This document shows, piece after piece, positions 1 to 64,000 of a stretch of 64,000 nucleotides of DNA. Numbering within the stretch: the stretch's first letter is position 1; each line of letters begins with the position of its first letter. Source of the stretch: Lentibacillus amyloliquefaciens. GTDB taxonomy: Bacteria > Bacillota > Bacilli > Bacillales > Amphibacillaceae. The notes beneath the pieces were generated by a model. It was not told where the DNA came from, did not search any database, and was given only the letters and a program-made list of their open reading frames with translations. A program made the position numbers and the translations under genes. The stretch lies in assembly GCF_001307805.1 (NCBI RefSeq), contig NZ_CP013862.1, positions 3,038,001-3,102,000 on the forward strand, in the 5' to 3' direction.

Positions 1-1
1 G

Positions 2-751
2 GAATATAAAGATTCACCAGGCGCTGAGTTACACCCGGAATATAAAGATTTATCAGATTCCCGAAAAACAAAATCAGATAAGTCAGAGGCGAATAATGGA
101 TCCGTTTCTCCAAATGCAGAAAAGACTGTTTATTTAACCTTTGATGACGGTCCTACTTCAGCAACAACAGATATTTTAGATACTTTACACCAATTCAATG
201 CTAAAGCAACATTTTTCATGCTGGAACCTTCTATGAGGGAATCACCAGAAGTTGTAGACAAAATCGTAGAGCAAGGTCATGCTGTGGGTTTACATGGTGT
301 GACCCACGACATAAACCACTTTTACAAATCTGAACAGTCTGCTCTTAAAGAAATAACTACCGCACAGGAGACACTTCAACAAATTACAGGAGTCAGGTCC
401 AATCTGATTCGGACACCTTATGGCAGTGTTCCGTATTTGACTAAATCATATCGGGAGGTTTTAAACAGCAATGGTTTTAAATTGTGGGATTGGAATGTTG
501 ACAGCAGGGATTGGTCCTTATCCAGTGACCAATATCTAGATACGGTGATTGGACAAATAGAAGAATTAGTAAATGCAGGAGTGACGCCAATTATTCTTAT
601 GCATGATAAACAAAATACAGCTGAGCACTTGTCTATTCTATTAAACTATCTATCAGAACATGGATTTCAAACTAAAAAAATTGAAGAAAACACACAACCA
701 TATAACTTTAACTGTTATCAACGTTGTCATCGAATATCCATACAGGAGTAG
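2..751 (+). CDS. Polysaccharide deacetylase (NodB domain), 5'-truncated by window edge
   Basis: The frame is open from base 2, so the gene begins before the window; 249 residues are visible. The NodB homology motifs occur in order: TFDDGP (visible residues 46-51, catalytic Asp and metal Asp), the HxxxH metal site as HGVTH (98-102), RTPYG (137-141), the W/D motif around residue 162, and LMHD near the C-terminus (199-202). The family removes N- or O-acetyl groups from peptidoglycan or other cell-surface glycans, normally outside the membrane; the signal or anchor would lie upstream of the window. Before the domain is a Lys/Ser/Asp-rich linker containing a tandem 12-residue repeat beginning EYKD. 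The exact substrate cannot be told from the sequence. Confidence 0.9.
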   Translation, partial: EYKDSPGAELHPEYKDLSDSRKTKSDKSEANNGSVSPNAEKTVYLTFDDGPTSATTDILDTLHQFNAKATFFMLEPSMRESPEVVDKIVEQGHAVGLHGVTHDINHFYKSEQSALKEITTAQETLQQITGVRSNLIRTPYGSVPYLTKSYREVLNSNGFKLWDWNVDSRDWSLSSDQYLDTVIGQIEELVNAGVTPIILMHDKQNTAEHLSILLNYLSEHGFQTKKIEENTQPYNFNCYQRCHRISIQE

Positions 752-808
752 GATAAACAAGAATTGAAGGGGAGAGTTAAGTGAGTCTCCCCCAGCACAA
801 AAACGGCA

Positions 809-949
809 ATGACTGTACTCAATGACTACACAGAACAGCGAAAACAAGGAAAAGATCCGAAATTTAACGTGGAAAAATACCCGGGAATCAAAAACACCGA
901 GTGTTGGGGAGTGGAAGAAAAGGATTCAAGATCCGAGCGAAGAAGATAG
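809..949 (+). pseudogene. C-terminal remnant, probably alanine/glycine:cation symporter
   Basis: A 46-codon stretch encodes NDYTEQRKQGKDPKF followed by YPGIKNTECW, a pattern I associate with the cytoplasmic C-terminal tail of AGCS-family sodium:alanine symporters. No membrane segments precede it: upstream sequence runs directly into the deacetylase stop, with an in-frame TGA just before. There is no Shine-Dalgarno sequence at a sensible distance. I read it as the leftover tail of a deleted transporter. The family assignment is from memory of the tail motif and is the uncertain part. A longer open frame that overlaps it (822-1103) has no ribosome binding site and no protein-like features. Confidence 0.45.
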
Positions 950-1129
950 GTGTAGGGTCGAGAATATTTCAAGTAAATCTTCCATTAACTGGTGCTTAGG
1001 GAATAAGGTGACGTCCTTCAGAATCGGGTCATTTAATGGAGTAAGTTCAACTTTGAATTGCACCTTTAATTTGTCTAAAACATATTGTACTTATGATGAA
1101 TGACTACATAAATGGGGAGAATCGATTTT

Positions 1130-1339
1130 ATGTTTAGACAAAGGTTAACGGTGCAACAGGCACAAGATATTGCTCTTCAAAGGATTCCTGGCCAAATTCT
1201 TCATGTTGATATGGATTTAGAGCATGGTGTTCTTGTCTATGAAATCTTCATACTAACATCACAAAATATGGTGTACGAGGTAGAAGTTAATGCCAATAAT
1301 GGCAATGTTATAAAAGTCGAACAAGAGGACCTTGATTAA
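1130..1339 (+). CDS. Small PepSY-domain protein
   Basis: A 69-residue protein made almost entirely of one PepSY-like unit: a helix with AQDIALQRIPG followed by strands ending in YEVEVNANNGNVIKVE, the usual PepSY finish. PepSY domains occur in peptidase propeptides and as free regulators or inhibitors. There is no signal peptide or membrane segment, so this copy looks cytoplasmic. The ATG at 1130 is preferred because GGGGAG lies 10 bases upstream; the in-frame ATG at 1112 sits inside that ribosome binding site. It stands alone among gene remnants, so its partner is unknown. Confidence 0.7.
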   Translation: MFRQRLTVQQAQDIALQRIPGQILHVDMDLEHGVLVYEIFILTSQNMVYEVEVNANNGNVIKVEQEDLD

Positions 1340-1662
1340 TTAATAGTGATTAGAAGTGTAGGAGCAATGTTTCATTGATTACTTCGACGGGAAACATGTG
1401 AGCGCTATGTAAACGGTGCAAATCCTGAGTGCAATAAACAGTTTCTAAATATTTACGCGGGCGTATACATGAATGACGTGTAAGTCCACGCAACTTATAC
1501 TAAGAAAAAGTGGGAGAAAGTCTTGCATGAATTGGTAAAAATGACAAGAATCCTAATATGATTCAAATTAGATAACCTGGGATTTGCTTAGAAAGCACAC
1601 CCCAGGTTTGTTTTTGAAAAAAGCGATAGATTGAATAAAATCGGTCTAGCACTTAAATAAAT
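1340..1662. other. Gene-free stretch with a hairpin
   Basis: No convincing gene. The only clear structure is a hairpin near the right end (see the terminator entry at 1574-1615). Short open stretches occur but lack ribosome binding sites. Confidence 0.5.
1574..1615 (+). terminator. Rho-independent terminator
   Basis: AACCTGGG (1574-1581) pairs with CCCAGGTT (1601-1608), with an inner GCTT/AAGC pairing in the loop, followed by a T-rich tract. It faces the + strand, so it would end transcripts coming from the PepSY gene. Confidence 0.6.
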
Positions 1663-2235
1663 TTACGCTTTCACAGTTTCTACGGAATTAATTTTGTTAT
1701 AGAAGTCAACAAAGTTGTCAACAACCGTATCTAAAAATTCTATCGTACCCTGATCCGTAATTTCACCAGATTCATTCAATTTTTCATGGACAGCCCCAAT
1801 GTATACTTCGCTTTTTGGCAGAAGGACTGGAGATAACGCCGGGTTAGATAAAATCTCTCTTAAATGCTGTTGTGCGCGAACACTTCCCAATACACCAGGA
1901 GAAGCGCCTATAATGAATCCTGGTTTGTCATTAAGTGTAAGATCGCCGCCTCGAGATAACCAGTCAATAGCATTTTTTAATCTACCAGGAATGGAAAAGT
2001 TATATTCCGGAACAGCAAACAATACTGCATCAGAATCTTTCACTTCATCTTTAAATTTTTGAGCATTTACGGGTGGGTACTCCTCAATATCTTGTGAAAA
2101 GTTTTCAACATCGTTGATAAACACCGGGATGATATCTAATTTATTGGCATAACGCTTTTTCATAAAATCGACTACTTTATAATTAAAAGAATTCGAACTC
2201 GTGCTTCCAATAATTGCTTTGACTTTAATTGTCAT
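1663..2235 (-). CDS. NADPH-dependent FMN reductase family protein
   Basis: 190 residues with a flavodoxin-like fold. The N-terminal GSTSSNS loop is the FMN-phosphate binding turn, and PEYNFSIPGRLKNAIDW (about residues 97-113) is the signature of the NADPH-dependent FMN reductase/chromate and azo reductase family. Such soluble enzymes reduce flavins or quinones and are linked to oxidative or electrophile stress. A good GGAG box lies upstream of the ATG. It is monocistronic, transcribed opposite to its neighbours, with remnants on both sides. The natural substrate cannot be inferred. Confidence 0.88.
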   Translation of the reverse strand: MTIKVKAIIGSTSSNSFNYKVVDFMKKRYANKLDIIPVFINDVENFSQDIEEYPPVNAQKFKDEVKDSDAVLFAVPEYNFSIPGRLKNAIDWLSRGGDLTLNDKPGFIIGASPGVLGSVRAQQHLREILSNPALSPVLLPKSEVYIGAVHEKLNESGEITDQGTIEFLDTVVDNFVDFYNKINSVETVKA

Positions 2236-2495
2236 ATAAAAACATTCTCCTCTTTTATTTTTTTATAACATATTTTTTGTGAAATCTGGCACATACGCTA
2301 CTCTACTATATTAAATACATTAAAAATTTAATGCAAAAATCCTGCTTGGTATTTTTAATAACTAACTTACTAATTATTACTCAACTTTCGCAGACTGAAA
2401 TAGGCAGGTAAACCTTATATAATTCGGCAGACCCGCAATTCTTCTCCACTTTTCTGATCTTTACCATATATTATCGATTAGGATTCAGGAGAAGC

Positions 2496-2705
2496 GTGAT
2501 CTCGTTAATGATGTTAGTGATTTTGGTATGCTATTGAATTATAGTGGCTTGGTTCAATTTTCTTTTTTGGGATTTGTTAACGACCCAAGACTTTAATAAT
2601 ATGGCAGTATTCTCGTTTGTGATCTTATTTAGTCTGATTGCTTTATTCATCACTTATCCCATCATGCGAAATGCACCGTTAACGTCTAAGTCGAAAAAGG
2701 ATTAG
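2496..2705 (+). pseudogene. Small two-helix membrane protein gene with an in-frame TGA
   Basis: From a GTG at 2496 (AGGAGA just upstream) the frame reads a hydrophobic helix, meets a TGA at codon 14 (bases 2535-2537), and continues in the same frame through a second hydrophobic segment and a basic tail ending KSKKD before the TAG at 2703-2705. Replacing the TGA by TGG would restore a 69-residue protein with two membrane helices. I do not recognise the family. The alternative is that only the part after the TGA is real, but it has no ribosome binding site. Confidence 0.4.
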
Positions 2706-2811
2706 CAAAAAGGCTTAAAGGAAATGTTTTTATATCGAACAGGTAATAGGTTATAATAAAAGTGAATCAGAGATGTTTGTCGGGTCATGATAAATAGGAG
2801 GACGATGAACC

Positions 2812-2934
2812 ATGTCAAAATTGACGAAGGTTGCAAAACTGCTGAACAATCCCAAAGTGAAAAAAGCGGTTAAAGAAAAAGGCGTACCGATGATCAAAAA
2901 GGAAATTGAAAAGAGGAAGAACAGATCGAAGTAA
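2812..2934 (+). CDS. Small basic protein, 40 residues
   Basis: Perfect AGGAGG (2796-2801) lies 10 bases before the ATG. The product is a short helical, strongly basic peptide (repeated Lys, ending KRKNRSK) with no hydrophobic segment. Compositions like this are common among small uncharacterised Bacillaceae proteins that may bind nucleic acid or membrane surfaces; no function is assignable. The good ribosome binding site and clean frame are the reasons to call it. Confidence 0.6.
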   Translation: MSKLTKVAKLLNNPKVKKAVKEKGVPMIKKEIEKRKNRSK

Positions 2935-3136
2935 CGCGATTGCAGGTTGTTGCGGTTGTCTTTTTTGTGGGGAAAACTAGCGCTGTTAACGGTGCTATAT
3001 AAAATGGTCTTCTTTTAAGATAATGAAATTAAGCTATGAGAAAGTTTTTGCAGCAAGCGGGCGCCTAACTTGAATAGGGATAGCGCCCGTTTAATCATCT
3101 TTACATATTCTAGTCATAATGAATTCTTCCTCCTCT

Positions 3137-3158
3137 ATAGTACAAAAAAGTGTACTAT
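3137..3158 (-). promoter_or_regulatory. Operator-like inverted repeat
   Basis: ATAGTACA and TGTACTAT are perfect inverted repeats separated by 6 bases, directly before a strong ribosome binding site on the - strand. The GTACA/TGTAC arms resemble operators of small dimeric repressors such as BlaI/CopY or YtrA-type GntR proteins. No regulator of those families is nearby. Confidence 0.4.
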
Positions 3159-3224
3159 GTTGATTTTTTGTCTACTTAAAAAATAGCCGCATCTTTATTA
3201 TAATATTTTCTCGATAGGAATGAA

Positions 3225-3252
3225 AAAACCGGACAGCTTTTTGCCCGGTTTT
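3225..3252 (-). terminator. Terminator of the MerR-like gene
   Basis: AAAACCGG (3225-3232) pairs with CCGGTTTT (3245-3252). Read on the - strand it ends in a run of T, about 135 bases after the stop of the gene at 3387-3977. Confidence 0.65.
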
Positions 3253-3386
3253 CTAAGGAGATTCAGAGAGGTATATGCAATACCTTTCCTTTCAGCAATT
3301 TTTCTTTTCTCATAAATTCGATGACATTCCTGGTTTAGCTTTTTTCGTATCTGGCTGAATCGTAGGGATTCATCCTTTTGTTCGCT

Positions 3387-3977
3387 TTATATCAGATGCA
3401 ACGGCTTTGCTTGTTTGAATAAATCAGCACACTTTTCCTTTTTAATTTCATTTTCTTTTATTTTGGTAATTTCCTGTTTTAATGTTTGAATCTCTCGTTT
3501 TAAATCCTTTATTTCTTTTGCTTGTTTTTCCGCATGTTCGATTCGCTTGTTTTGTCTGTCCTGCTTTTCCTGGATGTTTTTTAACCATTTTTCTTGATTA
3601 GCTACATTAGATACAGTCATGCCGATGGTCTGCATCACGGATAAAATATTTTCTTTGTAATTACCATTTTCTAATGTTGTTTGCACATCTTTTATCGAAC
3701 TATCGACTGTGATCGGAAAATTTCTATTTGTCAACATTTCCATAATCTGTGGCTTTTCATAGTTTTGGTCTTTACATTGTTTGATGAATTTCAGTACTTC
3801 AATCGCTTCAGGATGATAATACGTATCATCCTGCTGGTCTGCTTTCGGGATATAAACATTAAAATCCTTGATCCAATTTGCTGCGGTATTTTCTGAGATG
3901 CCAACAATATGGCACAAACTGTTGATACCTAACAATTCCAATGTTTTCACCGTCTTTCTTTTTGTTTTAGTTTGCAT
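3387..3977 (-). CDS. MerR-type helix-turn-helix protein with C-terminal coiled coil (RacA-like layout)
   Basis: 196 residues. The first ~75 residues hold a MerR-like winged helix (GISENTAANWIKDFN, then YYHPEAIEVLKFIKQ). A middle segment is followed from about residue 120 by a long, highly charged coiled coil (KQAKEIKDLKREIQTLKQEITKIKE). This layout resembles RacA, the chromosome-anchoring protein of sporulation, and also plasmid- and phage-borne MerR/DUF3967 proteins. It lacks the effector-binding domain of metal- or drug-sensing MerR proteins, so a DNA-organising or segregation role is more likely than a classical activator. It has its own terminator and no operon partner. Confidence 0.65.
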   Translation of the reverse strand: MQTKTKRKTVKTLELLGINSLCHIVGISENTAANWIKDFNVYIPKADQQDDTYYHPEAIEVLKFIKQCKDQNYEKPQIMEMLTNRNFPITVDSSIKDVQTTLENGNYKENILSVMQTIGMTVSNVANQEKWLKNIQEKQDRQNKRIEHAEKQAKEIKDLKREIQTLKQEITKIKENEIKKEKCADLFKQAKPLHLI

Positions 3978-4335
3978 GTATTCATGTATTCCAACTTATT
4001 TCCGATCGTGTCCCCATGATAAAAAATAAAAAAGGGATGCGTATGTGATAAATGTGGCAAGGGTGAGTGAAAAATATTTCAAATAAAGATATATAGGATC
4101 GACTGACGTGCGCACAAAAACGGTCATACTGTTTGCCATGTAACAACTTCAAAGATGTGCTATCTCTGCTGTTTTTAAGGTTTGTAACTGGATTCCCCCA
4201 TATAATCACTTCTGGATTGAAGCGTTTCTTCTATTATTCCGCCGCGACCAAGTGATTTTTTTCAGCCATTAATAAAAAAGTAATTCCTATCAATTGGTCT
4301 TTAAGAGATGAATTAGATCAACGAAGAAGGAAATA
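3978..4335. other. Gene-free stretch
   Basis: I see no supported gene. One open frame on the - strand (3982-4209) has no ribosome binding site and no protein-like pattern. A short uninterrupted stretch just before 4320 ends in an Arg-rich tail and a TAA, and may be a gene end, but it is too short to assign. Confidence 0.4.
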
Positions 4336-4518
4336 ATGCTTTCCCCGTTTGACTGGGTAGTCACCATCATTGGGGCTGGTATTTTGGCATTTATCATTTT
4401 TGTGTCAATTCTCTATGGAGCCTTCTACAACTTATATTGGCCTTTGGGATTTACAATACTTGGATTTGGATTATTTCTTATCATTAAAACATTACTTTGT
4501 GGTGAGGTTTTGGTATAA
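4336..4518 (+). CDS. Small integral membrane protein, 60 residues
   Basis: The product has two hydrophobic segments (about residues 8-29 and 35-54) joined by a short YNLYW loop, with almost no soluble part. AGAAGGA lies just before the ATG and a strong terminator follows 5 bases after the stop, so it is a complete single-gene unit. No family recognised. Confidence 0.6.
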   Translation: MLSPFDWVVTIIGAGILAFIIFVSILYGAFYNLYWPLGFTILGFGLFLIIKTLLCGEVLV

Positions 4519-4522
4519 ACAT

Positions 4523-4560
4523 AAAACAGCTCAGTTAATGTGAACTGAGCTGTTTTATTT
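4523..4560 (+). terminator. Strong terminator
   Basis: AAAACAGCTCAGTT (4523-4536) and AACTGAGCTGTTTT (4543-4556) form a perfect 14-bp stem followed by T-rich sequence. Confidence 0.85.
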
Positions 4561-4677
4561 GATTTTCCTGTTAATTAACCTCTTAAAAATGGTCTAAAAA
4601 CGCTGCTGTTTCATAAGAAAATCATATTGATATTTTGAATTTTCTCCACGGTAAGTGAACTACTTGCTTTACTAAGG

Positions 4678-5697
4678 TCAGCCTTTTTGTTTGTTCTTTG
4701 CCAATTTTTTTCGATCGCTTATTCCGGGCGGTTGTTCCAGCCATTCGTGTTTAATCATGATATCGGCTCCGCTTTTGGCAATCCGGGCTACCTCTAACGA
4801 TAACCGTTCATAATTGATCATTAAATCGCTGCGTTGACTGGAAGCAGCGGCAGTGGCATAGTTTCCGATTCCAGATGTACTTAATAGGGACATGTGATAC
4901 ATCAATAATTTGTCGGAAAATGTTTGCGTCGTTGAATCACTTACAGCCAAATCAGGTACATGCGGCGCTTCAATATCATCTTTCATAAGTGTATCAATAA
5001 AAATCTTGACATGCTTTTGTGAGATCTCTTTTAATCGCAGCATAAAATCCTGTATTTCTTTGGAGGGCGATGTTTGAGCGAATGCCAGGCATAATTTTGC
5101 TCCGATTGTATTTGTGAATGTATTCGTATATAAATGGGAGATTTCAACGGCATTGAGTGAACGCTTGTCACTAAAGGGATTTAAACCGCTGAAATATTTT
5201 TTGCTGTCAACATAATCCGTTTCTTTCGGAACTTCAATATAAGGGTGCCTGGCGTTAATTCCTTTGGAAAGGGCGATATCGGTTGTTTGATTATAAAGCG
5301 CAGCTGTTGCGTTTAAAGCTTGTGTAAAATAATTTCGTATATCTTCTCTGGCACTCATCGAGATAAACCCGCTGTATGCGATCATGCCGACTTTTGTCAT
5401 GTGACTGACATAGGATAAACAAAATGTATCCGTGAAAAGCCACGGAGCGTTCATATTGATGTCTTGTTCGGTAAATCCATTGGGGACGGCGTAATTTTCC
5501 TTCTCAAAAATAGTGCGTAACTGTTCCAAATGATTGGACGAGAGATCATAAGCATACTGAATAGCGGGTTTTATATCCTGATCCTCAATATGTTTCAACA
5601 TAAAGCTTAAGACACATTGTGCCATACTATCCTGCATATACCCGGTCCAAAGAGACCCAATTTCCGCTGATGTCAGGCGAATGTTCCCTTCATTCAT
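4678..5697 (-). CDS. DUF3231 family protein (two ferritin-like helical repeats)
   Basis: 339 residues made of two similar all-helical halves; both start with the same kind of element (LTSAEIGSLWTGYMQDSM near the N-terminus, LNAVEISHLYTNTFTNT near residue 185). This is the DUF3231 duplication found in spore-forming Firmicutes, often in several paralogues per genome. Function is unknown; the four-helix halves resemble ferritin-like folds and coat-associated CotF-type proteins. Of two consecutive ATGs, the second (5697) is 7 bases from AGGAGG and is preferred over the first (4 bases). Confidence 0.8.
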   Translation of the reverse strand: MNEGNIRLTSAEIGSLWTGYMQDSMAQCVLSFMLKHIEDQDIKPAIQYAYDLSSNHLEQLRTIFEKENYAVPNGFTEQDINMNAPWLFTDTFCLSYVSHMTKVGMIAYSGFISMSAREDIRNYFTQALNATAALYNQTTDIALSKGINARHPYIEVPKETDYVDSKKYFSGLNPFSDKRSLNAVEISHLYTNTFTNTIGAKLCLAFAQTSPSKEIQDFMLRLKEISQKHVKIFIDTLMKDDIEAPHVPDLAVSDSTTQTFSDKLLMYHMSLLSTSGIGNYATAAASSQRSDLMINYERLSLEVARIAKSGADIMIKHEWLEQPPGISDRKKLAKNKQKG

Positions 5698-5876
5698 CAT
5701 GTAACCTCCTTAAGAACAAGCTTAGTCAGGTTTATTGTTTACTTTAAATGAGTATTTTATGAATATACCAATCCGAAACAGAATTTTTCCCATTCGGTAA
5801 AATTAAATTAACGAGGGAAGTGAAATTATGCTATGATAAGGTGACACGCTACGTTCTTGCAAAGTGGGGATTTTCT

Positions 5877-7318
5877 GTGAACTTATTAACAATATTCCTG
5901 GGAGTCATTCTGGTATCGAATATTGCACTTGCATTTGCCATTATATTTCTTGAACGCAAAGATGCCTCCTCAACCTGGGCTTGGCTGATGGTGCTTCTGT
6001 TTCTGCCTATTGCCGGGTTTATTTTGTATTTAATTTTTGGAAGACGAATCAGCGGACAGCGCATTTTCACCTGGGATACAAAAGTGAAATTAGGGGTAAA
6101 ATTCGCTGTACAGGAACAGCTGCGGGCGCTGGAAGAAAATAATTTTCAATACAAAAATCCGAAACTGGCCGAATATAAAGACCTGTACTATTTGCATCTG
6201 CGCAATGATGATGCCATTTTGACGCAGGATAACAGTGTGGACATCTATACAGACGGCAAGGAAAAGTTTGACGCACTCATTCAGGATATGGAACAGGCGA
6301 CAGACCATATTCATTTATTATACTATATCCTGCGTCACGACCGGCTGGGTCAGCGAACGGCAGACGTACTCATCCGAAAGGCCAAACAAGGGTGGAAGTA
6401 CGTGTCTTGTATGATGACATGGGGTCAAGAGGAATCAGCAAAAAGTATATTCGGCGCATGCGCAAGGCAGGTGTTGAAATTGAATCATTTTTTCCGCCAA
6501 AGATTCCGAAAGTCAACTTCAAGATTAATTACCGCAACCACCGAAAATTAGGAATCATTGACGGCAAAATCGGCTATATCGGCGGGTTTAATATCGGGGA
6601 TGAATATCTTGGGGACAGTAAAAAGTTCGGCTATTGGCGCGATACTCATCTGCGTATTTGCGGTGATGCGGTGGCCAATATGCAGACCAGATTTATTATG
6701 GACTGGAATCAGGCATCCCGGAACAATATCGTTTATGATGACCGTTATTATGCTCACGAAAAATGTGGTGATATCGGTGTGCAGGTCGTCTCCAGCGGAC
6801 CGGATTCCGATTGGGAGCAGATTAAGAATGGCTATATTAAGATGATTATGTCGGCGAAGGAATATGTGTTTATCCAGACGCCTTATTTCATTCCGGATGA
6901 CAGCCTGCAGGATATACTGCGCATTGCTGCATTATCCGGTATCGATGTAAAAGTCATGATTCCAAATAAGCCCGATCATCCATTTGTCTACTGGGCTACA
7001 CTGTCATACATAGGTGATTTGCTGAAAGCGGGAGCTGAAGCCTATATTTATCAAAAAGGTTTTCTGCATGCAAAAACGATTATCGTCGATGGAAAAATTG
7101 CCTCAGTCGGTACAGCAAACATTGATGTTCGCAGTTTCCGTCTGAATTTTGAAGTGAACGCGTTTCTGTATAACCAGGGGTTGTCGGAAAGGCTTCTGGA
7201 GGCATTTAACGATGATATTTCCCATTCAACCCAAATGACCCGGAAATTATACAGGAAACGGTCGGTTGGCGTGCGTTTTAAGGAGTCAATTGCAAGATTG
7301 ATTTCACCGATATTATAA
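5877..7318 (+). pseudogene. cls: Cardiolipin synthase, broken by a one-base frameshift
   Basis: Two overlapping frames together give one ClsA-type cardiolipin synthase of about 480 residues, the normal length. The first part has two N-terminal membrane helices and the conserved RKDASSTWAWL segment. The second carries both phospholipase-D HxKxxxxD motifs (HRKLGIID and HAKTIIVD). The frames meet at 6388-6392, where CAAGGGTGG would need one more G to read on into [14 protein letters not shown]. Without it the first frame stops at 6551, before either catalytic motif. The GTG at 5877 is preferred: GGGGA is 6 bases upstream and the protein then starts at the first helix as in homologues; an upstream GTG at 5820 is possible. 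A homopolymer sequencing error would produce the same picture. Confidence 0.85.
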
Positions 7319-7368
7319 CGGATAAAATGGGAACAATATCAGTAAACTTATGAAACGGAGGAATTGAT

Positions 7369-7890
7369 ATGGCTGGAAAACCTTGCATCAATTCACTGGC
7401 GGTCAAAACATCACATGTGCTGCCGCCTGATACAAATAATCATGGGACGCTTTTTGGGGGCAAACTGATGGCTTATATTGATGATGTGGCTGCGATTGCT
7501 GCTGTCAGGCATGCGCGGAAACCAGTGGTCACCGCTTCAACTGATTCGGTGGATTTTCTGGCTCCGGTCAAGGAAGGAGACTCTGTATGTGTTGAGGCAT
7601 TTGTGACCTGGACGCACAATACCTCGATGGAAGTATTTGTAAAAGCTGTTACAGAGGACCTGCTGACCGGTGATCGCAAAGTGTGCACGACGGCTTTTCT
7701 CACGTTTGTAGCTGTGGATGATGACGGAAAACCCGTTTCTGTGTCTGAGGCGCACCCTGAGTCAGCACAGGAGAAGCAATTGCACGAATCCGCTCCGGAA
7801 CGCGCAGCCGAGCGGAAAAAAAGACGCGGGCGTTCCAAGGAAATGGCCGCAGCATTCGGAACCGCTTATCCGTGGAATGAAACCGAATAG
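7369..7890 (+). CDS. Acyl-CoA thioesterase, hotdog fold (YkhA/ACOT type)
   Basis: 173 residues. The hotdog core contains the family signature NNHGTLFGGKLMAYIDDVAA (about residues 24-43), the long-chain acyl-CoA thioesterase pattern with catalytic Asn/Asp, and STDSVDFLAPVKEGD. It hydrolyses acyl-CoA to free fatty acid and CoA in the cytosol. The C-terminus is a charged tail (RAAERKKRRGRSKE). CGGAGG lies 8 bases before the ATG. It directly follows the broken cls gene, and both concern lipid metabolism, but the 50-base gap with its own ribosome binding site does not prove an operon. Confidence 0.88.
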   Translation: MAGKPCINSLAVKTSHVLPPDTNNHGTLFGGKLMAYIDDVAAIAAVRHARKPVVTASTDSVDFLAPVKEGDSVCVEAFVTWTHNTSMEVFVKAVTEDLLTGDRKVCTTAFLTFVAVDDDGKPVSVSEAHPESAQEKQLHESAPERAAERKKRRGRSKEMAAAFGTAYPWNETE

Positions 7891-8035
7891 GAAGCTCAAA
7901 GACTTGCTGTTCCACAGGAAAAAGAAAGCTTCGGCTGGCATGATGTCTTACGCAGAAAATGCGTATGCATTTTCAAGGAGCATCGCATATTCCAGCTGAC
8001 TTGCAGTATATGGACTCAGTGTCAAAATAACAACA

Positions 8036-8066
8036 ACAAAAAAGAGCCTGGCAAGCGAGGCTCTTG
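8036..8066 (-). terminator. Terminator of the HxlR gene
   Basis: AAGAGCC (8042-8048) pairs with GGCTCTT (8059-8065); read on the - strand it ends in a run of T. It lies immediately after the HxlR stop codon. Confidence 0.75.
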
Positions 8067-8068
8067 AC

Positions 8069-8398
8069 TTAGGCTTTATTTTCTTTAATATTTTCAGGTG
8101 GCACCCAGTCATTTGCCCAATTTTGAATTTCCTGGATGACCGGCTTCAGAGCCTTTCCTTTTTCAGATAAGGAATACTCAATACGAACTGGAAACTCAGA
8201 GTATACATTGCGTTCTACAATGGATTCTTTTTCCAGCATCTTCAGTCGATCAGAGAGCAGTCGTCCACTTATAGGCAAATCTGTTTCCATTTCGGAAAAG
8301 CGTTTGGCGCCATTCAGCAGTTCAAACAGTATCAAGCCGACCCAGCGTTTACTGATGATTTCCATTGCACCTTCAAAACGCGGACATAATTCAGTCAT
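8069..8398 (-). CDS. HxlR-family winged-helix transcription regulator
   Basis: 109 residues with the HxlR pattern: an N-terminal Cys in MTELCPRF, ISKRWVGLILFELLNGAKRFSEM, then RLLSDRLKMLEKESIV (recognition helix region) and a beta wing with RIEYSLSEKG. Such proteins sense aldehydes, quinones or disulfide stress and control adjacent genes; the Cys near the N-terminus is the sensor position in YodB/HypR-type members. The ATG at 8398 is chosen because GAGAGG lies about 8 bases upstream; a GTG three codons earlier overlaps it. It is divergent from ampS and may regulate it or itself. Confidence 0.88.
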   Translation of the reverse strand: MTELCPRFEGAMEIISKRWVGLILFELLNGAKRFSEMETDLPISGRLLSDRLKMLEKESIVERNVYSEFPVRIEYSLSEKGKALKPVIQEIQNWANDWVPPENIKENKA

Positions 8399-8462
8399 GA
8401 AGATCACCTCTCTCTGACATAAAATAATACGATTACGAAAAGTAACCTAATAGTATTGTATC

Positions 8463-8474
8463 ACACTATAGTGT
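8463..8474. promoter_or_regulatory. 12-bp perfect palindrome between hxlR-like gene and ampS
   Basis: ACACTATAGTGT is self-complementary and sits in the divergent promoter region. It is a candidate operator for the HxlR protein, by position only. Confidence 0.35.
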
Positions 8475-8581
8475 TTCCGTAAATTGAATTGTAAAGCGGT
8501 ATTTACAATGTAATATTTGGTGTTTTCTCATATTTATGAAATAATAGCTATATAATGAACACTACTTTGGAGGTAAGCAAT

Positions 8582-9826
8582 ATGGTGAATCAGCATACGA
8601 AGGAGAAATATGCAGACTTAGCGTTGAAAACAGGTGTCAACTTACAAAACAACCAGGCGCTCATGATCAATGCGCCGATTGAAGGGGCGGACTTTACAAA
8701 AATCGTCGCTAGAAAGGCTTATGAAATGGGCGCAAAAGACGTACATATCAACTGGGTGGATGATGAACTGACATTATTAAAGTATGAGAATGCACCAGAT
8801 GAAGTCATTGGAAATTTCCCTGAGTGGAAAGTTAAATTAAACGATACGTATGCCGAAGACGGTGCGGCAGTGCTATCGATCCGCTCAACCAATCCGGACT
8901 TGTTGAAAGATATCGATTCATCCCGGATAGCGATGGCTAATAAGGCAGGAGCCGAAGCAATGAAAAATTTCCGCCAGTATACGATGAACGACCGAATTAC
9001 GTGGTCAATCATTTCCATTCCAACTGGTGACTGGGCTCAGAAAGTTTTCCCTGATAAATCAAAAGCGGACGCTGTGGAAAGCTTGTGGGATGCTATCGTT
9101 AACATTGTCAGAGTCGACAAGGACGATCCAATCGCAGCATGGGAAGAACATAACCAGACACTAAAAACGGCACGCGAAATCCTGAACAAAAAGACATATC
9201 AAAAGCTTGTGTTCAAAGCACCCGGCACGGATTTGGAAATTGAGCTTCCAAAAGGGCATATATGGAAAGGCGGCTCTGCTGTTTCAGAACAGGGAACACC
9301 ATTCAACCCGAATATGCCGACAGAGGAAGTCTTCTCCCTGCCGCATAAATATGGTGTGAACGGAACGGTAGCGAGCACGAAGCCTCTTAACTACAGCGGC
9401 AGTGTGATTGATCATTTCAGCCTCACGTTTAAAGACGGAAAAGTCGTTGATTATCAGGCTGAACAGGGAGAAGAAACTCTGAAACATTTGCTGGAGACAG
9501 ATGAAGGAGCACAACGGCTTGGTGAAGTTGCGCTTGTGCCGCATGAATCACCGGTCTCCCAGTCAGGACTGATTTTCTACAACACACTTTTTGATGAAAA
9601 TGCATCCTGCCATATCGCCTTGGGTAAAGCGTACCCGACCAACCTTGAAGGCGGTTCGCAAATGGATGATGACACACTTGATCAAAACGGTGTCAACGAT
9701 AGTCTGACTCACGTTGATTTTATGATTGGCTCTGAAAACTTGGACATAGACGGTGTTCTTGAAGATGGCACGACAGAAGCTGTATTCCGCAATGGCACAT
9801 GGGCCTTGAACGTAAAAGGGGAGTAA
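8582..9826 (+). CDS. ampS: Aminopeptidase, M29 family
   Basis: 414 residues from the ATG at 8582, which has GGAGG 8 bases upstream; an earlier in-frame ATG (8555) precedes the ribosome binding site. The C-terminal half carries the M29 metal-binding set: a Glu in NMPTEEVFSLP, Glu in GEVALVP, His in CHIALGKAY and the HVDFMIG motif with His and Asp. The family removes N-terminal residues from peptides in the cytosol using two Zn or Co ions. Length matches AmpS of Bacillus. It is a single-gene unit closed by a strong terminator. Confidence 0.92.
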   Translation: MVNQHTKEKYADLALKTGVNLQNNQALMINAPIEGADFTKIVARKAYEMGAKDVHINWVDDELTLLKYENAPDEVIGNFPEWKVKLNDTYAEDGAAVLSIRSTNPDLLKDIDSSRIAMANKAGAEAMKNFRQYTMNDRITWSIISIPTGDWAQKVFPDKSKADAVESLWDAIVNIVRVDKDDPIAAWEEHNQTLKTAREILNKKTYQKLVFKAPGTDLEIELPKGHIWKGGSAVSEQGTPFNPNMPTEEVFSLPHKYGVNGTVASTKPLNYSGSVIDHFSLTFKDGKVVDYQAEQGEETLKHLLETDEGAQRLGEVALVPHESPVSQSGLIFYNTLFDENASCHIALGKAYPTNLEGGSQMDDDTLDQNGVNDSLTHVDFMIGSENLDIDGVLEDGTTEAVFRNGTWALNVKGE

Positions 9827-9891
9827 GGCGTCTAGGTATAAAAGCTGATTGGACAGTGTTGCTAAGCCGAACGTTAATCTTCCCGCGGACC

Positions 9892-9933
9892 AAAGAGGCA
9901 CAATCCCTCCACTGGGATTGTGCCTCTTTACAT
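9892..9933 (+). terminator. Terminator after ampS
   Basis: A perfect 16-bp stem (9892-9907 with 9914-9929; arm AAAGAGGCACAATCCC) with a 6-base loop. The T-rich arm at each end makes it usable in both directions. Confidence 0.85.
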
Positions 9934-9975
9934 TGGCTATTTTCTAAAAGGTTGTTTGGTTGTGACACAAAATCC

Positions 9976-10146
9976 ATAAAGTGAAACTTCAATCATTGGC
10001 GGGGCGCTTTTTTCCGCCATTGATTGTTAGTTGAACAGAATCGGACATTTAGGATCAGTTAGCCGCCGTTCTTCGGCGGGTTACTGACCATTACATGCGG
10101 GATAAAGTGAAACTTCAATCATTGGCGGGGCGCTTTTTTCCGCGGC
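9976..10146 (-). repeat. Two-hairpin intergenic repeat, locus 1 (one full unit plus a partial unit)
   Basis: A unit starting ATAAAGTGAAACTTCAATCA at 9976 recurs at 10102, 126 bases later, where it is truncated after about 45 bases. Each unit has two modules: a hairpin with arms around CAATCATTGGCGG, and a GC-rich hairpin (CAGTTAGCCGCCG with CGGCGGGTTACTG). The same unit is found at 14091-14364 and 48299-48548 in the opposite orientation. This stretch and the next repeat fill the 411-base gap between ampS and recQ. Confidence 0.85.
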
Positions 10147-10178
10147 GGTATCATAGCACTAACACATTTTTCATAATA

Positions 10179-10213
10179 TGTCGCAGTTTACATCAACCGC
10201 GGGGGTTAAATAA
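10179..10213 (+). repeat. Short shared intergenic repeat (copy 1)
   Basis: TGTCGCAGTTTACATCAA followed by a GC-rich step and GGTTA recurs at 46120-46150. Both copies lie just before the 3' end of a - strand gene (recQ here, pbpG there). Origin unknown. Confidence 0.6.
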
Positions 10214-10237
10214 CAACAGAGTTTATGAAAAGAGCCT

Positions 10238-12388
10238 TCACATGAAGCCATTCTTCACCAGTACAGCTTTGATTTTCGTATAATCATAATCATCCGGCAA
10301 TAATTCCTTCAAAGGGGCTAGCTTTGCTTCATCCACTTTATTCCGCGCGTCCAAAATTGCCGCTTCCTCTTCCTGATTAAAAAATATTTCCCATGCAATC
10401 GGGCGGCCTTCCTTAAATGCTTTGAAAAGGTGTCCTTCAATCGTCTTATGGGTCAGCTCTCTAATGGCGGCAATATCCTTAATCGATTTGCCGGCCTGAA
10501 ACATCGAATAGCTCTGCACGTGGCTTGGACGATCGTCTGCTTCTTTCTTTTTTTTGATTGGCCCCTCATTGCCGGCTATTTTGACAGGGCTTGCCGCATC
10601 TGGATTATTTGTACGCCAGTGACGTACCGCCTCAAGAAAAGCTTCACCGTATTGTTCGTATTTTTTCTCGCCGATGCCTTTAATGGCGAGCATGTCTTCT
10701 TTTGTCTCCGGCAGGTAACGGCTCAATTCTTTTAGCGTGGCATCGGAAAATAAGACATATGGCGGGACGGCCTGTTCGTCTGCCATCCGTTTGCGCAGTT
10801 CCCTCAGTGATTCAAACAGCTCTTTTTGATAGTCTTCCGGCTCGCTTGCAGGTATTGGTGTGGTGTACATCCAGACAGTTTCTTTGCCTTTGAGCACATC
10901 GGCAGCATTTTGATTGAGCTTTAGTGTAGGAAACTTGCCGTCTGCTGTGGCCAGCCACTTTTCAGCAACTAAAAATTGGATTCGTTCCGTGATTTCTTTT
11001 TCAGTGTAGGCGGAAAGAAGACCATAGGTGGAAAGTCTATGTAAACCGAATTGCTGAATACGACTGCTTTTAGAGCCTTTTAGCACTTTGGCTGTCATGC
11101 TTACGCCAAAGCGTTCGTCCATGCGTTTCACACACGATAAAATCATCTGTGCTTCTTCTGTGATATCCACCCGGTTCTGCCGATTAAGACAGTTGCTGCA
11201 GTGCCCGCACGAGGATTTCGATGCAGCTTCCTTGTCATTAAAATATGCCAGTATAGATGATGTCAAACAGCCATGTGTATGGCAATAGTTCATCATGGCC
11301 TGCAATTTGCGGTATTCATTTTGCTTGCTGCCTTCATCCATGAATGATTGTTCAATGAGAAATTTCTGCAGTTGGACATCCTGCGGGGAAAATAGCAGGA
11401 TACAATCACTATGCTCCCCGTCACGGCCGGCCCTGCCGGCTTCCTGATAGTATGATTCAATCGACATCGGCATTGCATAATGAATGATGAACCGTACATT
11501 GGACTTATCAATTCCCATACCAAATGCGTTTGTGGCGACCATGACGGTTTTTTCGTCGTGGATAAATGCAGTCTGTGCTTCTTTGCGTTCATTTTCCGAA
11601 AGACCGGCATGGTATTTAGCTGCCGAAAACCCGCGCTTTCTCAACTGTTCACAGAGTGCATCAGCCTGTTTTCGTGTGGCTGTATAAATAATCCCCGATT
11701 CATCCCGGTGCTCAGCCATAAAGGAACGGATATAGGTTGGTTTATCCTTACCTTTCACAACATGGAAGGATAAATTTGCCCGTTCGAATCCTGTTTTGAC
11801 AATATGGTCATTTTGGATATCCAATAATCCTTGAATGTCTGAAATCACGTCAGTTGTAGCGGTGGCAGTAAGCGCAACTGTAACAGGAATATCCGGCAGC
11901 TGGCTCAGGTTCGGTATGATTGACCGGTAGCTCGGCCTGAAGTCATGCCCCCATTGGGAAATGCAATGGGCTTCATCAAAAGCTATCAGAGAAATTGGGA
12001 TGCGTTTCATGACTGACATGAATGATGATGATTCAAATCGCTCGGGAGCCGCATAGACGAATTTATATTTGCCGGATTTAATATCATTAAGGCGTGTTTG
12101 CTGCTCACCGGGTGTAAGTGAACTGTTTATGTAAGTAGCCGGAATGCCCAGTGCCTGGAGTGCATCCACCTGGTCTTTCATGAGTGATATGAGCGGTGAA
12201 ATAATAATGGCAGTGCCATCCAGGGCCATGCCGGGAATTTGATAGCATAATGATTTGCCTCCGCCGGTCGGCATGACGGCAAGTGTGTTGTGCCTCTCGC
12301 TAATATGGTCGATTGTCTGCTTCTGTCCGGCACGGAATGTTTGATAGCCAAAATATGTCTGCAGGATTTGTTCAGCTTGTTTTGTCAT
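10238..12388 (-). CDS. recQ: ATP-dependent DNA helicase RecQ
   Basis: 716 residues. Superfamily 2 helicase motifs are complete: TGGGKS (Walker A, residues 41-46), FDEAHCISQWG (motif II with the RecQ aromatic-rich loop), TATAT, and QEAGRAGRDG (motif VI). A zinc-binding RQC region follows with Cys residues in HGCLTS and CGHCSNC. An HRDC domain (LRELRKRMADEQ, LAIKGIGEKKYEQYGE) lies near residues 530-600. The C-terminus carries an extra helix-turn-helix segment (SIKDIAAIRELTHKTIEGH) typical of longer Firmicute RecQ proteins. The enzyme unwinds forked and joint DNA 3' to 5' in recombination repair. It lies 68 bases downstream of brnQ on the same strand. Confidence 0.96.
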   Translation of the reverse strand: MTKQAEQILQTYFGYQTFRAGQKQTIDHISERHNTLAVMPTGGGKSLCYQIPGMALDGTAIIISPLISLMKDQVDALQALGIPATYINSSLTPGEQQTRLNDIKSGKYKFVYAAPERFESSSFMSVMKRIPISLIAFDEAHCISQWGHDFRPSYRSIIPNLSQLPDIPVTVALTATATTDVISDIQGLLDIQNDHIVKTGFERANLSFHVVKGKDKPTYIRSFMAEHRDESGIIYTATRKQADALCEQLRKRGFSAAKYHAGLSENERKEAQTAFIHDEKTVMVATNAFGMGIDKSNVRFIIHYAMPMSIESYYQEAGRAGRDGEHSDCILLFSPQDVQLQKFLIEQSFMDEGSKQNEYRKLQAMMNYCHTHGCLTSSILAYFNDKEAASKSSCGHCSNCLNRQNRVDITEEAQMILSCVKRMDERFGVSMTAKVLKGSKSSRIQQFGLHRLSTYGLLSAYTEKEITERIQFLVAEKWLATADGKFPTLKLNQNAADVLKGKETVWMYTTPIPASEPEDYQKELFESLRELRKRMADEQAVPPYVLFSDATLKELSRYLPETKEDMLAIKGIGEKKYEQYGEAFLEAVRHWRTNNPDAASPVKIAGNEGPIKKKKEADDRPSHVQSYSMFQAGKSIKDIAAIRELTHKTIEGHLFKAFKEGRPIAWEIFFNQEEEAAILDARNKVDEAKLAPLKELLPDDYDYTKIKAVLVKNGFM

Positions 12389-12456
12389 GTCAATTCCCCT
12401 TTAACCTTTGACTATCTTAACATATTTTAAGACAGCATAATGAAATATTCCCTTCT

Positions 12457-13746
12457 TTACTTGAAGACTTCTGCTTTGTCTTTGAAAAGATAACCGATAA
12501 GGCCGCCCGCAATTGCCGGGATAAGCCATCCAAGTCCAATCGAGAAAAATGGCAATTGCTGCATAACTGATGTGACAGCCGGCATGTCAACACCGAATGC
12601 CGCAAGCCCATCATACAAAGCAACAAGAGCCGTTAAAAGAATCGCACCGAGATAGACAGTCCGTGCTCCGCTGAAAAACCGGTTGAGAAATGTCAGGATG
12701 ATCAAGACAATTGCAATTGGATAAATGAACGTCAGGACCGGTACCGAAACACTTATTATGGTGTTTAACCCCTGATTGGCAACCAGATAGCTGGCCGCTG
12801 TTACTAAAGCAATAATCCAATTGTACGAGAAGCCGGTTATTTTATGGAAAAATTGGCCGCACGCAACAACCAGCCCGACGGATGTGGTGAAACAGGCAAG
12901 TGCTACGATAACTCCAAGCAAAAGGGCCCCGAAGCTTCCGAACATCATATCAGCAGCGTTTGATAGAATAGCGCCGCCGTTGGAAAAGTCCCCTTCAGAA
13001 GCCATTTTTGAACCGATCCAGCCAATGGACGTATAAACAGCTGTCAGACCGATCCCCGCGACAAGCCCTGCCTGTAATGTCGATTTAACAAGTTCATGAT
13101 GCTGCATGACACCGCGGTCTTTAAATGCATTGACAACAATAATTCCAAAAGCCAATGCTGCAATAGCATCCATTGTCAAATAACCTTCGACGAATCCGGT
13201 GAACAATGGAGTATCTGTATATTTCTCAATCGGATTTTCCGTTGGGGTATTCAACAGCAAAAAACCACCAATGGATAGGGTGACGATTGCCAGAACCAAC
13301 ACCGGTGTCAGGAATTGGCCAATCCGATCGACTATTTTTGACGGGTTCATGCTGACGATATAAACCAGAACGAAAAAGACTGTCGTAAATATGAATAGTA
13401 ATAAAGAAGTGCTTCCGGCAAACGGTTCGACACTCATTTCAAATGCAACAGTAGCGGCACGCGGGATGCCAAAAAATGGTCCGATGGCAAGATAAACGAG
13501 CGATGTGAAAATAAGACCGAACAATGGATGAACACGATCTGCCAGTTCGCGTGCATCATTTTTGACAAATGAAACAGCGGAAACAGCAAGCACCGGCAGT
13601 CCCACACCGGTCAGTACAAAACCTGCAATGGCTGCCCAAAAAGAAGTTCCGGCTTCGATTCCTAAGGTAGGCGGGTAGATGAGATTTCCCGCACCGAAAA
13701 ATAATGCAAATAACATAAATCCAATGATGACGGTGTCTTTTTTCAT
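12457..13746 (-). CDS. brnQ: Branched-chain amino acid:cation symporter BrnQ
   Basis: 429 residues, about twelve hydrophobic segments. The N-terminus KKDTVIIGFMLFALFFGAGN is the hallmark of the LIVCS/BrnQ family, and NPSKIVDRIGQFLTPVLV is also conserved. It imports leucine, isoleucine and valine with Na+ or H+ across the cytoplasmic membrane. It is upstream of recQ on the same strand, probably coincidentally. In Bacillus such genes are commonly CodY-controlled, but I could not identify a CodY box with confidence. Confidence 0.95.
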   Translation of the reverse strand: MKKDTVIIGFMLFALFFGAGNLIYPPTLGIEAGTSFWAAIAGFVLTGVGLPVLAVSAVSFVKNDARELADRVHPLFGLIFTSLVYLAIGPFFGIPRAATVAFEMSVEPFAGSTSLLLFIFTTVFFVLVYIVSMNPSKIVDRIGQFLTPVLVLAIVTLSIGGFLLLNTPTENPIEKYTDTPLFTGFVEGYLTMDAIAALAFGIIVVNAFKDRGVMQHHELVKSTLQAGLVAGIGLTAVYTSIGWIGSKMASEGDFSNGGAILSNAADMMFGSFGALLLGVIVALACFTTSVGLVVACGQFFHKITGFSYNWIIALVTAASYLVANQGLNTIISVSVPVLTFIYPIAIVLIILTFLNRFFSGARTVYLGAILLTALVALYDGLAAFGVDMPAVTSVMQQLPFFSIGLGWLIPAIAGGLIGYLFKDKAEVFK

Positions 13747-14090
13747 GGTATTTATTCCTTTCTAAGCTGGCATGATTTCACGTAAAAAATAAAATAATCA
13801 AAAAATAGATTTAAAATTGTCACAAAGCAAAAAAAGTCTAACAAGACAGATAATACTTGTCAATGTGCACTGCAATCCAATTGTGACGTTTTTGTGGAGG
13901 CGATTAAATATTTATTAAAACTAAATTGTTTACATATACTTTTTCCGCCTTTAAAATAACTTTATCTCTTGTGTTACGGAATGCAATAATGTCCTGAATG
14001 CAGAAGCTATAATGGCAGCTCGTGTATTTTTTTGAGTTGTTCATCAACCATCCAAACGTTCAGACGCAAAGTTTATCTTATAGGACACGG
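13747..14090. other. Gene-free promoter region upstream of brnQ
   Basis: AT-rich sequence that must hold the brnQ promoter (- strand). I see no leader RNA, riboswitch or gene. A short Lys/Leu-rich open stretch on the - strand ending near 14020 has no start and may be a fragment. Confidence 0.4.
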
Positions 14091-14364
14091 CTTTATCCCG
14101 CATATAACGGGCAGTAAGACCTCCACCTCCAAAATAAAGTTTAGGTGGGAGATCAACTGCCCGTAAATGTCCGATTCTGTTCAACTAACAATCATTGACG
14201 GAAAAAAGCGCTCCGCCAATGATTGAAGTTTCACTTTATCCCGCATGTAATGGTCAGTAACCCACCGAAGAACGGCGGCTAACTGCCCGTAAATGTCCGA
14301 TTCTGTTCAACTAACAATCATTGACGGAAAAAAGCCTCCGCCAATGATTGAAGTTTCACTTTAT
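14091..14364 (+). repeat. Two-hairpin intergenic repeat, locus 2 (two tandem units)
   Basis: Two units in tandem, starting at CTTTATCCCGCAT (about 14091) and again near 14235. Both share CCGTAAATGTCCGATTCTGT and the arm pair around CAATCATTGACGG and CCGCCAATGATTG. The first unit's GC hairpin has a different sequence (CCTCCACC/GGTGGGAG), a compensated change that keeps the pairing. The array ends 30 bases before the antiporter start codon, so it probably sits in that gene's 5' leader. Confidence 0.85.
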
Positions 14365-14393
14365 GGAAACTCTAATTTTAAGGGGGGACGTTT

Positions 14394-16250
14394 ATGGTTC
14401 CATCTCTTTTATTCGAAATAATGTTAATCGGTCTTCTTGGGATAGGTTCACAGTGGGTTGCCTGGCGTTATCGAATGCCGGCAATCGTAATCATGTCCAT
14501 CACCGGTCTGCTTGCAGGTCCGATTTTAGGTCTTATGAATCCTGAAGAAGACTTTGGAGAGTTGTACAATCCGATTATATCCGTTGCGGTAGCTATTATT
14601 CTTTTTGAGGGAAGCTTGAACTTGAGCTTTAAAGAAATCCGCGGACTGGGCAGGCCTGTTTTCCGGATATCGACAATAGGGGCTTTCCTGTCCTGGATTC
14701 TTGGTTCACTCACAGCGCATTATGTAGCTGGACTGAGTTGGACCGCAGCGTTTGTTATCGGCGGTATTTTCATTGTGACAGGGCCAACTGTTATTATGCC
14801 GCTTCTCCGTCAGTCCAAATTGAAACCGCGCCCTGCAAAAATTCTCAAGTGGGAAGGGATTATCGTAGACCCGGTTGGTGCATTGCTTGCGGTCTTTGCA
14901 TTTGAAATCATCACGTTTTTGACGGCTAATAATCCTGATGGGTCATCGCTCTTAATTTTCTTTGCCGCATCTGTCTTTGCCGGCATATTGGGCTGGGCAT
15001 GCGGCAAAGGGATTGGCTTGATGTTTGAACATGGTTATATCCCTGAATTTTTAAAGTCGCCGGCCGTATTCATCGTTGTTATCGCCTGTTTCACATTGGC
15101 AGATGAAATCGTGCATGAAACAGGACTGCTTGCTGTCACTGCAATGGGTATAACACTTGCCAATATGGGCATCAGTTCGATTGATGATATGCGTCACTTC
15201 AAGGAAAATGTCTCAATTTTGCTGATTTCAGCTATCTTTATTATGCTGACAGCTTCACTGCAGACGGAAACACTGCTCCAAGTATTTGACCCGGCTATTA
15301 TGGGGTATGTGTTATTAATGATGTTCATTGTGCGTCCGCTTTCCATTTTCCTGTCTACGATCGGTACGGATCTTGCATTAAATGAGAAAATGTTGCTCGG
15401 GTGGATTGCGCCCAGAGGAATTGTCGCTTTAACGGTTTCCGGTTATTTTGCTTCGATACTGAGTGAAGCCGGTTACGCCGATGCATCCCTCATAACGACG
15501 ATAACATTTGCCTTAGTGTTCACAACGGTTGTTGCCCATGGGTTTTCAATCGGTTCCCTTGCCAAGAAGCTTCATCTTTCCAAGGAAGGAAGGCCGGGTA
15601 CTTTAATCGTCGGGAGTAATAATTTCACGGTAAACCTTGCCCGGTCATTGCAGAAAGTGAAGGCACCGGTCATTATCGTCGATTCATCGTGGGAGAGATT
15701 ACGCAAGGCCCGTGAAGCGGGGGTGCCGTTCTTTCACGGCCAGATGCTGTCAGAACAGACAGAATACCGGCTTGATACGATCCCTTATGAATACATGATT
15801 GCAGCGACGGAATACAATTCGTATAATGCGCTTGTCTGCACAACGTTCATGCCGGAATACGGCAGAACAAATGTCTTCAAAGTGAGTCCATATCGCCGTG
15901 ATCTGAACGGCATGGGTGATATTGTCCATAAAGTCGGCGGCAGAATTTTATTCAGACAGGATCTCTCGCTGGAGGATCTGAATCAAAAAACACGTGAACA
16001 TTATATCTTTCGTCAGACAACCATCACGAATCGATACACGTATAAACAATACCTGGAAGAAAAAGACGAAGATACGGTATTGCTGTACGCCATGAAACCA
16101 TCAGGCCGGATGAGGTTTTATTCAGAAGAACTGCGTGTCTCTCCGGAACCCGGCGATACGGTGGTAAGCCTTACACCGCCGGTTAAAGAGAAAAAGAAGA
16201 TTCAGCAACGCTTAGAGAACCAGCGTAATAATAATGGAAAAAGCAGTTAA
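14394..16250 (+). CDS. Cation:proton antiporter (CPA1/NhaP-like) with C-terminal RCK-like domain
   Basis: 618 residues. Residues 1 to about 400 form 11-13 membrane segments with antiporter landmarks: LFEGSLNLSFKEIRG, GPTVIMPLLRQSKL, EGIIVDPVGALLAVFAFE (with the essential Asp) and GWIAPRGIVALTVS. From about residue 405, GTLIVGSNNFTVNLARSL begins a Rossmann-like TrkA-N/RCK domain, followed by a TrkA-C-like tail. It should exchange Na+ or K+ for H+ at the cytoplasmic membrane, gated by a nucleotide or ion on the soluble domain. AGGGGGG lies 7 bases before the ATG. It is a single-gene unit with its own terminator. Confidence 0.9.
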   Translation: MVPSLLFEIMLIGLLGIGSQWVAWRYRMPAIVIMSITGLLAGPILGLMNPEEDFGELYNPIISVAVAIILFEGSLNLSFKEIRGLGRPVFRISTIGAFLSWILGSLTAHYVAGLSWTAAFVIGGIFIVTGPTVIMPLLRQSKLKPRPAKILKWEGIIVDPVGALLAVFAFEIITFLTANNPDGSSLLIFFAASVFAGILGWACGKGIGLMFEHGYIPEFLKSPAVFIVVIACFTLADEIVHETGLLAVTAMGITLANMGISSIDDMRHFKENVSILLISAIFIMLTASLQTETLLQVFDPAIMGYVLLMMFIVRPLSIFLSTIGTDLALNEKMLLGWIAPRGIVALTVSGYFASILSEAGYADASLITTITFALVFTTVVAHGFSIGSLAKKLHLSKEGRPGTLIVGSNNFTVNLARSLQKVKAPVIIVDSSWERLRKAREAGVPFFHGQMLSEQTEYRLDTIPYEYMIAATEYNSYNALVCTTFMPEYGRTNVFKVSPYRRDLNGMGDIVHKVGGRILFRQDLSLEDLNQKTREHYIFRQTTITNRYTYKQYLEEKDEDTVLLYAMKPSGRMRFYSEELRVSPEPGDTVVSLTPPVKEKKKIQQRLENQRNNNGKSS

Positions 16251-16303
16251 AGAAGCTGTGGGGTTTTAGTTACCTATCGCAAAACATTAAAAATGTAAAC
16301 AAA

Positions 16304-16346
16304 AATGACTATCAAATTGTAGACTGATTTGGTAGTCATTTTTTAT
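16304..16346 (+). terminator. Terminator after the antiporter
   Basis: AATGACTATCAAAT (16304-16317) pairs with ATTTGGTAGTCATT (16327-16340), one G-T wobble, followed by T's. Confidence 0.8.
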
Positions 16347-16388
16347 TGATAAGAATATGTAAATTAAAATAGGGTATAGAGTAATTTT

Positions 16389-16443
16389 GTACGGTTCTTG
16401 TTTTTTGTACCAGATTATTGGGACAACTTAGGAGGTGAGTTGT
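16389..16443. repeat. Direct repeat, left copy flanking yceM-like gene
   Basis: GTACGGTT, then GTACC, then ATTGGGACAACT and GGAGTT-like sequence appear in the same order at 17424-17474 beyond the gene's 3' end. Similarity is imperfect but extends over about 50 bases. Confidence 0.55.
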
Positions 16444-16490
16444 AAAATAGTCTATGGTACCAAATCTATATATGATAAAGGATGATTATT

Positions 16491-17408
16491 TTGGTGAAAC
16501 CTAGAATCGGTATGGTTGGACTGGGTGATATTGCTCAGAAAGCATATTTACCTATTCTTTCAAAAGAAACAGATTGGACATTTGCGGGTGCATTTTCACC
16601 CAATAGAGAGAAGAGAAAGAAAATCTGCAATCAGTATCGAATACCAAATTTTGCTAGCTTAGAAGCACTGACTCAAGCGTGTGATGCCGTATTTGTACAC
16701 AGTTCTACTGAATCACATTATGAGGTGGTCTCGGAACTGCTTAACAACGGGATAGATGTATATGTTGATAAACCATTGGCAGCATCGATCTCAGATGCAG
16801 AAAAATTAGTCGAATTAAGTGAAAAATTGAGAAGAAAGCTTATGGTTGGATTCAATCGTCGTTTTGCTCCAATGTATGTGAAGGCAAAGGAAAAAGCGAA
16901 TAATATAGCTTGGGTACGTGTTGAAAAACATAGAATGGATAGTGTGAGTCCTTATTCTTATGAGTTCACAATGTTAGATGATTATCTTCACTTAGTTGAT
17001 ACAGTGCGTTGGTTGGGGGATGGGGATCTTAGTTTACTATCTGGAACTGTTCATACGAACGATGAAAATCAACTTTTATACACACATCATACGTATGAAT
17101 CCTCTCTAAATTTATCTTTCACCACAGCTATGCATAGAAAAGCAGGAACGAATTTAGAACAAATAGAACTGGTAAGAGACGGAGCAATTATTCGTGTGAA
17201 AAACATGAATACAACGGAAATCGAAGAAGACAATGTAATATCTACAACATTTTCCTCTTCATGGGAAACCACCTTAAATCAACGGGGCTTTAAAGATGCT
17301 GTACAGCATTTCATTTATTGTATTCAAAATGATGAGCAACCCGTTGTTGATGGATCAGAAGGGTTAAAGTCACAATTACTTCTTGATCAATTACTAAAAA
17401 ATCAATAA
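16491..17408 (+). CDS. yceM: Gfo/Idh/MocA-family oxidoreductase, YceM (MviM)-like
   Basis: 305 residues. The N-terminal Rossmann fold reads RIGMVGLGDIAQKAYLPIL, very close to the start of E. coli YceM/MviM. Other family matches are CDAVFVHSSTESHYEVV, the dehydrogenase motif DKPLAASISDAEKLVEL (Lys of the DKP/EKP motif), MVGFNRRFAPMY and LDDYLHLVDT. It is predicted to be an NAD(P)-dependent sugar or cyclitol dehydrogenase; the substrate is unknown. AAAGG at 16477-16481 suits the TTG at 16491; a GTG at 16494 is also possible, and the ATG at 16482 is too close. The gene lies alone between two ~50-base direct repeats, which suggests acquisition as a cassette. Confidence 0.88.
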   Translation: MVKPRIGMVGLGDIAQKAYLPILSKETDWTFAGAFSPNREKRKKICNQYRIPNFASLEALTQACDAVFVHSSTESHYEVVSELLNNGIDVYVDKPLAASISDAEKLVELSEKLRRKLMVGFNRRFAPMYVKAKEKANNIAWVRVEKHRMDSVSPYSYEFTMLDDYLHLVDTVRWLGDGDLSLLSGTVHTNDENQLLYTHHTYESSLNLSFTTAMHRKAGTNLEQIELVRDGAIIRVKNMNTTEIEEDNVISTTFSSSWETTLNQRGFKDAVQHFIYCIQNDEQPVVDGSEGLKSQLLLDQLLKNQ

Positions 17409-17423
17409 ACTCATAAAGATGTG

Positions 17424-17474
17424 GTGCGGTTATATCGTACCTGCAATAATTAATGGGACAACTCGGGGGAGTTA
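17424..17474. repeat. Direct repeat, right copy flanking yceM-like gene
   Basis: Imperfect copy of 16389-16443, beginning 16 bases after the yceM-like stop codon. The best block is ATTAATGGGACAACT. Confidence 0.55.
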
Positions 17475-17623
17475 CTAGAATGCTATTGACAAGGTTGTTT
17501 CAAGGCTTTGTGCTGGACTTGCGCATCAAATATTGCTCGCTGGCAAAGTAGTCTGCTGGGAGATTTTGAATTCATTCTAACATCAGCTGGAGAGGAGAAA
17601 TATCAACCGATGACATGTGGTAT

Positions 17624-17658
17624 AAAAAAACCGGTTCACCCATTGCGGGCGCACCGGT
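17624..17658 (-). terminator. Terminator of the small coiled-coil gene
   Basis: ACCGGT arms (17630-17635 and 17653-17658) with inner GC pairing; read on the - strand it is followed by seven T's. Confidence 0.75.
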
Positions 17659-17666
17659 CATGACGA

Positions 17667-17846
17667 TTATTCGATCTCTTCCAGTTTTTGATTCAATTCC
17701 TTGAGGCGCTCCTCAATTTCAATCATCTTATTTTCACCGGTCGATGTATTGACGCCGAACGAGGTGGCTTTTTCCACGTCACCCTGAATGCGTGCGTAAT
17801 CTGACTTCAATTCAGCCATTTCCGCTTCAATTTGCTTTTTAGTCAT
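17667..17846 (-). CDS. Small coiled-coil protein, 59 residues (possibly SE1832 family)
   Basis: A charged, heptad-like helix (TKKQIEAEMAELKSDYARIQ, then a Gly/Ser/Thr break, then IEIEERLKELNQKLEEIE). Short conserved Bacillaceae proteins of this shape are annotated as the SE1832 family; that name is from memory. AGGAG lies 8 bases before the ATG at 17846; three upstream codons in the frame overlap the ribosome binding site. It is a single-gene unit with its own terminator. Function unknown. Confidence 0.7.
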   Translation of the reverse strand: MTKKQIEAEMAELKSDYARIQGDVEKATSFGVNTSTGENKMIEIEERLKELNQKLEEIE

Positions 17847-17941
17847 GAACATCACTCCTGTCTATCAGTTTAGCCGAAATCCCCTTTACAAAACAAGGGT
17901 ATGCGTTATGATGATAAAAAATAAACATACGGGGGCATTCG

Positions 17942-18796
17942 ATGAATATTCGATTGGAACCATCTCTTTTCAAATTCAAAAAGCAAGTTGAACCAATTCT
18001 GCTTAAAAAGGAAGCATGCAATAACTTGATGCTTGGTATTATGAATCGCCTTGAACATGAAGAACTGAAAGATGAAAGCAATTGCCACCTTGGAGTTGTC
18101 GAGGTAAATGAAAAAGCTATATATGCTTTTATGCAGACGCCGACAAATAATTGGATTTTAGCTGATGATGTTGATACTGTTGACAGTAACGTTATCAGGC
18201 AAATCGCAAATTTCTTGTATGATAACAAAATGGAAGTTCCCGGTGTATTGGGAAAAACACAATACGCAGAGATTTTCAAAGAAGAATGGGAGCAGTTAAC
18301 TCGCATTACAGCGGTTGTTCACATGAAACAGCTGATTTACCGGCTGGACCATATCAATCAGTTTTCACATCCTGCGGGTCAGTTGATTGAGGCTTCAGCA
18401 CAAGACCGGCCGCTGGTAAAAACATGGCTGCAGCAGTTTGGTATTGAGGCGAATGAATCCTTTTCAGATGAGAAAGCCGACAAAATAGCAGAAACATTCA
18501 TTGAAAATCGATCGCTGCATTTGTGGGTGGTTGACGGTGAGCCGGTATCGATGGCTAATCAGACACGTTCAACGAGGAATGGGGCAACGATTAACGCGGT
18601 TTTCACTCCTGATGCGTATAAACGAAATGGCTATGCCACCGCTGCAGTTACATTGTTATCCGAAAAACTGCTAAATGCCGGTTTTAAGTTTTGCAGCCTG
18701 TATACGGATCTTGAAAACCCGACATCAAATAATATTTATAAAAAAATTGGTTATTACGAAGCAGGTTCCTCCATCGTTTATGTGTTTAACAATTAA
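17942..18796 (+). CDS. GNAT-family N-acetyltransferase
   Basis: 284 residues. The C-terminal third is a GNAT fold: NAVFTPDAYKRNGYATAAVT contains the acetyl-CoA pyrophosphate loop (R/Q-x-x-G-x-A as RNGYATA), followed by CSLYTDLENPTSNNIYKKIGY, a standard motif B. The N-terminal ~140 residues form a second, degenerate GNAT-like half. It would transfer an acetyl group from acetyl-CoA to an amine; substrate unknown. GGGGG lies before the ATG. It shares a bidirectional terminator with the convergent permease gene. Confidence 0.88.
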   Translation: MNIRLEPSLFKFKKQVEPILLKKEACNNLMLGIMNRLEHEELKDESNCHLGVVEVNEKAIYAFMQTPTNNWILADDVDTVDSNVIRQIANFLYDNKMEVPGVLGKTQYAEIFKEEWEQLTRITAVVHMKQLIYRLDHINQFSHPAGQLIEASAQDRPLVKTWLQQFGIEANESFSDEKADKIAETFIENRSLHLWVVDGEPVSMANQTRSTRNGATINAVFTPDAYKRNGYATAAVTLLSEKLLNAGFKFCSLYTDLENPTSNNIYKKIGYYEAGSSIVYVFNN

Positions 18797-18829
18797 AAGC
18801 AGCGGTCACTTTTGCCACCCGCTGCTTTT
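18795..18829. terminator. Bidirectional terminator
   Basis: AAAAGCAGCGG (18795-18805) and CCGCTGCTTTT (18819-18829) form an 11-bp stem between two convergent genes. Confidence 0.85.
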
Positions 18830-18849
18830 CGGCGTCTGCCGGCTATTAA

Positions 18850-19941
18850 TCAAATCAATGAGTCATAATCGCTATCCTGTGCATCCTGATACGTTTCATA
18901 AAAATGGCTGATAACCGTTTTGACAACTGCATAAATTGGAATGGCGAACAGCATGCCGACTAAACCGCCAATGCTGCCGGCAGCGAGCACCACTGTAATG
19001 ACGGTCAATGGATGCAGATGCAATGCCTTGCCCATGACGTTCGGCGAGACCAGGTTGCCTTCAATCTGCTGAGCAACAATCATGACAATAGCCACCCAGA
19101 TAGGCATATACGGATCCTGGAAGAAACCTACAATAATAGCCGGTGTCACAGCAAGATACGGCCCGATAAAAGGAATCACACATATAACCATTCCGAATAT
19201 AGCAAGCGTCATGGCATAATTCAAGCCGATAATCGAGTAGCCGATATATAACAGAACACCAATACAAAGCGCGACAATCAGCTGTCCCTGAATGAAAGAG
19301 GTTAATGCCTCATCGATTTTCCCTAGCAGTGAACGAATATTATCGCCCTTTTTTTTCTTAAAGTACTGTGTAATAAATGGGACAAACTTTTCCCCGTCCT
19401 TTAACATGAAAAAAAGGAAAAACGGGATAAGCACCAGTGCAAACAGAATGCTGATAAACTCCCCGATGAACCCAAATATAAAGGACATAGCCATTTCAAT
19501 ATAGCTTTGCAGATTAGATGTAATATTATTGATGGTCTCATTGACCTCAGTCGGGATCACATCTTGGTTGGACTGCCAGTACGAAATGAGATCCTGCACT
19601 CCTGAAACCATCGATGGTATGTTATTCACCAAATTTGAAAATTGAGTTTGGAGAATGGGAACAATATACCTGGCCACCACAAATAAGAATGCTAATAGAA
19701 TTAAGAACACGATAAAAATTGCCACTATACGGTGCATTTTCATTTTTTCCAATAAATGCATCAATGGGCGTGTTAAGTAAAATAAAACACCGGCACCGAT
19801 AAGCGGAAATGCTACAGCGCCAACATATTTAAAAAATGGATCAAAAATAAAGTCAGCTGCCGAAACCAGCAAAATTAATAAAAAGATAAGAATTAAGGCA
19901 ACTAATGTCTGAAACCAGCGTTTTTGCATCAAAGTGATCAC
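18850..19941 (-). CDS. AI-2E family transporter (PerM/YueF-like membrane protein)
   Basis: Up to 363 residues. Two early hydrophobic hairpins, an extracytoplasmic stretch (about residues 95-145), then the conserved C-terminal membrane block with IPFIGPYLAVTPAIIVG, QQIEGNLVSPNVMGKALHLHP and GGLVGMLFAIPIYAVVK, which define the AI-2E transporter family. Members export autoinducer-2 or act in Na+/H+ exchange; which applies here is unknown. The start is uncertain: GTG 19941, TTG 19932 and ATG 19929 are all in frame and none is well spaced from GGAAAG. Confidence 0.9.
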   Translation of the reverse strand: MITLMQKRWFQTLVALILIFLLILLVSAADFIFDPFFKYVGAVAFPLIGAGVLFYLTRPLMHLLEKMKMHRIVAIFIVFLILLAFLFVVARYIVPILQTQFSNLVNNIPSMVSGVQDLISYWQSNQDVIPTEVNETINNITSNLQSYIEMAMSFIFGFIGEFISILFALVLIPFFLFFMLKDGEKFVPFITQYFKKKKGDNIRSLLGKIDEALTSFIQGQLIVALCIGVLLYIGYSIIGLNYAMTLAIFGMVICVIPFIGPYLAVTPAIIVGFFQDPYMPIWVAIVMIVAQQIEGNLVSPNVMGKALHLHPLTVITVVLAAGSIGGLVGMLFAIPIYAVVKTVISHFYETYQDAQDSDYDSLI

Positions 19942-20113
19942 TACTTTCCAGTATACGAATTAAATCTATTTTAACTGTAACAGCATCGAATAGAAAGGCT
20001 ATTCCTCATTTTCACCTTGAAAAAACAAACGTAAACATAGAAATATAGAATACGGGTCAAAAGTATGATAGAATTCCAACAAAAGATGGTAACGAGAGAA
20101 GGGTGAGTTCGTG

Positions 20114-21835
20114 ATGAGCCAATGGGAAGAAGTTTATGAAAAATGGCGTACATATAAAAATCTTGATCCGGCTTTGAAACAGGAATTGGATTCGATGAAA
20201 GAAAATGAAACGCTGCTGGAGGACGCCTTTTACACTGAATTGACGTTTGGGACCGGGGGGCTTCGCGGTGTGCTCGGGCCCGGGATCAATCGAATGAATC
20301 GATATACCGTAAGAAAAGCGGTGGACGGTCTTGCCAATTACTTAAAAGCGAATCATGCCAATGTAAGTGAACGCGGCGTTGCTGTGTCCTATGATTCCCG
20401 GTATATGTCACAGGAATTTGCACTTGAAACAGCAAAAGTGCTTGGTGCCCATGGCATCAGGACATATGTTTTTAACAAATTGCATCCGACGCCATTGGTT
20501 TCGTTTGCCCTCAGGCATCTCGAAGCGGTCGCAGGAGTTATGATAACAGCAAGCCATAACCCGCCGGAGTACAATGGGTTTAAAGTTTATAATGAAGACG
20601 GCGGGCAGATCACGCCGGATGAAGCAAGTGACATTATCGGCTATATTCAGGAGACAGAAGATGAACTGACGGTACCCTATCTTGAAAAAGAGCAGCTTGA
20701 GAGCCAAGGATTTCTGACGTGGATCGGCCAGGAAATTGATGATGCATATATGAAACAGCTCCGGGAAATGTCGCGGCTGGGTGATGAGGAGCAAAGCAAA
20801 GATAAAAACTTGCAAATTGTATTCACCCCGCTGCATGGAACGGCACATGATCTCGTGCTCCGCGGTTTGAAACAGCTAGGGTTTAACCAGGTCGATGTGG
20901 TTGAGGAGCAGGCTGTGGCAGATCCGGAGTTTTCGACTGTCGAATCACCGAACCCTGAAGAACATCAGGCCTTCAGCATGGCTATCAAGCTGGGAGAACA
21001 GACAGAGGCGGATATATTAATCGGAACGGACCCTGATGCGGACAGGCTGGGAGTTGCCGTTAAACAGCCGACAGGAAAATATACAGTGCTCACAGGCAAC
21101 CAGCTCGGGGCGCTGATGCTTGATTATATCCTTTCTCGCAGTGACCGGACGACCCTGAAGGATGCCCGGATGCTCAAAACAATCGTAACATCTGAATTAG
21201 GACGGAAAATTGCCGATTATTACGATGTGAAAACCATCGATACATTGACAGGGTTCAAGTATATCGGTGAAAAGATCCGGCAATTTGACGCAACAGGCGA
21301 AACCTTCATTTTTGGCTATGAGGAAAGCTACGGCTATCTTATAAGCGACTTTGCACGTGATAAAGATGCTGTGCAGGCAGCAGTGTTAGCAAGTGAAATG
21401 GCATATTATTGGAAAGCACAAGGGAAGACACTTTTCGATGCGCTTCATCTGCTGTTTGAACGGCACGGATTTTTCCAGGAAGATATGATGTCGCTGACGC
21501 TGAAAGGAAAAGAAGGTTCGGAAAAAATTGCTTCGATCATGGAAAACATCCGAAAAGAGCCATTAACAGAAATCGGCGGACTGCAGGTGCAGTACGTCGA
21601 GGATTACTTGGCCAGTGAACGAAAAGCACTCAGTCATAATCAGAGCGAACCGATTGAACTGCCACAAGAAAATGTGGTGAAATACATTTTGGATAACGAA
21701 TCTTGGGTCTGCTTGCGTCCGTCGGGTACAGAGCCGAAAATCAAATGCTATTTTGGTGTGTGTGAAGAAAGCGAAGAGGCTGGTCAAAAACGGCTGAAGG
21801 ATTTGAAAGCTCATATGGAAGATGTTATAAAGTGA
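20114..21835 (+). CDS. pgcA: Phospho-sugar mutase (alpha-phosphoglucomutase)
   Basis: 573 residues, close to the 581 of B. subtilis PgcA. All four alpha-D-phosphohexomutase landmarks are present: TASHNP (catalytic phosphoserine), DPDADR (Mg2+ loop), GYEESYGY (sugar-binding) and RPSGTEPKIK (phosphate-binding). It interconverts glucose-6-P and glucose-1-P in the cytosol, supplying UDP-glucose for glycolipids and wall polymers. AAGGGTGAG upstream best suits the ATG at 20114, one codon inside a GTG. A repeat-derived hairpin follows the stop by two bases. Confidence 0.95.
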   Translation: MSQWEEVYEKWRTYKNLDPALKQELDSMKENETLLEDAFYTELTFGTGGLRGVLGPGINRMNRYTVRKAVDGLANYLKANHANVSERGVAVSYDSRYMSQEFALETAKVLGAHGIRTYVFNKLHPTPLVSFALRHLEAVAGVMITASHNPPEYNGFKVYNEDGGQITPDEASDIIGYIQETEDELTVPYLEKEQLESQGFLTWIGQEIDDAYMKQLREMSRLGDEEQSKDKNLQIVFTPLHGTAHDLVLRGLKQLGFNQVDVVEEQAVADPEFSTVESPNPEEHQAFSMAIKLGEQTEADILIGTDPDADRLGVAVKQPTGKYTVLTGNQLGALMLDYILSRSDRTTLKDARMLKTIVTSELGRKIADYYDVKTIDTLTGFKYIGEKIRQFDATGETFIFGYEESYGYLISDFARDKDAVQAAVLASEMAYYWKAQGKTLFDALHLLFERHGFFQEDMMSLTLKGKEGSEKIASIMENIRKEPLTEIGGLQVQYVEDYLASERKALSHNQSEPIELPQENVVKYILDNESWVCLRPSGTEPKIKCYFGVCEESEEAGQKRLKDLKAHMEDVIK

Positions 21836-21837
21836 AA

Positions 21838-21893
21838 TTTCATCTAACAATCAGTGGGGGTAGAAAACCCCCACTGATTGCTAGATTCACTTT
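21838..21893 (+). repeat. Half unit of the two-hairpin repeat, probably serving as the pgcA terminator
   Basis: CATCTAACAATCAGTGGGGG pairs with CCCCCACTGATTG and ends in GATTCACTTTATTT. The same module, including the less common GTGGGGG version, makes the second half of the last unit at 48299-48548. It has the shape of a terminator and lies right after pgcA, overlapping the end of its stop region. Confidence 0.75.
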
Positions 21894-21920
21894 ATTTAGG
21901 CAAGGGACGGTGAATAAATG

Positions 21921-21949
21921 TTGACATTTGACGTCAAAAGCGGTTTAAT
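21921..21949 (+). promoter_or_regulatory. Sigma-A promoter of the riboswitch/terC unit
   Basis: TTGACA (21921-21926), 17-base spacer, TTTAAT (21944-21949). Confidence 0.6.
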
Positions 21950-21961
21950 AAAGATAAATAA

Positions 21962-22093
21962 TAAACGTTCAAAATGATTGAAGGGGAGTAGCTGCACAAT
22001 TCAAGTCGTCATTACGGGATGAACAATCCCCGGCTGAATTGGCAACATACGTTGTTTGCGAGACCTTTACCGCACCAGGTAAGGGTCTTTTTA
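21962..22093 (+). ncRNA. yybP-ykoY manganese riboswitch
   Basis: The leader carries the conserved aptamer blocks in order: AAGGGGAGTAGC, a helical arm, CCGGCTGAATTGGCAAC, and TTGCGAGACCTTT closing the first helix. This is the yybP-ykoY Mn2+ sensor. GACCTTTACC (22062-22071) also pairs with GGTAAGGGTC (22078-22087) to make a terminator followed by five T's. The 3' strand of the aptamer's closing helix and the 5' strand of the terminator are the same bases, so Mn2+ binding should prevent termination and switch the gene on. The next gene is a TerC-family membrane protein, the standard partner. Confidence 0.92.
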
Positions 22094-22143
22094 TGGTCTT
22101 TGCCTGTTGGCGGAGACCATTTTTGATTTGAGGAGAGATTATT

Positions 22144-22926
22144 GTGGAAGCACAATTACTGGTCGAATATTTGTGGGTATTGGTTATACTGATTGGTCTG
22201 GAAGGTCTATTGGCTGCGGATAATGCACTGGTCCTGGCCATCATGGTCAAACATCTTCCCCCTGAAAAGCGAAGAAAGGCACTTTTTTATGGCTTGGCAG
22301 GTGCATTCATACTGCGGTTTGGGTCGTTGTTCATCATCTCGTTTCTCGTTGACGTTTGGCAGGTACAAGCCCTTGGCGCTCTGTATTTATTAGGTATTTC
22401 AGCTAAAAACTTATATGACAGGTTTTCGGCTAAAGCAGACACCGGGGATGCTGAAAACCAAAAGGAAAAAGCCGGGAGTGGTTTCTGGATGACGGTTGTC
22501 AAAGTTGAGTTTGCCGATTTGGCGTTTGCTGTGGACTCCATTTTGGCTGCAGTTGCACTGGCAGTAGCATTGCCTGAGACGGCCTTGCCAGCAGTGGGCA
22601 GCCTTGATGGTGGTCAATTTGCAGTTGTGTTTGCCGGGGGTATGATCGGACTGATTATTATGCGGTTTGCCGCCAACATTTTTGTGGAATTGTTGAACAA
22701 GCGGCCAGGTTTGGAAGTTGCTGCATTTACCATTGTAGGCTGGGTAGGTGTCAAACTGGCGGTGATTGTCCTGGCGCATGAAGATATTGGCCTTGTGCCG
22801 CACGCCTTCCCGCATTCGACAATTTGGAAAGTTATATTTTATGCGGTATTGGTAGCAGTTGCTGTGATTGGCTGGTTTTCATCCGGCAAAGTTGAAGAAA
22901 AAACACCACAGCATGAGAGTTCATAA
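22144..22926 (+). CDS. TerC-family integral membrane protein, probable Mn2+ exporter
   Basis: 260 residues, seven or so hydrophobic segments. Conserved TerC acidic sites are visible in EGLLAADNALVLAIMV (near residues 20-35) and VEFADLAFAVDSILAAVA (middle), the membrane-embedded Asp/Glu thought to bind metal. TerC proteins such as MeeF/YkoY of Bacillus export Mn2+, including metal for exported enzymes. Start is the GTG at 22144 with GAGGAGA 8 bases upstream. Expression is controlled by the preceding manganese riboswitch, which supports the metal-export role. Confidence 0.92.
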   Translation: MEAQLLVEYLWVLVILIGLEGLLAADNALVLAIMVKHLPPEKRRKALFYGLAGAFILRFGSLFIISFLVDVWQVQALGALYLLGISAKNLYDRFSAKADTGDAENQKEKAGSGFWMTVVKVEFADLAFAVDSILAAVALAVALPETALPAVGSLDGGQFAVVFAGGMIGLIIMRFAANIFVELLNKRPGLEVAAFTIVGWVGVKLAVIVLAHEDIGLVPHAFPHSTIWKVIFYAVLVAVAVIGWFSSGKVEEKTPQHESS

Positions 22927-22958
22927 AACGTTAATCAATAAAGGAGAGTGCTGAACAG

Positions 22959-23318
22959 ATGCCTGTTAATGTAAAACGAATTTATGATCAGGCAGAAAAG
23001 GATGATGGCCTTCGTATATTGGTGGATCGTGTATGGCCAAGAGGCATGTCCAAAGAGGGTGCCCAGCTGGATCATTGGCTGAAAGAAATTGGACCTTCCA
23101 ATGAACTTCGCAAATGGTTTGGTCATGATCCGGAAAAATTTGATGAATTCAAGAAAAAATATAAAGAAGAGCTTGATGAAGGCGAGAAACAGGAAGAACT
23201 GCAGGAGTTAAAAGATATGACGAAAGCACATGATAAAAATATAACACTGCTGTTTGCTGCCAAAGATGAAGAACATAATCAGGCCAGGGTGCTGAAAGAA
23301 ATAGTGGACAGGCAATAA
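22959..23318 (+). CDS. DUF488 family protein
   Basis: 119 residues. KRIYDQAEKDDGLRILVDRVWPRGMSKE (split here by family spacing) and ELRKWFGHDPEKFDEFKKKY match the YeaO-like DUF488 group; the DRVWPRG motif is the hallmark. Function unknown; soluble. AAGGAGAG precedes the ATG. It starts 32 bases after terC and ends at a terminator, so it may be co-transcribed with terC under the riboswitch. Confidence 0.85.
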   Translation: MPVNVKRIYDQAEKDDGLRILVDRVWPRGMSKEGAQLDHWLKEIGPSNELRKWFGHDPEKFDEFKKKYKEELDEGEKQEELQELKDMTKAHDKNITLLFAAKDEEHNQARVLKEIVDRQ

Positions 23319-23326
23319 CGGAAAAG

Positions 23327-23362
23327 AAATCCCCGCTGCACTGTAGTGCAAGCGGGGGTTTA
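23327..23362 (+). terminator. Terminator after DUF488 gene
   Basis: CCCCGCT (23331-23337) with AGCGGGG (23351-23357), inner CACT/AGTG pairing, then TTTAG. Confidence 0.8.
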
Positions 23363-23477
23363 GTTATCAGCGGAGTCTTTAAATGTGAACTTCATCAAAA
23401 GGCTTCATAGATGCTGGTAATGATTGGTGTTATCCTTAGTATTGATATACTTTTTTTAAATAAACCGAGGTGATTGA

Positions 23478-23918
23478 GTGGCACAGCATCATTTTCATTT
23501 ACAGGCAGAGTGGCCGGGCGGCAGGAACAGCAGTGGTTCGATCGACGCCGGAAATCTGAAGACGAAAATTTCCATCCCGACTGAAATGGACGGTCCCGGG
23601 ATAGGAACAAATCCGGATGAAATGTTATTGGGTGCGGCTGCAACATGTTATCTGATAACACTCGCCGCCATGATTGAACGGCGGGAACTTCCGCTCAAGG
23701 AAATGTCACTGAACTCAGAAGGGGTTGTTGATGTTACAAACGGTGTCTTCACATATGAAAAAATCATTCATAAACCGTATGTGGCACTGCGCGACAATGC
23801 CGGCGAAAAAGACTATAAAATGCTTCACAAATTAGTGGAAAAAGCTGAATCAGGCTGTATGATCTCCCGCGCCATTAAGGGCAATGTGGCATTGGAATTG
23901 CAGCCGGATATTAAGTGA
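23478..23918 (+). CDS. OsmC-family peroxiredoxin-like protein
   Basis: 146 residues. The OsmC fold is recognisable by PDEMLLGAAATCYLITLAAMIE (N-terminal Cys of the pair at about residue 56) and a second Cys in VEKAESGCMISRAIKG (about 130). The two Cys residues reduce organic hydroperoxides in this family. It belongs to the short SACOL1771-like branch rather than Ohr. GTG start with GAGGTG 5 bases upstream. Single gene closed by its own terminator. Confidence 0.88.
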   Translation: MAQHHFHLQAEWPGGRNSSGSIDAGNLKTKISIPTEMDGPGIGTNPDEMLLGAAATCYLITLAAMIERRELPLKEMSLNSEGVVDVTNGVFTYEKIIHKPYVALRDNAGEKDYKMLHKLVEKAESGCMISRAIKGNVALELQPDIK

Positions 23919-23946
23919 ACCTGGGGTTATCCTCAGGTTTTTTATT
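23918..23946 (+). terminator. Terminator after OsmC gene
   Basis: AACCTGGGG (23918-23926) pairs with CCTCAGGTT (23931-23939), then T's. It starts at the last base of the stop codon. Confidence 0.8.
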
Positions 23947-24017
23947 TTAAATTACTGATGGGGTGTAAAGAACACAGGTCAGTTGGAAAAAAATAAAACG
24001 TAAATAAAACAACACAG

Positions 24018-24047
24018 TTGACACATTTCTATTTGTCCATGTATATT
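24018..24047 (+). promoter_or_regulatory. Promoter of tcyP
   Basis: TTGACA (24018-24023), 18-base spacer, TATATT (24042-24047), about 125 bases upstream of the start codon. Confidence 0.6.
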
Positions 24048-24068
24048 ATTAAAGTACATTAATTTTAT

Positions 24069-24093
24069 CGGAATAATATTTATTATATTTCCG
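24069..24093. promoter_or_regulatory. Imperfect dyad downstream of the tcyP promoter
   Basis: CGGAATAATA and TATATTTCCG form an imperfect inverted repeat just after the predicted transcription start. By position it could be a repressor site; in B. subtilis tcyP is repressed by CymR, but I could not match this confidently to the CymR motif. Confidence 0.35.
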
Positions 24094-24170
24094 TATATAG
24101 CTTAGTACCTTGTGGCAGTTTCATGGACTTCCGCATAAACTAAGCAATTACAGGAGGGGGAGAAACGAGT

Positions 24171-25565
24171 ATGGATACATTCTTTGTAGTGTTGAATGTT
24201 GCCGTTCTTGTTGCATTGGTCGGACTTTTAATCCGCATGCAGCTTAAGCATTATTCATTCAGTAAACGGGTCTTTACCGGGCTTGGCCTTGGTATCGTGC
24301 TTGGTGCTGCTTTACAGGCAATTTACGGAACTGGTTCAGAGGTGATGACTCAGACGACCGCATGGTATGACATAGTGGGGAGCGGGTATATCCAATTATT
24401 GATGATGATCGTTATACCACTTGTGATGGTGTCCATCATTCAGTCAATTATTAATCTGGAAAAATCGTCTGATCTCGGTAAGATGTCCGGCTGGATTATT
24501 GGATTTCTTGTATCGACCGCTATGGTCGCAGCTCTTGTCGGTATTGGCAGTGCAGTCGTATTTAATTTGGATGCGAGTCAAATCGAAGCGGGGCATGCGG
24601 AGCAGGAACGTGGCACAGTAATGGAAGAGCGGCTCGGTGATGTAGAAGGCATGACAATACCTGAGCAGATCTTGAGCTTTATCCCATCAAATATATTTCA
24701 GGATATGACACAGGACCGCCCGACATCGGTGATTGCGATTGTTATCTTTTCAATGATTGTCGGTATTGCTGTGTTGGGGCTGCGCCGGAAAAAACCGGAT
24801 GAAGCAGCACTGTTCACAAAAGGTGTCAACGCTATATTCGCCGTCGTGATGCGCATTGTAACACTGATTCTGCGCTTAACGCCATTCGGAATTTTGGCAC
24901 TGATGGCAACAACAGTGGCAACGACAGATGTTGCCGGCATTATGGAACTCGGCAAATTCGTCATTGCATCTTATGCAGCTCTGATTGCCATGTTCATTAT
25001 TCACCTTGTGCTGGTTGGTGTGTTTGGCTTAAATCCGATGACTTATTTGAAAAAAGTCTTGCCGGTATTAAGCTTTGCATTCACGTCACGTTCAAGTGCC
25101 GGAACAATTCCGTTGAATATTCAGGCACAGCGTAATTCGCTTGGTGTTGATCAGGGAATCGCCAACATGTCAGCTTCATTCGGTGCAACCATCGGGCAAA
25201 ATGGCTGCGCAGGTATTTATCCTGCGATGCTTGCGGTCATGATCGCCCCGTCAGTCGGAATCAATCCGCTCACACCGGAGTTTATTATTCAGCTTGTGCT
25301 GATTATCGGCATCAGCTCGTTTGGTGTAGCAGGAGTCGGCGGCGGCGCAACGTTTGCAGCATTGATCGTGCTTTCATCAATGGGGCTGCCGGTTGCTTTG
25401 GCTGGTCTATTGATTTCGATTGAAGCACTGATTGACATGGGCCGTACCGCGCTGAACGTGAACGATGCAATGCTTACAGGCACCCTGACATCACGCGTCA
25501 TGAAAAAGCTGAACCTGAAGAAGTATAATGATAAAACAGCCGTTGAACAAGAAACAGCTGTATAA
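24171..25565 (+). CDS. tcyP: L-cystine uptake symporter TcyP
   Basis: 464 residues, essentially the length of B. subtilis TcyP (463). It is a dicarboxylate/amino acid:cation symporter-family protein: FTSRSSAGTIPLN is the serine-rich re-entrant loop, SFGATIGQNGCAGIYPAM and FGVAGVGGGATFAALIVLSS are the conserved TM7/HP2 region, and DMGRTALNVNDAML (TM8) binds the substrate. It imports L-cystine, giving sulfur under limitation. GGAGGGGG precedes the ATG. A single-gene unit with its own promoter and terminator. Confidence 0.93.
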   Translation: MDTFFVVLNVAVLVALVGLLIRMQLKHYSFSKRVFTGLGLGIVLGAALQAIYGTGSEVMTQTTAWYDIVGSGYIQLLMMIVIPLVMVSIIQSIINLEKSSDLGKMSGWIIGFLVSTAMVAALVGIGSAVVFNLDASQIEAGHAEQERGTVMEERLGDVEGMTIPEQILSFIPSNIFQDMTQDRPTSVIAIVIFSMIVGIAVLGLRRKKPDEAALFTKGVNAIFAVVMRIVTLILRLTPFGILALMATTVATTDVAGIMELGKFVIASYAALIAMFIIHLVLVGVFGLNPMTYLKKVLPVLSFAFTSRSSAGTIPLNIQAQRNSLGVDQGIANMSASFGATIGQNGCAGIYPAMLAVMIAPSVGINPLTPEFIIQLVLIIGISSFGVAGVGGGATFAALIVLSSMGLPVALAGLLISIEALIDMGRTALNVNDAMLTGTLTSRVMKKLNLKKYNDKTAVEQETAV

Positions 25566-25579
25566 TTGATTGAAAGTTG

Positions 25580-25610
25580 ACAGCCGCTCCGAATCGGGGC
25601 GGCTGTTTTG
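25580..25610 (+). terminator. Terminator after tcyP
   Basis: ACAGCCGCTCCG (25580-25591) pairs with CGGGGCGGCTGT (25595-25606), then TTTT. Confidence 0.85.
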
Positions 25611-25614
25611 GTGT

Positions 25615-25652
25615 GGTGTTTTGCACCGAGCATAGCGATGGTGCAAAACACC
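25615..25652. repeat. Perfect 13-bp inverted repeat
   Basis: GGTGTTTTGCACC (25615-25627) and GGTGCAAAACACC (25640-25652) around a 12-base loop, immediately after the tcyP terminator. There is no T-tract on either side, so it is not a standard terminator. Confidence 0.7.
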
Positions 25653-25750
25653 AACATGAGCGGGAGGCCCGCCAAAACGAGCGAGAACTTCTTCTGCTTG
25701 AGAGACACTCCCTCCTCAATCAGCCAATTTTCGGACGTCGCCGAAAATCT

Positions 25751-27562
25751 TCAACTTCCAATCATCGCCAGCACATCATCAAGCACTTGATTTTCACCTG
25801 CAACAAAATAGTCTTTAAACGGACAGCCGACTGCTTTAACACGCTCCACCACATTATCAATCCTGAACATATCGGGCGACAGATCACTATTAACCTCATC
25901 CCAGAACAGTGGAGCGGCAACCGTGGCGTCATCCCGTTTCCTCGGGGAGTATGGCGAGACAATTGTTTTGCCTTCTCCGTGCTGCAAATAATCAATATAC
26001 AGCCGGTCACCGCGCTTCTTTTTAAACCGCTCTGTCGTAAACAAATCCGGATGGCTCTTTTCAAGTGTCCAGGCGACCGCTTGTGTCAATATCCCAGTCT
26101 CCTCATAGCTCATGCTGTTTGCAGGAAGCGGAATATGTACCTGCAGACCTTTCCCGCCCGAGGTTTTGACAAATGACTTGAGCCGGAGATCGTCCAATAT
26201 TTGTTTCAGCAACAAAGCGGCTTTTACGGCAAGCGAAAATTGCTCTCTCCCGGGAGGATCGAGATCAAAGACAATCTCAAGCGGGTTTTCGTCCTCAAAC
26301 GTCTGAAACGGGATATGGTATTCCAACGCCCCGTGATTGGCAAACCAAATGAGTGAATCAAGATCATGACAGACAAAGCAATTCTCGCCATCATGTTCAA
26401 CACCTTTGATGAAATCCGGCGCGTAATCCGGCAGATGTTTCTGGAAAAAGGATTCGCCGTGGACACCATCCGGACTGCGAATAATCGTCAGCAATCGATT
26501 TTTCAGAAAGGGCAGCATGTATGGTGCGATCTCCCGCATGTAAAGAAGCAAATCCCCTTTGGTGAAGCCCGGTGACGGCCAAAATAATTTATCGGTATTG
26601 GATACATCGACAGTCTCAGGCAGCATGGCAATATCCAGCTGCAAAGTTTCCCAGGTGCAATCATCAACAGTCGCTTGCGGAAGCAGCCGATTGAATTCAG
26701 GTTCGCGCAACTCTCCGCCCATCAGATCGAGTGTATGAATTTCTGCACAAATCGCTGGTGGAATGCGAAAACCACCCTTTTCGTCTGTGCCTTTTGACAA
26801 AAATAATTCCTTTAGCACCTTATAAGCTTCGTCGTCCAGTCCATGCTTGCATTTACCGATTTCAATTACCGAATTATCCTGGAAAACACAAACCGTAAAA
26901 TAATCATTGTTCGGCTCGTAAAAGGTCAGGAAGGCTTTAATCGTCCGCCAGTTTTTCACCTTAAACCAATCATGATGTTTTTTGCCCGGCTGATACCGGC
27001 TGTCTTTACGTTTGGCAATCATGCCCTCACCTTTATGTGCGAAAATGTCCTGCCATAACGCCTCGGCATTGTCCGAAGAACTGATGTGATGAAGACGGTC
27101 TCCCAACGAACGCTTACCAACAAAGACATCAGCAAGGGTTCTTTTCCGTTCGTCAAATGTTAGATCAATCATGTCAGTGTCGTTAATCGCAATCAAATCA
27201 AATGCCATAAAACTTGCAGGGCGGCGGGATGCTTCCTGTTCGATCAGGTCGTGTTTTTTTAATCGGCCGCGCTTTTGAATCAATGAAAAATTTGCCTGCT
27301 GCGTGTTATTCAGAACAACCAATTCCCCGTCCAGTTTAAGCGGCAAATAGTCTGTGACATGGGACTTCTGTTCTTGGCACGCGTTAATGATTTCCGGAAA
27401 ATTACCGCTTAAATCCTTACCGTTTCGGCTGATTATCTGTACTGAATTAGGGTCAGACCCCCAATGCAGCACACAGCGGAAACCATCATACTTAACTTCA
27501 TAAACCCATTCGTCGCCTTCAGGGAGTGCATTACTTGCAATTGGCTTCATAACTTGCACTTG
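25751..27562 (-). CDS. ligD: ATP-dependent DNA ligase/polymerase LigD (non-homologous end joining)
   Basis: 603 residues in the Bacillus order ligase then polymerase. The N-terminal ligase has the nucleotidyl-transfer Lys in EVKYDGFR (residue 23), a DGELVV motif and FKVKNWR (motif V). The C-terminal primase-polymerase carries FDLDPPG (catalytic Asp pair), SGGKGLQVHIPL and the final SPYSPRKRDDATVAAPL block. No nuclease domain is present. LigD fills and seals double-strand breaks with Ku, mainly in spores and stationary cells. The GTG at 27562 is 6 bases from GAGGTG; an upstream TTG overlaps that box. Divergent from ku. Confidence 0.95.
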   Translation of the reverse strand, partial: QVQVMKPIASNALPEGDEWVYEVKYDGFRCVLHWGSDPNSVQIISRNGKDLSGNFPEIINACQEQKSHVTDYLPLKLDGELVVLNNTQQANFSLIQKRGRLKKHDLIEQEASRRPASFMAFDLIAINDTDMIDLTFDERKRTLADVFVGKRSLGDRLHHISSSDNAEALWQDIFAHKGEGMIAKRKDSRYQPGKKHHDWFKVKNWRTIKAFLTFYEPNNDYFTVCVFQDNSVIEIGKCKHGLDDEAYKVLKELFLSKGTDEKGGFRIPPAICAEIHTLDLMGGELREPEFNRLLPQATVDDCTWETLQLDIAMLPETVDVSNTDKLFWPSPGFTKGDLLLYMREIAPYMLPFLKNRLLTIIRSPDGVHGESFFQKHLPDYAPDFIKGVEHDGENCFVCHDLDSLIWFANHGALEYHIPFQTFEDENPLEIVFDLDPPGREQFSLAVKAALLLKQILDDLRLKSFVKTSGGKGLQVHIPLPANSMSYEETGILTQAVAWTLEKSHPDLFTTERFKKKRGDRLYIDYLQHGEGKTIVSPYSPRKRDDATVAAPLFWDEVNSDLSPDMFRIDNVVERVKAVGCPFKDYFVAGENQVLDDVLAMIGS

Positions 27563-27647
27563 CAACACCTCTATTTATAAAATGCCCTGCATAACTGGAT
27601 AAATTCACGCGCAAAAGCCAGACTATATGAAAAAGGAGGCGATTTTC

Positions 27648-28487
27648 ATGCATACCATGTGGAAGGGGACAATCAGCTTTGGACTTGTTAATATTCCGGT
27701 CAAAATGCATGCTGCAACAGAAAACAAAGATATTAAATTAAGGAATCTGCATAAGGAGTGCCGGACCCCTGTTAAATACCAGAAAGTGTGTCCGAACTGC
27801 GACAAAGAAGTTGAAAATGATGAGATCGTTAAAGCATACGAATATGCCAAAAATAAATTTGTCGTGCTGGATGATGATGAACTGGAAAATTTAAAGAAAG
27901 AACAGACAGATAAAGCGGTTGAAATTATGGATTTCGTCAATTTGGACGAGATTGATCCGATTTATTTTGAAAAAAGTTATTATCTTTCACCGAATGATGG
28001 CGGCGCAAAGTCATATGGCTTGCTTCGTTCCGCCCTTCAAGACACAGGAAAAATTGGTATCGCCAAAATGATGATCCGCTCCAAAGAACAGCTGGCCGTC
28101 ATCCGGATTTACGAGAATACCCTTGTCGTTGAAACAATTCACTATCCTGATGAGGTGCGTGATGTAAAGGATGTACCGAATGTGCCGGCAGAAAACAATG
28201 CAGAAGAAAAGGAATTGGAAACAGCAAAAATGCTGATTGATCAGCTGTCTGCTGATTTTGAACCGGAAAAATATGAGGATGAATACCGGACAGCCTTAAT
28301 GGAACTGATCGAAGCGAAAAAAGAAGGTGAGGAAGTAACAACGGCTCAGGAGACACCACAGCCGGACAACGTGACGAATCTGATGGATGCACTGGAAGAA
28401 TCGCTTAACCGTGCACAAAAAGATAAAAGCTCAAAAACAAAACAAAAAACCGCACCATCGAAGGAAAAGAAAAAAGTGGCAAAATAA
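27648..28487 (+). CDS. ku: Ku DNA end-binding protein
   Basis: 279 residues from the ATG at 27648 (GGAGG 7 bases upstream; an ATG at 27627 is in frame but precedes the box). The start MHTMWKGTISFGLVNIPVKM is the bacterial Ku signature, followed by the core beta-barrel and a Lys-rich C-terminal tail (KTKQKTAPSKEKKKVAK) that in other Ku proteins helps DNA binding and LigD contact. A homodimer rings broken DNA ends and recruits LigD. It shares an 85-base divergent promoter region with ligD, so the pair is probably co-regulated; in B. subtilis that control is sporulation-linked. Confidence 0.95.
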   Translation: MHTMWKGTISFGLVNIPVKMHAATENKDIKLRNLHKECRTPVKYQKVCPNCDKEVENDEIVKAYEYAKNKFVVLDDDELENLKKEQTDKAVEIMDFVNLDEIDPIYFEKSYYLSPNDGGAKSYGLLRSALQDTGKIGIAKMMIRSKEQLAVIRIYENTLVVETIHYPDEVRDVKDVPNVPAENNAEEKELETAKMLIDQLSADFEPEKYEDEYRTALMELIEAKKEGEEVTTAQETPQPDNVTNLMDALEESLNRAQKDKSSKTKQKTAPSKEKKKVAK

Positions 28488-28612
28488 TATCATTCATTTC
28501 ACTTCGTTTACGTTTCAATAACAAATGCGCTTTATCTGTCTAAACATGGTTTTACATGGGGTATAGTGGTATAAGCGGGCAAAGGAATTTGAACGTAAAG
28601 GAATGAAGGAAG

Positions 28613-29635
28613 ATGGAACGAAACGCTTATTTTGATAACGCAAAACTGATATTGATTTTTCTCGTTGTATTTGGCCACGTCATTCAGCCTTTCACAGATG
28701 ACGCTGCAGGCTTAAACACATTATACCTCTGGATTTATACATTTCATATGCCCGCCTTTATTTTTCTGGCAGGTTTTTTTGCAAAAGGTTCAGGGAATAT
28801 ACGTTATATCAAAAAATTAGCCCAAAAATTATTAATACCTTATTTGATTTTTCAAGTGATTTATACAGGTTATTATTTTCTTATCGGCAAAGAAGGCTGG
28901 CAGCTGGATATGTTCTATCCGCACTGGGCATTATGGTTTCTGTTTAGCTTGTTCAGCTGGCATATACTTCTTATTTTATTTAAGAAAATGCCGGCTGTTA
29001 TGGGCCTTTCAATTTCAGTCGGGATTGGATTGATTGTCGGCTATTTTGGGGAAGTCGGACATACGTTCAGCTTATCGCGCACGTTTGTGTTCTTCCCGTT
29101 TTTCCTGATGGGTTACTGGATCACGCAAAATCAAGTCATGTTTCTGAAGCAGATCCAACTCAAGGCTGCGGCTGTGGTCGTAATGCTGGTAGTTGCAGCA
29201 GGTATCTACTTTGCGCCTGAATTCAACACAGGCTGGCTGCTCGCGTCAAAATCATACAGCACGCTGGGACTGCCTGATTACGGGATTATCGCCCGGCTGT
29301 CAGTTTACGTGACGTCTGCACTTATGGCAGCGAGCATCTTGGCCTGGCTTCCGTCTAAACGCAGCAAATTGACGGCTCGGGGGACACAAACACTCTATGT
29401 TTATTTACTTCATGGCTTCTTTGTGCAATTTTTCCGAGAAACAGACATGTTTACAGTTAATAGTGTTATAGATGTACTTGGTCTTGCTGTTATGTCAGCC
29501 TTAATTGTTCTTGTGCTGTCATCGAGACCTGTCCGTGGTGTCTGGCAGCCATTTATTGAAGGAAAGATGTCCATTTTGAAAGCACGATTCAGTTCGCACA
29601 GCCGGAAGAAGTATGAAAGAGATCTCAGCGCCTAA
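28613..29635 (+). CDS. Membrane acyltransferase family 3 protein (fucose 4-O-acetylase-like)
   Basis: 340 residues, about ten hydrophobic segments. The N-terminus ERNAYFDNAKLILIFLVVFGHVIQPF matches the acyltransferase-3/OafA family, with the conserved His in the GHV motif, and YTFHMPAFIFLAGFF follows (split by family spacing). These enzymes O-acylate surface carbohydrates from the cytoplasmic membrane. The substrate is unknown. It ends 17 bases before an SDR gene that could act on nucleotide sugars, so the two may form a small operon for a surface glycan. Confidence 0.85.
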   Translation: MERNAYFDNAKLILIFLVVFGHVIQPFTDDAAGLNTLYLWIYTFHMPAFIFLAGFFAKGSGNIRYIKKLAQKLLIPYLIFQVIYTGYYFLIGKEGWQLDMFYPHWALWFLFSLFSWHILLILFKKMPAVMGLSISVGIGLIVGYFGEVGHTFSLSRTFVFFPFFLMGYWITQNQVMFLKQIQLKAAAVVVMLVVAAGIYFAPEFNTGWLLASKSYSTLGLPDYGIIARLSVYVTSALMAASILAWLPSKRSKLTARGTQTLYVYLLHGFFVQFFRETDMFTVNSVIDVLGLAVMSALIVLVLSSRPVRGVWQPFIEGKMSILKARFSSHSRKKYERDLSA

Positions 29636-29652
29636 AAGGGAGGGTGAAACCC

Positions 29653-30480
29653 ATGAAGGTATGTGTATTTGGAGCAAGCGGCTATGTTGGATCATCGATT
29701 TATAAGCTATTGAAGGAAGATTCGGCTATTGATGTGACGGGCACGTATCTCGAAGACCCGGCAATGTTCGATGATTTAAATAAATTGGATATCAATGAGC
29801 CCGAATCGTTTTCGGAGTTTTACAAGCAACAAGAGCCTGATGTTGTTGTTTGGTCAGTCATGAGCGGTCCTGATGAAGATGAGCTGATTCAGGAAGGCCT
29901 TCAGCATATAATCACTCATCTGACGCCACAGACAAAATTGGTTTACGTATCAACCGATTTTGTATTTACAGAAGGAAAAGGACCTTACGCGGAAGATGAT
30001 CCAACCTCAAGAATGCCTGATGATCATCCGTTAAGCACGTACGCCAATGCCAAAGTTAAGGCTGAGCATTTTATCAACAGAGAACTGTTAAATTACACGA
30101 TTCTCAGAGCCGGTCCGATTTATGGTGAAAATGAAATCGGTCAATTGGACGAGCGGACAGAAAAGTTGCTTGTCCCATTGCGACTAAAAAACACAGTGGC
30201 TTACCGTGATGATCTTGTTCGGACATTCGTGCATGTCACTGATTTGGCACAGGCAGTGATAGAGTTTGTCAAAAATGATCTCACCGGCACCTATCATGCC
30301 GGCCCGGATAAAAGCCAAAGTTATTATGCGTTCATGGTACAAATGGCTGAGGCGCTTGGTTATCATGGCGATTCAGTGGAACAAGCATCTGAGTATGAAG
30401 AAGTGGATAAAGCAATTCCGAAAAACACATCACTGATGACAGACAAAATCACCAACGCCATCAAGCAAACCTTTCGTTGA
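29653..30480 (+). CDS. NAD(P)-dependent epimerase/dehydrogenase-like (RmlD-type extended SDR)
   Basis: 275 residues. The N-terminal Rossmann motif is CVFGASGYVGSSIYKLL (GxxGxxG). VYVSTDFVFTEGKGPYAEDD and YANAKVKAEHFI (the YxxxK position reads YANAK) match the RmlD/dTDP-4-dehydrorhamnose reductase branch. The likely role is reduction or epimerisation of a nucleotide sugar. The ATG at 29653 has GGGAGG 9 bases upstream and is preferred over the GTG at 29644. It follows the acyltransferase gene closely and ends at a strong terminator. Confidence 0.82.
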   Translation: MKVCVFGASGYVGSSIYKLLKEDSAIDVTGTYLEDPAMFDDLNKLDINEPESFSEFYKQQEPDVVVWSVMSGPDEDELIQEGLQHIITHLTPQTKLVYVSTDFVFTEGKGPYAEDDPTSRMPDDHPLSTYANAKVKAEHFINRELLNYTILRAGPIYGENEIGQLDERTEKLLVPLRLKNTVAYRDDLVRTFVHVTDLAQAVIEFVKNDLTGTYHAGPDKSQSYYAFMVQMAEALGYHGDSVEQASEYEEVDKAIPKNTSLMTDKITNAIKQTFR

Positions 30481-30499
30481 GGTTTGAAATAAATAGATA

Positions 30500-30541
30500 A
30501 AAAACCGCCCCAGCATTAATGAAAAAGCTGGGGCGGTTTTT
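30500..30541. terminator. Bidirectional terminator
   Basis: AAAACCGCCCCAGC (30501-30514) and GCTGGGGCGGTTTT (30527-30540) form a perfect 14-bp stem between convergent genes. Confidence 0.9.
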
Positions 30542-30546
30542 AGTTT

Positions 30547-31893
30547 TTAAAATATCATATGCGCAATCAATGTAATGATCGGCAGTGTGATAAGGGTCCG
30601 GAGCAGGAAGATAATAAACAAATCCTTCAGTGAAACCGGAACTTTGGAGCCGAGCAGCAACCCACCGACTTCGGACATGTAGATCAGCTGGGTTACTGAT
30701 AAGGCGCCGATTATAAACCGGGTGATTTCTGCTTCTATTGAGGCCCCGATAATAGCCGGCAGGAACATATCGGCAAACCCGATCAGCATGGTTTCAGAGG
30801 CTTCCCCGGCATATGGCACTTGCATCAATTCCAGAAGCGGAATAAATGGAAGTCCAAGCCAACTAAATATCGGCGTGAATTCTGCTATGATTAAAGCGAT
30901 CAGGCCAAATGCCATCACAATGGGCGCAACACCCATCCACATATCGAGAATATTTTGGCCGCCTTCTTTAAAGAACTTATACACACTGTTTTGTTTACCG
31001 GCACGGTCCAATGCTTTTTCATAACCAAGTGTAAAACTGTTATAGCCTGCAGGGATTTCCTCGTCAATCCCATCAGCCGAATCCGTAACATAAGTGTCTG
31101 CTTTTTTTGAGAGCGGCGGAATTCGCGGCATAATCAAAGCAGCTATGAAGCCTGCAGCAATGACAGTCAGATAAAATGGTATGAACATATTCCCAAGATT
31201 CATTTCGCCGAAGATGACAAGTGTAAATGTTATGGAAACGACAGAAAACGTCGTCCCTATAACGGCAGCCTCACGCTTGGTATAGTAACCTTCCTCGTAC
31301 TGTTTACTAGTCATCAGAACGCCTATCGTACCGTCACCTATCCATGACGCCAATGAATCAATCGATGAACGGCCCGGAAGTTTGAACAATGGCCGCATGA
31401 CTTTTGTCATTAAGGTGCCGAAAAAATCGAGCAGCCCGTAATTCATTAATAACGGCAAAAAGAGGCCGGCAAACAGAAATACGGCAAATAAAACATGCAG
31501 CAGATCTCCAAGTAACATCTGACCGGTGACGTCACTATGAACCGCTTCAGGTCCCAGCCGGAAAAAGACCATCACCGCAAAAACAGCAGCAACGACCCGG
31601 GTAATTGTCCAAAATGTACTTGTGTAAAACAATCCTTGAAAGAAAGGTGTTTTCCGGAAAGCATCCGGTCCTGTTATTTTGGCAATAACCGTCAACACAG
31701 AGGTCAGTACAATGATGATCATCATGATGGCCGACAGCTGATCAGCCAGCGCTTCCTGCACCCATCCGGCTAAAATGGCAATCGGTATCGTCAAACCATC
31801 ACCGGAGCCCACTGGCGTCATAAACAGGAAAACCCCGAGAAGTGATGGGATAATAAATTTTAAATGGTCACTAAGTGTATACGATCTTTTCAT
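30547..31893 (-). CDS. YjiH-family membrane protein with nucleoside-recognition (Gate) domains
   Basis: 448 residues with about ten membrane segments. The motif LASWIGDGTIGVLMTSKQYEEGYYTKREAA is typical of Gate-domain proteins (written here as LASWIGDGTIGVL then QYEEGYYTKREAA), and a second Gate-like block follows near MWMGVAPIVMAFGLIAL. The YjiH family is a group of uncharacterised permeases related to spore maturation proteins SpmA/SpmB and nucleoside transporters. The transported compound is unknown. Monocistronic, with a shared terminator downstream. Confidence 0.82.
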   Translation of the reverse strand: MKRSYTLSDHLKFIIPSLLGVFLFMTPVGSGDGLTIPIAILAGWVQEALADQLSAIMMIIIVLTSVLTVIAKITGPDAFRKTPFFQGLFYTSTFWTITRVVAAVFAVMVFFRLGPEAVHSDVTGQMLLGDLLHVLFAVFLFAGLFLPLLMNYGLLDFFGTLMTKVMRPLFKLPGRSSIDSLASWIGDGTIGVLMTSKQYEEGYYTKREAAVIGTTFSVVSITFTLVIFGEMNLGNMFIPFYLTVIAAGFIAALIMPRIPPLSKKADTYVTDSADGIDEEIPAGYNSFTLGYEKALDRAGKQNSVYKFFKEGGQNILDMWMGVAPIVMAFGLIALIIAEFTPIFSWLGLPFIPLLELMQVPYAGEASETMLIGFADMFLPAIIGASIEAEITRFIIGALSVTQLIYMSEVGGLLLGSKVPVSLKDLFIIFLLRTLITLPIITLIAHMIF

Positions 31894-32228
31894 AATTTAA
31901 CCTCACATATAGTTTTTGTTTTACATCATACCTTAACTGGCTAATCCAGTCATAAGACATATAATTCATGAATATAACATATAACGTATAAATATAAACT
32001 ATCATGTTTAAGGATAATCGTGCAACAGTTTAATCATTCACAGGTGAGAAGACCCCCACTTCAATTTTTAGAAAGGCGACAGCCCAAAATAAGTGGGGGA
32101 TGAATCGCCTTCGGACAAGGGATGGCTGTTGCCATCTCAATTGGTCGACCGTCCTTGAATGATAGTGATAACAGATACCATTAAAATGTTTCCTTTTTAA
32201 ATAACATGCCACAAATAGGAACAAATGT

Positions 32229-32257
32229 TTGCAATTATTCTAAAAATCGTATATAAT
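32229..32257 (+). promoter_or_regulatory. Promoter of tnpB
   Basis: TTGCAA (32229-32234), 17-base spacer, TATAAT (32252-32257), within the left end of the element. Confidence 0.65.
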
Positions 32258-32282
32258 AAGGTTAAGTGAAGGGGGAAGGAAA

Positions 32283-33401
32283 ATGCTTGTGCATAAAGCC
32301 TATAAGTTTCGGCTATACCCGACACAAGAACAAGCCATCCTGATTCATAAAACAATTGGCTGTTCCCGTTTTGTGTTCAATCATTTTCTTTCAACCTGGG
32401 ATGATACCTATCAGGAAACCGGGAAAGGATTGTCTTATGGTAATTGCTCTGCCCGATTGCCGGCATTAAAGGCGGATTTTCCCTGGCTAAAGGAAGTTGA
32501 TAGTATCGCTCTCCAATCATCTTTGAAAAGCCTCACAAATGCCTTTGACCAATTTTTTCAAGAACAATCGAACTACCCGCGTTTTAAATCCAAGAATAAT
32601 CAAATACAGTCGTATACAACCAAATACACGAATGATAATATTCGAATAACCGGAAACAAGCTCATACTGCCTAAACTCGGAGCTGTTAAATTTGCCAAAA
32701 GCCGGGAAGTCACTGGACGAATACTAAATGCCACGATTAGACGGAATCCAAGCGGTAAATATTTCGTGTCCATCCTGGCCGAAACGGAAGTCCACGAACT
32801 GCCTAAAACAGAGGCCACTGTCGGTATTGATCTAGGCTTAAAAGACTTTGCCATTCTTAGCACAGGTGAGGTATTCGGCAACCAACGATTTTTTCATAAA
32901 CTGGAACAGAAATTAATCAAAGCACAACGAATCATGAGCAGACGAGCGGAAGGGGGTGCCAATTGGCATAAAGCACGCATCAAGGTTGCACGAATCTATG
33001 AAAAGCTGACCAATGCACGCATGGATTTCCTGCATAAACTATCGTCCAATATCATCAAAAACCACGATGTCATTGGATTGGAAGATTTGCAGGTTGTGAA
33101 CATGTTAAAAAATCATCGTTTAGCAAAAGCAATCAGTGATGTTTCGTGGTCAACCTTCAAGGATATGCTGACCTATAAAGCTGAATGGTACGGCAGACAA
33201 GTGGTGACTGTATCGAAAACCTTTCCTTCTTCCCAGCTATGTTCTAACTGCGAATATAAGAATAAAGATGTTAAGGACCTCAGTATTCGTGAATGGACAT
33301 GTCCTGAGTGCGGCATCCATCATGACAGGGATGTGAACGCGGCCAGGAATATAAGACGAGAAGCGATAAGACTAACCGCCGGGACAGCGGGGCTAGCCTA
33401 A
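32283..33401 (+). CDS. tnpB: RNA-guided endonuclease TnpB
   Basis: 372 residues, full length. The N-terminal helix-turn-helix segment begins [13 protein letters not shown]. The RuvC catalytic triad is intact: Asp183 in GIDLGLKDF, Glu267 in [11 protein letters not shown] and Asp350 in [12 protein letters not shown] zinc ribbon lies at Cys320, Cys323, Cys340 and Cys343 (CSNC...CPEC). TnpB cleaves DNA guided by an RNA made from the element's right end and helps the element persist. AGGGGGAAGGA precedes the ATG and a consensus promoter lies upstream, so it looks expressed. No tnpA accompanies it. Confidence 0.95.
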
Positions 33402-33483
33402 TCAAAACTGGCCATGAGGCCGGTGTTCTTAGGAATCCCCCACTTCAAACAATCCGCAGGTTGTTAAGTGGTAGGTAGTTCAA
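33300..33483 (+). ncRNA. Probable guide-RNA scaffold (omega RNA/reRNA) of TnpB
   Basis: By analogy with studied TnpB elements the scaffold comes from the 3' end of tnpB and the right end. Visible pairings are ACTGGCC/GGCCGGT just after the stop codon and CCACTT...ACAA with TTGT...AAGTGG (about 33430-33472). The element ends TTCAA at 33483, so a guide would begin at 33484. The 5' end is not defined. Confidence 0.45.
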
Positions 33484-33636
33484 AGGGTCGTTCAGAAAAG
33501 ATGACTGTGATATAATAAAGGAAGCAAAGGATGAGTATGTTAAACTGGCTGGAAAATCGGGAAGAGACTTGAACGAATGAGTATCCAAAAGCATTCGTTT
33601 GCTTCTTCATTAATAAAAAGAAGAGGAGTGTTCATG

Positions 33637-33951
33637 ATGAGTGATTTCTTGAAAAAAGGATTTCTATTGGGACTTGGCGCAGCTGTTACGGGAAAAGAGA
33701 AATTGGATCATAAATTGCAGCAAATGGTTGAAAAAAATGAACTGACACAGGAACAGGCCAGAACCGTCATGCGTAATTTCGTGGACAAAGGCGAAATGAA
33801 AACGGATGAATGGAACACAAAGCAGTTTGAACAAACCAAGCAGATGGCAAAAGATCTTGGCCTGGCTACAAAAGAAGATATTAACGAATTACGTGCCCGT
33901 ATTTCTGAACTTGAATCCCAATTGGCAGAACGGGAGCATCAGGAACAATAA
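33637..33951 (+). CDS. Phasin-like small protein
   Basis: 104 residues. FLLGLGAAVTGKEKLDHKLQQMVE followed by a LTQEQA...VDKGE pattern is the phasin-like/poly(3-hydroxyalkanoate) regulator family, and the C-terminus is a coiled coil (INELRARISELESQLAERE). Such proteins coat storage granules or act as small helical chaperones or adaptors. ATG 33637 is 8 bases from GAGGAG; the ATG one codon earlier is 5 bases away. No PHA synthesis genes are in the window, so a storage role is not supported by neighbours. Confidence 0.7.
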   Translation: MSDFLKKGFLLGLGAAVTGKEKLDHKLQQMVEKNELTQEQARTVMRNFVDKGEMKTDEWNTKQFEQTKQMAKDLGLATKEDINELRARISELESQLAEREHQEQ

Positions 33952-34078
33952 GTATGTCTATGGTTGTCGATAATCTGTAAATTTTGCGAATTGAAAAATA
34001 AATGTTGCTATTCCCAGCCCACAGCTTTATAATTAAATGATATATCGTTTACGTTAATTGCAAGGGGGATACACCATT

Positions 34079-34216
34079 ATGTGGAGTTTTACAGAAATGA
34101 GAGAGAATACAGAAAGAAAACTCGGCAGGGGTCTTCATGAGAACGAACTTGCCTTTTTGCAATGGGTTTACGAACGATATGCACAAGAGCAGAAAAAGAT
34201 GAATACAACACACTGA
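34079..34216 (+). CDS. Small hypothetical protein, 45 residues
   Basis: AAGGGGG lies about 10 bases before the ATG and the frame is clean. The product is amphipathic and charged (MWSFTEMRENTERKLGRGLH, then ENELAFLQWVYERYAQEQKK), likely two helices, soluble. A weak hairpin (CTTGG/CCAAG followed by TTTTC) ends the unit near 34260. No known family. Confidence 0.6.
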   Translation: MWSFTEMRENTERKLGRGLHENELAFLQWVYERYAQEQKKMNTTH

Positions 34217-34299
34217 TGACGATGCTATTATTAAAGTCTTGGACCTTACCAAGGCTTTTCTAGTGTCAGTTATTACATCGTGTTATACTGAATAGAGGT

Positions 34300-34445
34300 T
34301 GTTCAACAAGTCCGGTAACAATGACACAGCGAATTTCTTCGTTGGCTTGTTTCTCCGCGGCTCATGTATCTATAGGCATACATTCCGCTGCTCGAAACTG
34401 CGCCTCCTCGAACTTCTTGATCCTTGTTATCCTCCTTTTTGAACA
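34300..34445. repeat. MITE-like element with terminal inverted repeats, 146 bp
   Basis: The left end TGTTCAACAAG...TAACAATGA and the reverse complement of the right end, TGTTCAAAAAGG...TAACAAGGA, match at about 20 of 27 positions. The interior has no ribosome binding site or protein-like frame. It occupies the gap upstream of ywdI; the ywdI start lies 51 bases after it. I recall similar sequences scattered in related Bacillaceae, which needs checking. Confidence 0.65.
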
Positions 34446-34495
34446 TTTACGAATGATGGATTATTTTCGATGCTGGAGAGAAGGAGTGGCGCATA

Positions 34496-34783
34496 ATGGC
34501 AGTTTCAACGGATAAAGTCCTGCAAAAGATGAAACGGGAATTAGCTGAAGCACAGGAATCATCTGCTGATCAGGCTGCAATGAAACAGCATATTGCCAAT
34601 ATACAGCTTCTTTGTGAGTTATTGATGGAAGAGGAGTCGTCCTTTGGAAAAGAATCTGCCCGCGATATCACGTCTGAGGAAATGAAGGCCATGATGGGCG
34701 AAAAAACTGTAGCGAAAGCATCAAATACAGCACACACGACCGATCACGATGGCGCAAATGGCGATTCACTATTCGACTTTTAA
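34496..34783 (+). CDS. ywdI: YwdI-family (DUF5327) protein
   Basis: 95 residues: an N-terminal helical segment (STDKVLQKMKRELAEAQES, then HIANIQLLCELLMEEE) and a low-complexity tail ending in GDSLFDF. The pattern and its position just before ywdK match B. subtilis YwdI. Function unknown; soluble. GAAGGAG precedes the ATG. It ends 27 bases before ywdK, so the two are probably co-transcribed. Confidence 0.8.
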   Translation: MAVSTDKVLQKMKRELAEAQESSADQAAMKQHIANIQLLCELLMEEESSFGKESARDITSEEMKAMMGEKTVAKASNTAHTTDHDGANGDSLFDF

Positions 34784-34810
34784 AAATGGAACGAAAGGAA
34801 AGACACATCT

Positions 34811-35179
34811 ATGAAGTTATTCCTGATTCTTGGAGCGATTAACGGATTCCTGGCAGTTGCACTCGGTGCGTTCGGTGCTCACGGTCTGGAAGCCAAACTG
34901 TCGGAAAAAGCTTTGGGCACATGGGAAAAAGCTGTCAACTATCAAATGTTCCACACAATGGCACTTCTGGTAACAGGCCTGCTAATGACAAAAATTCAAA
35001 GCGGCGGTATGATGTGGGCAGGCTGGATGTTCTTTATCGGAATTCTCCTGTTTTCCGGAAGCTTGTATATCTATTCAACGACCGGTATCAAAACGTTTGC
35101 CATGATCACACCCTTTGGCGGTGTTGCCTTTTTAATCGGCTGGGTGCTTTTGGGATACGCAGTCGTAAAGTATTTATAA
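34811..35179 (+). CDS. ywdK: DUF423 membrane protein YwdK
   Basis: 122 residues with four hydrophobic segments. GAINGFLAVALGAFGAHGLEAKL and NYQMFHTMALLVTGLL are the DUF423 hallmarks (first motif about residues 8-30). Function unknown despite wide conservation. AAAGGAAAG precedes the ATG. The stop codon overlaps the stop of the opposite-strand gene at 35174-35425 by a few bases. Confidence 0.9.
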   Translation: MKLFLILGAINGFLAVALGAFGAHGLEAKLSEKALGTWEKAVNYQMFHTMALLVTGLLMTKIQSGGMMWAGWMFFIGILLFSGSLYIYSTTGIKTFAMITPFGGVAFLIGWVLLGYAVVKYL

Positions 35180-35425
35180 AAAGAATAGCAGGATGGCAGC
35201 CAATAGCATCAACATTCCGGCTTTAAGAAACTGTTTGATGCCCTCGGCTGCCTTATTTGTATTAAATTGCAAAAGGCCATCAAAACATATGCTGATGGCG
35301 ACCAGCAGCACACATAATAACATCATGACGGCAGAACCCTGTACGATGGCTGTCAGGCCGACAATGACACCCAGTGCGAGCAGCAAAAGCTCCATGCGTA
35401 TGTATTTTTCATATTGATTTCGCAT
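35174..35425 (-). CDS. Small membrane protein, 83 residues
   Basis: Three hydrophobic segments (about residues 10-28, 31-48 and 64-82) with a short polar N-terminus MRNQYEKYIR. AAGGGG lies 9 bases before the ATG at 35425; an ATG two codons upstream is too close to the box. It converges on ywdK with overlapping stop codons. The family is not recognised. Confidence 0.7.
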   Translation of the reverse strand: MRNQYEKYIRMELLLLALGVIVGLTAIVQGSAVMMLLCVLLVAISICFDGLLQFNTNKAAEGIKQFLKAGMLMLLAAILLFFL

Positions 35426-35458
35426 AACCATTGCCCCTTTGCAGATGAAAAACAATGC

Positions 35459-35485
35459 AAGCGCTCGGGTAACACACGAGCGCTT
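35459..35485 (-). terminator. Hairpin, probable gerQ terminator
   Basis: AAGCGCTCG (35459-35467) and CGAGCGCTT (35477-35485) are perfect inverted repeats; on the - strand a TTTTT run follows after a few bases. It is 76 bases past the gerQ stop and also just upstream of the small membrane gene. Confidence 0.5.
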
Positions 35486-35561
35486 CATTCAAAAGATGCG
35501 GATCCGGCAATAGGTTCTGCCTGGCCCTTAAAAGCCCCCGGCAGCTTGACAGGTACCTTTC

Positions 35562-36023
35562 TTATCGCGGTGAGTATTGAGACATTTGCCCGCCGGAATT
35601 ATACGGGTATTCATAATTCAATTCTTCGTCAAATGTGACATAATCGAGATAGATCATTAGGAGCAGGTATCTTCTGCCTGTTCGCGGATCACGCAGAATG
35701 ATGTGATCTCTACCGGCTGCTTCAACAATACCCCGGAAAATTTGTGCATTCCATTCCTCATTATTTTCAAATGTCATGTAAACAGTTGCTTCCTTGCCTT
35801 CATTTAACCGCAAAATGTTTTCAATATACGATTGTTCCATTGGCAGCATACCCTGGTTTATCGGTGTCTGTTGCTGTTGCGTTTGCGGAGTTTGTTGCTG
35901 CTGATTTTGCGGCATTTGTCTCGGGTCGTAAACGGGATAATAGGCTGGGGAAGACTGCGGGTAATAATAGTAGGGATTCGCCTGATAAGGGTTGTTGTAG
36001 TTTGCATTATTTTCTTCACTCAT
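35562..36023 (-). CDS. gerQ: Spore coat protein GerQ
   Basis: 153 residues from the ATG at 36023, which has AGGAGG 7 bases upstream. The N-terminal half is a Pro/Tyr/Gln/Asn-rich low-complexity region (YQANPYYYYPQSS and two QQQQTP runs). The C-terminal half is the conserved GerQ domain (MEQSYIENILRLNEGKEATV, then GRDHIILRDPRTGRRYLLLM). GerQ is an inner coat protein, made by the mother cell, cross-linked by transglutaminase, and needed to localise the cortex hydrolase CwlJ. Its normal operon partner cwlJ lies just upstream but is a pseudogene. Confidence 0.95.
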   Translation of the reverse strand: MSEENNANYNNPYQANPYYYYPQSSPAYYPVYDPRQMPQNQQQQTPQTQQQQTPINQGMLPMEQSYIENILRLNEGKEATVYMTFENNEEWNAQIFRGIVEAAGRDHIILRDPRTGRRYLLLMIYLDYVTFDEELNYEYPYNSGGQMSQYSPR

Positions 36024-36045
36024 AAAAGAAACCTCCTGTAATGAA

Positions 36046-36453
36046 TTAATATACTCTTGGACACTCAGAAGAAGTAGGCGCAAAATAGCTATGGGCTTTA
36101 AAGTTGATGGTGTTTCACTGGCCGAACCATTGCGCCGGACGCAAAAATCATAAAGAATTCGTCTTAGTGTGATAGCGCTTGTCATTAATCACTTGCCGCG
36201 CAAGCCCCATATCTTGTTGTCTTGCTCGCTGGTAAAAATAGCCTTTCTGTGTTGCTTCGAATCTCCGGGGCTTTGAAACACTATTCTTCTGAGTGAGTTG
36301 ATATCCGTGGAATCCAAGCAATCGGCTCTGACCCGGTTAACGCCGGTGTTGCCGACCATCAGCATGCCCAGTTTCCCATCGCATTTTAGCTTCTGCACGC
36401 ATCAATCGGGCCAGTAATTTAACGCCTTCTTCGGCATATTAGATTACTGCCAT
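36046..36453 (-). pseudogene. cwlJ: Cell-wall hydrolase CwlJ, inactivated
   Basis: Reading the - strand from ATG 36453 gives a recognisable CwlJ/SleB-family protein: MAVI, stop, AEEGVKLLARLMRAEAK (with the conserved Glu), then in another frame CDGKLGMLMVGNTGVNRVRA, then back in frame FEATQKGYFYQRARQQ and a C-terminus ending YFAPTSSECPRVY. Lesions: TAA at 36439-36441, a +1 change in the A run at 36384-36387, a -1 change near 36262-36266, and TGA at 36148-36150 and 36115-36117, plus an apparent loss of a few residues before QWFG. CwlJ degrades spore cortex in germination. The stop is 22 bases from gerQ, the usual cwlJ-gerQ operon layout. Confidence 0.9.
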
Positions 36454-36646
36454 AACATAAGGCTATCCGTTTGCTCTTCATGTTTTGGCCTCCTAAATAT
36501 ATGTATGACTGAAGGGTTAAATTGATGACAGTTGCGGAGAAAAAATTTTTGCGGGGGATTATCAGTTTTTATTGAATAGTATTGCGTTCTTTCTTGTTCA
36601 AACGGGCAAGGTTGTGGAGAATTATAGATTGGGGAGATGAAATAAT

Positions 36647-36802
36647 TTGGAAATACTTATTTGGATGATAGCAGTTGTGGTATTAGTCAGCTTAATTATG
36701 GGTATCTATTCCACCAACAAATATTTTAAAGTAAAAGAGCAAGAGATGAAATTGGAACAAGAAAGATTAGAGTTGGAAAGAAAAAGATTAGAGAAAAATT
36801 GA
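36647..36802 (+). CDS. Small membrane-anchored coiled-coil protein, 51 residues
   Basis: TTG start with GGGGAG 10 bases upstream. One N-terminal membrane helix (LIWMIAVVVLVSLIMGIY) is followed by a purely charged helix rich in Glu, Lys and Arg (KLEQERLELERKRLEKN). This single-pass, cytoplasmic-coil layout is common in small Firmicute proteins of unknown function. It ends 26 bases before the next start, so the two may be co-transcribed. Confidence 0.6.
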   Translation: MEILIWMIAVVVLVSLIMGIYSTNKYFKVKEQEMKLEQERLELERKRLEKN

Positions 36803-36828
36803 TTTCGTTCAACAAAGGGGTGCGCATC

Positions 36829-37377
36829 GTGTCAAATGCACTACACAAACAAGTGGGTGATCATATGAATCTCGGGAATGAGTATTTGAAAGTTGTTCAG
36901 GAAAGATTTAAAAGTGTCAAAGACCTGGGGGATAAGACAATAAATCAATTGTCAGAAGACGACATTCACTGGCATTTAAATGGGGCATCAAATAGTGTTG
37001 CTGTTATAGCCAAACATTTAAGTGGGAATATGGTGTCTAGGTGGTCTAACTTTTTAAACTCGGACGGGGAAAAATCTTATAGGAATCGTGACCAAGAATT
37101 TGAGAATGATATACCGTCAAAACAGGAATTGATAGCAGTATGGGAAAAGGGTTGGAACACTCTCTTTGAAACATTAAATGGATTAGAGGATCAGGATATG
37201 ATAAAAACAGTATATATCCGTGGGGAAGGTCATACGGTACTGGAAGCAATCGAAAGGCAAATGGCTCACTATGCCTATCATGTAGGGCAAATAGTTTATA
37301 TTGGTAAACAAATAAAAGATGAGAATTGGGAAACTCTCAGTATCCCTAAAGGTAAATCAGAAGAATATTTACAATAA
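36829..37377 (+). CDS. DinB-superfamily protein (DUF1572)
   Basis: 182 residues from GTG 36829, which has AAGGGG 8 bases upstream; an earlier in-frame TTG at 36799 lacks a box. It is a four-helix DinB-like fold with the three metal-ligand His positions visible: VIAKHLSGNMVSRW, and the pair in MAHYAYHVGQIVYIGK. Members are metal-dependent, many act as thiol (bacillithiol) transferases, but this subfamily's activity is unknown. It follows a small membrane protein gene and is closed by a terminator. Confidence 0.85.
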   Translation: MSNALHKQVGDHMNLGNEYLKVVQERFKSVKDLGDKTINQLSEDDIHWHLNGASNSVAVIAKHLSGNMVSRWSNFLNSDGEKSYRNRDQEFENDIPSKQELIAVWEKGWNTLFETLNGLEDQDMIKTVYIRGEGHTVLEAIERQMAHYAYHVGQIVYIGKQIKDENWETLSIPKGKSEEYLQ

Positions 37378-37471
37378 ATCGTGAAAAGACATCAGTCCTA
37401 AAACTGGTTAAACCCTACCAAGAACTCACCAAACGATTGCCGAAAACAGACGCTATTGTAGAACAAGATAA

Positions 37472-37504
37472 AAAAACGCTCAGAACTATTCTGAGCGTTT
37501 TTGT
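37472..37504. terminator. Bidirectional terminator
   Basis: AAACGCTCAGAA and TTCTGAGCGTTT form a 12-bp or longer stem with a 3-base loop (about 37473-37501), with A and T runs outside. Confidence 0.85.
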
Positions 37505-37599
37505 TTGCTATTAATTGATGCTTTTAACATGGATATTAGCATTTTCTCTCCCGGAACTGAACCTGTTAGTTTTTTGCCGATTCTTCATTGGGATTTTAG

Positions 37600-38340
37600 T
37601 TAAACGTGTAAATAAGTATCTATTTTCTCTTTGGGCAAATGATTGCCGACGAAAAACTCGCCAAATTCGCCGTAAAGCGCACTTACTTCATCAAAGCGCA
37701 TTTCATAAACGATTTTTTTCAACTGGAGAACGTCGTGGGCAAACAGCGTGACGCCCCATTCCCAGTCATCGAAGCCGAACGATCCGGTAATAATTTGTTT
37801 CACTTCGCCGGCGTATTGGCGTCCGGTTTTCGAATGTTCATAGAGCAGCCGTGCCCGCTCTTTGAAATTAAGTGAATACCAGTTCTCGTCACCTTCACGG
37901 CGCTTGTCCATCGGGTAGAATGAGACGTGTTCCCATTTCGGCAGGATTGGATAGAGCCGCTCCCGTGTTTTTGGATCATCTGCGGAACTGTTGCCGCTGT
38001 ATTGGGAAAGTTCCACAACAGAGACGTATGAATGGGCAGGAATCAAAAACTCGGCAAATTTTGATTTATTGAATTCGGTTTCGATATCAGACAGCTCATC
38101 CATGGTCGGACGCAAAAACATAAACATCACATCTGCTTTCTGACCGACAATTTTGTAGAGAGCGTGACTGCCATTTTCAGCCTCTTCAACGGCTTCCCAT
38201 TTAGTCAGCAGCTCTTTAAGTCCATCGATTGCCTCGATACGTTCCTCATTTGAAATTTTTTTCCAGGAAGTCCAATCGATCGTGCGCATGTCATGCAAGC
38301 AATACCAGCCATCCAGTGTTTTAACTGCTTCAGCTGCCAT
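37600..38340 (-). CDS. hemQ: Coproheme decarboxylase HemQ
   Basis: 246 residues of the chlorite-dismutase-like family. The conserved [10 protein letters not shown] has the catalytic Tyr (residue 142), and [14 protein letters not shown] carries the axial heme His (residue 169). HemQ makes the last step of the coproporphyrin-dependent heme pathway of Gram-positives, oxidative decarboxylation of coproheme to heme b with peroxide. It is divergent from pta, exactly as ywfI-pta in B. subtilis. GGAGAG lies upstream of the ATG. Confidence 0.95.
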
Positions 38341-38583
38341 AAAACATCTCTCCTTTATTGACTGTTAATATTATAATGCTGATTCAGGCTGGTTTTGGTC
38401 CAGCACTGTCTTGTGCAGCATCGGTTCATCAGTTTAGTTTCACCACTTATTTTAACTATATCATATTCAGGGCAGGATAAGCATGAAATAGACGGCATGT
38501 CATGTTTCTGTCAAAAATGAGGCATGACAATTGTTTTCAAGACGAAAAGATTCGTTTAAGATAGATTATAGGAGGTGGTCAAT

Positions 38584-39552
38584 ATGAGTCATCTGTTTGA
38601 CCAGATAAATGATCAATTAAAAAATGAGAATAAAAAAATCGTGTTTCCTGAAGGCCGGGATGAGCGGATTTTAACAGCCGCCAGTCAGCTGGGGGCCATT
38701 GGAATTGTAAAACCGATTCTGCTTGGAGATGAAGAAGAGATAAAACAGCAGGCGGACGCAATTGATGTCGACATCTCTGCGTGCGAGCTGATGGACCCCC
38801 ATCAATTCCCGGAATTTGACAAAATGGTTGAAGCCTTTGTTGAACGCAGGAAGGGAAAGGTGACGACAGATCAGGCGCAGCAGGCTTTGCTTGACGGGAA
38901 TTATTTTGGGACGATGCTTGTCTACATGGATTATGCGGATGGTCTTGTGAGTGGTGCAACACATTCGACAGCCGATACGGTGCGCCCCGCTCTGCAGATT
39001 ATCAAAACGAAAGAGGGCATCAAGAAAACCTCAGGCGTCTTTATCATGGTCCGCAACGATGAAAAGTATGTGTTTGCCGATTGTGCAATCAACATGAATC
39101 CGGACAGTCAAGACTTGGCCGAAATTGCGATGGAAAGCGCCAGTACAGCGAAATTGTTCGATGTCGATCCGCGAATTGCCATGCTTAGCTTTTCCACAAA
39201 AGGTTCAGCCGAGTCGGAGGAAACTGAAAAAGTTGTTGACGCATTGGAGTTGGCGAAGGAAAAGAACCCGTCACTAGTCATCGACGGCGAATTTCAGTTT
39301 GATGCGGCGTTCGTTCCAAGTGTTGCTGCCAAGAAAGCACCGGATTCCGTCATTAAGGGTGATGCGAACGTCTTTATTTTTCCTAGTCTTGAAGCAGGAA
39401 ACATTGGCTATAAAATCGCTCAGCGTCTGGGTGAGTTTGAAGCGGTCGGACCGATTTTGCAAGGGCTGAACAAACCGGTTAATGATTTGTCGCGCGGGTG
39501 CAGTGCTGAGGATGTTTACAACCTCGCACTAATTACAGCGAGACAGGCGTAA
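38584..39552 (+). CDS. pta: Phosphate acetyltransferase
   Basis: 322 residues, the short Pta type. KKIVFPEGRDERILTAAS starts the fold; MDYADGLVSGATHSTADTVRPALQ and SFSTKGSAESEETEKVVDA are the conserved active-site segments (each quoted in part), and ending NDLSRGCSAEDVYNLALITA is the family signature. It interconverts acetyl-CoA and acetyl phosphate for overflow metabolism and acetate use. The ATG at 38584 has GGAGG 8 bases upstream; a GTG three codons earlier overlaps the box. I found no good catabolite-response element upstream. Confidence 0.96.
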   Translation: MSHLFDQINDQLKNENKKIVFPEGRDERILTAASQLGAIGIVKPILLGDEEEIKQQADAIDVDISACELMDPHQFPEFDKMVEAFVERRKGKVTTDQAQQALLDGNYFGTMLVYMDYADGLVSGATHSTADTVRPALQIIKTKEGIKKTSGVFIMVRNDEKYVFADCAINMNPDSQDLAEIAMESASTAKLFDVDPRIAMLSFSTKGSAESEETEKVVDALELAKEKNPSLVIDGEFQFDAAFVPSVAAKKAPDSVIKGDANVFIFPSLEAGNIGYKIAQRLGEFEAVGPILQGLNKPVNDLSRGCSAEDVYNLALITARQA

Positions 39553-39566
39553 TATTTTAGGTGAGG

Positions 39567-39595
39567 GCGTACAGCAACGGGCTGTGCGCTTTTTT
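39567..39595 (+). terminator. Terminator after pta
   Basis: GCGTACAGC (39567-39575) pairs with GCTGTGCGC (39581-39589) followed by six T's. Confidence 0.85.
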
Positions 39596-39738
39596 ACTGG
39601 GAATTGATAGAAACGCTGATAGACTGGGATATTAATTTTGTAAATGATGGATGAGCGGTTTTCTTACCAGGGAATTAACATTAAGCGCGGGATATAAAAG
39701 CCTTTTAAGTCATTGTGGAAATTAAGTGAATTTCTGAA

Positions 39739-39767
39739 TTGTTCAAGTAGCGGTAATCATGTAAAAT
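39739..39767 (+). promoter_or_regulatory. Promoter of the Nramp-like gene
   Basis: TTGTTC (39739-39744), 17-base spacer, TAAAAT (39762-39767), 43 bases before the start codon. Confidence 0.5.
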
Positions 39768-39810
39768 AAAGCCATTATACATTTTTACGCCACTTGAAAG
39801 GGGTGCCGCA

Positions 39811-41073
39811 ATGGAACCAAGTCAGTCAGTTAACACTCAAGTAGAAAAGCCAAAAAGATGGAAGATATCATATGTCGGTCCCGGTCTTGTTGTAGCAGTG
39901 GCCGGTGTCGGTGCAGGGGATTTGGTGGCTGCCCTTGTGGCCGGGGCTGACTTTGGTCTGATGTTAATTTGGGCCGTTATTTTAGGTGCATTTATCAAAT
40001 ACATCTTAACTGAAGGCGTCGGGCGCTGGTATTTGGCAACCGGGCAAACAATCTTGCAAGGGTGGCGGTCCCTGGGAAGCTGGGTTTCAGGCTATTATGT
40101 GATTTATGTTGTCTTATTTGGACTTATATATGGTGCGGCAGTGACAGCTGCTTGTGCGCTGTTTATATCCACGCTTTTCCCGGTGCTGCCCGTATGGGGG
40201 TGGGCCATCATCCATGCGTTGATTGGACTTGCTGTTGGGTGGTTTGGTGGCTATCAAAAGTTCGAGCGTATTATGCAGTTTTTTGTTATCGTCATGTTCA
40301 TTACTGTAGTGGGATCAGCGTTATTTGTTCTTCCCAGTATTGGCGAATTAGCGAACGGGATGGTTCCGCGGATGCCGGATGGATCATTTTTACAAACCCT
40401 GGGATTGATCAGTGGCGTCGGTGGTGCTGCATCCATTCCTTATTACGGTTATTGGATACGCGAGAAAAATTGGCAGGGTGGTTCCTGGATGTCAGTGATG
40501 CGACTTGATTCTGCCGTTGCTTATATTATTACCGGTATTTTCTGCTTTGCGCTTATGATTGTGGCTTATCAGTTTTTATATGGAGCAGGTATATCGATTT
40601 CGGGGAATGAAGGTCTTGTCACAATGGCTGAAATTTATGGTGAAAGGTTCGGATCTGTCGCTACCTGGCTGCTCTTGATCGGTTTTTGGGCAGCAGCCTT
40701 CACATCATTACTATCGGCCTGGAACGGACTTCCATATATATTTACGGATTTTGTTCAACTGTTAAAGAACAAAGGTAAACAATCAAATCGTGATATTTCT
40801 GAAAAGGATCCTGCTTATCGCGCATATTTGCTTTGGTTAACATTCCCATCCATGCTGTTTTTGTTTATCGATGATCCGGTGTTGCTTGTGTTAATCGGAT
40901 TGGCATTCAGTGCAACCATACTTCCTTTTCTAGCCATTACCTTAATGCTGTTATTAAACTCAAGAAATGTGGAAAGACAATACCGGAATGGTGTGGTTAA
41001 TAATCTGATTTTAGGCACCATTGTTGTTATTTTTGTGGTACTGGCAGCTATCGAGTTATACAATTCTTTCTAA
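39811..41073 (+). CDS. Nramp-like divalent cation transporter, atypical motifs
   Basis: 420 residues, eleven or so membrane segments. YVGPGLVVAVAGVGAGDLVA starts the first helix in the Nramp manner, but the metal-binding DPGN motif of canonical Nramp proteins reads GAGD here. In helix 6 the usual MPHN-like motif is replaced by GGAASIPYYGYW. So the fold is Nramp/MntH-like but the metal site is altered; related branches carry Mg2+ or other substrates. AAAGGGG lies before the ATG. A single-gene unit; an SDR gene begins 39 bases later. Confidence 0.8.
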   Translation: MEPSQSVNTQVEKPKRWKISYVGPGLVVAVAGVGAGDLVAALVAGADFGLMLIWAVILGAFIKYILTEGVGRWYLATGQTILQGWRSLGSWVSGYYVIYVVLFGLIYGAAVTAACALFISTLFPVLPVWGWAIIHALIGLAVGWFGGYQKFERIMQFFVIVMFITVVGSALFVLPSIGELANGMVPRMPDGSFLQTLGLISGVGGAASIPYYGYWIREKNWQGGSWMSVMRLDSAVAYIITGIFCFALMIVAYQFLYGAGISISGNEGLVTMAEIYGERFGSVATWLLLIGFWAAAFTSLLSAWNGLPYIFTDFVQLLKNKGKQSNRDISEKDPAYRAYLLWLTFPSMLFLFIDDPVLLVLIGLAFSATILPFLAITLMLLLNSRNVERQYRNGVVNNLILGTIVVIFVVLAAIELYNSF

Positions 41074-41112
41074 GTGTTAATGAAACTATCATTGGTTAGG
41101 AGTTGAGTTGAA

Positions 41113-41904
41113 TTGAGTATATTTGCGACGGATGCGTTAAAGGAAGAGCATGCCCTGATCACTGGGGCAACTGGCGGTATAGGATCTGAAACAACAAAGG
41201 TGCTTGCTGAAATGGGGGCTGCGGTTACGCTGACAGGCAGACGGAAAAACAAGCTGGAAGAACTCGCTGAAGAAATCCGCAAGGCCACACCAGGTGCACA
41301 AGTTTACACGCACTCTGCCGATCTTGTAAGTGAAGATGAGCGCGGGCAGTTGGTTGAAAGTGCGGCAAATGCATATGGACCGATTTCACTGCTCGTCAAT
41401 AATGCCGGAGTCTCCGGCGGCGGACCTGTTGATCAGCTCGATCAGAAAGACATGGAGCGGGTGATGAATGTGAATTACACATTGACCGTTTTATTAACGC
41501 AATTAGTTTATGAATCCATGAAAAAGCAAAAGAAAGGCGCGATAGTTAACGTCACATCATTGTCCGGATTGCGCGGCACCTATGGTGAAACGGCTTACGC
41601 GGGGTCAAAATTCGCAATGACTGCTTTCACCCATTCGTTTGCTTTAGAAGCGATTGAACATGGCGTGCGGGTGAACGCCGTCAGCCCCGGATTTGTCGAT
41701 ACAGAAATGGGAAGAAGTTCTGCCCAGAAAAAAGCTGACCGAAAAGGCCGCTCGCTCGAGGAAGTGATCAAGGATTCCATTCCATCCGGGCGCATGACCA
41801 GCCCAAGAGAAGTTGCTAATACGATTGCGTTTTTGCTGACAGATGCAGCGGAAAATATCGTAGGTGACTCTGTGAAAATATCGGGCGGCAGTGTCATGCG
41901 GTGA
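41113..41904 (+). CDS. Short-chain dehydrogenase/reductase
   Basis: 263 residues of the classical SDR family: TGATGGIG (cofactor-binding turn, about residues 17-24), NNAGVSGGG, the catalytic Ser in VNVTSLSGLRG, and YAGSK (YxxxK). The ending VGDSVKISGGSVM is typical. GRRKN after the second strand suggests NADPH preference. Substrate unknown; a 3-oxoacyl or sugar ketone reductase is typical of this branch. TTG start with AGGAG about 12 bases upstream. It may be co-transcribed with the transporter. Confidence 0.88.
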   Translation: MSIFATDALKEEHALITGATGGIGSETTKVLAEMGAAVTLTGRRKNKLEELAEEIRKATPGAQVYTHSADLVSEDERGQLVESAANAYGPISLLVNNAGVSGGGPVDQLDQKDMERVMNVNYTLTVLLTQLVYESMKKQKKGAIVNVTSLSGLRGTYGETAYAGSKFAMTAFTHSFALEAIEHGVRVNAVSPGFVDTEMGRSSAQKKADRKGRSLEEVIKDSIPSGRMTSPREVANTIAFLLTDAAENIVGDSVKISGGSVMR

Positions 41905-41977
41905 GACGAGAGAGGATTAATTTGTTATCCAGTACCTTGTCTGGAAAGCGAAAACCTGTGCCTGTATCTCAATTGAT

Positions 41978-42138
41978 GGGCGGGAAAACTAAAACATGGG
42001 CGTGTGCACCCAAACATGGGCTCGTTGAACGTCAACTTGGGCGCGAGAAGCTAAACATGGGCGGGAAAATGAAAACATGAGCGAGAGCACACGAACATGA
42101 GCCGGAAAACGGAAACATGGGCGGGAACAAGCAAACTT
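41978..42138. repeat. Degenerate minisatellite, 20-bp period, eight units
   Basis: Successive units share GGGC at the start and AAACAT or AACTT at the end, with a variable core (for example GGGCGGGAAAACTAAAACAT). Eight units fill the gap between the SDR gene and lipL. There is no start codon or ribosome binding site giving a repeat protein in any frame. Confidence 0.85.
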
Positions 42139-42196
42139 CATCCGGAGTGGCGAAATCACCACCCCGAAGCAGCTTGCTGGCATGAAGATGTGTGAA

Positions 42197-43048
42197 CTAC
42201 TGCATTCCGGCAATCTTCTCATTGCGCTTTATCATTTGCTCATAGCGCTTTTCAAACTTCACCAGTTCCTCATCAGAAAAATCATGTGTGACAATCCAAT
42301 CGCTCACATCCTGAAGAGCGCTTAGCACCCGTTCTTTCATGTCAGCAACCGTCAACTTCACGCCTAAGAGCTCCGACAATGAAGCCATCACATCAGGGTT
42401 AACATCCGGATAGGTGAATGGCGTTTCTTCACCTTTTTTAGCGGCATCATAAAAGTTCTGTACAAGCTTGGCTCGCTCCTGACCTTTTCCTTCCACATCC
42501 AGATAAATTTGAATAGCGGCTCCATTGCGGACACGCCGCTGTGAAATGCCGGCAAATTTGCGCCCGCCGATGCTTAAGTCATAGTCACCGGGGCAATACG
42601 ACCCGACAATTTCATATGCCTCAATGTCACGTGTCAGGTCACGCAGCATGAACCGGATAAAACTGACCATTGCTTCATAACAGTCATAGATGGAGACGTT
42701 TTTCATATCCGGTAAGACAAGTGATATATTCAAAACGCCCTCATCCAAAGCAACAGCAAGACCGCCGGAATTCCGAATCACCGCATAATAGCCGCTCTCT
42801 GCAAGCAACCTGATGCCTTCCTCCAGATAGGGCAGGCGTGAATCGGGGATGCCGAGCACAACGGTATCAGGGTGCACCCAAAGACGGAGTGCCGGCGTTG
42901 CCTCGCCGCTTCCGGGAAATAGTGACAGGGCGTCATCAACAGCGAATGACGTCAAAGCTGTATAAGGCTTTTCATGAAAATATTTTTTTTCTGAATGGTC
43001 AAGATAACGAAATTGCCTGTGTGCGACTATATCTTCCCAATTTTTCAT
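42197..43048 (-). CDS. lipL: Octanoyl-[GcvH]:protein N-octanoyltransferase LipL
   Basis: 283 residues, lipoate-protein ligase A fold. The catalytic Cys is visible in VGSYCPGDYDLSIGGRKFAG (Cys152, Lys164), matching LipL (YwfL) rather than LplJ. VIRNSGGLAVALDEGVLNIS is the conserved substrate-binding block. LipL moves octanoyl groups from GcvH to E2 subunits of 2-oxoacid dehydrogenases in lipoate assembly. In B. subtilis it lies near pta and ywfO, as here. It is divergent from ywfO. Confidence 0.93.
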   Translation of the reverse strand: MKNWEDIVAHRQFRYLDHSEKKYFHEKPYTALTSFAVDDALSLFPGSGEATPALRLWVHPDTVVLGIPDSRLPYLEEGIRLLAESGYYAVIRNSGGLAVALDEGVLNISLVLPDMKNVSIYDCYEAMVSFIRFMLRDLTRDIEAYEIVGSYCPGDYDLSIGGRKFAGISQRRVRNGAAIQIYLDVEGKGQERAKLVQNFYDAAKKGEETPFTYPDVNPDVMASLSELLGVKLTVADMKERVLSALQDVSDWIVTHDFSDEELVKFEKRYEQMIKRNEKIAGMQ

Positions 43049-43136
43049 ATGCTGCTCCTTCGATTACATCTTTTATCCTTAGGGTAACTATTATATAATA
43101 AATGATAACATTGTCGAAAGAAACGGATGGGACAAA

Positions 43137-44468
43137 ATGCCTTATAAAGACGAGCAATTACATGAAGAAAAAGTTTTTAAAGATCCGGTACACCGCTATG
43201 TCCACGTTCAGGACCGGGTGATTTGGGATTTGATTGCAGCGCCTGAATTTCAGCGGCTGCGGCGGATTAAGCAGCTCGGCACGTCAAATTTGACGTTTCA
43301 CGGGGCTGAGCATAGTCGGTTCAATCATTCACTCGGTGTTTATGAAATTGTCCGGCGCATTATCGGGAATTTTGAAGACCGCGCCAACTGGAATGATGAC
43401 GAACGCTTGCTTTGTTTATGTGCAGCCCTGTTGCACGATTTGGGACACGGACCATTTTCACATTCATTCGAAAAAGCGTTTAAATTGGATCATGAACACT
43501 TTACCCAGCAGATTATTCTTGGTGATACACAAATACATACGATTCTCGAACGCGTCGAGATGGGATTTTCCCAAAAAGTCGCTGATGTCATTGATAAAAC
43601 TTACGAGGATAAGCTTGTTGTCAGCCTCATTTCCAGCCAGATTGATGCTGACCGGATGGATTACCTGCAGCGCGATGCCTATTTTACAGGTGTCAGCTAT
43701 GGCCATTTTGACATGGAACGTATTCTGCGCGTCATGCGTCCGATTGAAGACCAGGTTGTCATCAAATCCAGCGGCATGCATGCAGTTGAAGACTATATCA
43801 TGAGCCGTTATCAGATGTACTGGCAGGTCTATTTCCATCCGGTCACGCGAAGTGCCGAAGTGATTTTGTCGAAAATTCTTCACCGGGCCAAGTATCTATT
43901 TGAAAACGATTATACCTTTAAGTTGAAACCATTTCATTTTGTTTCATTTTTTAAAGAAGATGTCGGGCTTACCGATTATTTGAAGCTTGATGAATCGATT
44001 GTTTTCTACTATTTTCAGCTCTGGCAGGAGGAAGACGATGCTATATTACGGGATTTGTGCGAACGGTTTATTAATCGCCGCCTGTTCAAATATATTGAAT
44101 TTAATCCGAATCTGCAGATGAAGGAATGGATGGAGCTTTCCGAGCTGTTTAAAAAGGCTGGCGTTGACCCTGACTATTATTTGGAAGTCGACTCGTCATC
44201 AGACCTGCCGTATGATTTTTACCGGCCGGGTGAAGAGGATGAACGCTTGCCGATTAATCTGCTGATGCCTGACGGGCAGCTAAAAGAGCTCTCACGAAAT
44301 TCGGACATTGTTGAATCCATTTCCGGGAAAAAGCGTACAGATCACAAACTGTATTTTCCGGCTGATGTTCTTAAAGAGCTGAATGATGATAATCCGGCTA
44401 AGCAGCGCATCATGGAACTGTTAAATCTTGAACAACCGTTAAAAGGGGAGAACGAATATGCTGACTAA
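43137..44468 (+). CDS. ywfO: HD-domain phosphohydrolase YwfO
   Basis: 443 residues. EHSRFNHSLGVYEIVRRI supplies the first HD His, ALLHDLGHGPFSHSFE the HD pair, and SSQIDADRMDYLQRDAYFTG the last Asp and the dNTPase-like DRMDYL(x)RD signature. The family includes dNTP triphosphohydrolases; YwfO is implicated in nucleotide turnover. Cytosolic, metal-dependent. The stop region overlaps the next gene by 11 bases, showing translational coupling with ywgA. Confidence 0.92.
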   Translation: MPYKDEQLHEEKVFKDPVHRYVHVQDRVIWDLIAAPEFQRLRRIKQLGTSNLTFHGAEHSRFNHSLGVYEIVRRIIGNFEDRANWNDDERLLCLCAALLHDLGHGPFSHSFEKAFKLDHEHFTQQIILGDTQIHTILERVEMGFSQKVADVIDKTYEDKLVVSLISSQIDADRMDYLQRDAYFTGVSYGHFDMERILRVMRPIEDQVVIKSSGMHAVEDYIMSRYQMYWQVYFHPVTRSAEVILSKILHRAKYLFENDYTFKLKPFHFVSFFKEDVGLTDYLKLDESIVFYYFQLWQEEDDAILRDLCERFINRRLFKYIEFNPNLQMKEWMELSELFKKAGVDPDYYLEVDSSSDLPYDFYRPGEEDERLPINLLMPDGQLKELSRNSDIVESISGKKRTDHKLYFPADVLKELNDDNPAKQRIMELLNLEQPLKGENEYAD

Positions 44469-44958
44469 TCACGCGAAACTCATGCAATTTTTTGCGGCGG
44501 CAAATGAAGTGTCCGGGCGAAAGAGACTGCAAAAAATGATTTATATCCTGCAAAAATGCCATGTTCCGTTTGAGGAAAAATACCAATTTCATTTTTATGG
44601 GCCATATTCGGAAGAACTGTCTTTACGGATTGAGGAATTGTGTAATTTGGGATTCATTTCTGAGGAAAAAGAGTCCAAAAGTAATTATATCCAATATCAT
44701 TATCAGATCACTGACGACGGAAATGAATTTTTGAATCAGTTTCAAATGGAAATGCCGGATATGACAGCGCCAATCGCACATATGAAGACGAAAAGTTCCC
44801 GGTTTCTCGAGCTTGTTGCCACAATGCTTTACTTTGAAGGGCTGCCCCGGGAAGGAATTGAGAAAAAAATCCATACAGTCAAGCCGAAACAAAAATACAC
44901 CGATGCTGAAATAGATGAGGCTTTTCAATTCATTAACCTGAACAGGCCTGTGCAGTAA
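44458..44958 (+). CDS. ywgA: YwgA-family protein
   Basis: 166 residues. An N-terminal winged-helix-like region (LQKMIYILQKCHVPFEEKYQ, then FYGPYSEELSLRIEELCNLG) resembles the Panacea/SocA-like fold, and YQITDDGNEFL follows. Function unknown; gene order ywfO-ywgA is conserved in Bacillus. GGGGAG lies 6-7 bases before the ATG, inside the end of ywfO. Confidence 0.88.
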   Translation: MLTNHAKLMQFFAAANEVSGRKRLQKMIYILQKCHVPFEEKYQFHFYGPYSEELSLRIEELCNLGFISEEKESKSNYIQYHYQITDDGNEFLNQFQMEMPDMTAPIAHMKTKSSRFLELVATMLYFEGLPREGIEKKIHTVKPKQKYTDAEIDEAFQFINLNRPVQ

Positions 44959-45027
44959 GCTTTGGATGAAAGGCTGCGGAATGATATGCTACAATTGGAA
45001 TCAGAATAGATTAGGAGGGTTCTTGTA

Positions 45028-45552
45028 ATGGCAGATCAATCTTCCAACCAGAAGAAGAACAATCAATTCACAATCATAAAAGACGACCCGAACGATGGAC
45101 ACGACGGTTATGGCATTGGCTCAATCAGCCTTGAAAATATGTCGTCTGTTATTGTCGATCCGAATGAAGACCGTGCCTATGTTGACATGGAAGCGATGCA
45201 TGCCCGCAGCAGTGTGGAGCGGCGCGTGAAGTTCCAGGATGACAAAGAGGTTGTTGCCAATGGCAAACTCTACTGGATTGTCTGGGTGACAACTGAAAAA
45301 GGCGAAAACGGCCCATACTTTGCAGGCGTCGGGGCATGTGAAATGATTGTTGATCGTTCAATCAAGCGTGCCTATAAATCAATGCCGGAGCATGTTAAAC
45401 ATATGGAGAAGTCCCTGAAAGGCCAAATTATTGTTGACAACATGGATGACCATTCCAAAAAACTGCTGAAAGATTTCCTTGTGGATTTTGAAGGCGGCGA
45501 TATGTGGAAAAACTCGACGAACGAATTGAAACAAGCACTTGAAGTCGAATAA
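45028..45552 (+). CDS. ywhD: YwhD-family protein
   Basis: 174 residues. NNQFTIIKDDPNDGHDGYGIG (first 21 quoted short of family length) and ARSSVERRVKF mark the YwhD family, which is conserved in Bacillaceae and has no known function. Soluble, acidic. TTAGGAGG lies 10 bases before the ATG. It follows ywgA by 69 bases and a terminator follows, so ywfO-ywgA-ywhD may be one transcript. Confidence 0.9.
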   Translation: MADQSSNQKKNNQFTIIKDDPNDGHDGYGIGSISLENMSSVIVDPNEDRAYVDMEAMHARSSVERRVKFQDDKEVVANGKLYWIVWVTTEKGENGPYFAGVGACEMIVDRSIKRAYKSMPEHVKHMEKSLKGQIIVDNMDDHSKKLLKDFLVDFEGGDMWKNSTNELKQALEVE

Positions 45553-45695
45553 TAATCGTTCAGCGGATGTTTTTTCCCCGGATGATGTGAATAATTTGTG
45601 ACTTATTTATGAACAATAACTTAAAATCTTGTAATTTAATTCATGAGTTTTGTAAAATGTATGTACATGGGCTGACTCATGATTTACTAGGACAC

Positions 45696-45735
45696 AAAAA
45701 GAGCTGACTCTTTCACGGAGGGTCAGCTCTTTTTG
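45696..45735 (+). terminator. Terminator after ywhD
   Basis: AAAAAGAGCTGAC (45696-45708) pairs with GTCAGCTCTTTTT (45722-45734). Confidence 0.85.
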
Positions 45736-45761
45736 CATGTAAATTTTAAATATGAGGTGGT

Positions 45762-46066
45762 CTGTGCCCCCCGCTCCGGAAATACACGCCGCTTTCCGCG
45801 GGGGCTGGTGAGCCAACTTGTGCCAAGGCACTTCGCTGTCTCACCTATGCCTTTGTTCCCGCAGGAGTCGGCGTGTATTTCTCCGCTAAGGTTGTATGCT
45901 CATGTACTGCCATGGTACAGTAAGCCTTTTCCAGCGCAGGCAATATGCGTAGACTCAATCAGAACAGCCACGTGTCCGAAGACCCCCGCAAGAAAGCGGT
46001 CTTTGCTTTCTGAGGAGGCTGAGGCCGTGCCCATGAAAAGCGGGTTTTATTGCCGGAGCGGCTTTT
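45762..46066. repeat. Large GC-rich palindromic intergenic element
   Basis: The ends are inverted: CGCTCCGG near 45772 and CCGGAGCG near 46055. Inside, ACACGCCGCTTTCCGCGGG and CCCGCAGGAGTCGGCGTGTAT pair to give a long hairpin with a variable loop, and a second part has CCCCCGCAAGAAAGCGG and GAGGAGGCTGAGGC. I recall this style of hairpin (CGCTTTCCGCGGG / CCCGCAGGAGTC) as dispersed in many Bacillaceae genomes. It has no protein-coding features. Confidence 0.7.
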
Positions 46067-46119
46067 AGCACTCAGTGATAATTAGAAGGTGTTAGACTCT
46101 TTGATGAGAACTTTCACTG

Positions 46120-46150
46120 TGTCGCAGTTTACATCAATTGCGCGGTTATA
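46120..46150 (+). repeat. Short shared intergenic repeat (copy 2)
   Basis: TGTCGCAGTTTACATCAA followed by a GC-rich step and GGTTA, as at 10179-10213. Confidence 0.6.
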
Positions 46151-46224
46151 TAGAAATAAAATTCAAGAGAAAGAGGCTTCAAAAATACAAAGTTTCTTTG
46201 TGGTCCGGCCCCGCTGTTTAGCTA

Positions 46225-48285
46225 TCAAAACAGCGTATCAAATACTTTTTCAAATAAACCTTGCTCTTCTTTCTCGTTTTTTTCCTCCTCTTCCGGCTGC
46301 CCCTGGTCTTCGGGCATATGAATCGTGCAGTGCTCCCGTGGCTCGGTTCCTTCCTTGAAATACATAACCCGGCTTGTGTCGCAATAAGAGGTCGCACGCT
46401 TACCGCTTTTGGGATCGATGGGAACCCCGGTAACGCCGGAAGGTATATCAAATTTTTCCTTTCCGATGTCTTCATGGGCATCTGTCATGAAGGACGCCCA
46501 AATATTCTTGGCATATGCTTCCTCACGGGTTTTTGTGATCTGTTTGTTATCGTCATATCCTGTCCAGATGCCTGTAACGAGTGACGGGCTGTAACCTACC
46601 ATCCAGCTGTCGGTTTCGGTGGTTCCTGATTTGCCGGCATACGTTCTGTTCAGCTGATCCGCAATTGATGAGCCGGTTACAGTCATATAACCATCCAGTG
46701 ACCGGTCAAACATCCCGGTCATCAATTGGCTTAGCACAAAGACAGATTGCGCATCCAACACCTGGTCACTTTCTTTCCGGTTCCTCTCAAAAACGGTGTT
46801 GCCATTTCGGTCAACAATCTTGGCTACTGTGTGGCTGGTAATATCATGGCCGCCATTTGCCAGCATGCCATACCCTGTGACCATTTCTTCAACTGTAACG
46901 GCGGCCGTCCCTAATGCAAGAGAAGGCACGGCAGGAAGGTCACCGCTGAAACCAAATGTCTCTGCTGTGTTCGCCAAATGGTCCGGACCGAGATACAAAT
47001 TGGTCTTAACGGCATAAACATTATCCGATAAGGCGAGCGCTTGGGCGAGGGTGATTTGTTCATTTGCGTAATAGCCATTATAGTTGCTCGGCTGATACAC
47101 CTCGCCGTCTTCAAGCCTGAATGCGGTCGGTTTGCTCATCAGCATCGTTGCGGGAGTATAGCCATTGTTGAGTGCTGCATAATACAAAAATGGCTTAAAC
47201 GCTGACCCCGGCATACGCTTGGCGCTGGTCGCCCTATTGAAGGGGCTTTCTGTATAGTTTTTTCCGCCGATAAGCGCACGAATTCCTCCGGTGTCCGGAT
47301 TCAGGGCAATAGCGCCGATTTCGATGCTGCTGCCGGATGCCATTTCATTCTTCGTATTATTTTTCAGTTGATCCTGAAGCTGTTTATCGAGTGTCGTGTG
47401 AATTTTATAGCCGCCCGAGCGGATTTTTTCGGCATCAAGATCTAAGATGCCGGATGCTTCATTTAATGCTGCATCTTGAAAATACGGTGCAACCGACACA
47501 TTTTCCCGCTGCTCCGTCTCTGTGAACGCCAATTTTTCCCGACTGCTGAGATAGTAAGCTTGGCCGGATATGAAATTAATTTCCCGCATTGAGCTTAGCA
47601 CCCGGCGCTGGCGATCTTTGGCATTTTCCATATGGTTAAATGGTGAGTAGTATGAAGGGCCTTTTGGAATGGCGGCAAGCATCGATGCCTCTGCCAGCGT
47701 CAGGTCGCTTGCCGGTTTATCGAAAAAATGTCTGCTCGCTGTTTCCGCCCCGTAAGCGCCATGTCCATAGTAAATTGTGTTCAAATAACCTTCGAGCAGT
47801 TCGTCTTTTGTATAATACATTTCCAGCCTTACTGTATAAAAAGCTTCCTTCAGCTTGCGTGCCCAGGTTTTATCATGTGTCAGAAATAAATTACGGGCAT
47901 ATTGCTGAGACAGTGTGCTGGCGCCTTCGTCCAGTGAAAGGCTTCTGATATCAGATATAGCTGCACCAACTATCCGCTGCAGATCAAATCCGTTATGGTC
48001 ATAAAAATGTCGATCTTCAATTGCCAGAGTTGCCTCAACTAAATGAGGGGAGATGTCTTCCAAATCGGCCCAGTTTCGGTTTTCGGCACCGCTATCTTGA
48101 CCAATTATCTCGCCGTCGGTGCTGTAATAAATGGTGTTTTGATCATTGGCAAGCTCCGGCGGCCCCATCAGAAAGCTGACGAAATAGACCCCGCCAAGGA
48201 GCAGAAATCCCAACATCAACAAACCAATCGGCACCAGGTAAAACAACCGATATTTATTCCCTTTCAAGCGCAAAATTGATTTCAT
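46225..48285 (-). CDS. pbpG: Class A penicillin-binding protein PbpG
   Basis: 686 residues. One N-terminal membrane anchor (residues ~14-38), then a glycosyltransferase-51 domain with EDRHFYDHNG (catalytic Glu), GASTLSQQYARNLFL and a YYTKDELLEGYLN block. The transpeptidase domain has PGSAFKP (active-site Ser and Lys), SDN and KSGT, the KTG-type motif with Ser in place of Thr. An acidic Glu-rich tail ends the protein. It polymerises and cross-links peptidoglycan; B. subtilis PbpG acts in spore wall synthesis. It follows ywhD as in B. subtilis but in opposite orientation, and the usual downstream speE-speB are absent. Confidence 0.92.
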   Translation of the reverse strand: MKSILRLKGNKYRLFYLVPIGLLMLGFLLLGGVYFVSFLMGPPELANDQNTIYYSTDGEIIGQDSGAENRNWADLEDISPHLVEATLAIEDRHFYDHNGFDLQRIVGAAISDIRSLSLDEGASTLSQQYARNLFLTHDKTWARKLKEAFYTVRLEMYYTKDELLEGYLNTIYYGHGAYGAETASRHFFDKPASDLTLAEASMLAAIPKGPSYYSPFNHMENAKDRQRRVLSSMREINFISGQAYYLSSREKLAFTETEQRENVSVAPYFQDAALNEASGILDLDAEKIRSGGYKIHTTLDKQLQDQLKNNTKNEMASGSSIEIGAIALNPDTGGIRALIGGKNYTESPFNRATSAKRMPGSAFKPFLYYAALNNGYTPATMLMSKPTAFRLEDGEVYQPSNYNGYYANEQITLAQALALSDNVYAVKTNLYLGPDHLANTAETFGFSGDLPAVPSLALGTAAVTVEEMVTGYGMLANGGHDITSHTVAKIVDRNGNTVFERNRKESDQVLDAQSVFVLSQLMTGMFDRSLDGYMTVTGSSIADQLNRTYAGKSGTTETDSWMVGYSPSLVTGIWTGYDDNKQITKTREEAYAKNIWASFMTDAHEDIGKEKFDIPSGVTGVPIDPKSGKRATSYCDTSRVMYFKEGTEPREHCTIHMPEDQGQPEEEEKNEKEEQGLFEKVFDTLF

Positions 48286-48298
48286 ACGTTTAACCCCA

Positions 48299-48548
48299 TT
48301 TATCCCGCATGTAATGGACAGTAACCCGCCCGGGAACGGCGGCTAACTGTCCCTAAATGTCCGATTCTGTTCAACTAACATTCAGCGGGAAAAAGCATTC
48401 CGCTGAATGAAGTTTCACTTTATCCCGCATGTAATGGACAGTAACCCGCCCGGGAACGGCGGCTAACTGTCCCTAAATGTCCGATTCGTTCATCTAACAA
48501 TCAGTGGGGGGGAGAAAGAATACCCCACTGATTGAAGATTCACTTTAT
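48299..48548 (+). repeat. Two-hairpin intergenic repeat, locus 3 (two tandem units, 120 bp each)
   Basis: TATCCCGCATGTAATGGACA starts at 48301 and again at 48421. The first ~65 bases of the two units are identical, including the hairpin GGACAGT...CGGCGG...ACTGTCC. The second modules differ: unit one has CATTCAGCGGG/CCGCTGAATG, unit two has CAATCAGTGGGG/CCCCACTGATTG. Together with the remaining ~150 bases, which hold the ywiB promoter, it fills the 412-base gap between pbpG and ywiB. Confidence 0.9.
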
Positions 48549-48637
48549 AGCATGGTCCTTCTTTCATTATGGGGAAAAATAAAAGGAAATAAACTTAAGA
48601 AGACAGTAAGTTTCACTGAATGAAGTTTCTCTATATA

Positions 48638-48667
48638 TTGAAATTCTCCCGGTTTTATCGCTATAAT
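48638..48667 (+). promoter_or_regulatory. Promoter of ywiB-argS
   Basis: TTGAAA (48638-48643), 18-base spacer, TATAAT (48662-48667), 30 bases before the ywiB start. Confidence 0.65.
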
Positions 48668-48697
48668 AGGGTATTATATTAAGCAGGAGCGATTTAA

Positions 48698-49138
48698 ATG
48701 GAAAACAATCCGAAAGAGGTAGCTGTTGAGCTTAAGACAGCTATTGATGATAACGGCGAGATGGAATACAATACGGTCAGAGCAACGGGACAATTATTTC
48801 AAAAAAGCCGAATGGATGTTTTGAGCTATGAAGAAACAGCTGAGGACGGTTCGCCGATTAAAAATATGATCACAATTTATTCAGATAGGGTGGCCGTAAA
48901 ACGGACAGGGCTTGTCAATATGCATCAGCACTTCCGCGAACGAAAAACGTCGGAAAATGTTTTCCAGCATCCGCACGGAAACATACATATGGAAACATTC
49001 ACTAATACCATCACCTACCAGGCACTGTCCGATAACCAGAAGGGTATGCTTATCATTGATTATGTCGTGAAGCTGAACGGACAGGATGAGCGCAACCATC
49101 AATTAACATTAACGATTCGACATAAGGAGGGCTTATAA
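48698..49138 (+). CDS. ywiB: DUF1934 beta-barrel protein YwiB
   Basis: 146 residues. A calycin-like all-beta protein: repeated strands with [20 protein letters not shown] and a C-terminal [21 protein letters not shown]. subtilis YwiB has the same place before argS. Function unknown; soluble. GCAGGAGC precedes the ATG. Its stop codon overlaps the argS start by one base (TAATG), so the two are translationally coupled. Confidence 0.9.
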
Positions 49139-50811
49139 TGAGCAATGCATTATCACAAATAGAAGAGACGCTGAAACAACAAATCACCGCAGCTGTCCTG
49201 ACAGCCGGTCTTGCTGAGGAGAGCGAACTGCCGGAAGTTGTACTTGAAAAACCAAAGGAAAAAGCACACGGTGATTTTGCCACAAATATTGCCATGCAAC
49301 TTGCGAAAATTGCTAAAAAAGCCCCGCGGCAAATTGCAGAAGACATTGCCGAAAATATTGATGAATCGAAAGCATCTGTCGAAAAGATAGATATCGCCGG
49401 TCCCGGTTTTATCAACTTCTTCATGAAAAATGATTTTCTTGGTGATTTGATTCCGTCGATTCTGGAGGCCGGTGACACATACGGCCGCACGGATCATGGC
49501 CAGGGGGAAAGAGTCCAGGTGGAGTTTGTATCGGTAAACCCGACCGGTGATTTGCATCTTGGTCATGCCCGCGGCGCCGCATATGGCGATGTTTTTTGCA
49601 ATGTCCTGGAAGCAGCGGGTTATGAGGTCGAACGTGAATATTATATTAACGATGCCGGCAATCAAATTGATAATCTGGTACTGTCGATTGAAACACGTTA
49701 CTTGGAAGCACTTGGCCATGACGCCGAGATGCCTGAAAACGGGTACCGCGGTGCCGACATTGTCGCGATCGGTGAGGACCTTGCGAAAGAGTACGGGGAT
49801 AAATGGGTGGATGCTGACAGGCAGGAGCGTCTGGCATTTTTCAAAGCGTATGGCTTGAATTATGAACTTGGCAATTTGAAAAAAGACCTGGCCGATTTCC
49901 GTGTGAACTTTGATAATTGGTTTTCCGAACAGTCTCTGTATGACAACGGAAAGGTTGAAGAAGCTGTCCAGACACTGCGCGACGGCGGCTATGTCTACGA
50001 GCAGGACGGCGCGACATGGTTCCGTTCAACAGAGTTCGGTGATGATAAGGACCGTGTTCTGATCAAGCAGGACGGCAACTATACGTACTTAACACCGGAT
50101 ATCGCGTATCACAAGAATAAACTGGAGCGCGGCTTTAACAAAGTCATCAATGTATGGGGTTCCGATCACCATGGCTACATTTCACGGATGCGGGCTGCCA
50201 TTCAGGCACTTGGCTATTCGGCTGAGCAATTCACTGTTAAAATCATTCAGACGGTCAATTTGTTTGAAGATGGTGAGAAAGTACGCATGAGCAAGCGGAC
50301 CGGCAACGCTGTGGCATTACGTGACTTAATGGAAGAAGTCGGTGTTGATGCGACCCGTTATTTTTTCGTCATGCGTTCAAATGATACACAGTTTGATTTT
50401 AATCTTGATCTGGCACGCTCACAATCAAATGACAACCCGATTTATTACGTCCAGTACGCACATGCACGGATTTGCACGATGCTCGAACAAGCGGAAGCGA
50501 AAGGCTTTGGGACGGGTGAGGATTTTAATGCCGATTTGTTAACAGCCGAAAAAGAAACCGATCTCTTGAAAAAGCTGGGTGAATTTCCTCAGACAGTTAA
50601 CGATGCAGCCGGAAAACAAGCACCGCATAAAGTGACGCAGTATGTGTTTGACCTGGCTTCACTGCTTCATAGTTTCTATAATGCAGAAAAAGTGCTCGAT
50701 CCAGATAACCCGGAATTGACGAAAGCACGGATTGCGTTAATGAAAGCAGTAAGAGTTACGCTGGCAAATGGCCTGAGCTTGATCGGCATCAATGCACCTG
50801 TGAAAATGTAA
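49138..50811 (+). CDS. argS: Arginyl-tRNA synthetase
   Basis: 557 residues, normal length for Bacillus. The N-terminal additional domain ([20 protein letters not shown]) is followed by the class I HIGH motif as [12 protein letters not shown], the tRNA/arginine-binding [10 protein letters not shown], and [16 protein letters not shown] as the KMSKS-type loop. The C-terminal helical DALR anticodon-binding domain ends [19 protein letters not shown]. It charges tRNA-Arg. AAGGAGG lies 7 bases before the ATG, inside ywiB. A terminator follows closely. Confidence 0.97.
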
Positions 50812-50819
50812 TTTCTCCA

Positions 50820-50854
50820 CTTGCAGAGGCGCTTGAGCTTCTGCAAGATTTTTT
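50820..50854 (+). terminator. Terminator after argS
   Basis: CTTGCAGA (50820-50827) pairs with TCTGCAAG (50840-50847), followed by ATTTTTTAT. Confidence 0.8.
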
Positions 50855-50895
50855 ATATTGACGCGCCAGAGCGGCACGCCAGGGAAATGCGCTGA

Positions 50896-51017
50896 TTCAC
50901 GCGATGGGTCCTCTAATTCGCATGATGATTAGCATATTTCGCGCAATGTTCCAGGGATATCGCGTGGTCGTCGCCAAATCGCGCGATCCCGCCAATTTGT
51001 GCGCCGATCCCGATAAC
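50896..51017. repeat. Degenerate minisatellite, 19-22 bp period, about six units
   Basis: Units begin TTCGCGC, TCGCGCGAT or close variants and end in AAT or AAA-like sequence; examples are TCGCGCGATCCCGCCAATT (50979-50997) and TTCGCATGATGATTAGCATAT (50917-50937). It lies between the argS terminator and the fadF promoter. No coding potential. Confidence 0.75.
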
Positions 51018-51175
51018 GAACAGGTGTCCTGTCAAACCGGCTTGCTTATATAGCAGCAACTATGCTGGAGATCTTTTTACAATGATCGAAAACAGTTTCC
51101 AAAAAGGCCAATCTACCCAAAAAATTCTTATCCCCACTATAGCATGACGAAACAGAATCATTTTCTATAAATCTA

Positions 51176-51203
51176 TTGACTGAATGCTCACTCATCATAT
51201 AAA
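51176..51203 (+). promoter_or_regulatory. fadF promoter with FadR-like operator
   Basis: TTGACT (51176-51181), 16-base spacer, TATAAA (51198-51203). The spacer is occupied by TGAATGCTCACTCATCA (51181-51197), which resembles the B. subtilis FadR operator (TGAATGA...TCATTCA). A repressor there would block RNA polymerase; acyl-CoA would relieve it. Confidence 0.55.
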
Positions 51204-51298
51204 GTAATAGTAACAAAAATATAATGTCTTGTTTTCATTTTCAAAATAATGCAATCGCTAACATTTTTCGTTATACTATAACAAAGGGGGAGCGAATG

Positions 51299-53404
51299 AT
51301 GGACACATTGCTGCTTATCAACTGGCTGGCATTTATCGCAATTGTCGCCTATGGGGTTTACTTATTCGCTAAAGTGATCGCAACAAGGGTTTCCTACATA
51401 AAGCTAGGGAAAAAATCCGAGTTTGACCGTGACTTTAAAAAGCGGTTCCGGCGGATAGGGAAGATTGTCTTTGGTCAGTCCAAACTGCTGAAGGATAAAA
51501 AATCCGGAACGATTCATGTGATGATGTTCTATGGATTTTTGCTTGTGCAGTTTGGTGCGATTGATATGTTTGTGAAAGGTTTGGCTCCCGGCAGTCATTT
51601 GCCTTTTGGTTTTCTTTATCCGGGATTCACATTTTTCCAGGAACTTGTGACACTAATGATCCTGGTAGCGGTTGTATGGGCGTTTTATCGCCGCTATATT
51701 GAAAAATTGGTTCGCCTGAAGCGCGGCTTTAAAGCAGGGCTTGTCCTATTATTCATCGGGACATTGATGCTTTCGGTCTTGCTTGGTAATGGCATGGCGA
51801 TTGTCTGGCATGGTGAAGGATTAACATGGACAGAACCGGTCGCAAGTTTAATAGCTTATCTCTTCAGCTGGCTGCCTGGGACAGCTGCAGCCGTACTTTT
51901 CTATGTGTTCTGGTGGATACATACCATCACGATTCTTGCATTTCTTGTATACGTGCCGCAATCCAAGCACGCCCATCTGATTGCTGCACCGATTAACGTG
52001 TTTTTGAGTAAAAGCGTTCCAGGGAAATTGGAACCGATTAATTTTGATATTGCTGACGAGGCAGATGAAGAGGACATTTCATTCGGTGTCGGCAAAGTGG
52101 AAGATTTTGAACAGCATCAGATGATCGACTTTTATGCATGTGTTGAATGCGGACGCTGTACAGATGTCTGCCCTGCATCAGGAACAGGCAAAATGCTGTC
52201 GCCGATGGATATCATGATAAAGGTTCGTGACCACTTAACCGAAAAAGGGGCTGCAGTTACCGGAAAATCCGCCTGGGTGCCGGAATATGCTTTTTCTAAT
52301 ACCAAAGGCAACTTGGCTGCTGCCGGTGCAAATGAAGCGGCTGCAGGCAAGGAAAGTGTCAGCCTGATTGGAGATGTCATTACACAGGAAGAACTTGAAG
52401 GCTGCACAACCTGCCGTGCTTGTGAAGATGCATGCCCGGTTATGAATGAACACGTTGGCACGATTATTGATATGCGCCGTTATCTGGTTATGACTGAAGG
52501 TAAAATGGATCAGGATGCTCAGCGTGCAGTTATGAATATCGAACGCCAGGGCAACCCTTGGGGACTTTCCAAGAAAGATCGCATCAACTGGCGCGAGCAG
52601 GATGAAGATGCTTATATCCCGACTGTTAAAGAACTCAAAAAAGAAGACAAAGATTTCGAATATCTTTTCTGGGTAAGTTCAATGGGGTCATTTGACAACC
52701 GCAGCCAGAAAATTGCACTTGCGTTTGCTAAATTGATGAACCAGGCAGGCATCAGCTTTGCCATTCTTGGAAATAAAGAACAGAACTCCGGTGATACAGC
52801 ACGGCGTATCGGAAATGAGTTTTTATTCCAAGAAATTGCTGAGAAAAACATTAAAGAATTTGAAAAAAATAACGTAACAAAGATTGTAACCATTGATCCG
52901 CACGCCTATAATATTTTCAAAAATGAATACCCGGATTTCGGCTTTGAGGCGGAAGTGTATCATCATACACAAATGCTGTATGATCTTGTGATGAACGACA
53001 AGCTGAACCCGCAGCGTGATATCAATCAGAAGCTCACATACCATGATTCCTGCTACTTGGGAAGATACAATGGTGTATATGATCCGCCGAGAGAAATTCT
53101 GAAATCCATCCCGGGACTTGAATTGGTCGAGATGGAACGGAGCCGTGAAAACGGTATGTGCTGTGGTGCCGGCGGCGGTCTGATGTGGACGGAAGATACA
53201 ACAGGCAACCGCATTAACGTAGCACGCACTGAGCAGGCAATGGAGACTGAATCTACGATGATTTCCAGTGCATGCCCGTTCTGCCTGACGATGATGAGTG
53301 ACGGGACGAAAGCGAAAGAAGTTGAAGAAGATATCAGCACAATGGACGTCGCTGAAATTCTGGCGTTGTCGGTGCTGACCGAAGATGAAGAGAAGACGGC
53401 TTAA
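51299..53404 (+). CDS. fadF: Fe-S oxidoreductase FadF (acyl-CoA oxidation electron transfer)
   Basis: 701 residues. The first ~260 residues hold about five membrane helices like a respiratory gamma subunit. Two 4Fe-4S ferredoxin motifs follow: CVECGRCTDVCP and CTTCRACEDACP. The C-terminal part has the two CCG-type heterodisulfide-reductase blocks (HDSCYLGRYNGVYDPPR and MCCGAGGG). FadF is thought to pass electrons from acyl-CoA dehydrogenases via ETF to menaquinone. AGGGGGAG precedes two adjacent ATGs (51296, 51299); the second is better spaced. It heads the acyl-CoA cluster, as ywjF-acdA in B. subtilis. Confidence 0.92.
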   Translation: MDTLLLINWLAFIAIVAYGVYLFAKVIATRVSYIKLGKKSEFDRDFKKRFRRIGKIVFGQSKLLKDKKSGTIHVMMFYGFLLVQFGAIDMFVKGLAPGSHLPFGFLYPGFTFFQELVTLMILVAVVWAFYRRYIEKLVRLKRGFKAGLVLLFIGTLMLSVLLGNGMAIVWHGEGLTWTEPVASLIAYLFSWLPGTAAAVLFYVFWWIHTITILAFLVYVPQSKHAHLIAAPINVFLSKSVPGKLEPINFDIADEADEEDISFGVGKVEDFEQHQMIDFYACVECGRCTDVCPASGTGKMLSPMDIMIKVRDHLTEKGAAVTGKSAWVPEYAFSNTKGNLAAAGANEAAAGKESVSLIGDVITQEELEGCTTCRACEDACPVMNEHVGTIIDMRRYLVMTEGKMDQDAQRAVMNIERQGNPWGLSKKDRINWREQDEDAYIPTVKELKKEDKDFEYLFWVSSMGSFDNRSQKIALAFAKLMNQAGISFAILGNKEQNSGDTARRIGNEFLFQEIAEKNIKEFEKNNVTKIVTIDPHAYNIFKNEYPDFGFEAEVYHHTQMLYDLVMNDKLNPQRDINQKLTYHDSCYLGRYNGVYDPPREILKSIPGLELVEMERSRENGMCCGAGGGLMWTEDTTGNRINVARTEQAMETESTMISSACPFCLTMMSDGTKAKEVEEDISTMDVAEILALSVLTEDEEKTA

Positions 53405-53414
53405 CCGATTTGAA

Positions 53415-53447
53415 GAGGGGCAGGCAACATTGCCCCTTTCATTTTGC
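53415..53447 (+). terminator. Terminator or attenuating hairpin after fadF
   Basis: AGGGGCA (53416-53422) pairs with TGCCCCT (53431-53437), followed by TTCATTTT. It would separate fadF from the thiolase transcript at least in part. Confidence 0.7.
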
Positions 53448-53455
53448 AGACGTAT

Positions 53456-53473
53456 TGAGCGAGCGTTCAGTCA
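53456..53473. promoter_or_regulatory. FadR-like dyad upstream of thiolase gene
   Basis: TGAGCGAGCGTTCAGTCA has the TGA...TCA dyad arms of the site at 51181 but is a weaker match to the known consensus. It lies 80 bases before the thiolase start. Confidence 0.35.
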
Positions 53474-53554
53474 AAAGGTCAAAAGTCGCTCAGCGCAGAC
53501 GAGGAAGCGTTATCATATAAATCTGTAAATTTTTTTAGAAAGGATGACGAACAC

Positions 53555-54742
53555 ATGCGTAAAACAGTTATCGTATCAGGTGCACGGACGCCATTTGGAA
53601 AGTTTGGAGGAGCATTGAAGCCATTCACAGCATCACAGCTTGGAGGCACAGCAATCAAAGAGGCACTGATTCGTGCAGGTCTGGAAGGTGAAAAAGTTGA
53701 TGAAGTGATCATGGGTAACGTGCTTCAGGGCGGGCAGGGCCAAATTCCTTCACGTCAGGCAGCCCGCGAGGCTGACATCCCGTGGGAGGTCAAAACAGAA
53801 ACCATCAACAAAGTATGTGCATCAGGATTGCGCAGTGTCACACTCGCTGATCAGCTGATCCGGCTTGGGGATGAGGATATTATTGTGGCAGGCGGCATGG
53901 AAAGCATGAGCAATGCCCCTTATATATTGCCTGATGCCCGCTGGGGGAATCGTATGGGCGATAAAAAGATAGTCGATATGATGGTGCATGACGGGCTGAC
54001 TTGTTCATTTGCGGGTGTCCATATGGGAACTTATGGTAACAACACTGCAGAGGAATACGGACTATCAAGAGAAGCGCAGGATGAATGGTCATATCGCAGT
54101 CATCAGCGAGCCGTTAAAGCAATTGACGATGGGAAATTTGCTGAAGAAATCGTTTCACTGGAAGTGCCGCAGCGAAAAGGCGACACAATCGTTGTCGATA
54201 CTGACGAAGCACCGCGCAAGGAAACAAGTGTAGATACGTTAAACAAATTGCGTCCTGCTTTTGATAAAGATGGCACGATTACAGCCGGAAATGCGCCGGG
54301 TGTTAATGATGGTGCAGGTGCATTTGTCGTGATGAACGATGAAACGGCTGAAAAGCTTGGCAAAACGCCAATGGCAATCATCCATGGCCATGCGGAAGTC
54401 GGCGTGGAATCCAAAGACTTTCCGAAAACACCGGGACTTGTTATCAATAAATTGCTGGAGAAAACGGGTTATTCCAAAGACGCTATCGACCTGTTCGAAA
54501 TTAATGAAGCATTCGCAGCTGTGTCACTCGCCAGCGGAAAGATCGCAGACATTGATCCTGAAAAAATCAACGTCAACGGCGGTGCGGTCGCATTGGGACA
54601 CCCGATTGGCGCAAGCGGTGCACGGATTATTCTCACATTGGTCCATGAATTAAAGCGGCGCGGCGGCGGACTTGGTATTGCCGCCATCTGCAGCGGCGGC
54701 GGCCAGGGTGACGCCATGCTTGTGGAAGTACCGAAGCAATAA
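53555..54742 (+). CDS. Acetyl-CoA C-acetyltransferase (thiolase II)
   Basis: 395 residues with all thiolase landmarks: Cys88 in [10 protein letters not shown] (acyl carrier), [24 protein letters not shown] (active-site His) and [10 protein letters not shown] (second Cys). This biosynthetic/ketolytic type acts on acetyl-CoA and acetoacetyl-CoA, closing the C4 end of the pathway with the next gene. Comparable to MmgA of B. subtilis. AGAAAGGATG precedes the ATG. First gene of the likely transcript thiolase-hydroxyacyl-CoA dehydrogenase-acyl-CoA dehydrogenases. Confidence 0.94.
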
Positions 54743-54828
54743 TGAGTGGTTTGGATATCCGGATCCGACAGAGTTTTAAGTGATTTTGCTAAAGTTCACA
54801 TTTCCAATCCAAAGGAGGCAACCGCGTA

Positions 54829-55680
54829 ATGGCAATTAAAAAAGTTATGGTAATCGGCGCAGGCCAGATGGGCTCAGGAATTGCCCAGGTCTGTGCGCAA
54901 TCCGGTTATGAAGTTTTATTAAACGACGTTAATAGGGAAGCCCTTCAGAAAGGCATGCAAAACATTGAAAAGCTTTTGACAAGGTCCGTTGATAAAGAAC
55001 GCATCAGCGAGCAGGAGAAAAGTGAGACCATGAATCGGCTAAATTCGACAACCGATATTCAGGAAGTCAAAAATTGTGATATGACGATTGAAGCGATTGT
55101 TGAAAATATGGACGTAAAAACAAAGGTGTTCCGTCAACTGGATGAACACGCACCAGAACATGCGATTTTGGCAACGAACACATCTTCACTTCCGATTACT
55201 GAAATTGCAGCATCAACGAACCGGGCGGAACAGGTTATCGGGATGCATTTCATGAATCCGGTGCCCGTCATGAAACTTGTGGAAGTCATCCGCGGTCTGC
55301 AAACAAGTGATGAAACGTACGGGGCAGTTGCTGACATGGCGAAAAAACTTTCCAAAACGTCGGTTGAAGTCAATGATTACCCTGGCTTTGCCGCCAACCG
55401 CATTTTAATGCCGATGATCAACGAAGCCATTTTCGCCTTGCATGAAGGAGTGGCGTCAGTTGAGGATATCGATACCGTCATGAAGCTTGGGATGAATCAT
55501 CCGATGGGGCCTTTGACACTTGCGGATTTCATTGGTCTGGACACATGCCTGTATATTATGGAAGTCTTGCATGAAGGCTTTGGTGACAGTAAATACCGGC
55601 CATGCCCGCTTTTAAGAAAATATGTAAACGCTGGTTGGCACGGCAAGAAATCAGGCAGAGGTTTTTATCAATACAGCTGA
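54829..55680 (+). CDS. 3-hydroxybutyryl-CoA dehydrogenase
   Basis: 283 residues, single-domain-pair type. GAGQMGSGIAQ (residues 10-20) binds NAD(P); NTSSLPITEIA and IGMHFMNPVPVMKLVEVI hold the catalytic His, and DYPGFAANRILMP with a C-terminal GRGFYQY complete the signature. It oxidises 3-hydroxybutyryl-CoA to acetoacetyl-CoA, linking the acyl-CoA dehydrogenases (via an enoyl-CoA hydratase encoded elsewhere) to the thiolase. Comparable to MmgB. AAGGAGG lies 8 bases before the ATG. Confidence 0.95.
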   Translation: MAIKKVMVIGAGQMGSGIAQVCAQSGYEVLLNDVNREALQKGMQNIEKLLTRSVDKERISEQEKSETMNRLNSTTDIQEVKNCDMTIEAIVENMDVKTKVFRQLDEHAPEHAILATNTSSLPITEIAASTNRAEQVIGMHFMNPVPVMKLVEVIRGLQTSDETYGAVADMAKKLSKTSVEVNDYPGFAANRILMPMINEAIFALHEGVASVEDIDTVMKLGMNHPMGPLTLADFIGLDTCLYIMEVLHEGFGDSKYRPCPLLRKYVNAGWHGKKSGRGFYQYS

Positions 55681-55725
55681 TTTTAACGATAACAACTATG
55701 ATTTCCCGCGAGGAGGACACGACAA

Positions 55726-56865
55726 ATGAACCTTCAATTTTCCGAAGAACAAGAAATGATGCGAAAGATGGTTCGGGACTTTGCTGAAAAAGAAGTGCAG
55801 CAAGAAGTTGACCGAATGGAAACGGAAGACCGTTTTCCGCGAGAAATCATCCAAAAAATGGGAAAACTTGGACTGATGGGAGTTCCCATTCCTGAAAAAT
55901 ACGGTGGCAGCGGCATGGATTATACGTCATATATTATCGCTATAAATGAACTGTCCAAAGTAAGCGCAACGCTCGGTGTTATATTGTCGGTTCATACATC
56001 CGTCGGCACTAATCCGATTTTAAAATTTGGCAGTGAAGCACAAAAAAAGGAATATGTCCCTAAACTGGCCTCAGGTGAATATCTTGGAGCGTTTGCTTTA
56101 ACAGAACCAGGCGCCGGTTCGGATGCTGCAGGCTCAAAAACGAAAGCCGTCAAAGATGGTGAGCGTTACATTCTTAATGGATCAAAGGTTTTTATAACGA
56201 ACGGCGGAGAAGCGCAGACATACATCACGTTTGCCCGAACAAGTGATGAGCCGGGTTCAAAAGGCGTCAGTGCCTTTATTGTTGAAAAAGATACACCCGG
56301 TCTGATAATCGGAAAGCCTGAAAAGAAAATGGGGTTGCACGGATCCAGTACCGTTCAGCTCAACTTTGATAACTGTGCCGTTGGAAAACAGCAGCTGCTC
56401 GGTGAGGAAGGCGAAGGGTTTAAAATTGCGATGGCCAATTTGAACGTTGGGCGAATTGGTATCGCTTCTCAAGCCTTGGGGATTGGTGAGGCTGCCCTTG
56501 AACATGCAGCGAATTATGCCAAAGAACGCGAACAATTTGGTAAACCAATTGCGGCAAATCAGGGAATATCGTTTAAACTAGCTGATATGGCAACTGAAGT
56601 CGAAGCTGCCAAACTATTGGTCTATCAAGCCGCAGAGTTGGTGGAAAAGGAGGTCCCGTCAAGCAAGGAAGCATCGATGGCCAAAATGTATGCATCCAAA
56701 ACAGCGCGTAAAGCAGCCATTGAAGCTGTTCAGATATTTGGCGGTTACGGTTATACAGAAGAATATCCGGTTGAACGGCTTTTCCGTGATGCCAAAGTGA
56801 CCGAAATCTACGAAGGAACAAATGAAATCCAGCATAAAGTAATAGCGAAAGATCTGCTTGGCTAA
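55726..56865 (+). CDS. Acyl-CoA dehydrogenase (MmgC-like, short-chain)
   Basis: 379 residues. [14 protein letters not shown] (substrate/FAD loop), [14 protein letters not shown] and [20 protein letters not shown] are the ACAD signatures; IYEGTNEIQ gives the catalytic Glu near residue 363, the position of short-chain enzymes. It makes 2-enoyl-CoA with FAD and passes electrons to ETF. GCGAGGAGGA lies before the ATG. 45 bases after the dehydrogenase gene; a paralogue (57094-58233) follows, and the two differ enough to suggest different chain or branch preferences. Confidence 0.93.
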
Positions 56866-56889
56866 TTTCAAACAACTCTTTTCGCAAAT

Positions 56890-57021
56890 ATGATTGCTCT
56901 TAGAATACTGCGGGATCATTATGGAATTCCTCCAACGTCATTGCCGTTTGAGATTGAGGGATTCCATAAGTCGCTGTTGCCGCCCAGGCTGGTCGATAAA
57001 GTTATCATTCCGGTTGAATAG
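56890..57021 (+). other. Unassigned 43-codon open frame between the two acyl-CoA dehydrogenase genes
   Basis: Starting at ATG 56890, the frame reads a protein-like sequence (IALRILRDHYGIPPTSLPFE and LLPPRLVDKVIIPVE). It has no Shine-Dalgarno sequence and the codon pattern looks coding. It may be a fragment of a lost gene that once stood here. The rest of the 228-base gap ends in the acdA ribosome binding site. Confidence 0.35.
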
Positions 57022-57093
57022 GCGGCCTGCGAATGCTAAGCAAAAGGGTTTCTATAAAAACGAACTAGCATTTTTGAAAGGAGATAATAGACG

Positions 57094-58233
57094 ATGAACT
57101 TTGAACTAACCGAAGAACAGGAAATGCTGCGAAAAATGGTTCGTGATTTTGCCAAAAATGATGTGGAACCAACAGCGGCAGAACGTGATGAGGAAGAACG
57201 TTTTGACAGAGGTATTTTTGACCAGATGGCTGAGCTCGGGCTTACAGGGATTCCCTGGCCTGAGGAATACGGGGGAATCGGTGCAGATTATGTCAGTTAT
57301 TGTATTGCGGTTGAAGAATTATCACGTGTATGCGCATCAACCGGCGTAACGTTATCAGCGCACCTTTCACTGGCAAGCTGGCCAATTTTTAAATATGGAA
57401 ACGAAGAACAGAAGAATACATTCCTTTACCGGCTTGCTACAGGAGAAGCGCTGGGGGCTTATGCGCTGTCTGAACCAGGGTCCGGAAGTGATGCGGCCGG
57501 CATGAAAACCGTTGCTAAAAAAGACGGTGATGATTATATCCTGAACGGAAATAAAGTCTGGATCTCCAATGGCGGTGTGGCCGATATTTATATTGTATTT
57601 GCTTTGACAGACCCGGAAGCGCGCCATAAAGGTATCAGTGCATTTATTGTAGAGAAGGAAACGGAAGGGTTCTCAACCGGGAAGAAAGAGAAGAAACTCG
57701 GCATCCGTTCCTCCCCTACAACTGAGCTTATTTTTGAAAACTGCCGTGTGCCAAAAGAAAATCTGCTGGGAGATGAAGGTGATGGGTTTAAAATTGCTAT
57801 GACAACACTTGATGGCGGACGCAATGGTATTGCAGCCCAGGCACTCGGAATCGCACAGGGCGCGCTTGATGCGGCAGTGGATTACGCCAAAGAACGTGAA
57901 CAGTTTGGCAAACCGATTGCCGCCAACCAGGGCATCTCATTCAAACTCGCAGACATGGCAACGGAAATCGAAGCGTCCCGTCTATTAACCTATCAGGCAG
58001 CATGGCTTGAGACAGAAGGAAAGCCATATGGTAAAGCTTCCGCCATGTCCAAACTGTATGCCGGAGACACGGCAATGCGTGCTACGACTGAAGCCGTTCA
58101 AGTGTTTGGCGGCTACGGCTATACAAAAGACTATCCGGTCGAGCGTTACATGCGCGATGCGAAAATCACACAAATTTATGAAGGAACAAACGAAATTCAG
58201 CGTCTCGTGATTGGACGCATGCTGACGAAATAG
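57094..58233 (+). CDS. acdA: Acyl-CoA dehydrogenase AcdA
   Basis: 379 residues, and very close in sequence layout to B. subtilis Acd[39 protein letters not shown] and [20 protein letters not shown]. Catalytic Glu in IYEGTNEIQ (about residue 363). An FAD enzyme of short- or branched-chain acyl-CoA oxidation; the IcmF gene downstream suggests isobutyryl- or butyryl-CoA. GAAAGGAG lies about 9 bases before the ATG. Synteny fadF-acdA-rpoE matches B. subtilis with the meaB-tetR-icmF block inserted. Confidence 0.94.
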
Positions 58234-58239
58234 CTTTTG

Positions 58240-58323
58240 GCTGAAGTTGTCACAGAATCGGCTCAAGTTCACAATTTTTCCGCTCAAGTTCGCAATTTCG
58301 AATGAGCTCAGCACCAAAAATGT
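58240..58323. repeat. Degenerate minisatellite, 21-bp period, four units
   Basis: Units GCTGAAGTTGTCACAGAATC, GCTCAAGTTCACAATTTTTC and GCTCAAGTTCGCAATTTCGA (first 20 bases each; the unit is 21) are followed by a weaker fourth. It begins 7 bases after the acdA stop codon and lies within the likely acdA-meaB transcript. Confidence 0.7.
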
Positions 58324-58394
58324 GAGCAACAGGAGATCGAACCCCGAGCAACTGCAAGCAGAGTATCAAGCAGGTAGCGGAAAGGAAGACAATT

Positions 58395-59327
58395 ATGCAG
58401 CATCTCGTTGAACGAATGAAGCAAAATGACATACGCGCGCTGGCCCGGGCAATTACCATGGTGGAAAATGACCATCCGGAGAAGCTCGACATGCTGAGTG
58501 GTGTGTTTGCCACCAGTCAAAAGCATGCGCATTATGTGGGGATTACCGGATCACCGGGTGCCGGGAAAAGCTCACTGGTGAATCGCCTCATCACTCATGT
58601 CCGCCATGAAGGCAAGACGGTCGCAGTCATTGCCGTTGATCCGACGAGCCCGTTCAGCGGAGGTGCACTCCTTGGCGACCGGGTTCGCATGAATGAGCAT
58701 TTCACCGATGACGGGGTTTACATCCGCAGTATGGCAACCCGCGGCAGTCTTGGCGGTCTTGCACGGGCGACAAAAGATGCTGTCAGGATATGTGATGCTT
58801 ACGGGTTTGATGTCGTTATCGTGGAAACAGTCGGTGTGGGTCAGTCTGAGCTCGATATTATGAAAATCGTTGATACGACAGCGCTCGTTATGACACCGAA
58901 TAGCGGGGATGTTCTGCAGATTTTTAAAGCGGGCATTATGGAGATTGCCGATTTATTTGTCATCAACAAGGCGGACCTTGATGGTGTCGGAAAACTGAAA
59001 GGCCTCCTGAAAGAGCTGGTCATGATGACGTCAAAAAACGATCAGCTAACGCCAATCATTAAAACGATTACAACCGAAAACAAAGGCATTGATAAATTAT
59101 GGGAAAAAATCAATGAACATCATGATTATTTATACCGGACAGAAGCGGGTCAAAAACGCCGTAAACAGCAGCAGGAACAGGAAGTCTATGAACTGGTCCG
59201 TGAAGAAATCTGGCGGGAAGTCAAAGCATTTGCAGAGAAAACAAACGTTGATATACAAGCGGATGATGATCCATACAGACGTGCACAGGAAATTTTTAAA
59301 GACTGGAAGCAGGAAGGGGGCGGCTAA
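58395..59327 (+). CDS. meaB: Methylmalonyl/acyl-CoA mutase-associated GTPase MeaB
   Basis: 310 residues of the ArgK/MeaB G3E GTPase family. Walker A is GSPGAGKSS (residues 52-60); [28 protein letters not shown] and VINKADLDG (NKxD) complete the G motifs. MeaB loads and protects adenosylcobalamin-dependent acyl-CoA mutases. The next mutase here, IcmF, already carries its own MeaI-type G domain, so MeaB may serve another mutase or an assembly step. GGAAAGGAAG precedes the ATG. Its stop codon abuts the tetR start (TAAATG). Confidence 0.94.
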   Translation: MQHLVERMKQNDIRALARAITMVENDHPEKLDMLSGVFATSQKHAHYVGITGSPGAGKSSLVNRLITHVRHEGKTVAVIAVDPTSPFSGGALLGDRVRMNEHFTDDGVYIRSMATRGSLGGLARATKDAVRICDAYGFDVVIVETVGVGQSELDIMKIVDTTALVMTPNSGDVLQIFKAGIMEIADLFVINKADLDGVGKLKGLLKELVMMTSKNDQLTPIIKTITTENKGIDKLWEKINEHHDYLYRTEAGQKRRKQQQEQEVYELVREEIWREVKAFAEKTNVDIQADDDPYRRAQEIFKDWKQEGGG

Positions 59328-59975
59328 ATGTCGAATGAGCAGGTTATATCTTCAGTGAAAGATTCCTACCTGGTGGAAAAGCGCCGAAATCAGATGATCA
59401 AAGGAGCCATTGTATTATTTAAGGAAAAAGGCTTTCACCGGACGACGACACGGGAGATCGCCAAAGAATCAGGATTCAGCATCGGAACGCTGTATGAATA
59501 TATCCGGACGAAAGAAGATGTGCTGTTTCTGGTGTGTGATGCGATTTATGACCAGGTCAGGAACCGTCTTGAATCGGCAACTGACTGGGATAACCCATCT
59601 GTTGCTAAATTGGAGGAAATTGTTGCATCGTATTTCCGCCTGATGGACGACATGCAGGAGGAAATCATCATTATGTATCAGGAAGTCAAGTCGCTCAAAC
59701 AAGAATCGAGGGAATATGTCATTAAGAAGGAGCGGGATATGGTGGCGATGCTGGAAAGGATGTTTACAGCATGCCTGCCTGAGACCATTGATGAACAAGA
59801 CGTATCGCTTCTTGCCAACAATATTTTTGTTCAGGGACAGATGTGGGGATTCAGACGGTGGATGCTGCAAAAGCAATTCACATTGGAAGAGTACATTGAA
59901 CGCCAAATTCACTTTCTGAAGCAATCTTTGTCAACAGATCATATGCAAAATGAAAAAACTGATCAAACACCTTAA
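59328..59975 (+). CDS. TetR-family regulator of the acyl-CoA cluster
   Basis: 215 residues. N-terminal helix-turn-helix: [20 protein letters not shown] then [23 protein letters not shown] (second quoted to family length), the classic TetR pattern at about residues 25-70. The C-terminal domain should bind an acyl-CoA, as FadR does. The gene lies inside the meaB-icmF transcript, and FadR-like dyads upstream of fadF and thiolase are candidate targets. AGGAAGGGGGCGG precedes the ATG. Confidence 0.9.
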
Positions 59976-59989
59976 GCAGGAGGGGTTCC

Positions 59990-62900
59990 ATGGAACAAGT
60001 ACAGATCTATAAACCGGTCAATCCGGTCCGGTTTGTAACGGCCTCGAGTTTATATGACGGACATGACGCCTCAATTAATATTATGCGCCGGATTCTTCAG
60101 GCGAGCGGGGCTGAAGTTGTTCATCTGGGGCATAACCGGTCCGTTGAAGAAGTCGTTTATGCAGCGATTCAGGAGGACGCTCAGGGAATTGCCATCTCAT
60201 CCTATCAGGGCGGTCATGTGGAGTACTTCAAATACATGATTGATTTGCTTAACGAGCTGGGCGCCAGCCATATTAAGGTTTATGGCGGTGGCGGCGGCGT
60301 GATTATTCCGCATGAAATCAAAGAACTTGAGGATTATGGCATCTCACGTATTTTTTCACCGGACAATGGCCGTGAATTGGGATTGCAGGGCATGATCAAC
60401 GGCATGATTGAAGAATGTGATGTCCTGCCCCCGGTTGACTTAAAAGAAGCTCAGGCAAAACTTGCAGACAGTGATCGGCAGTCCGTTGCACGCTTGATTT
60501 CTTATATTGAAAATCATGAGGATAGTGAAGAAAAACAGAGCTTAATGAAAAAGCTGCAGTCACAATCAAACAATGCACCGGTCCTCGGTATTACCGGAAC
60601 AGGCGGGGCCGGAAAGAGCTCGCTGACAGACGAATTGATCCGCCGTTTTGTGAATGAAATACCGGAGAAAAAAATTGCCATCATTTCAATTGATCCGACC
60701 AAGAAGAAAACCGGCGGCGCCCTGCTCGGTGACCGTATCCGGATGAACGCAATTTTCACAGACCGCGTGTATATGCGTTCGCTGGCGACACGGGGATCGA
60801 GAACAGAACTATCTCACTCGCTTCAGGAAGTGCTCGATGTGCTTCGTGCTGCTCATTACGATTTCATTATTGTTGAAACAAGCGGAATTGGTCAGGGGGA
60901 TGCAGCCATCACGGATGTCACCGATTTATCAATGTATGTCATGACGTCCGAGTTCGGTGCGCCATCACAGCTTGAAAAAATCGACATGATTGATTTTGCG
61001 GATTTTGTCGTGATCAATAAATATGAGCAAAAAGGGTCGGAAGATGCATTGAATCAGGTGCGGAAACAGTATCAGCGCAGCCATTTGCTATTCGGCGAGG
61101 ACAAAGAAATGTTCCCGGTTTTCGGAACGATTGCCAGCCAATTTAATGATGCCGGTACAAACGCGCTGTTTGCATCCATGATTGATATGCTGAATGACCG
61201 ATTTGACTGGGAGGAATCAGTTGACTTTGAGCGGCATAAAATAGCTGAGAAACAAAACATGATCATCACCAATGAACGGCGTCATTATTTGCGTGAAATT
61301 TCTCAGCATGTCCGCGGCTATCATGAAAATGCTGAAAAGCAGAGTGATTTGGCACGGAAACTTTACCAGCTTGAAGGGGCCAAAAATGTGCTCGATGATG
61401 AGGCGGATACTGACGTTATCGATGAGGCCATCCAATCACACCAAGACAAAATGGATCCTCCAGCCAAAAGAATGCTGGATTCATGGGATGACCTGCAGGA
61501 GCAGTACAGTGGCGACAAAATGACCTATAAAGTCCGCAACAAAGAAATTGAGATGGACCTTAAGATCGAATCCATTTCCGGTTTGAACATCCCGAAAGTC
61601 ATCATGCCGAAGTATAAGGATTGGGGCGAACAGCTGCTTTGGCTGATGAAGGAGAATCTTCCGGGCTCATTTCCATATACGGCAGGCGTATTCCCGTTTA
61701 AACGCCAAGGGGAAGATCCGACACGTCAATTTGCCGGTGAAGGAACGCCGGAGCGCACGAACCGCCGTTTCCATTATCTGTCCAAAGACAGCGAAGCAAA
61801 GCGGCTGTCCACCGCGTTTGATTCGGTTACTTTATACGGGGAAGACCCGGCGCCAAGACCGGATATATACGGCAAAGTCGGGGAAAGCGGAGTCAGCATT
61901 TGTACACTCGATGACATGAAAAAGCTGTATGACGGTTTTGACCTGATTGATCCGAAAACGTCTGTATCCATGACAATTAATGGCCCGGCGCCAATTATTT
62001 TGGCTATGTTCTTTAACACGGCAATCGATCAGCAACTTGAAAAATTCAAAGAAGAAAACGACCGTGAGCCAAGCCGGGAAGAATATGAGAGTCTAAGGGA
62101 TGAAACGATATCGGTTGCACGCGGCACAGTCCAAGCAGATATTTTAAAAGAAGATCAGGGCCAGAATACGTGCATTTTCTCAACAGAGTTTGCACTGAGA
62201 ATGATGGGTGACATCCAACAGTATTTTATCGACAAAAATGTGCGCAATTATTACTCTGTGTCGATTTCGGGCTATCACATTGCAGAAGCAGGTGCAAACC
62301 CGATCACCCAGCTTGCTTTCACACTGGCTAACGGATTCACCTATGTGGAGTACTATTTAAGCCGTGGCATGGATGTCAATAAGTTTGCGCAGAACCTGTC
62401 GTTCTTCTTTTCCAACGGACTTGATCCGGAATATACGGTTATTGGCCGTGTAGCACGCCGTATCTGGGCGATTACCATGCGCGATAAATATGGCGCGGAT
62501 GAGCGCAGTCAAAAATTGAAGTATCATATCCAGACATCAGGACGCTCCCTGCACGCACAAGAAATCGACTTTAATGATATCCGAACGACACTGCAGGCAC
62601 TGCTTGCGATTCAGGACAATACGAATTCATTGCATACAAACGCTTACGATGAAGCAATCACGACACCGACTGAAGAATCTGTCAGGCGTGCGATGGCCAT
62701 ACAAATGATTATCAATAAAGAATTTGGCCTGACGAAAACGGAGAATTCATTGCAAGGGTCGTTTATCGTGGAAGAACTGACAGACCTTGTGGAAGAAGCA
62801 GTGTTGCAGGAGTTTGAAAAAATGAATGACCGCGGCGGTGTGCTTGGAGCTATGGAACGGCAATACCAGCGCGGGAAGATCCAGGAAGAATCACTGTATT

Positions 62901-63226
62901 ATGAAGGCAAGAAACATTCCGGTGAGCTGCCGATCGTCGGAGTTAATACGTATGTGAACCCGAATCCCGCGTCAGCTGAGGAAATAAACTCCATGGAACT
63001 TGCCCGGGCATCCAAGGAAGAAAAAGAACATCAAATCAGTGAACTGCATAAATTTCAGGAGGCGAATAAAGCAGAAACAACAGCAGCTCTTAATCGCCTG
63101 AAGGACGTGGCTGCATCGGGCGGAAATATTTTTGCAGAATTAATGGAAACCGTAAAAGCGGCCAGCCTCGGTCAAATTACGAACGCCCTATATGAGGTCG
63201 GCGGTCAGTACAGAAGAAATATGTAA
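59990..63226 (+). CDS. icmF: Fused isobutyryl-CoA mutase IcmF
   Basis: 1078 residues. Residues 1-140 form the B12-binding domain with [11 protein letters not shown] (His25, lower cobalt ligand). From residue 200 a MeaI-type GTPase domain starts with [12 protein letters not shown], then [10 protein letters not shown] and ETSGIGQGD. After a linker the mutase TIM barrel follows ([36 protein letters not shown]). IcmF interconverts isobutyryl-CoA and n-butyryl-CoA (some also pivalyl/isovaleryl-CoA) with adenosylcobalamin, linking valine-derived acyl groups to straight-chain oxidation. AGGAGGGG precedes the ATG. Last gene of the cluster. Confidence 0.95.
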
Positions 63227-63243
63227 TAGCAAATGTCGCATTA

Positions 63244-63275
63244 AAGGAACCGGCGAAACAGCCGGTTCCTTCTTA
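63244..63275 (+). terminator. Terminator after icmF
   Basis: AAGGAACCGGC (63244-63254) pairs with GCCGGTTCCTT (63261-63271). Confidence 0.85.
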
Positions 63276-63349
63276 ATGTGTGATTTTCAGAAACGTTGTA
63301 TTGTAAAAGTCAGTTGTTGATGGCCTAAATCCATAAACTACGATGTAGT

Positions 63350-63420
63350 GCTATGTTGATTTCCGTTCCAGGCAGTCGCGCGCCTTAGGGCAACGCTTCA
63401 GCCTTCTCGGAAAAAGGCCG
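63350..63420. repeat. Degenerate GC-rich intergenic element
   Basis: TTGATTTCCGTTCCAGGC and a short GC-rich hairpin region recall the ends of dispersed palindromic elements of Bacillaceae, of which this would be a worn fragment. It lies in the 339-base gap between icmF and rpoE, otherwise empty apart from the rpoE promoter region. Confidence 0.4.
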
Positions 63421-63565
63421 CTGCAAAATTAATCATGATTTATTATTGTTTATGCTGGCATATTGCACCTGTTTTTGTTTATAATGAATGGTACGATTTA
63501 TCAATATATATCATTCAGGCGACAAGGCCTGATTAAGAAACTCATAAAAAAGGGAGTGCGGTATC

Positions 63566-64000
63566 GTGAGCTTGAAAGAATACAGCCGCGAAGAGCTTGA
63601 AGTAAGGTCAATGCTTGAATTGTCCAATGAATATTTACTTGAACAGCAGCAAGCGCAGAATTTCAACGATCTTTTTAATAAAGTAGCCGAATTAAAAGGT
63701 TTGACTGAAGAACAGAAACAGGAATACATTGCGCAGTTTTATACAGATCTGACAATTGACGGAAGGTTTTTGACAATCAGCTCCGGCATCTGGGGACTGA
63801 AGCGCTGGTATCCGGTTGAGCAAATGGATGAAATCATACACACCGCTCCGAAAAAGAAGAGCAAGAAAAAGGCAAAGAAGAAAAAGGAAGAAGAAAAGCC
63901 GCGTGAAGAGCCTGAGGAACCTGCTGAGTCATCCCTCGATGACACGGGAGATAATGTTGAAGTCCTGACCGACACGTTTGATGATGAAGTGTTGGATGAA
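63566..64000 (+). CDS. rpoE: RNA polymerase delta subunit, 3'-truncated by window edge
   Basis: 145 residues visible. The N-terminal structured domain (SLKEYSREELEVRSMLELSN, then FNDLFNKVAELKGLTEEQK and SGIWGLKRWYPVEQ) is the HARE-HTH domain of the delta subunit. From about residue 95 a Lys-rich stretch (KKKSKKKAKKKKEEEK) gives way to the acidic, disordered tail. Delta increases polymerase recycling and specificity. GTG start with AGGGAG 9 bases upstream. The gene next to the acyl-CoA cluster is as in B. subtilis. Confidence 0.95.
   Translation, partial: MSLKEYSREELEVRSMLELSNEYLLEQQQAQNFNDLFNKVAELKGLTEEQKQEYIAQFYTDLTIDGRFLTISSGIWGLKRWYPVEQMDEIIHTAPKKKSKKKAKKKKEEEKPREEPEEPAESSLDDTGDNVEVLTDTFDDEVLDE

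Follow-up and report, generated by a model that had tools for sequence, protein, structure and literature searches.

The first gene of the cwlJ1-gerQ operon of Lentibacillus amyloliquefaciens is a genuine and fairly young pseudogene, located directly upstream of an intact gerQ. Among relatives, the loss of cwlJ1 forms a repeated and regular pattern that spares a promoter-like motif and gerQ. It is fairly probable that gerQ still works and that GerQ now serves CwlJ2, a paralogue encoded elsewhere in the genome, after the decay of cwlJ1. The window designates here the whole stretch of 64,000 nucleotides that was analysed, and coordinates without a prefix refer to it; its genome (G000) is a single contig of 3.86 Mb, 99.9% complete.

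The cwlJ1 remnant and its neighbourhood

The features discussed below are the following, in the direction of transcription:

37600..38340, minus strand: hemQ-like gene, a conserved upstream neighbour used as synteny anchor (86-89% to an ORF of loci L005, L007 and L010)
36498..36529, minus strand: GTCAT-N17-CATA, a sigma-E-like motif that precedes the cwlJ1 remnant and lies 507 bp before the start of gerQ
36046..36453, minus strand: cwlJ1 pseudogene from its original start to its stop codon (tblastn match to intact CwlJ and three collinear pieces)
36391..36453, minus strand: piece A, CwlJ1 residues 1-21 (81% to the CwlJ1 of genome G002, E 6e-6), with a stop at 36441-36439
36264..36380, minus strand: piece B, CwlJ1 residues 25-63 in a different frame (79% to G002 CwlJ1, E 1e-18)
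36049..36270, minus strand: piece C, in the first frame again, CwlJ1 residues 62-140 (62% to G002 CwlJ1, E 2e-31)
36032..36036, minus strand: gerQ ribosome-binding site GGAGG, strong and conserved in relatives
35562..36023, minus strand: gerQ, intact, 153 aa (TIGR02728, 151.7 bits for a cut-off of 88.95; PF09671, 149.3 bits)

An earlier note on this DNA had placed a cwlJ pseudogene, interrupted by three stop codons and two compensating frameshifts, at 36046-36453, and both its location and these lesions are confirmed. A tblastn search with the intact CwlJ of Lentibacillus saliphilus (L015) gives a match at 36453-36049 on the minus strand (E 2e-27), between an ATG at 36453 and a terminal TAA at 36048-36046. 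All three translated pieces resemble CwlJ1 more than CwlJ2, follow one another as in the intact CwlJ1 of G002 and together extend the similarity over the whole length of the protein, at a locus directly upstream of gerQ (36453-36046 versus 36023). Alignment with relatives locates two further stops in piece C (36150-36148 and 36117-36115) as well as a 15-bp in-frame deletion that had gone unmentioned. The 408 bp are thus interrupted by three in-frame stops and one deletion, besides two frame changes that compensate each other, and because of the stops and frame changes no reading frame is able to give an active CwlJ1. A Pfam scan of the pieces returned a sub-threshold Hydrolase_2 domain in one of them only (13.8 bits, cut-off 27). 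A frameshifted cwlJ1 that would still be decoded was ruled out by the stops that accompany the frame changes and by the decay seen in relatives.

The completeness of gerQ, also claimed earlier, holds: the frame is complete, its product reaches the TIGR02728 equivalog cut-off, and it is the sole PF09671 match in the whole genome. The statement that the frames are too short for automatic gene callers needs a small correction, since a 207-aa ORF (36185-35562), the longest touching the remnant, opens within it and continues into gerQ. A gene caller could therefore start gerQ too early and add a false N-terminal extension to GerQ. A true remnant-GerQ fusion through this ORF was ruled out, as the own ribosome-binding site and start codon of gerQ are conserved.

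Upstream of the remnant, GTCAT-N17-CATA fits what we take to be the sigma-E consensus and is a putative sigma-E promoter by motif match. The neighbour at 37600..38340 is presumably hemQ. Between the hemQ-like gene and the motif, positions 36647-37377 contain two ORFs on the plus strand (51 and 192 aa); in genomes G003, G004 and G005, the hemQ-like gene is directly upstream (by eye). A TnpB-like ORF of 372 aa was also noticed by eye near the gerQ region (32283-33401).

The gene order of the window is that of the bicistronic cwlJ1-gerQ (ywdL) operon described for the Bacillus cereus group in PMC12331253 and PMC3161080. The likeness extends to the proteins, as the window GerQ belongs to TIGR02728 and the remnant best matches gerQ-linked CwlJ1. 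The operon of the window differs in having a pseudogene as its first gene, and in many Bacillaceae loci among those examined this gene is broken, scarred or absent beside a kept gerQ.

Erosion of cwlJ1 within Lentibacillus

Among the matches listed in a GerQ scan, the closest named relatives included L. kapialis, L. salicampi and Lentibacillus sp. CBA3610 (80% over its best segment). Their gerQ loci are those of genomes G010, G005 and G008, which places the window genome in Lentibacillus. The genus set comprised 12 Lentibacillus genomes, the window genome included. While gerQ is open in all 12, the adjacent cwlJ1 is intact in only two (G002 and G009). It is recognisable by tblastn but broken in five (G000, G006, G008, G010 and G011), reduced to shreds or to a scar of its 3' end in four (G001, G003, G004 and G005), and unrecognisable in G007, the sister species of the window genome. 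Scars were assessed by matching a 22-base cwlJ1 tail against 2000 shuffles. The match was 19/22 in G003 and 18/22 in G004 (no shuffle as good in either case), 15/22 in G001 (1/2000 as good) and 14/22 in G005 (15/2000); in G007, a 13/22 match that 202 of the 2000 shuffles equalled is indistinguishable from chance.

The promoter-like motif GTCAT-N17-CATA stands upstream of gerQ in all 12 genomes, for a chance expectation of 0.03 in 10 shuffled upstream regions. The motif and gerQ are 507-532 bp apart in genomes with an intact or full-length cwlJ1, 271 bp in G006 and about 256 bp in G001, where cwlJ1 is partly deleted, and 123-165 bp in G003, G004, G005 and G007, where nearly all of it is gone (the values for G001 and for G007, about 165 bp, were read from the sequence by hand). 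The short distances indicate that cwlJ1 was deleted from between the motif and gerQ, both of which were spared.

A genus tree was built from the SleB catalytic domain, the GerQ domain, YpeB and the upstream neighbour, the last of which is missing for G000 and G008. It pairs G000 with G007 (100/99) and G010 with the scarred G003 (89/91). The states of cwlJ1 are interleaved on this tree, so that several separate decays within the genus are likely. Among the broken copies that align over their whole length (G000, G008 and G010), no indel is shared. The G010 copy (L005) has one frame change only and could be an assembly error.

Comparison with relatives, which the earlier note had proposed as a way to date the lesions, thus reveals lesions that differ across the genus, and it indicates that the decay in the window is young. 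Indeed, changes unique to the window remnant affect 12 of 99 first, 5 of 105 second and 16 of 37 third codon positions, contrary to the even substitution expected. This third-position bias suggests a recent inactivation and, as it persists, prolonged neutral decay cannot be read from the window copy by itself. The remnant of L. salicampi (G008) looks more relaxed, with 9/100, 11/106 and 7/39 unique changes at the three positions.

Where CwlJ1 is gone, gerQ is under purifying selection, with a dN/dS of about 0.08. The ratio is 0.075 between G004 and G005, which both carry scars, and 0.077 between G006 and G011, which both carry lesions. The scars of G004 and G005 are similar, which is compatible with a loss of cwlJ1 before their split. 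In the open-licence literature we found no description of a repeated loss of cwlJ1 beside a kept gerQ, and nothing on CwlJ in Lentibacillus.

A second CwlJ encoded away from gerQ

A search of the rest of the genome for cwlJ and sleB had also been proposed. Beyond the remnant, the Hydrolase_2 domain occurs three more times in the window's genome: in SleB (L001), whose gene is frame-broken, in a LysM-Hydrolase_2 protein (L002) and in an intact CwlJ-like protein encoded away from gerQ (L003; PF07486, 62.2 bits for a cut-off of 27, complete frame). The latter is 89-92% identical to the CwlJ2-type proteins of G002, G004, G005, G008 and G010, and no other intact CwlJ-like protein was found in this genome. 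The suggestion that the organism relies on another CwlJ paralogue is therefore well supported. We call L003 CwlJ2 by analogy with the CwlJ2 of B. cereus, which according to PMC12331253 is monocistronic. Similarly, L003 is a CwlJ-like Hydrolase_2 protein whose gene lies away from gerQ, apparently alone. The B. cereus enzyme is described there as minor beside CwlJ1, whereas L003 would have no intact CwlJ1 beside it.

A separate intact CwlJ2 is found in 11 of the 12 genus genomes. The neighbours of its gene, compared by eye in nine Lentibacillus loci (L003, L102, L103, L105 and L107-L111), differ in most of them, those of G006 and G011 being shared. The cwlJ2 tree rejects the sister pair G000-G007 (p-AU 0.003), which is supported by SleB, GerQ and YpeB, and the third-position divergence among G000, G002, G004 and G010 is 0.15-0.20 for cwlJ2 versus 0.33-0.62 for sleB and gerQ. 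In G007, whose SleB is that of L. persicus, cwlJ2 lies between two genes that are adjacent in the window without cwlJ2 (junction at 9823-10241). A lateral spread of cwlJ2, or the differential loss of two old subtypes, may explain this pattern, and the long branch of G007 calls for caution. As side observations, the cwlJ2 of G007 is divergent, and window positions 9823-10241 contain repeated elements with related copies at L165:3876-4179.

A Tyr-rich protein of 130 aa encoded beside cwlJ2 (L003:722-1114) was considered as a dedicated CwlJ2 partner. It has no Pfam or NCBIfam match, and in the other eight Lentibacillus loci listed no such ORF was seen (by eye) at up to 1.5 kb from cwlJ2, so this role was rejected.

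GerQ and CwlJ in other genera and across the family

Beyond the genus, we surveyed 80 named gerQ loci, picked by GerQ similarity among the matches listed. According to their ORF pattern, an intact cwlJ1 is directly upstream in 39 of these loci, a partial gene or remnant in 14 and none in 27. Two of the 14 were left out, one being a full-length match in a single frame (L037) and the other being cut by a contig end (L068). The 12 remaining remnants belong to Halobacillus (4), Lentibacillus (2) and, with one each, Ornithinibacillus, Sediminibacillus, Oceanobacillus, Bacillus sp. SJS, Pseudalkalibacillus and Paraliobacillus; among the matches listed, remnants beside gerQ thus occur in seven genera besides Lentibacillus. 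An intact CwlJ2-type protein was present in all 11 remnant genomes searched among these matches, the genome of L072 being left out.

Some gerQ loci that lack an adjacent cwlJ have a CwlJ elsewhere (e.g., L051, L058 and L081). The last of these, from Bacillus sp. SKDU12, presumably a member of the B. subtilis group, resembles the window in having GerQ without an adjacent cwlJ, and its intact CwlJ is 58% identical to CwlJ2. Unlike the window, which keeps a remnant in the old place, it has none beside gerQ.

In a survey of 159 genomes of the family, with CwlJ matches accepted at E values up to 1e-12, GerQ was found in 151 and CwlJ in 149; 149 genomes have both, eight have neither and two have GerQ alone. 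On the whole, GerQ follows CwlJ in the family. CwlJ2 is the type of the best match in 124 of the 159 genomes, and 48 have exactly one CwlJ-like match, of the CwlJ2 type; GerQ is present in all 48.

One of the two genomes with GerQ alone, G191, probably has cwlJ1, since its gerQ is on a contig of 4,154 bp that starts with the sequence of L068 (Virgibacillus alimentarius) and hence begins inside cwlJ1. The other, G073, is the one clear exception; its GerQ is divergent and it has no SpoIVA match. None of the eight genomes devoid of GerQ has CwlJ. Four of them, all of one genus (G156-G159, genus g30), have SpoIVA and an open SleB and are thus apparent spore-formers that lack GerQ and CwlJ together; in G155, another member of g30, the two are present next to each other. 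As all four belong to g30, this joint loss may be a single event. The other four have no good SpoIVA match and may not sporulate, so they constitute weak evidence.

A probable scaffold shared by CwlJ1 and CwlJ2

GerQ (YwdL) is needed for the presence of CwlJ in the coat, and it forms nine-subunit rings or bowls and filaments, with CwlJ docked into the bowls (PMC11405398). That paper describes the binding as docked only and states that experimental evidence for it is lacking. In B. cereus ATCC 10876, germination of ywdL (gerQ) mutant spores in response to Ca-DPA is reported as completely blocked (PMC3161080). The response of strain 10876 to Ca-DPA, worded as "endogenous" CaDPA in PMC12331253, can make use of CwlJ1 or of CwlJ2 and is lost only in the absence of both. 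If both of these reports hold, CwlJ2 needs GerQ. A slow CwlJ2 response might have escaped the assay of the ywdL mutant.

These data make an orphaned gerQ intelligible, as CwlJ2 would remain as a client of GerQ. We infer that sigma-E still drives transcription from the former promoter of the operon, with a start predicted at about 36495, and that this transcription runs through the remnant and yields GerQ, which would form a scaffold in the spore coat. This scaffold would now hold CwlJ2 (in G003, another CwlJ-like protein), on which digestion of the cortex in response to Ca-DPA would depend. The scaffold would then be constant and the enzyme within it exchangeable. CwlJ2 is likely the replacement client of GerQ.

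Alternative explanations

GerQ could instead owe its retention to a second job, a possibility also raised in the earlier note; this job would be independent of CwlJ and concern the structure of the coat or outer layers. The fragile exosporium of B. cereus YwdL mutants, reported in PMC3161080, and the capacity of GerQ to form rings and filaments would be in line with such a job. The distribution in the family argues the other way, since a CwlJ match accompanies GerQ in 149 of 151 genomes, the contig edge accounts for G191, which leaves G073 with its divergent GerQ as the one clear exception, and the four apparent spore-formers of g30 dispense with both proteins. We thus regard a second job as unlikely.

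GerQ might also be a true orphan, with CwlJ2 acting independently of it and gerQ being the next gene to decay. The decay of cwlJ1 in the window is young enough that gerQ may have lacked time to follow. This is difficult to reconcile with the low dN/dS of gerQ between G004 and G005 despite their similar scars, and with the retention of GerQ in every genome where CwlJ2 is the sole CwlJ match, which renders an orphan GerQ quite improbable.

Still less probable is that cortex lysis rests on the LysM-Hydrolase_2 protein or on SleB, GerQ being incidental. The former is encoded by an open gene (L002, 201 aa, LysM and Hydrolase_2 domains), but it has a secretion-type N-terminus, recognised by eye, and a LysM domain that is absent from CwlJ2, and CwlJ2 is itself intact. 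A transposase-like ORF of 271 aa was noticed by eye upstream of this gene (L002:12-827). Reliance on SleB, proposed earlier, is unsupported in this assembly, in which SleB is not encoded by one complete frame covering the PG-binding and Hydrolase_2 domains. In sleB (L001; C1:955322-958618 in its own genome), an ORF of 184 aa covers no more than the very beginning of the catalytic domain before it stops at a short G run, and the remainder is open in another frame (127 aa). The ypeB gene 3' of it is complete (TIGR02889), and each of the 11 other Lentibacillus genomes has an open SleB of 287-296 aa. The lesion is doubtful, because an otherwise identical intact SleB exists: P0001, of 280 aa, is 100% identical over the aligned part, has the same C-terminal 100 residues as the SleB of the window genome and is associated with eight contigs, the longest of 7,869 bases. 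The sleB lesion may thus be an assembly error or a strain variation. Were the loss real, CwlJ2 would carry most of germination; for comparison, B. cereus spores lacking sleB and cwlJ1 have a viability of 0.002% (PMC12331253, Table 1).

Since the same assembly contains this frame break at a G run, the cwlJ1 lesions could likewise be attributed to sequencing or assembly errors. A first comparison of the window with the ORFs of relatives, at a floor of 50% identity, flagged no split gene, a limited result because this floor would have missed cwlJ1 too. A looser comparison had cwlJ1 as a positive control, with four stops along its aligned frame. Of the 49 ORFs of relatives that matched the window, 12 ran into one stop or more; cwlJ1 was one of these, and the other 11 showed no frame switch. 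These 11 sit at three places (30.5-31.0, 38.5-39.5 and 41.6-42.1 kb) and were provisionally taken for antisense or out-of-frame ORFs, or for alignments extending past a start codon. Among protein matches to a one-frame query with X at the stops, no intact CwlJ1 came comparably close to the remnant, the best reaching 52%; we estimate that an intact conspecific CwlJ1 would reach near two thirds identity, since about a third of this query is out of register. With so many lesions of three kinds within 408 bp, and different ones in relatives, an artefact is hardly credible.

Implications

The series of Lentibacillus loci depicts the erosion of an operon in which only the promoter and the downstream gene persist. 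The takeover by CwlJ2 is probably the cause of the repeated loss of cwlJ1. More broadly, and tentatively, since we give it somewhat less than an even chance, the GerQ scaffold may be fixed in the halophilic Bacillaceae while a laterally spreading CwlJ2 repeatedly displaces CwlJ1, whose gene would then erode between its own promoter and gerQ. In species that naturally have gerQ without cwlJ1, GerQ is uncoupled from the partner encoded in its operon and CwlJ2 is predicted to be its client, so that both the binding of CwlJ by GerQ and a second role of GerQ become directly testable in them.
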